24,942 nucleotides of DNA, taken from the IMG/VR virus record IMGVR_UViG_3300020419_000077, positions 1 through 24,942 of that record; one strand, written 5' to 3'. The translations under genes and the position numbers were made by a program. This document shows, one piece after another, positions 1 through 24,942 of this stretch. Under the pieces are notes generated by a model. That model was not told the origin of the DNA. It did not search any database and saw nothing but the letters and a program-made list of their open reading frames with translations. This stretch comes from a virus. The number at the start of each line of letters is the position of its first letter. Within the stretch, counting starts at the first letter, position 1.

Positions 1-1
1 T

Positions 2-3000
2 AAGGATAACAATACATCAAACCATAATTATCCACGACCAGGAATTGATCCATATTCAGGTGATAAATCTATCACTATTACTAATGTGGGTGCTACCCTT
101 CACAGTGCTGCTGGTGCAGGTTATATTCCTGAGACAGGTGTACTTTCAGTAACTGTTAATAATCATGGATTTACTGAAGGAGATTACATCCAGATTGTAG
201 ATGGTTCACTTGTAATGACATGTGACCTTGATGGTAACGTAAGTTCTAAAACTTATCCTCGTCAAGGATTTGACTATCCAAGTGGACGTTGGTTAAAGAT
301 CCAGAATGTAACAACAAATGCATTTGATGTTAACGTAGGTATCTCTAGTGATACTACTAATCATACATTTGTATCTGCTGTTTCTAATGGCATCAAGAGA
401 CAGAATGGAACTATTACAGTTAACATTGGTGCATCTCCTGTAACTAACTACACACCGACTAGTGCTTCATACAATGCATCTAGTGGTGATCTTGTTCTTG
501 AGATTGGAGTACATGATTTACAGAACGGTGAGAAGATTAGATTAGCAACTGATTCTTTGACATTTACATGTACAAAAGATAGTAATGCAACTAACCACAC
601 ATATCCTAGAGTTACTGATCCAGCATATAATACTGATCTAGTAATTAAGGATGCTACAACCACAACAATTACAATTGATGTTGGTATTGGTGCTATTGCA
701 GATCAGTATGATCATACCTTCGTAAGTGCTACAACAGATGCTGTCATCTATGATCAAAGATACACACATACATTTGTATCTTCAACAACAAACGCTGTAC
801 ATTTTGAACCACAGTCACCTCACACATTTGTAAGTGCTGTTGCTGATTCTATCAAGCATTATCCTACTGCTAATCATACATTTGTAAGATCTTCTTCTAA
901 TAATATTGAGAAAGAATCTGGAACATTCACTGTTAACGTTGGTGCTAGTGCTGCTAATGATCAGTATCCACATCTGTTTACTACTGCATCTGCTGGTGCT
1001 GTTCAAACTGGTGGTGCTTACTTCCATAAGTTTGTTAGTGCAGTAACTGATTCAGTACATAAAGTATTCACAATTGCTGGTAACCAACAGTATCATAATC
1101 AAGATTGTATTGATGATGTTGTTGATTTACTTGAAGCAATTGGTGATAACCTTGCTTATGGTGGTAACGATAAGACATGGGATGCTGCATACTCATACAA
1201 AACTGGTGCTCACGTTGCTGGTGAAGAAACTGAAACCAATTATGTATTTGAGCAAGCACGTGAGATGTCTGCTCAAGCACTTAGAAACCAGAAGATTCTT
1301 GTTACTGGAGATCATGGTTTACATCAAGTATTTGATAAGAGTATTACCTATGACGAACCAACTCCTCCAATTGACAGATTTGGTGATGCACGTAACTTAG
1401 TTGTTGCTAACAAACTACTCATTGGTGATGAAGCATATGCAAGAATGTTGGTTCAACATCCTGGATTTGTTCCTCCAACAGGTAACCCACAAGATTGTAA
1501 GGATGATATTATAGACTTCGTTGAAGAAGTATCATACAACCTAGCATACGGTGGTAATGATAGAGTTTGGGAGATGACTGATCTCTATGTACAGGGTGCT
1601 CATGTAGCAGGTGAAGAAACTCAGACAGTTGAAGCACTTAATCATGCACGTGATTTGATGATTCAAATTGCTAGGAATGAGGATATTGTAACACTTGGTT
1701 CTCATGGTCGTACACAGGTTAAGGACACTTCTATAACTGTTAATACAGCTGCACATGTAAGCAACAGACATGCTGATGCTAAGGATCTAATCTTAGCTAA
1801 CGTTGACTTTGCAGCAGAGATTGCATTGGGCAGAATGATTGCTCAGTATCCTTCTTACTCATGGCAATCTGGTTACAGTTCTGCTGATTGTTTAGATGAT
1901 CTTAAAGATGTAGTTAAAGTTGTTGCACATAACACAGGTTATGGTGGTAACCATAGAGTATGGGATGCTGCTAACCTTTATGTTGCAGGTGCTCATGCTG
2001 CTGGATCTGAGGCTGAAACTGCCTTTGCATTCAATGCAGTACGTGACATTATTAAAGAGGTTGCTACTAACGTAGATGTTACTGTTGGTGGTCACACATC
2101 ATTAGCTCAGGTTAAAGATACTACCATCACTGATGGTGTAAGTAACGGAGACTGTGCTGTTGTATTGAGTGCTATCGATACTTTGGTTGCTATCTTAACA
2201 GGTACAATCGCTAATCCAGCATCACTACAAAGTGTAACTCGTACAGATTCTAATGGTCCTTGTGAGGACATGAGATCTGCTGTTGGTGTTCTTACTAAGA
2301 TTGTAACTGATGCTCTTGCAGATCCTACTACATTAGAGTCTGTTGTAAAAACTGCTTCTGTTGGATCATGTGAAGATGTAAGATCAACACTTAATAGTCT
2401 ATTCAAGATTGTTATTGATACAGTTCAAACACCAACAACTCTTGATAGTGTAACAAGAACTATTTCTAATGGTGCTTGTCAAGAGGTTGCATCCACAATC
2501 ACAACACTATACCAGATAATTACTGGAACTATTAACTCTACTAGTTACCTTGATTCTATCGAAAGGAACCCTGTTCCTCTTGGTCTAGAGTTTGGTCCTT
2601 CTATCAATGCTAACGCAACAAGTACTAACTCATACTTGTACTTCGACTTTGTTGTTGGTGTATACACAGATCTTACTAGAACAGTTGATGATACTATTAC
2701 ACAGCATACAACGTATCCTCAGTGTGTTGATCAAGCAAACGCTATACGTCAGTACTTCTCTAATATTACCACAGTTATTCAAACTGGATTGGGAAGTGTG
2801 CCACGTCAGGAACCATCACAGTTGTCTACTGCACTGTCATCTAGAGCAACAATCTGGACACTATCAGTAGGTAATGTGGCTAATCCACATGATCTTGAGA
2901 CAGGTACACCAATTAGATTGGTTCCACGTCCACGTTATGATACTAATACTAATTCTTATGTTGATGTTGATAAGCGTTTCGTTAGACTACCTAATGGATT

Positions 3001-6000
3001 TGAAACTAACAGAGAATACTATGTAATTGCTCCTGCAAGAACTACTCAACCTGAGAACTATGGTGTCTCATCTACATTCAATGGTACTGATCAGACTAAG
3101 ATCATGCTTGCAAGCAGCAAAGAAAATGCTGCTGCTGGTATCTACTTACACTCTGCTGAAGTAGAAGATATACATCCAGACGTAGAGATTGATCTATATC
3201 AATTTGTTCTTGATGATAACTATGATCTACACCAGTATGGTTGTGTACTTGATGGTGTAAGTAATACAAACATCCGTACAGATGTTCCACATATCTTTGA
3301 TGTTCCATTCTCTAACACTCCAGGACACACCGTGTTCTTTAGAAAGAGAGAAGGTGGTTCACTACCTCTAGTGGGTGCAGCATATGCTAGTGATACTACT
3401 GTTGCAGATGCTAATGGTAGACTATTAAATAACAAGTATTTCTTTGCTAGGTATCAAACAGAGAAAGTCTTTACTATTCACAAGACTAAGAGTGATGCAG
3501 AACAGGGTGTTAATCCAATAACATATCAACCAGGCATTTACGACTTCAACGTCTTCGCTAACAAGCGTGAGTCACCAATGATGTTTGACCCAACGTATGT
3601 TAATCCTAATACTACTCCAATAATATATGGTAAGTGGTATATTCAGGTTGAGAATGATAATGGTACAGATCAAATCATCAAGAGACTTAGAGAGTATGCT
3701 GATGGTATTGATAAGACTAATGACTCTTGGTTCGAAAGAATTAAGGATGAGAGACCTGCTAATGATAGACTATATCGTTTACGTTATGTTGTACCTCAGT
3801 ACCTTAAGTCTGTTCGTGATCCACTTAACGGATTTACCATCAAGACAAGGACTGACGAGACTAGAAGATTAGTACCTCAGAAATTAGTTCTTAAGCCTGT
3901 TTCAGGTAACGTGACTAAAGCACGTTTCTCTAACCCAGTACAATCTAATGAGTACATTGGATATACTAAGGCAGACTTCATTAACTTCAGTCTTAATGAT
4001 GAAGTAGCATACGATCCATACAAGAAGGATCTTGTAGCTAATACACAGTTTGCTAAGGTTGTTACTACCCAAAACTATATCTCTATGACTATCCAGTCTG
4101 GTAGATATATTACTCAGGGTTCTGATGATTACTTAGAACTAACTGTATTTGAACAGGGCGTTACTAATCCTGCATTAACAAACACTAAGTTTACTACTGT
4201 TAAGATTACTGCACCTCAAGGTGGATCCTTCGTTGCTAATAAGACACAATCTGTAGTAGGTAACAGGATTGATTGGGCTGGTAACTCTACTGGTTATGGT
4301 TACTTACATGCCATCATGCAAGTACCTGGTACTGCTACATGGCACATGATCCTTAAGGATACAGTTGGTAAGATTGACTATGATTCAATTGATAACATAA
4401 GGTTTAGTCAAGGCACTGCATTTGCTGATCTACTTGCTGATCCTGACTTTGGTAAGTCATTGGTACTCAAGGATCTTATTAAGAAAGGTTATCCTGAATT
4501 CTATTATAGACAGAATGGTGCTGGTGTTTATACTATCACACCAGGTGATATTATTGAAGACGATGCAAGCATCCAATACTATGTTGAATCAGTAGAAGAT
4601 GTTGGTCAGATTGATGACAACTTCTATATCTTTAATACACAAGAGATTCAGAAACGTATCTATGGTCAGCAAGATGGTATTTACTATCTAACTGCTGTTC
4701 GTGGTAACATTTCACCACTACCTCAAGGTGCTGGTAACTTAGGTAACTTCAGGAACTTCAAGTTCTCTCAACCTATCAGCAAACTATATCCATTAAACTA
4801 TAAGAACGATCCTCTCTGGTATCAGCAGTTGGATGCAACATTAGTTGATCCACCTCAGACATATTCTGCTGCTGATAACTATGTTCATGGTCTTGTAAGA
4901 GTTAACGACTTTAAAGGTTCATTAACTCAAGAGAGTGTCATTGATTTAGTTAATAACAATGCATTTGGAACTAATACTTATACACAAGTATCATCTTCCG
5001 TTGATAATAGAATTAGAGCACAGAAAGGTAATGCTGCTTCTGGATCAGAAGACAGATTGATTCCTATTGTTGGTGACAGTACAGTCTTAACAGATCAACG
5101 ATACTACGTTGAACTTCGAAGACCATCTATCGCAAGAGCAGGTAACCATACATTTGAATATCTTGGTTTTGGTCCAGGTAACTACTCAACTGGTCTACCT
5201 GCTAGACAGGAAGTTGTTCTTACAGAGATACAAGACTTCTATGCACAGTCTAAGAAGCAAGATGGTGGTCTAGTATTCTACACTGGTCTTAACTCTAATG
5301 GTGACCTATACATTGGTAACCGTAAGATTGATGCTATCACTGGTGAAGAAGTATTCCTAGAGTCTGCATCACTTGTTGATTCTGATGATGATGACGAGTC
5401 ATTAGGTAATCTAGTTACAACGTTTGATACTCCTGTTACATTTAATGAGTACATCACTGTTAATGGTGGTGAGGCTCAGGATAAGAGAAGTACATTCAAC
5501 TCACCTGTTCTAGTTAACGTTCTTGGAACTGTTAGAAACAGTCCTGCTTTGGTAATATCTTCCTTCGTTGATCCTGCGATTGATGATGGTTCTCTTGATA
5601 GATCAGCATTCGTCAGAAATGTCGAAACTGGTGGTGATATTGTCATTGCTAGGAATAAAATTTCCGCAGCAATTTTCCAGTTCAATAGTCGCAGAGATGG
5701 TCAAGCATACAAGATTCAAACACATGTTGTAGGTGCTGTACCTTCTAACATTACTCCTGATCAAACTGGTGCATTTAATGCAAGTCAGATTGTTCAGTAT
5801 GGTAATGCTGGTACACCTCTATCTGGTGATTTCTTACTTAAAGGTGAGAGTATTGGTAAGACTGGATCACTTGGTTGGATCTACTCTAACTACTACACAT
5901 TAATTGGTAATGCTGTTCCTGAATCATTTGCATTTAATAATACTAATATTATTACAATCAAGTGGACTTCACTAACTAACCAGCAACTTGGTATTACATC

Positions 6001-9000
6001 ATCTTCTGAGATTAAGATCTCTGGATTTACAGATAGTGATTTCAATGGCACATGGCAGGTTATATCAAATGGATTTAATCCTGCTGCTGATTCATTACAA
6101 ATTGCTATTGGTTCAACTAAGAACACTGTTAACAATCAGAACCCAAGAATGTGGTCTGATGAAGTTGCAGCTAATTCCAACGTTTCAATTGAGTACTCTA
6201 ACTCTAACTGGAAAGAGTGGGGTGTTATTGGTGCTGAAGCACTTAGAACAGAGACTGATGCTATTGGTGATTACAAACTTGGTATTAACACAGTTGGTAG
6301 ATCTGATAAAGCATCATTCGAAACAAACTTCGTTGATGCTAAGACAACTCCACGTGCTAACTTGGATGTTGTTGGTACTGCATTTATTAGTGGTAAGAAG
6401 ATCACTGACTATGCATCACACAATACAGATGCTACCAGAACATATCAGGATCGTACTGATGCATTCATGGTTGGTGGTGATAGTGCTTCACCAACTGATG
6501 AGGCAACCTTACGTGTTTCTACCGCTAACGGTGGACGTGTTGGTGTTAACGTAACCGATGCAGAACTTGATAGAGCACTGGTTGTTGATGGCACATCTAG
6601 ATTTACAGATGATGCTAAGTTCGAAGAGGACATTGAGATCAATGGTGGTGGTGGAGCTAATACTGCACAGGTTAGAACTACTATTACTACAGGAACGATT
6701 GAGTTCTTCCCAAGTCTATTTGTTGGAACATTAGATTTTGCACCTACTGCTGGTACAGTTCATGTTGCTAACGATAGTACTGCTGATCAATTCATTCGTG
6801 TAGGTAATGCTTCACTTCATAGTAACATATGGATTGGTGCTACTCCTGATACTTCTACCAATATTTCTAAGATAGAGATAGGTGGTGCTTATAACAACAA
6901 CGAATCATTATCATTCACACTTATAGGTACTAAGTCATTCAAGACTAAGGGAGACTTCCAGTTAGGTACAGATAGAGGACTACTTGACACTGTTAAGTTA
7001 TCATCTACTGCTGGAACTGTTGAGTTCTTCTCTGGTAGTTCTGCTACATCTAAACTTGACTTTGCTACTAACGCTGCTGAGATCACAATCGCTGGTAAGG
7101 GTGGTACTACAACAATTAGAAATAACCTAGTCGTTGATTCTACTGCTAGATTTAACTCTGACATCACACTCTGTGGTGGATTTGCTTCTTACTCATTCAC
7201 AGCAGACAGAGCACAGATTGGAACTACTCCATTCAATCATGCTAGTGGAGATCTTGGCAACAATATATTCAACAGTAACGTTGACTTGATTGATGTATTA
7301 AGAGTCGTAAGCACTGATGAAAATTACAACGCAATTGATACTTCTGGTAGTGGTGATTGGGGTGGAACAGTATTCCAGAATACAATCACAGCAATCGCTG
7401 GTACAGTTGAACCTTTAAATCTACCAGCTCTAACTGGTGAACAGTTCTACTTACCACTTAAGAATCGTCCTTATGATTCTGCTGGTGTTCAGTACTTTAG
7501 TGAGAATGATATTCTTATTATTGATACCGATGACACTGGTAACAAACATCCAGAATTTGTTAAGGTTATTTCTCTTCCAAGAATTAACGTTGCACCTTAC
7601 TACATCGTAGTTGAAAGACTACCATTTGGTACATATACTGCTAAGAGATCTGATCATTCAGATACTACTGCTATCTACAAGTGTATTGTTCAGTTCAATG
7701 CTACTTGGACAACTACAACTTTAGATGACACAGGTACTGAGGAAAATGTATACTTAGCACAGTTTGGTGGATCTATTGCAATTGGTGATTATGTAATCAT
7801 TGATCGTGAAGATACAACTGCTGATGGTATATTTGATCAGGGTGAACTCTTTAAGGTTAAGACTCTATTGAGTCAGGTTGCTAAGAAACTAACCATTAAG
7901 AATGGTTGTGATACTGCTAACGAGGAAATTGTATTTGAAGTTGATTCAACAACTGGTAATACAACGATGGGTTCAGGTGGAACTACCATCATCAATGGTC
8001 AGTTGAATCTCAATGGTACATGTACTACACCATACACAAATTCAACAACTAATAAGAAGTTAACTATATCAGATGGATCTGGTATTACAACCTTCGAGGT
8101 TGACACTTGTACAGGTGACACAAACATTGGTAACCATCATGGTACAGTCTTCATGCTTAGTGAGCAGTTTGGTACAACACCTTCTGCATACACTAAGGAT
8201 GTTGATGAAGTTCATGTGTACAGACACAATCCAATGTCTGTTATCTCTGGTGGTCCTGCATCAACAACTTCTGCTGCTATTACTTCAGCAACATCAAATA
8301 TTGAGATACAAGGTAATCTAACATCATTCCTTAAGGGTGATATGATTGCACTCTATACTACATCATCTATTGAAATTATTAGAGTCACCGATGATCCTTA
8401 CACAGGTTCAGGTGGTGAGTTTATTCTACCAACAGCATCTAATGCTGAGTATGTCAACGGTGGTCGTGGAATTGAAGGAACTAGTGCAATAGCATTCTCT
8501 ATTGGTACTAACCTTGTTAAGTTAGACAAGTATGAGAGAACTACAACACTCTTACATGATATGGCTGCAACTCAAGCAGACAGAGCAACAGCACTTAAGG
8601 CTAGATCACCAAATAATAGTGATATTAGACTTGAAATCTCACTCAGAGATGCTGATCTAATTGCTCCTAAACTTGATTATATAACTCTTGTCAGAATAGG
8701 ATCTGAATTCTTCTTACCTGACTCTGTTGATGGAACACTTGATGCATTCTATGCAATCAAGATGCCTAAGCAGATCAGAGAACCTAACCTTGTTGGTACT
8801 ACACCAGTTCAATTATTTGGTGGTGGAACTACTACTATTAATCAAGATCTTGAGGTTATCAGTGGTGCTGTTAGAATGTATGGTTCTGATGGCAAGACTC
8901 TGGTCATGTCTATCTCTAACGATGATGGTCACTCAGGTGATGGATCACTCGAAGATCCTAAGACAGATACTGCTGGACTTACACTTAAAGGTCCTGGTGC

Positions 9001-9736
9001 ATTCTATGGTGATCTTAAGGTTTACTATGATGACTGTCAGATGTTCGGACTTTGCAACACTGAAACTACATTCAGAGTTACAAACAAAGAAGGTAACATC
9101 TTGATGGGTGAAACCTTCTATCAGGCAGGTAAAGTATTAGCACTTGAATCAGCAATTGATCCTATATTCCATATAGATAACTTAGGCACTGCTGGTGTTG
9201 GTGGAACTGAAGGTCCTAAAGACTTTAAGATCTATCAGAACAACGCTATTGACTCATTCGGTATTGAGAAATACTGGACTGCTGGTGGTGGTAGGAGACA
9301 TACTTATGTTGCCTTTGATCCTACAACTGGTCTTGGTCAGCAAATTGATAACCCACTACAAGTTAACCAGAACTATCTTGTTAACGCATCTTCTGGAAGC
9401 AACATGGTTGTTTACTTACCAGAAAATGCACAGACAGGTGACATGATTAGATTCATTGAACTTAGTGGTAACTTGACATATAACACAAGTCTGATTATCA
9501 GAGCGAAGAAGATCAACAACATTGCTACGAATATTCAAGGTGATGGTGCTGGTTCAAGAATCGATGCTGGTGCTGGTCAGACATTGAACACAGCATGGGA
9601 TTCAGGTGAGTTAATTATTCAGACACGCAACGCATCATTCGGTCTAGTTTATGCTGGTACTGTTGACGTTGAAGGTTCTCCTTCTGCACAAACCATTCCT
9701 CCTGCATTGAGAGGATGGTGGTTAATCGAACTCTAA
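2..9736 (+). CDS. Giant fibre-like virion structural protein (5' partial)
   Basis: The reading frame is open from the first complete codon of the window with no stop before 86, so the true start lies upstream; the GTG at 86 is not a convincing start because the 28 codons before it encode sequence of the same type (YPRPGIDPYSG). At least 3243 residues are visible. From the N-terminus: about seven HTFVSAV-type repeats, three ~130-aa helical repeats containing YGGN and GAH[VA]AG, four exact-period 36-aa repeats, a long beta-rich middle, then fibre-shaft-like segments (for example GRVGVNVTDAELDRALVVDG) and a C-terminal LPENAQTGDMIRF segment like those near fibre tips. There is no signal peptide or membrane span. 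Very large repeat-built structural proteins of this kind are typical of T4-like marine phages. It lies 4 nt before the first collar gene. The role as a tail or baseplate fibre is inferred; I cannot name a T4 counterpart. Confidence 0.85.
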   Translation, partial: KDNNTSNHNYPRPGIDPYSGDKSITITNVGATLHSAAGAGYIPETGVLSVTVNNHGFTEGDYIQIVDGSLVMTCDLDGNVSSKTYPRQGFDYPSGRWLKIQNVTTNAFDVNVGISSDTTNHTFVSAVSNGIKRQNGTITVNIGASPVTNYTPTSASYNASSGDLVLEIGVHDLQNGEKIRLATDSLTFTCTKDSNATNHTYPRVTDPAYNTDLVIKDATTTTITIDVGIGAIADQYDHTFVSATTDAVIYDQRYTHTFVSSTTNAVHFEPQSPHTFVSAVADSIKHYPTANHTFVRSSSNNIEKESGTFTVNVGASAANDQYPHLFTTASAGAVQTGGAYFHKFVSAVTDSVHKVFTIAGNQQYHNQDCIDDVVDLLEAIGDNLAYGGNDKTWDAAYSYKTGAHVAGEETETNYVFEQAREMSAQALRNQKILVTGDHGLHQVFDKSITYDEPTPPIDRFGDARNLVVANKLLIGDEAYARMLVQHPGFVPPTGNPQDCKDDIIDFVEEVSYNLAYGGNDRVWEMTDLYVQGAHVAGEETQTVEALNHARDLMIQIARNEDIVTLGSHGRTQVKDTSITVNTAAHVSNRHADAKDLILANVDFAAEIALGRMIAQYPSYSWQSGYSSADCLDDLKDVVKVVAHNTGYGGNHRVWDAANLYVAGAHAAGSEAETAFAFNAVRDIIKEVATNVDVTVGGHTSLAQVKDTTITDGVSNGDCAVVLSAIDTLVAILTGTIANPASLQSVTRTDSNGPCEDMRSAVGVLTKIVTDALADPTTLESVVKTASVGSCEDVRSTLNSLFKIVIDTVQTPTTLDSVTRTISNGACQEVASTITTLYQIITGTINSTSYLDSIERNPVPLGLEFGPSINANATSTNSYLYFDFVVGVYTDLTRTVDDTITQHTTYPQCVDQANAIRQYFSNITTVIQTGLGSVPRQEPSQLSTALSSRATIWTLSVGNVANPHDLETGTPIRLVPRPRYDTNTNSYVDVDKRFVRLPNGFETNREYYVIAPARTTQPENYGVSSTFNGTDQTKIMLASSKENAAAGIYLHSAEVEDIHPDVEIDLYQFVLDDNYDLHQYGCVLDGVSNTNIRTDVPHIFDVPFSNTPGHTVFFRKREGGSLPLVGAAYASDTTVADANGRLLNNKYFFARYQTEKVFTIHKTKSDAEQGVNPITYQPGIYDFNVFANKRESPMMFDPTYVNPNTTPIIYGKWYIQVENDNGTDQIIKRLREYADGIDKTNDSWFERIKDERPANDRLYRLRYVVPQYLKSVRDPLNGFTIKTRTDETRRLVPQKLVLKPVSGNVTKARFSNPVQSNEYIGYTKADFINFSLNDEVAYDPYKKDLVANTQFAKVVTTQNYISMTIQSGRYITQGSDDYLELTVFEQGVTNPALTNTKFTTVKITAPQGGSFVANKTQSVVGNRIDWAGNSTGYGYLHAIMQVPGTATWHMILKDTVGKIDYDSIDNIRFSQGTAFADLLADPDFGKSLVLKDLIKKGYPEFYYRQNGAGVYTITPGDIIEDDASIQYYVESVEDVGQIDDNFYIFNTQEIQKRIYGQQDGIYYLTAVRGNISPLPQGAGNLGNFRNFKFSQPISKLYPLNYKNDPLWYQQLDATLVDPPQTYSAADNYVHGLVRVNDFKGSLTQESVIDLVNNNAFGTNTYTQVSSSVDNRIRAQKGNAASGSEDRLIPIVGDSTVLTDQRYYVELRRPSIARAGNHTFEYLGFGPGNYSTGLPARQEVVLTEIQDFYAQSKKQDGGLVFYTGLNSNGDLYIGNRKIDAITGEEVFLESASLVDSDDDDESLGNLVTTFDTPVTFNEYITVNGGEAQDKRSTFNSPVLVNVLGTVRNSPALVISSFVDPAIDDGSLDRSAFVRNVETGGDIVIARNKISAAIFQFNSRRDGQAYKIQTHVVGAVPSNITPDQTGAFNASQIVQYGNAGTPLSGDFLLKGESIGKTGSLGWIYSNYYTLIGNAVPESFAFNNTNIITIKWTSLTNQQLGITSSSEIKISGFTDSDFNGTWQVISNGFNPAADSLQIAIGSTKNTVNNQNPRMWSDEVAANSNVSIEYSNSNWKEWGVIGAEALRTETDAIGDYKLGINTVGRSDKASFETNFVDAKTTPRANLDVVGTAFISGKKITDYASHNTDATRTYQDRTDAFMVGGDSASPTDEATLRVSTANGGRVGVNVTDAELDRALVVDGTSRFTDDAKFEEDIEINGGGGANTAQVRTTITTGTIEFFPSLFVGTLDFAPTAGTVHVANDSTADQFIRVGNASLHSNIWIGATPDTSTNISKIEIGGAYNNNESLSFTLIGTKSFKTKGDFQLGTDRGLLDTVKLSSTAGTVEFFSGSSATSKLDFATNAAEITIAGKGGTTTIRNNLVVDSTARFNSDITLCGGFASYSFTADRAQIGTTPFNHASGDLGNNIFNSNVDLIDVLRVVSTDENYNAIDTSGSGDWGGTVFQNTITAIAGTVEPLNLPALTGEQFYLPLKNRPYDSAGVQYFSENDILIIDTDDTGNKHPEFVKVISLPRINVAPYYIVVERLPFGTYTAKRSDHSDTTAIYKCIVQFNATWTTTTLDDTGTEENVYLAQFGGSIAIGDYVIIDREDTTADGIFDQGELFKVKTLLSQVAKKLTIKNGCDTANEEIVFEVDSTTGNTTMGSGGTTIINGQLNLNGTCTTPYTNSTTNKKLTISDGSGITTFEVDTCTGDTNIGNHHGTVFMLSEQFGTTPSAYTKDVDEVHVYRHNPMSVISGGPASTTSAAITSATSNIEIQGNLTSFLKGDMIALYTTSSIEIIRVTDDPYTGSGGEFILPTASNAEYVNGGRGIEGTSAIAFSIGTNLVKLDKYERTTTLLHDMAATQADRATALKARSPNNSDIRLEISLRDADLIAPKLDYITLVRIGSEFFLPDSVDGTLDAFYAIKMPKQIREPNLVGTTPVQLFGGGTTTINQDLEVISGAVRMYGSDGKTLVMSISNDDGHSGDGSLEDPKTDTAGLTLKGPGAFYGDLKVYYDDCQMFGLCNTETTFRVTNKEGNILMGETFYQAGKVLALESAIDPIFHIDNLGTAGVGGTEGPKDFKIYQNNAIDSFGIEKYWTAGGGRRHTYVAFDPTTGLGQQIDNPLQVNQNYLVNASSGSNMVVYLPENAQTGDMIRFIELSGNLTYNTSLIIRAKKINNIATNIQGDGAGSRIDAGAGQTLNTAWDSGELIIQTRNASFGLVYAGTVDVEGSPSAQTIPPALRGWWLIEL
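361..1065 (+). repeat. HTFVSAV-type short protein repeats
   Basis: Within the giant protein the motif H-[TKL]-F-[VT]-x3-x3-[IV] recurs about seven times: HTFVSAVSNGIKR, HTFVSATTDAVI, HTFVSSTTNAVH, HTFVSAVADSIKH, HTFVRSSSNNIEK, HLFTTASAGAVQ and HKFVSAVTDSVHK. Spacing is uneven (about 18 to 40 or more residues), and some copies are preceded by a VNVGASxxxxxY segment. This fits short beta-hairpin building blocks in a fibre. Confidence 0.8.
1100..2146 (+). repeat. Three ~130-aa repeats (YGGN / GAHVAG module)
   Basis: Copies begin at 1100, 1490 and 1883 (periods 390 and 393 nt). Each opens with [QA]DCxDD followed by an amphipathic helix, then [LT][AG]YGGN[DH], W[DE], a [VT]xGAH[VA]AG segment, and a helix with an R-[ED] pair. 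The third copy leads straight into the 36-aa repeats at 2147. The copies have diverged at DNA level but keep the same anchor residues, which indicates old tandem duplication under structural constraint. Confidence 0.85.
2147..2578 (+). repeat. Four exact 36-aa tandem repeats
   Basis: Repeat units start at 2147, 2255, 2363 and 2471, an exact 108-nt period. Each unit begins G-x-C-[AEQ] (GDCAVV, GPCEDM, GSCEDV, GACQEV), continues as a hydrophobic helix, and ends in a xxLxSVxRT-like segment (LQSVTRT, LESVVKT, LDSVTRT, LDSIERN). One conserved cysteine per unit suggests a regular helical solenoid or a stacked coiled segment. Confidence 0.85.
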
Positions 9737-9740
9737 AAAA

Positions 9741-11402
9741 ATGACTGCACTCTACGATTCTATTAAAAGTATGAGAACTGCAAAGGTAGGAACTATCCTA
9801 CCTTGGAGCGGTGATGGTGGTACAGGATTTCTTTCTTCTAACATACCAAGAGGATGGATAGTATGTACAGGTCAGACTTTAAAAGCTGCTGACTATCCAC
9901 TACTTGCAGCCAACATAGGTGACACCTATGGTGGTGACATGACTGATACTAATGGAGATCATTATCCATTCCCTTATTACGGATATGATAATGCTGAGTT
10001 TAGATTACCTCAGTTATCTAATAGAGTCATGACTGACCTAGAGAATTCAGATCTTAATGATCCAACATATCAAAATGGTCAGACTGATGCACAGAGTGTA
10101 GTTGGTGGTCTAGTTCAAGACTATGGTGAAACTGTCTCTGTTACTACAACCTATGAAGCAACATCTGATATTGATTTCACACTTAATATAGCTGGTAACT
10201 TATATTTTAAGTTCACTAACATAACTTTGTTTTCTCCTGATTTTATTGAGACACTATACACATTGAATCGTAAGTTGGGTATTAATCATACTCCTGCTCA
10301 TGGTCACTCAGATAATATATTATCTACCAACGTCAACCCTACTGGTGCAATGACCTTTAGGACAGATCAAGGTATAGAGATGACTGGTTCTGCTTCAGTA
10401 TATTGTGCTACTGATGGTCCTAACACTTGTGCTCTTAAAGCTGCTGAACCAACAACATGGCAGAATGGTGCAACTAATATAACATTCTATGGTGATGAAA
10501 CTCATGAACATACTCTACCACGTATGGATAACTTCATGGAATTCATAACAGACAGTTCTAATAAAGACTACTGGGGTACTACTCCTGCTGGTGAAGCAAA
10601 CTGGCGTACTAATACCAATGACAGAGGATCTGGACATGGTACTACAACATATACACAAACAATTTTCAGTAGAGGAAACACAGGTCAGTTGTTAGATACT
10701 GTTCCTGTAGATACACATAAGACTCCTAACCACACTGGTATGTTCCCAAGACCTATGGAATATAGGTCTAGACCTAATTACTTTGGATATGATACAGGAT
10801 CACCAGTAAGATCTGATGGTCTGGTAGACGATCCTGAAACTGCTGCTGTATTTACTGTGAGTGGTTGTGTACTTGATGCTACTAATAAAATTATATTACC
10901 TACTGGTACTGATCTAAGGAGACAATATGGTACTGCACCAGACACATGGTATCAGTGGGATGCAATAGTTCCATTGATGTATGTGACACCTGTTAATGTT
11001 GATGATAAGTATGATATTTTAAGAGAAGGTACATATGTACAGACAATGGAAGCTTCCACAACAATGGATGTTAATCCTACACCATCATGGGAATTAACAC
11101 TTAGTGCATCAACATTAGTCTCTGGTACATATGATCTTAAGTTTAGACATGGTGCATGGCCAACTTCAATGAACTTAGGTGCAGAGAATAAGGATCCAGT
11201 TCAATCAGCATTTAGAGCACATAATCATGGTAGTTTTGAAATACAACAGGGTATAGGATCAATGGCTGGTCCTCCATCACATACTGCTGACAATGCAGAT
11301 GGTTCTGCATTACAAGCACAAAGTTTAGAAAATGCTCTAAATATTTCATGTGATACTACACAACCTTCGTTAACGTTAACATTCATTATTAAAGCATTCT
11401 AA
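9741..11402 (+). CDS. Tail-collar-domain fibre protein A (553 aa)
   Basis: Residues about 16-95 match the phage tail collar fold (Phage_collar family): VGTILPWSG, IPRGWIVCTGQTL, DYPLLAANIGDTYGG and FRLPQLSNRVMTD follow the usual order of GxI, GWxxCxG, YpxLxxxIGxxYGG and F.LPDLxxR. His-x-His-type motifs follow (HTPAHGHSD, HEHTLPRMDNF, HNHGSFEI); in T4 gp12 and gp37 such histidines bind metal in the trimeric fibre tip. The C-terminus TLTFIIKAF resembles those of the next two proteins. It starts 4 nt after the giant gene with no clear Shine-Dalgarno, which suggests translational coupling, and its stop overlaps the next ATG by 1 nt. It is probably a short tail fibre or receptor-binding subunit; the exact virion position is unknown. 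Confidence 0.8.
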   Translation: MTALYDSIKSMRTAKVGTILPWSGDGGTGFLSSNIPRGWIVCTGQTLKAADYPLLAANIGDTYGGDMTDTNGDHYPFPYYGYDNAEFRLPQLSNRVMTDLENSDLNDPTYQNGQTDAQSVVGGLVQDYGETVSVTTTYEATSDIDFTLNIAGNLYFKFTNITLFSPDFIETLYTLNRKLGINHTPAHGHSDNILSTNVNPTGAMTFRTDQGIEMTGSASVYCATDGPNTCALKAAEPTTWQNGATNITFYGDETHEHTLPRMDNFMEFITDSSNKDYWGTTPAGEANWRTNTNDRGSGHGTTTYTQTIFSRGNTGQLLDTVPVDTHKTPNHTGMFPRPMEYRSRPNYFGYDTGSPVRSDGLVDDPETAAVFTVSGCVLDATNKIILPTGTDLRRQYGTAPDTWYQWDAIVPLMYVTPVNVDDKYDILREGTYVQTMEASTTMDVNPTPSWELTLSASTLVSGTYDLKFRHGAWPTSMNLGAENKDPVQSAFRAHNHGSFEIQQGIGSMAGPPSHTADNADGSALQAQSLENALNISCDTTQPSLTLTFIIKAF

Positions 11403-12766
11403 TGGCAGTTTTCTACAATAAAGAAAGAGCAAAGTATGGTAACTTAACTGGTCAGATAATTGTTTGGCCAATGGAATATGAAGGATTACCTGATGGGACT
11501 CTTAATGCAAATAATTTACCTGCTGGTTATTTAAAATGTGATGGTACAAAATACTTTGCTGAAGATTATCCACAACTAGCATCTATATGTGGTGTGGGTG
11601 ATAACTGTAAGTTTATTAGAAAGAATAATGATCTAACAAACTTTGATACGTTAACTGACTCACAGTTCATGGTTCCTGATCTTGGATCTAAGTATCCTGA
11701 ACCAACTTCAGGTGCTAACTCAGGATTATATAATAATATAAGATTAGATAATGCATTAGGTACAGAGGTTAGTAGATCTGGTATTGGTATTGAAGCAGTC
11801 TCTGCTATTGGTGAGAATGTTAGAATAGATTATAGTGGATCTATTTCAGTACCAAGTCAAGAGATTGATATTAGAGGTAAACCCTCTTGGTCATATGCTG
11901 GTGCAACACACCGTACAGATAGTGAAGGTGCTGAAGAGAATACTATTCATCCACACTCACATTTCCACTCTGCTGTAAGAGCAAGAAACTTAGCAACAAC
12001 TGAGACTAATACTAATTCACCTCAACCTATGGGGCAACTTGGTAAAAGAAATGCTTCTACCATTCCTATTCAGGATTGGTTAGATGGAACTACAAATAGT
12101 AGTGGAATAGCAGGATCAGGACAACAACCTTGCTTTGCTATAGATAAATGGTCTCCAGGTTCAGGTGGTGGTGCAACATCAACACAAGGTCCACAGGGTA
12201 CTATCTATTGGGGTCACTGCATATATGGTGCTGGTGATCAATACACATATAACTGTATATTAAATTCAACAATGGGTCCTATTAACAGAGGAACACTTGC
12301 TGGTTCTGCTGATGGATCTAACATAGCACGTTATAGAAACGTTGTACAATTATTATTTGTTTGTATTCCAGGTGGCGGTGCTGTTTCTAATGATACTATA
12401 ACAGTGAATCCAACATACATTCAAGGTGCTCAGGGTGTTCCTGAAGATTTTCTTGGAAATAGTTTATATGATGTATTACCACTACAAGCAAATGATTCAG
12501 TAGTTACTGGTCGTGCGACAACTGACCTAGAAAATACTACAACAGATACAGTAGAATTACCACGGGAGGGAGGAATTGATCCTACCATACATAATCACCG
12601 CATCGATTTGGAGAAAGGTGACCATAACTATCAGGTTAAGACAAATGCTATCGTCATTCCACCTGAAAACTTACAAACAACTATGACTATTGGAGCAGAC
12701 TCATCAGTTTCAATAGATAGTGCATGTGCTCCTTTTATTGTAATGGAATACTTAATTAAGATCTAA
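11402..12766 (+). CDS. Tail-collar-domain fibre protein B (454 aa)
   Basis: The collar-type N-terminal domain is seen as GQIIVWPMEY (residues about 17-26), LPAGYLKCDGTKYFAEDYPQL (39-59) and FMVPDLGSKYPEP (89-101). The middle carries clustered histidines (HPHSHFHSAV) and the C-terminal part has IHNHRIDLEKGDHNYQVKTN, then FIVMEYLIKI at the end. It starts at the TAATG junction with protein A and ends in the same way before protein C, so the three are translated as a coupled series. It has the same general architecture as its neighbours but low sequence identity outside the collar signature and the C-terminal tail. It is likely a virion fibre or adhesin subunit; receptor unknown. Confidence 0.78.
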   Translation: MAVFYNKERAKYGNLTGQIIVWPMEYEGLPDGTLNANNLPAGYLKCDGTKYFAEDYPQLASICGVGDNCKFIRKNNDLTNFDTLTDSQFMVPDLGSKYPEPTSGANSGLYNNIRLDNALGTEVSRSGIGIEAVSAIGENVRIDYSGSISVPSQEIDIRGKPSWSYAGATHRTDSEGAEENTIHPHSHFHSAVRARNLATTETNTNSPQPMGQLGKRNASTIPIQDWLDGTTNSSGIAGSGQQPCFAIDKWSPGSGGGATSTQGPQGTIYWGHCIYGAGDQYTYNCILNSTMGPINRGTLAGSADGSNIARYRNVVQLLFVCIPGGGAVSNDTITVNPTYIQGAQGVPEDFLGNSLYDVLPLQANDSVVTGRATTDLENTTTDTVELPREGGIDPTIHNHRIDLEKGDHNYQVKTNAIVIPPENLQTTMTIGADSSVSIDSACAPFIVMEYLIKI

Positions 12767-15700
12767 TGACATCATCTCAACTATACAGAAATGCTAGGCA
12801 AGGTTTCTATACAGATCTTACCGTAGATACAACACCAGTGGGTGCTATTGTACCCAATTTAAAGACTGGCACAAATTCATATGACCATAACTTTGTTAAG
12901 TTTGGTGCTACCACGTTTCCTGGTTTAACAGAGACTACTGGTAATGCATATTCAGTAAAAGATAATCCTGCATATACTCATGAGGGTTATTTGTATTGTA
13001 ATGGTGATGAGTATAATATTGGAGATTTTCCAGGATTATTTCAATTAATTGGCAATAAGTATGGTGGTAGATCTAGTAGTGGTATTGATGTATCAAATGG
13101 TGGATCAGGATATACAACACTACCACTTGTAGGAATTACTGCGCCAGGTGGTAATGGTGTGCAAGCAACTGCTGCTGCAATAGTTGAGAATGGTGTAATT
13201 GTACGTGTTGATGTTGTTAATCCTGGATCAGGATATTCATCTGCACCTGCAATACAATTTACTGGTGGTAATGGATCAGGTGCTGCTGCAACAGCAAGGA
13301 TTAACGCTGATGATGGTTCTATTGAAGGTATTACTACTGCCAATGTAATGGACTGGTGGGGTGATCCAAACTTAGGAACATTTAAAGTACCTGATTTAAG
13401 AACAAAAAAGATTGTTGGTAATGGTCCTGTATTTGGTAATAACTCTCCTAACGTAGGTAACTCAACACTTGGTGTTGGTACTACAGGTGGTGCATGGTAT
13501 CTTGATAAATCTGCCCAAGATGAATACTTCTCACTTGGTAGAATAGTTACTACTGGATATGAGAATGTTGTTGAAACTGTTGAGTGTAGTATTATTGGTC
13601 AACAACAGATTGATATATCAATGAGAGAAACTAAACTCTCTGGTGCTCCTCAACATAGTCACACAGTATATCATACTGTACCAGGATTTAATTCATATCA
13701 AGCAGAAGCAGGTGGTGATAGGTATCTACAAGACTATCGTGAAGGTAGAGGTAGACTTGCTAGATGGTATCCTACTGGTGGTGTTGTATTTACACATAAG
13801 CATGGACTATTAAGAAGTCCTATCACAGATAATACTGTTGCTAGTTATGATGTATTTGATGCATTTGGTGGTGCTGGTGGTGTGGGATCACTTAAAGACC
13901 CAACAGCAGCTGCAAATGATCAGTTCTACATGGCATCAGGTGCTCAAGGTGCTGGTTCATATGTATTCCAAACTTATATACCTGACCCAACAATGAAACA
14001 GTTTACTGGTTCATCTAATGTTGGTGGTAGAACAGTCAACACTGGTGGTACTCCTGTTTATGATTATTCAGATGAGTGGACATATTCATCACCAGGTTCA
14101 TACAGTATTAACTTAGGAAATATAACAGGTACACCAGACAGATTAATATACCAAGTTGTTGGTGGTGGTGGGTCAGGTGCTGCTGGTAATGTTGCTGGAA
14201 ATCCTGGTGGTAGCAGTAGCATAGTTGTTGGTAGTGATCTTAACTTAATTGCTGACGGTGGTGATGGAGGCGGTGCATCCAATGGACAGCAAGGTGGAGA
14301 CGGTGGAGACGGCGGTGCTGCAACACAATCTGGTAGTGTATCAGCTACTGGTAATCTAGATGGTCAGGATGGTGGAAATGGTGTGAATGGTCAAAGTGCT
14401 GAAGGTTGGCTCGTAGCAGATTATCCAAATAATCCAGGTGGAGGTGGTGCTGCTGGTGTCGCTGGTGACTATGGTAATGGAACTGTTGGTATAAATCTAC
14501 TGGTCGGTGGACAAAGTGGTACATTTACTGAGACACTTACTAGTGATGGTACATTTAATACTCAGGGTATCAATAATCCAAGTGCAGTTCAATTCACAGT
14601 AAGAGGTGGAAACGGTGGTACTGCTCGTGGTAATCGTGTCGGATATCAAGGTGCGGTTATGGTTATTGATATGATATCAACACAGTTGAGTAGTTTTACA
14701 ACTGGTGGGTGGAGCGTCAAAGTTGGAAATCCAGGTAATAATGGCGGTGGTGGTAATAATCCTGGTACTGGTGGAACCAATAGCATGGGTGCAAATGGTG
14801 GAACAGGTGGTACAGGACACAACGACGCAGACGGTGCTGGTGGTGGTGCTGCTGGCATGATTTTGCGTGGTACACAAATTCTTGGAGGTGCTGGCGGTGG
14901 CGGTGGCGGTGGAGGAGACGGATATGACGGTGGTGCTGGTCAAAATGGTCAAGGACCACCATCAGGATATTCTCAACCAGACGCTACAACTCAAGCATTA
15001 GGACCAGGTGCTGGTGGTAATGGTGGTAACTACGGATGTATCGGTGGTGGCGGTGGTGCTGGAGGTGCTGGTGTTGCCAGAAATGGTGTATCATTTGGTG
15101 GACAAGGAAACGGTGGAGCATCAGGTGGACCTGGTGGTGGACCTGGTGCAGACGGAGGTCATGGCGGTGGATCTGGTGGTGTGTCAGGTGTTAGTTCTTT
15201 TCGTAGTGATTGGTTTAGTTTAAACTCATTCAGTCATTCACATAATGGTGTCGGTAGTGCTACCTTGAGTGTCACATATAATAATGATTACTGGACTGCT
15301 GGAGGTGGTGGCGGTGCTTCAGGTGGTATATGGGGTGGATCAATTCAATGGTCTAACTTAAATAATCCTGGTTCAATATCAGTCATAGTTGGTGGTGGTG
15401 GAGCAGGTATTAATCCAGGTGGACAAACTACTGGTTCTACAAGTAATGGTGGAGATGGATATGTTAAGATTGGATTGGGTAAGATTGTTGGATATACTGG
15501 TGGATCAACAGGTACATCAACAGGTGATATTATTGCATCAGGATCACAATCAAACACAGTATGGGATGTAAATATCGTTGGTAATGGTACTGGTACTGGT
15601 AGTGCTGGTAATTTCAAACTACCAACAACACAAATACCAGACGTTTATATTACTGGTGGTGGTGCAACATCAGATGCTACTGCATCAGTAACTGTATCAT

Positions 15701-16575
15701 CCAATAAAGTAACAGCAATCAATTTAGATTCTGCTGGTGGTGGATATACAGAGATACCATACGTTTATGTTATGAATGGAGCAGGTGGTGGTACTAAGAT
15801 TGTATCCACAGTTGATGATGCTGCTGGTGTTGTTGATCAATTAATATTAACTGCTAATAGTTCAACACAATATACTAACTACGTCAAGTTCGGTGGTCTC
15901 AGTGGTACAACTGGCACACGATATATTACATTGAACCCAGTTGATACTACCAATTGTAATTATTTTTCAATCAAAGCATGTCGAGGCAATGGTGTTAACG
16001 GTGGTGATATAGCAGAAGAAGTGCTACGTGTATACTATCAACCTGCTGACTCAACTAGTTGGACATTAATTGATACTATTATTACACCAAACTCAGTTAG
16101 AAATGATCCTCTTATTGGTACTGTTCCTGTAGTAGGTACATCTTGGGATGGTTCAAGTGGTGCTACTCAATGGTATACTTATTCAGTAGCAATGCCAATT
16201 GATGCTAGAGCAGTTGGTACTAAGATAAAGATTGAACAACCACGTGCAACACCAAGTGCTGCCAATGATAATGATGCAGACAGTGACCATTATGGTATAT
16301 GTGAATTCATTTATTGGAATGAAAAGGTGAGTGGTCTTGTATTTGTTCCTACTGCTGGTAAGATCAGTAAACCAGCTGTTGATTCACTAAGTTATACTGT
16401 TCAAGGTGAGACAGGTCCAGGTATTACATATAGTTCTGGTCTTGGTGCTTCTGAAGCAACGTTGACATTAAAATCAACTACTAAGATAGAACCACAAGCA
16501 ACTATTGACCCTGATATTGATGTACCTCTCTTACATCCTTACATATTATGCAAGTACTTGATCAAAGCTTTCTAA
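12766..16575 (+). CDS. Tail-collar protein C with glycine-rich adhesin domain (1269 aa)
   Basis: The collar core is split. VGAIVPNL and GYLYCNGDEYNIGDFPGLFQ run to GNKYGG (residues about 25-101), then comes an inserted GSGY module (about 102-200), then the closing GTFKVPDLR (204-212). HxH motifs follow (PQHSHTVYH, THKHG). Residues about 458-905 form a glycine-rich domain with (G-G-x)n runs, opened by LIYQVVGGGGSG and closed by NGGDGYVKIGLG, like glycine-rich phage tail domains; polyglycine-II sandwiches in S16-type gp38 adhesins are a structural precedent. A third GGGYxxxPxV motif and a beta-rich C-terminal part follow, ending ILCKYLIKAF. It starts at TAATG after protein B. It is probably the main host-binding adhesin (inference). 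The Gly-rich stretch is GGT-rich and more GC-rich than its surroundings. Confidence 0.8.
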   Translation: MTSSQLYRNARQGFYTDLTVDTTPVGAIVPNLKTGTNSYDHNFVKFGATTFPGLTETTGNAYSVKDNPAYTHEGYLYCNGDEYNIGDFPGLFQLIGNKYGGRSSSGIDVSNGGSGYTTLPLVGITAPGGNGVQATAAAIVENGVIVRVDVVNPGSGYSSAPAIQFTGGNGSGAAATARINADDGSIEGITTANVMDWWGDPNLGTFKVPDLRTKKIVGNGPVFGNNSPNVGNSTLGVGTTGGAWYLDKSAQDEYFSLGRIVTTGYENVVETVECSIIGQQQIDISMRETKLSGAPQHSHTVYHTVPGFNSYQAEAGGDRYLQDYREGRGRLARWYPTGGVVFTHKHGLLRSPITDNTVASYDVFDAFGGAGGVGSLKDPTAAANDQFYMASGAQGAGSYVFQTYIPDPTMKQFTGSSNVGGRTVNTGGTPVYDYSDEWTYSSPGSYSINLGNITGTPDRLIYQVVGGGGSGAAGNVAGNPGGSSSIVVGSDLNLIADGGDGGGASNGQQGGDGGDGGAATQSGSVSATGNLDGQDGGNGVNGQSAEGWLVADYPNNPGGGGAAGVAGDYGNGTVGINLLVGGQSGTFTETLTSDGTFNTQGINNPSAVQFTVRGGNGGTARGNRVGYQGAVMVIDMISTQLSSFTTGGWSVKVGNPGNNGGGGNNPGTGGTNSMGANGGTGGTGHNDADGAGGGAAGMILRGTQILGGAGGGGGGGGDGYDGGAGQNGQGPPSGYSQPDATTQALGPGAGGNGGNYGCIGGGGGAGGAGVARNGVSFGGQGNGGASGGPGGGPGADGGHGGGSGGVSGVSSFRSDWFSLNSFSHSHNGVGSATLSVTYNNDYWTAGGGGGASGGIWGGSIQWSNLNNPGSISVIVGGGGAGINPGGQTTGSTSNGGDGYVKIGLGKIVGYTGGSTGTSTGDIIASGSQSNTVWDVNIVGNGTGTGSAGNFKLPTTQIPDVYITGGGATSDATASVTVSSNKVTAINLDSAGGGYTEIPYVYVMNGAGGGTKIVSTVDDAAGVVDQLILTANSSTQYTNYVKFGGLSGTTGTRYITLNPVDTTNCNYFSIKACRGNGVNGGDIAEEVLRVYYQPADSTSWTLIDTIITPNSVRNDPLIGTVPVVGTSWDGSSGATQWYTYSVAMPIDARAVGTKIKIEQPRATPSAANDNDADSDHYGICEFIYWNEKVSGLVFVPTAGKISKPAVDSLSYTVQGETGPGITYSSGLGASEATLTLKSTTKIEPQATIDPDIDVPLLHPYILCKYLIKAF
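14140..15480 (+). repeat. Glycine-rich (GGx)n coding tract
   Basis: This part of protein C is dominated by GGT/GGA codons. It encodes dense Gly runs such as GGDGGDGGAATQSG, LGGAGGGGGGGGDGYDGG, GPGAGGNGGNYGCIGGGGG and GGPGGGPGADGGHGGGSGG, interrupted by short beta-like linkers (TETLTSDGTFN, WSVKVGN, SISVIVGG). The DNA is a degenerate ggt-ggn repeat and so is prone to length variation by slippage or recombination. Confidence 0.85.
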
Positions 16576-16600
16576 ATACTACGGAGATACTAATAATACA

Positions 16601-17476
16601 ATGGCAGATGCACCAGTACTGCAAGTACAGTTAGATGTAATCAATCAGGAGATTGAGTACAACGGTACACCAAAAACTATTCCTGAATCATATTGGAAGG
16701 ACACGCTCACTCCATTGTTATATCCTTTATGGGATAGTGACAAGGATAAACTTATTACATTCCAGTATTTTAATAACGATTCATACACTGCCAAGCGTAG
16801 GAAGTATGTAAAAGACTTTAAGACTAACACATTTAAATGGGTTGACTATGAGATGGAGGCAGTTGGTGCTACTGAAGCAACTGCATTTAAAGATAAACTA
16901 ATTGAAGGATTCTATTTAATTGATTCACTTGAGAACGATGAGTTCCAAGATGAACTTGCTAGAATGTATTCTAAGCAGAAAGAAGTCACACCATTAAGTA
17001 TAAGACTAGCAAGAAATTTCCTCTTAGATGAAACAGATTGGACACAGTTAGCTGATGCACCAATTGATGCTGATACTAAAGCACAGTGGACATTGTATAG
17101 AACTAAATTAAGAGAACTAACTGATTCTACTGAGTTTACTAATGACACAGCGAATACTAAGTTCCCTATATCTCCAGAGTTTTATAATAAAATATACAAG
17201 GTAGACTTCCCAACTGAAGATTATCTTGCAACTTCTGGTCAGTTCATTGAAATGGGTAAGCATAGACTTAAGAAGTTCAGAGATAAGATAGCATACTTCT
17301 TGACACTTAAGTCAGAGACTGATAAGACATACTTCAATGATATGTTGATTGAGTATGATAGGATTAAAACAGATAGAATAGATATTGCTAATCCAGAAAA
17401 TAGAAATACTGAGAAGAACAGAGATTTCTTAGAGAAACTCATAGCAGATGCCAGTGACGAATTAGGTAACTTATAA
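16601..17476 (+). CDS. Probable tail-fibre assembly chaperone (291 aa)
   Basis: Residues 138-173 read RNFLLDETDWTQLADAP then AQWTLYRTKLREL, the hallmark of the phage tail assembly chaperone family (Phage_tail_APC type: R-x-x-L-L-x-x-[TS]-DWTQL-x-D-x-P ... W-x-x-YR-x-x-LR). The following TKFPISPEF takes the place of the usual Pro-rich end. The N-terminal 130 residues are not recognised. Those chaperones act in the cytoplasm, holding fibre or tail proteins during folding, and are not part of the mature virion. Its position directly after three collar/adhesin genes and 25 nt downstream of protein C supports this. A purine-rich GGAGA at 16582-16586 is the only visible SD and lies rather far from the ATG. 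The stop overlaps the next gene by 1 nt. The protein is unusually long for the family. Confidence 0.65.
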   Translation: MADAPVLQVQLDVINQEIEYNGTPKTIPESYWKDTLTPLLYPLWDSDKDKLITFQYFNNDSYTAKRRKYVKDFKTNTFKWVDYEMEAVGATEATAFKDKLIEGFYLIDSLENDEFQDELARMYSKQKEVTPLSIRLARNFLLDETDWTQLADAPIDADTKAQWTLYRTKLRELTDSTEFTNDTANTKFPISPEFYNKIYKVDFPTEDYLATSGQFIEMGKHRLKKFRDKIAYFLTLKSETDKTYFNDMLIEYDRIKTDRIDIANPENRNTEKNRDFLEKLIADASDELGNL

Positions 17477-17829
17477 TGATTGTACAAGGTAACGAACTAT
17501 CACTGTTTCAGTTGATGGAATATTATGCTAATCGTAACCAATGTTATTTGGTATACTTTGACCTTAGCACATACAATGCTCTTGACGCAAGTAAGAAAGC
17601 AACAGTCAATACATGGTACGAGGGATTCATCGATGAGTATGTACTTGACATCATGAAGCAAGGGGTGTATAATACTATCAGGTTTGAAGCAGAAGACCCT
17701 GCTACAGTGAATGCTGGTGCTTGGTTCCCCAAGCAAGCAGAGTGTCCTGACTCAGATCATTTCATAAATGCGTATGTCGTTGATACATACGGTGATATAG
17801 TATGGCAAAACGTGCCCGACCCAACCTAG
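17476..17829 (+). CDS. Hypothetical protein (117 aa)
   Basis: No family recognised. The sequence is acidic and aromatic-rich with no membrane span: an N-terminal helix-like part (LSLFQLMEYYANRNQCYLVY), a middle with TVNTWYEGFIDEYVLDI, and a C-terminal beta-like end (INAYVVDTYGDIVWQNV). The start ATG shares one base with the stop of the chaperone gene (TAATG), so the two are likely translated together. That would make it a candidate accessory factor for fibre assembly, by context only. Its last 28 nt overlap the next gene. Confidence 0.65.
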   Translation: MIVQGNELSLFQLMEYYANRNQCYLVYFDLSTYNALDASKKATVNTWYEGFIDEYVLDIMKQGVYNTIRFEAEDPATVNAGAWFPKQAECPDSDHFINAYVVDTYGDIVWQNVPDPT

Positions 17830-18026
17830 AGAAATTAGAAAACCCATATCTTTTAAAAGATAAGTTCATGATGCCAGGTTTTGTTACTAAAGAACCTTAT
17901 GGTGAATGGGCTGCTGTCCCTGTTGCAGGTAGACATAACAGATATATGGTCATACACAATGGTGAAATGCTCAAAGCATGCAACTATCAAGTTGCTTATA
18001 ATCTTATGATGAAACATTATAAATGA
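17802..18026 (+). CDS. Hypothetical small basic protein (74 aa)
   Basis: The N-terminus MAKRARPNLEKLENPYLL is basic; the rest (FGF-free, with GEWAAVPVAGRHNRYMVIHNG and a terminal NLMMKHYK) looks like a compact alpha/beta domain. No family recognised. It overlaps the previous gene by 28 nt in another frame and its TGA overlaps the methyltransferase ATG (ATGA). The coupling to the methyltransferase is what supports it as real. A weak GGTGA lies about 8 nt before the ATG. DNA or RNA binding is possible from the charge but not shown. Confidence 0.6.
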   Translation: MAKRARPNLEKLENPYLLKDKFMMPGFVTKEPYGEWAAVPVAGRHNRYMVIHNGEMLKACNYQVAYNLMMKHYK

Positions 18027-18952
18027 GAGATACTATATTATTTGGTGACTGTCGTGATACTATTCCAACAATCACTGAGAGACCACGTATGTGTGTCACA
18101 TCTCCACCTTATTATGGTTTAAGAAACTATGGTGATGAAGAGAATCAAATAGGTCAAGAGCAAACACCAGAAGAATTTGTTGATAACTTAGTACAAGTAT
18201 TCAGAGAGGTGAAGAATGTACTTGCAGATGATGGTACACTATGGTTAAACATTGGTGATTCATATTATAACTACAGACCAGGTAAAGGTCAGTCATATCC
18301 TAAACAATCTGTATCAAAGACTAAACAAGATTTACCAGATAAGTGCAACAAACGAGGTAACAAACTAGAAGGATTGAAAGAGAAGGATCTCATTGGTATA
18401 CCTTGGATGCTTGCATTTGCATTACGTGCTGATGGATGGTATCTAAGACAAGATATTATTTGGAACAAACCAAATCCAATGCCAGAGTCAGTCAGAGATA
18501 GATGTACTAAATCACATGAGTACATATTTCTATTAAGTAAAAGTAAAAAATATTATTATAACAATGAAGCAATCAAAGAACCAGCAAAAGATTGGGGAAC
18601 AAGAGATCGCACTAAAGGTAAGTACCACAATCCTGGCACTGGCCTGGCTCCTCATAGTGGGTTATCCAAGTCTTATCCTACAAAAAACAAACGGTCTGTT
18701 TGGTCAGTAACTAATAAACCATACAAGGGTGCTCATTTTGCAGTGTATCCACCTGATCTTATTGAACCTTGCATTCTAGCAGGATCTGAAGAGGGTGACA
18801 TTATACTTGACCCATTCATGGGATCAGGTACTACTGCGATGGTTGCCAAGAAACATAATCGTAACTATATTGGATGTGAATTGCACGAGGAGTATGCCAG
18901 TTTACAAACTGACCGTATTCGCACCATTCCAAACAAATTACCGTTATACTAA
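18023..18952 (+). CDS. DNA methyltransferase 1, beta class (TSPPY)
   Basis: A site-specific amino-methyltransferase using S-adenosylmethionine. Catalytic motif IV is TSPPYYGLR (residues 26-34), and the SAM-binding motif DPFMGSGTT (263-271) is followed by NYIGCELHEEY. Motif IV before motif I is the beta-class order. TSPPY is most often seen in N4-cytosine enzymes, but some N6-adenine enzymes share it, so the target base is undecided. The middle WNKPNPMPESVRDRCTKSHE and SVWSVTNKPYKGAHFAVYPP are typical of the family; the segment between them should hold the recognition region. The length of 309 aa is normal. It starts in an ATGA overlap with the preceding gene. No cognate restriction enzyme is adjacent apart from the HNH gene downstream. 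The likely role is protection or marking of phage DNA. Confidence 0.9.
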   Translation: MRDTILFGDCRDTIPTITERPRMCVTSPPYYGLRNYGDEENQIGQEQTPEEFVDNLVQVFREVKNVLADDGTLWLNIGDSYYNYRPGKGQSYPKQSVSKTKQDLPDKCNKRGNKLEGLKEKDLIGIPWMLAFALRADGWYLRQDIIWNKPNPMPESVRDRCTKSHEYIFLLSKSKKYYYNNEAIKEPAKDWGTRDRTKGKYHNPGTGLAPHSGLSKSYPTKNKRSVWSVTNKPYKGAHFAVYPPDLIEPCILAGSEEGDIILDPFMGSGTTAMVAKKHNRNYIGCELHEEYASLQTDRIRTIPNKLPLY

Positions 18953-18955
18953 TAA

Positions 18956-19160
18956 TGTTGAGAGGAACTAATGTGGTTCCTATGCCCCAAACCTACTGAC
19001 TAGTCTGACTTAGAAGCAGACACATGACCGTTGGTAGAAACCTATTACTGCACATGACAGATGGTTGAAAGTGGTGGGGGTTCAGGTGTAAGCGATTCCC
19101 ATAGGGTAAATTTGGGCAACTGGGTGAAACCTAGATCATTGCCCCACGTTCCTCTCAACA
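18956..19160 (+). ncRNA. Candidate structured RNA (~205 nt)
   Basis: There is no good open frame between the methyltransferase stop and the next ATG, but strong pairing. A 13-bp perfect closing stem joins 18956-18968 (tgttgagaggaac) and 19148-19160. Inside are: an 8-bp helix (two G-U) 18993-19000/19030-19037 holding a GTCTG/CAGAC hairpin (19003-19007/19017-19021), and an arm 19114-19119/19139-19144 (gggcaa/ttgccc) stacked on 19120-19125/19129-19134 with a GAA loop and a 4-nt bulge. The middle contains a 20-nt direct repeat. I see no promoter, so it may be read through from the methyltransferase. It does not match tRNA, tmRNA, RNase P or group I intron core order as I know them. The strand is assumed from the neighbours. 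Confidence 0.6.
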
Positions 19161-19182
19161 CCCCATTATATTACAAAGGTAC

Positions 19183-19353
19183 ATGACTCAAGTCAAACTC
19201 GGTTCTAACGTCAAATCAAAGATCCACGACGATCTTACTGGTCACGTTGTAGTATATCAGCCACTAAACAACTATGCTGTTATAATGACTGACGTTGTAG
19301 AATATGAAATGATGACAGTTGAGTGCTACCTATCTGACTTGGAGGTTGCATGA
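19183..19353 (+). CDS. Hypothetical 56-aa protein, KOW/SH3-like start
   Basis: This frame runs from ATG at 19183, preceded by an AAAGG Shine-Dalgarno (19175-19179), to a TGA overlapping the HNH start (ATGA). The product begins MTQVKLGSNVKSKIHDDLTG and continues HVVVYQPLNNYAVIMTD. The pattern of V-x-x-G-x-x-V-K, a turn, then T-G-x-V-V-x-Y resembles the small SH3/KOW-type barrels common in T4-like phages (typically KLGDKVKDKITGFEG). No function is known. It sits between the structured RNA and the HNH gene and is probably co-translated with the latter. Confidence 0.7.
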   Translation: MTQVKLGSNVKSKIHDDLTGHVVVYQPLNNYAVIMTDVVEYEMMTVECYLSDLEVA

Positions 19354-19763
19354 ATGTATCACAACAACAAAAGGCAAGATTCTTTGCCGAAGGACACACA
19401 CTACCTACATGTGTGAATGATGGATGTAATAATAATGTACAAGTAAGAGAGTGGAAGTATTGGTCATTCAAATCAGAATGTTCTAGTTGTGCCACTGCAC
19501 GTAAGAAAGGAATTGATAGACCTAATGTTACAAGACATAAAAAGAGTTATTGCGAAAATGCTGATGGTCATCTAGGATGGACATGTCCTGTATCCACATT
19601 TGTAGGATTTGAGACTAGTCTTGACCTAGACCATTTAGATGGTGATCATCATAATAATGTTCCTAGCAATGTCAAGACATACTGTAAACTATGTCATGGA
19701 CGTAAATCAATATTAAATGGAGACTGTAACAGTAACAAATCATCATCGAGGAGTATTCAATGA
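19350..19763 (+). CDS. HNH endonuclease (137 aa)
   Basis: The C-terminal half has the HNH (His-Me finger) core: LDLDHLDGDHHNN (residues 91-103, with DH at 94-95 and N103), then CKLCHGRKS (C112, C115, H116). The N-terminal half carries a likely second zinc site from C21, C26, C44 and C47. This is a DNA-cleaving, metal-dependent nuclease of the type found as free-standing homing endonucleases in phages. It has no RuvC part, so it is not IscB or Cas9-like. It overlaps the 56-aa gene upstream and methyltransferase 2 downstream by 4 nt each (ATGA), so the three are one translational unit. The role could be homing, exclusion of related phages, host DNA attack, or restriction paired with the methylases. 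Confidence 0.85.
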   Translation: MNVSQQQKARFFAEGHTLPTCVNDGCNNNVQVREWKYWSFKSECSSCATARKKGIDRPNVTRHKKSYCENADGHLGWTCPVSTFVGFETSLDLDHLDGDHHNNVPSNVKTYCKLCHGRKSILNGDCNSNKSSSRSIQ

Positions 19764-20536
19764 TTATACATGATGATGCATTAAATCATTTAACTAACAT
19801 GGAGGAGACTGTACAGTTAACATGTACATCACCTCCATATTATAATGCAAAGGCATATGCACAGTGGTCTACGTATGATAAGTATCTACAATTCCTTGAA
19901 GATATATTTCGTGAAGTGTTCAGAGTAACTGAACAAGGTAGAATGTGTGCTGTTAATTTATCACCAGTAATACAAGCACGTGAGTCAAGAGCACATGAGA
20001 GTAAAAGACTTGCGATACCATTCCACTTCTTTAGTATTATGGAGAGACTTGGATGGCAATACATTGATGATATTATATGGTTAAAACCTGAAGGATCTGC
20101 TGTTAATCGTAACGGTGGATTCTATCAGCATCGTAAACCAGTAGCATATAAACCAAACCTTGTTACAGAGACTATATTCATATTCAAGAAACCTGCACCA
20201 TTTCTTATAGATAAAACAGTACGGTCATGCCCACCTGAGATATTAGATAAGTCATTAGTACCTGATGGTTATGAGCGTAGTAATGTATGGCAGTTCAATC
20301 CTGAGACTACATCAAAACACTTAGCACCATATCCACAGCAACTATCAGATAGAATAGTTCAGTACTATAGTTTTGTCAATGACCTAGTTCTTGATCCTTT
20401 CATGGGGTCAGGAACTACTGCTATATCATGTTTAGATCATGACAGACGATACATTGGTGTTGAAATTCATGAAGAATATGTTAAGATGGCAAAAGATCGT
20501 ATTGCACGTCACACACCACTGAAGAAATTCTTATGA
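19760..20536 (+). CDS. DNA methyltransferase 2, beta class (TSPPY)
   Basis: Motif IV is TSPPYYNAKAY (residues 23-33); the SAM-binding motif DPFMGSGTT (212-220) is followed by RRYIGVEIHEEYVKMAKDRI. It has the same beta-class order as methyltransferase 1, and in both proteins motif I begins exactly 47 residues from the C-terminus. The middle differs: IIWLKPEGSAVNRNGGFYQH, then SNVWQFNPETTSKHLAPYP. The recognition sequences are therefore probably different. At 258 aa it is short but complete. N4-cytosine is favoured by TSPPY, N6-adenine not excluded. It is joined by ATGA overlaps to the HNH gene before and the 66-aa gene after. Paired with the HNH it could form a modification-restriction set, but orphan methyltransferases are common in marine phages. 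Confidence 0.9.
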   Translation: MIIHDDALNHLTNMEETVQLTCTSPPYYNAKAYAQWSTYDKYLQFLEDIFREVFRVTEQGRMCAVNLSPVIQARESRAHESKRLAIPFHFFSIMERLGWQYIDDIIWLKPEGSAVNRNGGFYQHRKPVAYKPNLVTETIFIFKKPAPFLIDKTVRSCPPEILDKSLVPDGYERSNVWQFNPETTSKHLAPYPQQLSDRIVQYYSFVNDLVLDPFMGSGTTAISCLDHDRRYIGVEIHEEYVKMAKDRIARHTPLKKFL

Positions 20537-20733
20537 AAGACCAGCAAACCATCAATGATAGTGAATCATATGATGTTAAATGGAATCGTGGACTTGATTT
20601 ATACATAGAGTCAGTACACAAACCTGATGACCACTTACGTGGTTGTGCTCATAATCAGAAGTGTTTCAACGAACTGATGGAAGTAAGAGCACAAGTATTA
20701 GAATACCTTACAACATTACGGAGACCAGTATGA
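20533..20733 (+). CDS. Hypothetical protein (66 aa)
   Basis: Starts in an ATGA overlap with methyltransferase 2 and ends in an ATGA overlap with the next gene. It is a charged, probably helical soluble protein (NRGLDLYIESVHKPDDHLRG, then CFNELMEVRAQVLEYLTTLR). Two cysteines six residues apart (CAHNQKC) could bind metal, but no known domain is recognised. The tight coupling is the main evidence that it is a gene. Confidence 0.65.
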   Translation: MKDQQTINDSESYDVKWNRGLDLYIESVHKPDDHLRGCAHNQKCFNELMEVRAQVLEYLTTLRRPV

Positions 20734-21083
20734 AGAGTAGAAGGACAATGCTATCACAAGCACTTCAAATGTATCTCGATGATGCATCTGTTGATGAGTT
20801 TCATGCTGATCTAGAGTCAGAACTAGAGAGACTACAATCATATCATCAACAACATGCTGATGATGCTGCTAAGATGAGTGGTAAAGCACCCAAGACAGTA
20901 CTATTAAATGAGGAAGATTGGGATGAGTGGAGTCAGAATCCTGACTGGACACCTCAAGAACCTGATATTAATAAGTATAGTCCAACCACTATACCTGGTA
21001 AAGCAGAGCAAAAGCAATATAATTATGCTGCTCACATCACTATGTCAGACATAGCAAAGTTTCACAGGGGTAGTACCTTATAA
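20730..21083 (+). CDS. Hypothetical acidic protein (117 aa)
   Basis: I place the start at ATG 20730, which overlaps the upstream TGA (ATGA), rather than at 20661, which would bury 70 nt inside the preceding gene. The N-terminal 50 residues (MLSQALQMYLDDASVDEFHA, then ESELERLQSYHQQ) are a strongly helical, acidic, coiled-coil-like segment. The rest is polar with tryptophans (EEDWDEWSQNPDWTPQEP) and probably flexible. No family recognised; no membrane span. Confidence 0.65.
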   Translation: MKSRRTMLSQALQMYLDDASVDEFHADLESELERLQSYHQQHADDAAKMSGKAPKTVLLNEEDWDEWSQNPDWTPQEPDINKYSPTTIPGKAEQKQYNYAAHITMSDIAKFHRGSTL

Positions 21084-21086
21084 CTA

Positions 21087-21278
21087 ATGCCAAAATTTCC
21101 ATTTGCGGTCGGTGACCGTGTTCGTATTGGGGATGATCAGGGATTCATCACATTTATTGATACAACATACTTCACATTGTGTGTTCGAGAGTGGGAAGAT
21201 AAAAATAAACGTAACGGTGTAGGACAATGTAATCTTTTAGTTTACAGGTCTAACTGGGATGTAGTAGAACGTGTGTGA
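21087..21278 (+). CDS. Small SH3/KOW-like protein (63 aa)
   Basis: FAVGDRVRIGDDQGFITFID followed by YFTLCVREW and NLLVYRSNWDVVERV has the strand pattern of a small SH3-like or KOW-like barrel: V-G-D-x-V-R-I, a turn, x-G-x-I-x-x-I, then paired strands. Such small barrels are frequent in T4-like phages and can bind nucleic acids or proteins, but no function is known. It starts 3 nt after the previous stop and is the last gene of this unit; its stop codon lies at the base of a hairpin. Confidence 0.7.
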   Translation: MPKFPFAVGDRVRIGDDQGFITFIDTTYFTLCVREWEDKNKRNGVGQCNLLVYRSNWDVVERV

Positions 21279-21294
21279 CAGTAGAAATACTGTC
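21277..21294 (+). terminator. Hairpin with GAAA tetraloop after the gene unit
   Basis: GACAGTA (21277-21283) pairs perfectly with TACTGTC (21288-21294) around a GAAA loop. It overlaps the stop of the SH3-like gene and precedes a promoter. The nearest T-run (CCTTTTTG, 21311-21318) is about 17 nt further on, so it is not a classical intrinsic terminator; it may instead protect the 3' end or serve as an RNA-processing site. Confidence 0.4.
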
Positions 21295-21303
21295 CACATT
21301 CTA

Positions 21304-21331
21304 TTGCATTCCTTTTTGTGTGCATTATAAT
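21304..21331 (+). promoter_or_regulatory. Sigma70-like promoter, module copy 1
   Basis: TTGCAT (21304-21309), a 16-bp spacer, then a perfect TATAAT (21326-21331). The leader AAGTACATA-ACAAAC then leads to AAAGGA (21347-21352) just before the ATG at 21357. The same leader recurs about 380 nt downstream. Confidence 0.75.
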
Positions 21332-21356
21332 AAGTACATAACAAACAAAGGAACAC

Positions 21357-21665
21357 ATGACAACTCAACTAACTGAATTCGCTGAGAAAATGGCATCACC
21401 AATCGGATCATATTCTATTGAAGAAGCAGAAGCAGCAGCAAACAGACAGTTATTTGTTGAGTATGTTGAATCATTCTACTTACCATCACATGAAGATGTA
21501 TTATATCCTATTGAAGGATTAACTACTCAGATGATTGAAGATGCAATTGATGTGTACATTGAAAGAATTGAGAAAGGTGACCTAGAGTATGTTCATTGGA
21601 CATGGGGTTATGGTGACAGTCTAGATCGTGAGAGAGTAAGAGATATCATACTAGAGACACTTTAA
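21357..21665 (+). CDS. Hypothetical acidic protein (102 aa)
   Basis: Has its own promoter and an AAAGGA RBS four bases before the ATG. The product is acidic and mostly helical (SIEEAEAAANRQLFVEYVES, then MIEDAIDVYIERIEKGDLEY), with a C-terminal WTWGYGDSLDRERVRDIIL. No signal, membrane span or known domain. It is a monocistronic-looking gene: promoter modules flank it on both sides. The strong promoter and small size fit an early host-directed function, which is inference only. Confidence 0.7.
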   Translation: MTTQLTEFAEKMASPIGSYSIEEAEAAANRQLFVEYVESFYLPSHEDVLYPIEGLTTQMIEDAIDVYIERIEKGDLEYVHWTWGYGDSLDRERVRDIILETL

Positions 21666-21685
21666 TATGTGTCACACACTTCCAC

Positions 21686-21737
21686 GCATCGGGTATAAAA
21701 TCCCTTATAATAAGAACATACACAACCAAAGGAACAC
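21686..21737 (+). promoter_or_regulatory. Sigma70-like promoter and leader, module copy 2
   Basis: TATAAT at 21706-21711 with GCAT at 21686-21689, the same 16-bp distance as in copy 1, though the -35 hexamer (ACGCAT) is poor. The leader AAGAACATA-CACAACC ends in AAAGGAACAC (21728-21737), nearly identical to copy 1. It serves the gene at 21742. Confidence 0.65.
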
Positions 21738-21741
21738 TATC

Positions 21742-22140
21742 ATGACCGTAGCAGAAAGAACTCAAAACCTATGCACAGCACTTGAGAATGATTACAAAGA
21801 GCATTCAAGACAAATGTATCTACGTAACCCAAGTGACTACAGTCTCAAGCAATTGAATGCAATTGATGATGGTAGTGCTAAACTCACTAAGTTTAGAATC
21901 CAGAGTGGTCGCAAGTATTACAAACTAATACAACAGGACTATGATACATTTCAAAATAGAAATGAGTATCGTGACGGTGGTGTACATGCATTTGTAGACA
22001 AGAAGACTGGTGAAGTATTCAAACCAGCAGGTTGGCAAGGACCAGCAAAGTATGCTAGATATAACCTATTGGATGAAGCATCTTATCATACAGCACTCGG
22101 AAGAGCAGACTGGGCAGGTGGTTATCTCTATTTGAGATAG
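21742..22140 (+). CDS. Conserved T4-like marine phage protein (132 aa)
   Basis: The start is set at ATG 21742, eight bases after the AAAGGA of the leader; an in-frame ATG at 21667 lies upstream of the -10 box and cannot be used from this promoter. The C-terminal half, GVHAFVDKKTGEVFKPAGWQ then GPAKYARYNLLDE and ADWAGGYLYLR, is of a kind I recognise from many cyanophage hypothetical proteins. The N-terminal half is helical (RTQNLCTALENDYKEHSRQM). The function is unknown; there is no catalytic motif I can defend. This is one of the better links of the window to cyanomyoviruses. Confidence 0.8.
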   Translation: MTVAERTQNLCTALENDYKEHSRQMYLRNPSDYSLKQLNAIDDGSAKLTKFRIQSGRKYYKLIQQDYDTFQNRNEYRDGGVHAFVDKKTGEVFKPAGWQGPAKYARYNLLDEASYHTALGRADWAGGYLYLR

Positions 22141-22165
22141 TCATCAGGGCAAGGATCTATGGTTG

Positions 22166-22182
22166 TCTCTGTTCAGCAGAGA
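22166..22182 (+). other. Intergenic hairpin
   Basis: TCTCTG (22166-22171) pairs with CAGAGA (22177-22182) around a TTCAG loop, 26 nt after a stop codon and 26 nt before a promoter. No T-run follows, so termination is not assured; it may be an mRNA 3'-end stabiliser. Confidence 0.35.
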
Positions 22183-22207
22183 AATTACGTCCTGTAAGTC
22201 CCACACC

Positions 22208-22236
22208 TTGACACTCTGACCATTCTCTGCTACACT
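22208..22236 (+). promoter_or_regulatory. Strong sigma70-like promoter
   Basis: TTGACA (22208-22213), a 17-bp spacer, TACACT (22231-22236): a perfect -35, optimal spacing and a four-of-six -10. The ATG at 22259 is 23 nt downstream. It should drive the overlapping series 22259-23784. Confidence 0.7.
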
Positions 22237-22258
22237 ATTCTACAGGTATTACCCTACA

Positions 22259-22555
22259 ATGTCAAAGAAGTTCTACAACCAACAATTAAAAGCACAACGC
22301 TTGTCACCACTCGTGGTATCTTATGTTAAATCGTTACTCGCTCCTATTGATACGGACAACGAACGCTCTGCCTTTACCGTTCGACTCAATACTAATGCTG
22401 ATCCTCTCTCTAGAGATTATACAGCATTTTGGAAATATCAATCTAAATTCACTCTAGAGTTTATTAAAGCACTAGAGTCCGTACTACCACGTGACGTACG
22501 TCTGGTACAGTACGATCACCTAAACAACATTGCATCTTTGGAGCGTAAATCATGA
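22259..22555 (+). CDS. Hypothetical basic protein (98 aa)
   Basis: First gene after the TTGACA/TACACT promoter, with no strong Shine-Dalgarno (AGGT about 14 nt upstream), so the leader is very short. The product is basic and mixed helical/strand: MSKKFYNQQLKAQRLSPLVV, then FTVRLNTNADPLSRDYTAFW and FTLEFIKALESVLPRDVRLV. No family recognised, no membrane span. Its TGA overlaps the next ATG (ATGA). Confidence 0.7.
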   Translation: MSKKFYNQQLKAQRLSPLVVSYVKSLLAPIDTDNERSAFTVRLNTNADPLSRDYTAFWKYQSKFTLEFIKALESVLPRDVRLVQYDHLNNIASLERKS

Positions 22556-22692
22556 CACCTATGGACATCCCACAGTACGATATTCCACATTCACCAATCC
22601 TTCTTATGGGATTCGCTGGTATTGTCGTAGCAATCTTCACTCTATACACAGTCAACAAAGCATACTCTAACTCACCATTTAACGATGACTAA
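22552..22692 (+). CDS. Single-span membrane miniprotein (46 aa)
   Basis: Starts at the ATG of an ATGA overlap and ends at TAA 22690-22692. Residues about 16-34 (ILLMGFAGIVVAIFTLYTV) form one clear hydrophobic membrane helix, flanked by a polar N-terminus (MTPMDIPQYDIPHS) and a short NKAYSNSPFNDD tail. Probably inserted in the host inner membrane. It overlaps the next gene by 8 nt. Candidates include an effect on the host envelope or lysis timing, but nothing in the sequence proves this. Confidence 0.65.
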   Translation: MTPMDIPQYDIPHSPILLMGFAGIVVAIFTLYTVNKAYSNSPFNDD

Positions 22693-22927
22693 TCAAACAC
22701 CAGAATCAGAGTTCATGGAAATCCGTATATCTGGAGAGCGTGACAAACTCACTGAGTGGGTTATGGATCGCTTCAGAGTACTCATGGCAGAGGAAAGAGT
22801 CGATGATGCCATTTGTTTCGCTGATGAGTGGTTCGAATGGATGGATCCCGACAACTACATAAACGAGTCCACTCATTTTTTCGACGAGTATGAGCTTAAA
22901 GAACTCTATGAATCAATCACAAATTGA
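22685..22927 (+). CDS. Hypothetical acidic protein (80 aa)
   Basis: Strongly acidic soluble protein: MEIRISGERDKLTEWVMDRF, then ICFADEWFEWMDPDNYINES and FFDEYELKELYESI. The helical, Trp/Glu-rich pattern recalls small DNA-mimic or inhibitor-type phage proteins, but no family is recognised. It overlaps the genes on both sides (8 and 20 nt). Confidence 0.65.
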   Translation: MTNQTPESEFMEIRISGERDKLTEWVMDRFRVLMAEERVDDAICFADEWFEWMDPDNYINESTHFFDEYELKELYESITN

Positions 22928-23051
22928 AGCACAGTTTCGTGCGTTGGTTCTACAGTACTGTGAAGCACAGACTAAACATGATGAGGAAGCATCCGCAAAG
23001 ATACTTGCAAACATTGAATCACTTCGTAAACTATGTGACAATTGCGACTAA
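22908..23051 (+). CDS. Hypothetical small helical protein (47 aa)
   Basis: ATG 22908 to TAA 23049-23051, overlapping the previous gene by 20 nt and the next start by 1 nt (TAATG). The product MNQSQIEAQFRALVLQYCEA followed by KILANIESLRKLCDNCD is a single helical, coiled-coil-like stretch ending in CDNC, a possible metal or redox pair. The perfect TAATG junction is the main support. Confidence 0.6.
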   Translation: MNQSQIEAQFRALVLQYCEAQTKHDEEASAKILANIESLRKLCDNCD

Positions 23052-23662
23052 TGCCAATTGATATGAATCGTGTAGTCGTGGATGAAATATTCCACGACTT
23101 TATTATTACAGTTAATTTAGATCACGACATGGATAGTCTTACTGAGGATGCTTACGTCCTTAAGTATAACTATCCTTCTCAGTCTATCAGCAACATCGGA
23201 GGTTGGCAATCACCAGTCTTCGGACCACAATGTCCAACAGAAATACTCAATAAAATCCCACAAAGTCTCTCAAATCTTCAGAAAGACTGTTGGGAGTTGT
23301 GTAATAGTATTACAACTGGTAAGTTTCAGAAGAAATTGCGTAAGGATCATAGTGGATGGTGGGTGAATATCAATGAAAAGCATCACTATAATGCTATACA
23401 CCACCATGGACGCACAGACCTGATTGCGGTTGCATTCATCAAGACACCACCTAACAGTGGTAAGATGATAGTCGCTCGCAACGATGGGGCAACATACTCA
23501 CAGTTGTATGATGATTTCCAATACAGTGTACCGAGTGAAGCAGGTAAGTTGTACATACTACCTGGTCATGTCTGGCATTATGTTGAAGAGTCATTTAGTG
23601 AAGAAGATAGGATTAGTGTTGCATTCAATTACTACATAAGTCCACAGACGAGGATGACATGA
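23051..23662 (+). CDS. 2OG-Fe(II) oxygenase-like protein (203 aa)
   Basis: I place the start at ATG 23051 (TAATG with the upstream gene), rather than at the TTG at 23042. The C-terminal half has the double-stranded beta-helix pattern of putative 2OG-Fe(II) oxygenases: GWWVNINEKHHYNAIHHHGR (residues 102-121), AVAFIKTPPNSGKMIV (126-141), AGKLYILPGHVWHYVEE (164-180) and RISVAFNY (187-194). Likely iron ligands are a His in 117-119, a following acidic residue (D123 if the H-x-[DE] spacing is relaxed) and H176; R187 is placed to bind 2-oxoglutarate. Such genes are frequent in T4-like cyanophages and are proposed to hydroxylate proteins or nucleic acids; the substrate is unknown. Confidence 0.75.
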   Translation: MPIDMNRVVVDEIFHDFIITVNLDHDMDSLTEDAYVLKYNYPSQSISNIGGWQSPVFGPQCPTEILNKIPQSLSNLQKDCWELCNSITTGKFQKKLRKDHSGWWVNINEKHHYNAIHHHGRTDLIAVAFIKTPPNSGKMIVARNDGATYSQLYDDFQYSVPSEAGKLYILPGHVWHYVEESFSEEDRISVAFNYYISPQTRMT

Positions 23663-23784
23663 TAGTAATAAATGCAGATAACATCAGACTACTACTGATC
23701 ATGTTGTTGGGCATGACGTGGATATATCTGTTGATCGAAACACTTGCAGAGCAGTCTGTAAAACGAGATAAACGAAACAGATAG
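23659..23784 (+). CDS. Single-span membrane miniprotein (41 aa)
   Basis: ATGA overlap with the oxygenase; ends at TAG 23782-23784. Residues 9-28 (IRLLLIMLLGMTWIYLLIET) are one hydrophobic span and the tail EQSVKRDKRNR is strongly basic, predicting N-out, C-in topology. A function at the host membrane is likely; a more specific role cannot be read from the sequence. Confidence 0.6.
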   Translation: MIVINADNIRLLLIMLLGMTWIYLLIETLAEQSVKRDKRNR

Positions 23785-23811
23785 ATATAGTATAACAAGA
23801 GAGCAATTTAA

Positions 23812-23976
23812 ATGGATCACCATTACGTCGTAGGATATCATGACTATGAAATGCATATGCATGAAGTATGCGAGTATGCAAAGGACTCATTCGAAGCAAG
23901 AGAGGAAGCAATTGAAGATGTCCCATATATTCATGAACATCCAAACTGTATCGATTATATCCTAGAGGAGAAATAG
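23812..23976 (+). CDS. Small His-rich acidic protein (54 aa)
   Basis: ATG 23812, preceded by AGAGAG about 8 nt upstream; TAG at 23974-23976. MDHHYVVGYHDYEMHMHEVC, then DSFEAREEAIEDVPYIHEHP and CIDYILEEK. The pattern of one beta strand (HYVVGYHDY), a helix (EAREEAIEDVP) and a terminal LEEK resembles small cyanophage proteins I have seen around early genes. The function is unknown. Nine His/Cys residues could bind metal. Confidence 0.65.
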   Translation: MDHHYVVGYHDYEMHMHEVCEYAKDSFEAREEAIEDVPYIHEHPNCIDYILEEK

Positions 23977-24002
23977 GCATAAATTCTTGTTACAGACACA
24001 CA

Positions 24003-24028
24003 TATAATAGCATACCCACACATAAATA
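24003..24028 (+). promoter_or_regulatory. Possible -10 box and late-promoter-like octamer
   Basis: TATAAT at 24003-24008 has no good -35 at 16-18 bp (TTGTTA at 23987 is only 10 bp away). CATAAATA at 24021-24028 matches the NATAAATA form of the T4-like late promoter proposed for marine cyanophages. Either could serve the gene at 24108. This is otherwise a 131-nt stretch without a gene. Confidence 0.4.
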
Positions 24029-24107
24029 GTGGTAGAATTAAGGACAGAAAGATGAAGCGATAACACTCTTCGTTATGTACAATTAAATTCTATAGAGGTA
24101 TAATTAA

Positions 24108-24269
24108 ATGCACAATCTCATCTCACAGAACCAATTAGCAGAATGGAAACACATTGAATCTGACAGATTACAAGAGACGATGACTCAGATAGATGACTAT
24201 TACGACTGTATAATTGAAGCAGATGCAGTGCATGGAGACAAACGAATGTGTAGATCTTTACTACCATAA
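24108..24269 (+). CDS. Small conserved-looking phage protein (53 aa)
   Basis: ATG 24108 with AGAGG about 10 nt upstream (24094-24098), TAA at 24267-24269. MHNLISQNQLAEWKHIESDR, then DDYYDCIIEADA and DKRMCRSLL. The YYDCIIE...C-R motif with a long N-terminal helix is like small proteins I recall from T4-like cyanophages; the function is unknown. It is followed by a palindrome and a terminator, so it is a single-gene transcript or the end of one. Confidence 0.65.
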   Translation: MHNLISQNQLAEWKHIESDRLQETMTQIDDYYDCIIEADAVHGDKRMCRSLLP

Positions 24270-24275
24270 AGAGGT

Positions 24276-24289
24276 GGTTCATATGAACC
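24276..24289. promoter_or_regulatory. 14-bp perfect palindrome (operator candidate)
   Basis: GGTTCATATGAACC, 6 nt after a stop codon and 33 nt before the TTGACA of the next promoter. A two-fold symmetric site of this size suits a dimeric regulator. As RNA it could form a 5-bp hairpin with an ATAT loop, but no T-run follows. Confidence 0.4.
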
Positions 24290-24315
24290 GAGACCAATAC
24301 AACTGAATATTAACA

Positions 24316-24346
24316 AAAACCCTTGACAAATCCAGTCAGGGGTTTT
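24316..24346 (+). terminator. Rho-independent terminator overlapping a promoter
   Basis: A 12-bp stem (24316-24327 with 24335-24346, one G-U pair), AAAACCCTTGAC / GTCAGGGGTTTT, with a 7-nt loop and a T-tract forming the 3' side. It ends the transcript of the 53-aa gene. The 5' strand contains the -35 of the next promoter. Confidence 0.85.
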
Positions 24347-24351
24347 ATAAT
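24323..24351 (+). promoter_or_regulatory. Perfect-consensus sigma70 promoter
   Basis: TTGACA (24323-24328), a 17-bp spacer, TATAAT (24346-24351): full consensus. The -35 lies inside the 5' arm of the terminator stem and the -10 begins at its last T. The expected start is near 24358, just after the TAAGGAGA sequence (24352-24359); translation starts at ATG 24373. Confidence 0.85.
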
Positions 24352-24372
24352 GTAAGGAGATATAATAGTATT

Positions 24373-24615
24373 ATGAGTGATAAAAGTACGAAGGTACGAG
24401 CACAAATGAAATCCAGATGGTATTATTTCTTTTGGAGTTCAGCAACTGTATCTGTCCTGCTAGGACAAATGTATGTGGGGTCAGGATATAGAATGTATTC
24501 AAAGACTCTCATGCGTTTGTTTCAACGAATTGAATTGGAATTAGTTGGACCTAAAGGATATTATGCACCATTAGTGCCAGCAGAACCACCCAATTTCGAA
24601 TACCTATCAGAATAA
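24373..24615 (+). CDS. Single-span membrane protein (80 aa)
   Basis: First gene after the perfect-consensus promoter. AAGGAG lies 13 nt before the ATG, longer than usual and possibly upstream of or at the transcript start, so the mRNA may be nearly leaderless. The basic N-terminus (KSTKVRAQMKSR) is followed by one membrane span (WYYFFWSSATVSVLLGQMYV, residues 16-35), then GSGYRMYSKTLMRLFQRIEL and a Pro-rich tail. Proteins with a WYY-FW...GQ-YVG-GYR pattern occur in T4-like cyanophages, as far as I recall. Envelope-located; function unknown. TAATG overlap with the next gene. Confidence 0.7.
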   Translation: MSDKSTKVRAQMKSRWYYFFWSSATVSVLLGQMYVGSGYRMYSKTLMRLFQRIELELVGPKGYYAPLVPAEPPNFEYLSE

Positions 24616-24942
24616 TGACAACTGAACAGTGGTTTCCCTTACCATTATATGAGTATACATGTTCAATACCAGAGAGAAAAGAACTCAATGATGATCTAAC
24701 ACTCTCAGAGTTTGAACATAGACCTGGTTGGGGTGCTGATACACATAAACTCACACCACGTCCATTTGAATCAAATGTATTGGAAGAGAGTCATGTATTT
24801 CAACAGTTCCTACAGTATCACGTCTCACAATATTTGAATAATATTGGTATTGAACGTCATGATCCCTATCATATTCACAATGCATGGTTCACGTCAACCA
24901 AGAAGGGACAGTATGCACACTTGCACAGTCATGGTAGTGATG
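24615..24942 (+). CDS. 2OG-Fe(II) oxygenase-like protein (3' partial)
   Basis: Starts at the TAATG junction and runs off the right edge after 109 codons. MTTEQWFPLPLYEYTCSIPE opens like the putative 2OG-Fe(II) oxygenase family in which a short 'F-P-x-P-[LI]-x' start is usual. Residues 88-109, IHNAWFTSTKKGQY then AHLHSHGSD, give the family's W-[FV]-x-x-x-x-x-G-[QD]-x-x-x-x-H-x-H-x-x-x pattern with candidate iron ligands H104/H106 and D109. The distal His and Arg lie beyond the window. It is unlike the first oxygenase (23051-23662) outside this motif, so the two likely have different substrates. Confidence 0.65.
   Translation, partial: MTTEQWFPLPLYEYTCSIPERKELNDDLTLSEFEHRPGWGADTHKLTPRPFESNVLEESHVFQQFLQYHVSQYLNNIGIERHDPYHIHNAWFTSTKKGQYAHLHSHGSD

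What the first reader, a model, noticed from the sequence alone, without database searches (positions are those of the whole stretch)
18956..19160. Unassigned ~205-nt structured RNA candidate between a DNA methyltransferase and an HNH nuclease operon
The sequence shows a perfect 13-bp closing stem (18956-18968/19148-19160) and at least two further nested helical arms (18993-19037; 19114-19144), with no coding frame. In a genome where genes otherwise overlap, 230 nt without a gene is costly and the pairing is far beyond chance. I do not recognise it as tRNA, tmRNA, RNase P, group I/II intron or a known cyanophage motif. Possible roles: a regulatory RNA, a ribozyme remnant, or a guide-like RNA for the nearby nuclease (inference).
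Basis: partly seen in the sequence, partly recalled or inferred. Interest (0 to 1): 0.78.

Follow-up and report, generated by a model that had tools for sequence, protein, structure and literature searches.

The report
Swappable-part RNAs of ocean viruses
Viruses of ocean cyanobacteria carry an undescribed family of small folded RNAs built from interchangeable, nested modules that recur in different combinations in different viruses; the window holds one such RNA, and what these RNAs do is unknown.

Summary
Window 18956-19160 is one copy of a large structured-RNA family of marine T4-like cyanophages (P-SSM2, P-SSM5, single-cell phages, more than 119 IMG/VR stretches) that is absent from Rfam and was not found in 84,980 bacterial genomes. 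One helix (P2) pairs perfectly in all 105 copies examined with six different sequences; a 26-pair structure is 99.4% paired, with 112 compensatory cells (shuffles: 34). A 20-nt bulge is nearly invariant. The RNA strand is the + strand (G-U 55, A-C 3). In 48 of 59 copies of the main type a -10 box lies exactly 6 nt before the stem, so transcription probably starts at its base.

The surprise is the architecture. The P3 arm is an exchange site: 150 copies carry 90 different arms of 14-262 nt. Many arms are RNA modules that also stand alone or sit inside other parents. The window copy is core A carrying module B. Module C (also at 22148-22201) occurs free, in A, in two sites of B and in D, at about 93-100% identity.

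An HNH guide RNA is not supported (5 of 141 copies near such a gene). Function is unknown: a trans-acting binding-platform RNA or a 5'-sealing transcript leader are the leading ideas.

The parts
18945..18950 (+). -10 promoter box TATACT, 6 nt before the GTTGAG of the stem; overlaps the end of the methyltransferase gene; predicted RNA start about 18957
   Evidence: 48 of 59 distinct upstream sequences of this type have such a box at exactly this spacing, 0.5 expected. In the window no good -35 was found by the consensus scan.
18956..19160 (+). whole RNA: core A carrying module B in its P3 arm
   Evidence: blastn homologues, A1 covariation, helix coordinates
18956..18968 (+). P1 closing helix, 5' strand (pairs with 19148-19160)
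   Evidence: 13/13 pairs; covaries; wholly different but paired sequence in L311 and L316 (read)
19148..19160 (+). P1 closing helix, 3' strand
18973..18976 (+). P1b 5' strand GTGG (pairs with 19144-19147 CCAC)
   Evidence: GUG/CAC, ACG/CGU, AAAG/CUUU alternatives in copies
18979..18984 (+). P2 5' strand CCTATG (pairs with 19100-19105 CATAGG)
   Evidence: six different sequences, all 105 copies fully paired
18985..18988 (+). P3 5' strand CCCC (pairs with 19076-19079 GGGG); base of the exchangeable arm
   Evidence: 90 different arms among 150 copies
18990..19066 (+). module B as inserted here; conserved centre 18993-19037 with hairpin GACTTAGAAGC
   Evidence: stands alone in P-SSM7, S-SSM4 and many contigs; covaries
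19080..19099 (+). near-invariant 20-nt bulge GTTCAGGTGTAAGCGATTCC of core A
   Evidence: 91 of 108 copies found by a different motif carry it exactly, the other 17 differ by one or a few bases
19114..19144 (+). P4/P5 arm with conserved GGTGAAACC-type hairpin
   Evidence: covariation
22148..22201 (+). module C, a second member of the kit, stand-alone in this window between a DUF7717 gene and the next gene
   Evidence: model R3 hit 88.9 bits, though this copy is one of the sequences R3 was built from; 37-sequence covariation; the same module sits inside A, B and D elsewhere

Best explanation
Shown by comparative sequence: the region encodes a structured RNA of marine T4-like cyanophages. Helices P1, P1b, P2, P4 and P5 hold a nearly invariant 20-nt bulge, and the P3 arm is an exchange site for self-contained RNA modules that also exist alone or inside other parent RNAs, so the family is a recombining, nested set of RNA domains; in the window core A carries module B. 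Inferred from sequence: transcription by host-type sigma-70 polymerase starts at the base of P1, giving an RNA whose 5' end is sealed in a helix. Most likely mechanism (inferred): the RNA is stable and acts as RNA; core A is a scaffold, the invariant internal loops of A, B and C are binding sites for a protein or another RNA of the infected cell, and exchanging arms changes the set of partners bound. The confidence given is for the whole statement; I put the structured, modular RNA family alone at about 0.95 and the binding-platform role alone at about 0.35.
For: Homologues in isolates and single-cell phages and more than 119 viral contig stretches, none in bacterial genomes for A or C patterns. 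RNAalifold and pair counts: 12 pairs with double changes; 99.4% paired, 112 double-change cells against 34 in shuffles, and sliding partners destroys the signal. P2 pairs in 105/105 copies with six sequences. B and C covary independently. Strand: G-U 55 against A-C 3, and co-directional with genes 583 to 18. Promoter: -10 at exactly 6 nt in 48/59 (expected 0.5); stand-alone B often has TTGACA plus a -10 just upstream. Core bulge near-invariant in copies found without using it. Modularity: 150 copies with 90 arms; C in five contexts at 93.5-100% mean identity; sequences of nested arms.
Against: No expression data were available. The 3' end is not defined: a T-run follows P1 in only 22 of 127 copies, so many copies may be the start of a longer transcript. 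No binding partner is identified: the most frequently co-located protein family tested (DUF7717) has no match among solved folds, and structural relatives occur in other phages, some not cyanophages. The binding role is inference from conservation alone.
Confidence: 0.4

Rival explanations
1. A 5'-terminal stabilising leader: the RNA heads a phage early transcript, and its sealed 5' end protects the downstream mRNA from host RNase E, which some cyanophages induce.
For: Transcription is predicted to start at the base of P1; the next ORF starts a median 63 nt after the core and is of many kinds (43 different starts in 85 copies), which suits a general leader; a T-run follows in only 22 of 127 copies. 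PMC9692554 reports phage-induced RNase E expression in Prochlorococcus MED4 and cites protection of phage transcripts by antisense RNA.
Against: A plain hairpin would do this; it does not explain the near-invariant 20-nt bulge, the conserved loops of B and C, or module shuffling. Some copies follow other modules instead of a promoter, and some B elements are followed by a terminator.
Confidence: 0.25
2. Cis-regulatory leaders (riboswitch or protein-binding leader) of particular phage genes, like wcaG, manA, glnA or PhotoRC-II RNAs.
For: Same strand as neighbouring genes; one short ORF (MSPNF...) is the first ORF after 13 of 85 copies; known cyanophage RNAs are described as cis-regulatory.
Against: First downstream genes are diverse (43 starts in 85), and the same module sits in unrelated parents and positions, which does not suit a gene-specific sensor.
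Confidence: 0.15
3. Palindromic DNA elements (MITE/REP-like or recombination hotspots): the modules are mobile DNA hairpins that insert into each other, with no RNA role.
For: Near-identical modules in different places and the insertion-into-loops pattern.
Against: Strand-asymmetric wobble pairs (G-U 55 vs A-C 3), a promoter at fixed spacing on one strand, a near-invariant unpaired bulge, and no constant termini or target duplications seen by eye around C (flanks).
Confidence: 0.07
4. A catalytic RNA or intron remnant.
For: Compact fold with a near-invariant bulge.
Against: No match to any Rfam intron or ribozyme family at gathering or relaxed thresholds; lies between genes, not inside one.
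Confidence: 0.04
5. A guide-like (omega-type) RNA for the neighbouring HNH nuclease.
For: A 137-aa ORF with weak PHROG HNH similarity lies 190 nt downstream of the RNA.
Against: HNH homologue within 1.5 kb of only 5/141 A, 6/108 B and 0/116 C copies; the proteins nearest the RNAs are methyltransferases, short ORFs and DUF7717.
Confidence: 0.01

Closest known systems
Cyanophage cis-regulatory RNAs wcaG (RF01761), manA (RF01745), PhotoRC-II (RF01717), glnA (RF01739)
   Same: Structured RNAs of marine T4-like cyanophages found by comparative genomics (PMC2864571, PMC9964418)
   Different: No Rfam match to any of them in the window or in 17 related loci; here the parts are shared and nested among different RNAs and downstream genes are diverse
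T4 stable RNAs C and D (from own knowledge)
   Same: Small stable RNAs of unknown function in a T4-type phage; some B copies lie next to tRNA genes (S-SSM4)
   Different: No sequence comparison made; modular exchange is not known to me for the T4 RNAs
GOLLD, ROOL and OLE large ornate RNAs (PMC12286853)
   Same: Large structured bacterial or phage RNAs without known function
   Different: No Rfam match; the present RNAs are roughly 100-400 nt and built from interchangeable modules
Twintrons (own knowledge) and IStrons (PMC4227781)
   Same: Composite elements in which one RNA or mobile element is joined to or nested in another
   Different: No intron core recognised (no Rfam match); insertion is into hairpin arms and leaves the parent helices paired

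Membership tests
Known Rfam families (release 15) | Reaches curated gathering score | tested here: not met
   0 hits in the window, 0 at E<=10 for 18900-19220, 0 in 132 kb of 17 related loci; weak sub-threshold hits only
wcaG / manA / PhotoRC-II / glnA RNAs | Covariance-model match | tested here: not met
tRNA / tmRNA | ARAGORN cloverleaf or tmRNA | tested here: not met
Omega (HEARO-type) guide RNA of IscB-like nucleases | Stable co-occurrence with an RNA-guided nuclease gene | tested here: not met
   HNH homologue near 5/141 A copies; no IscB-type protein noticed among the recurrent neighbour clusters listed
Group I / II introns | Catalytic core recognised and exons flanking | tested here: not met
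   No Rfam hit; lies between genes
Structured non-coding RNA (general) | Compensatory base changes in homologues | tested here: met
   no phylogeny-aware test (R-scape) was available
Independent small RNA | Own promoter at the RNA start | tested here: met
   -10 box at fixed spacing in 48/59 copies; sequence inference, not a mapped start
Independent small RNA | Discrete transcript with defined 3' end | not testable with these tools
   needs RNA-seq or Northern; T-run near P1 end in only 22/127
MITE/REP-like palindromic DNA | Strand-symmetric structure | tested here: not met
   G-U 55 vs A-C 3
MITE/REP-like palindromic DNA | Constant ends with target-site duplications | tested here: inconclusive
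   none seen by eye around C; not tested systematically

The most novel reading that the evidence does not exclude
Marine cyanophages use an RNA counterpart of domain-shuffled proteins: trans-acting RNAs assembled from dozens of independently functional, recursively nestable modules on common scaffolds, diversified by recombination to engage different host or rival-phage factors.
Probability: 0.35. Interest if true: 0.92.

Novelty: categorically new. Interest (0 to 1): 0.8.

Why it matters
Structured RNAs are normally described as families with one architecture. Here the same module (for example C, 52 nt, 93.5-100% mean identity between contexts) is found free, in the loop of one RNA, in two sites of another and in a third, with parents nested in parents and paired helices kept. 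If the modules are functional domains, this is a natural set of exchangeable RNA parts and a direct system for studying how multi-domain RNAs evolve. It is carried by cultured laboratory phages (P-SSM2, P-SSM7, S-SSM4), so expression and function can be tested now. It also marks a wide gap in the annotation of phages of the ocean's main phototrophs: ORF-free islands up to 1.3 kb made of such elements carry no Rfam annotation in the loci scanned.

Tried and rejected
Resemblance of B (CUUAGAAGCAG...GUAAU) to the 23S GTPase centre and of C to 23S domain IV, noted from memory: dropped for B because its apical loop is expanded by other modules in many copies, and for C because the resemblance was only by eye; not tested against rRNA. 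DUF7717 as protein partner: AlphaFold model confident (pLDDT 95), but no PDB fold match and relatives in other phages. Covariance model R2 for B was built with a structure shifted by one column, so it was not used. L021 copy as an example of deep nesting: rejected because it lacks P1 and looks like a B/A chimera. R1 aligns only the 3' half of the window copy well because of the 94-nt insert. The A loci were first fetched by an exact 22-mer, which biases conservation; this was corrected with a different motif. The literature search covers open-access PMC only; nothing describing these RNAs was found.

Full report
Check of the observation. Taken alone, the sequence is not extraordinary: the folding z-score is -1.86, and a perfect 13-bp inverted repeat within 260 nt occurs in 8 of 60 shuffled windows. 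The case rests on homologues.

Homologues. A distant blastn found pieces of the region in P-SSM2, P-SSM5, P-SSM7, S-SSM4, S-SSM6b and single-cell marine viruses. The pieces fall into two units. The outer unit (core A: 18956-18988 plus 19076-19160) matches P-SSM2 and others; the inner unit (B: about 18990-19066) stands alone in P-SSM7 and S-SSM4. An exact 22-mer of the core found 119 stretches of viral contigs before the scan hit its limit and none in 84,980 bacterial and archaeal genomes (same for a module-C pattern).

Structure. In 35 copies with a bare P3 loop, RNAalifold predicts one fold with double changes at 12 pairs. Counting a 26-pair structure gives 99.4% standard pairs and 112 double-change cells (34 in shuffles; 3 to 6 when partners are slid). 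The shuffles are not phylogeny-aware, but P2 alone exists as CTACTG/CAGTAG, CCTATG/CATAGG, CTCTAG/CTAGAG, CCATAG/CTATGG, CCTACG/CGTAGG and CTCATG/CATGAG, and every one of 105 copies is fully paired. P1 in L311 and L316 is a wholly different but perfectly paired sequence (read). The 20-nt bulge GUUCAGGUGUAAGCGAUUCC is exact in 91 of 108 copies retrieved by a motif that does not include it; the other 17 differ by one or a few bases. B and C covary on their own alignments. In A's P1/P1b, G-U pairs outnumber A-C mismatches 55 to 3 and neighbouring genes run the same way 583 to 18: the + strand RNA is what is conserved.

Transcription signals. Of 59 distinct upstream sequences of the GTTGAG type, 48 have a TATAAT-like box exactly 6 nt before the stem (0.5 expected); 8 of 27 of the GTGAG type have one directly at the stem (0.16 expected). 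Stand-alone B copies often show TTGACA plus a -10 box 8-10 nt upstream, and in some A copies a terminator of the gene upstream precedes the promoter. The window has TATACT at 18945-18950. A T-run follows P1 in only 22 of 127 copies, and the next ORF starts a median 63 nt after the core, with 43 different starts in 85 copies. So the start is well predicted; the 3' end is not.

Modular architecture. Replacing the P3 arm does not disturb the core: 150 distinct copies carry 90 different arms of 14-262 nt. The arms include B, C and other recurrent modules (labelled D, F, G, I, O, P, Q here). C has fixed limits and is found free (62 distinct contexts), in the B hairpin (18), in B's 3' arm (5), in A's arm (4) and in D's loop (3), with mean identity between contexts 93.5-100%; the 'free' class is whatever the context patterns did not catch, so nested copies may be undercounted. 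D sits inside B hairpins, and C sits inside D. Examples of nesting are A carrying B carrying D (L036) and A carrying B with C in both of B's sites (L046) (sequences). Isolate and single-cell genomes show it too, so it is not only metagenome assembly: A carrying C in AG-345-E15, and B with an insert in P-SSM2. Islands of such elements reach 1.29 kb. No Rfam family is found in 132 kb of these loci.

Context. Genes within 1.5 kb include N6/N4 DNA methyltransferases (33/141 A copies) and DUF7717 proteins (46/141); an HNH homologue lies near only 5/141. DUF7717 folds confidently but matches no solved structure and is found in phages outside this group, so it is not shown to be a partner.

Interpretation. 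Shown: a conserved, strand-specific, modular structured RNA family. Inferred from sequence: transcription from sigma-70-type promoters with the 5' end sealed in P1. Inferred from conservation only: that internal loops bind partners and that module exchange changes the partners. The main rival is a 5' stabilising leader; cyanophage-induced host RNase E is documented (PMC9692554). These cannot be separated without RNA data.

Novelty. Cyanophage RNAs named in the literature found (wcaG, manA, PhotoRC-II, glnA, CfrI, abiF) are separate families; Rfam has nothing matching. Nested exchange of RNA modules between different parent RNAs on this scale is not known to me, and the open-access literature searched does not describe it. 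The label 'categorically new' refers to this architecture, not to a demonstrated function, and preprints and subscription journals were not searched.

Noticed in passing
window 22148-22201: Second module (C) of the same kit, stand-alone, after a DUF7717 gene; 54 nt identical to P-SSM2.
   Followed up: yes
L016 about 11440; L048, L249 and others: A conserved 37-aa ORF (MSPNFAEFLLDTTNNGNEIL...) follows many RNA islands and is itself followed by a terminator.
   Followed up: partly
L002 2305-2360; L006 2655-2710; L249: Element K (GAGGAGATGGATGTGCCTC...) has a hairpin that changes on both sides, yet reads in frame as MDVPLGSxPKKELTS; RNA, leader peptide or both.
   Followed up: no
window 21667-22140: DUF7717 (PF24835) protein with a confident predicted fold and no relative in the PDB; near 46 of 141 core-A copies.
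   Followed up: partly
L021 minus strand about 11570-11970: Chimeric copy: 5' half of stand-alone B joined to the 3' half of A, without P1; recombinant or assembly error.
   Followed up: no
L008 2014-3307: 1.29-kb ORF-free island in a single-cell cyanophage with many unrecognised structured elements.
   Followed up: partly
L006, L015, L018 upstream of core A: Copies with a GTGAG stem share a different upstream box (like GGGGGGACGCATAAAGTGTCCTTA), perhaps another promoter type.
   Followed up: no
window 24318-24352: Compact terminator followed by a TTGACA...TATAAT promoter, seen by eye.
   Followed up: no
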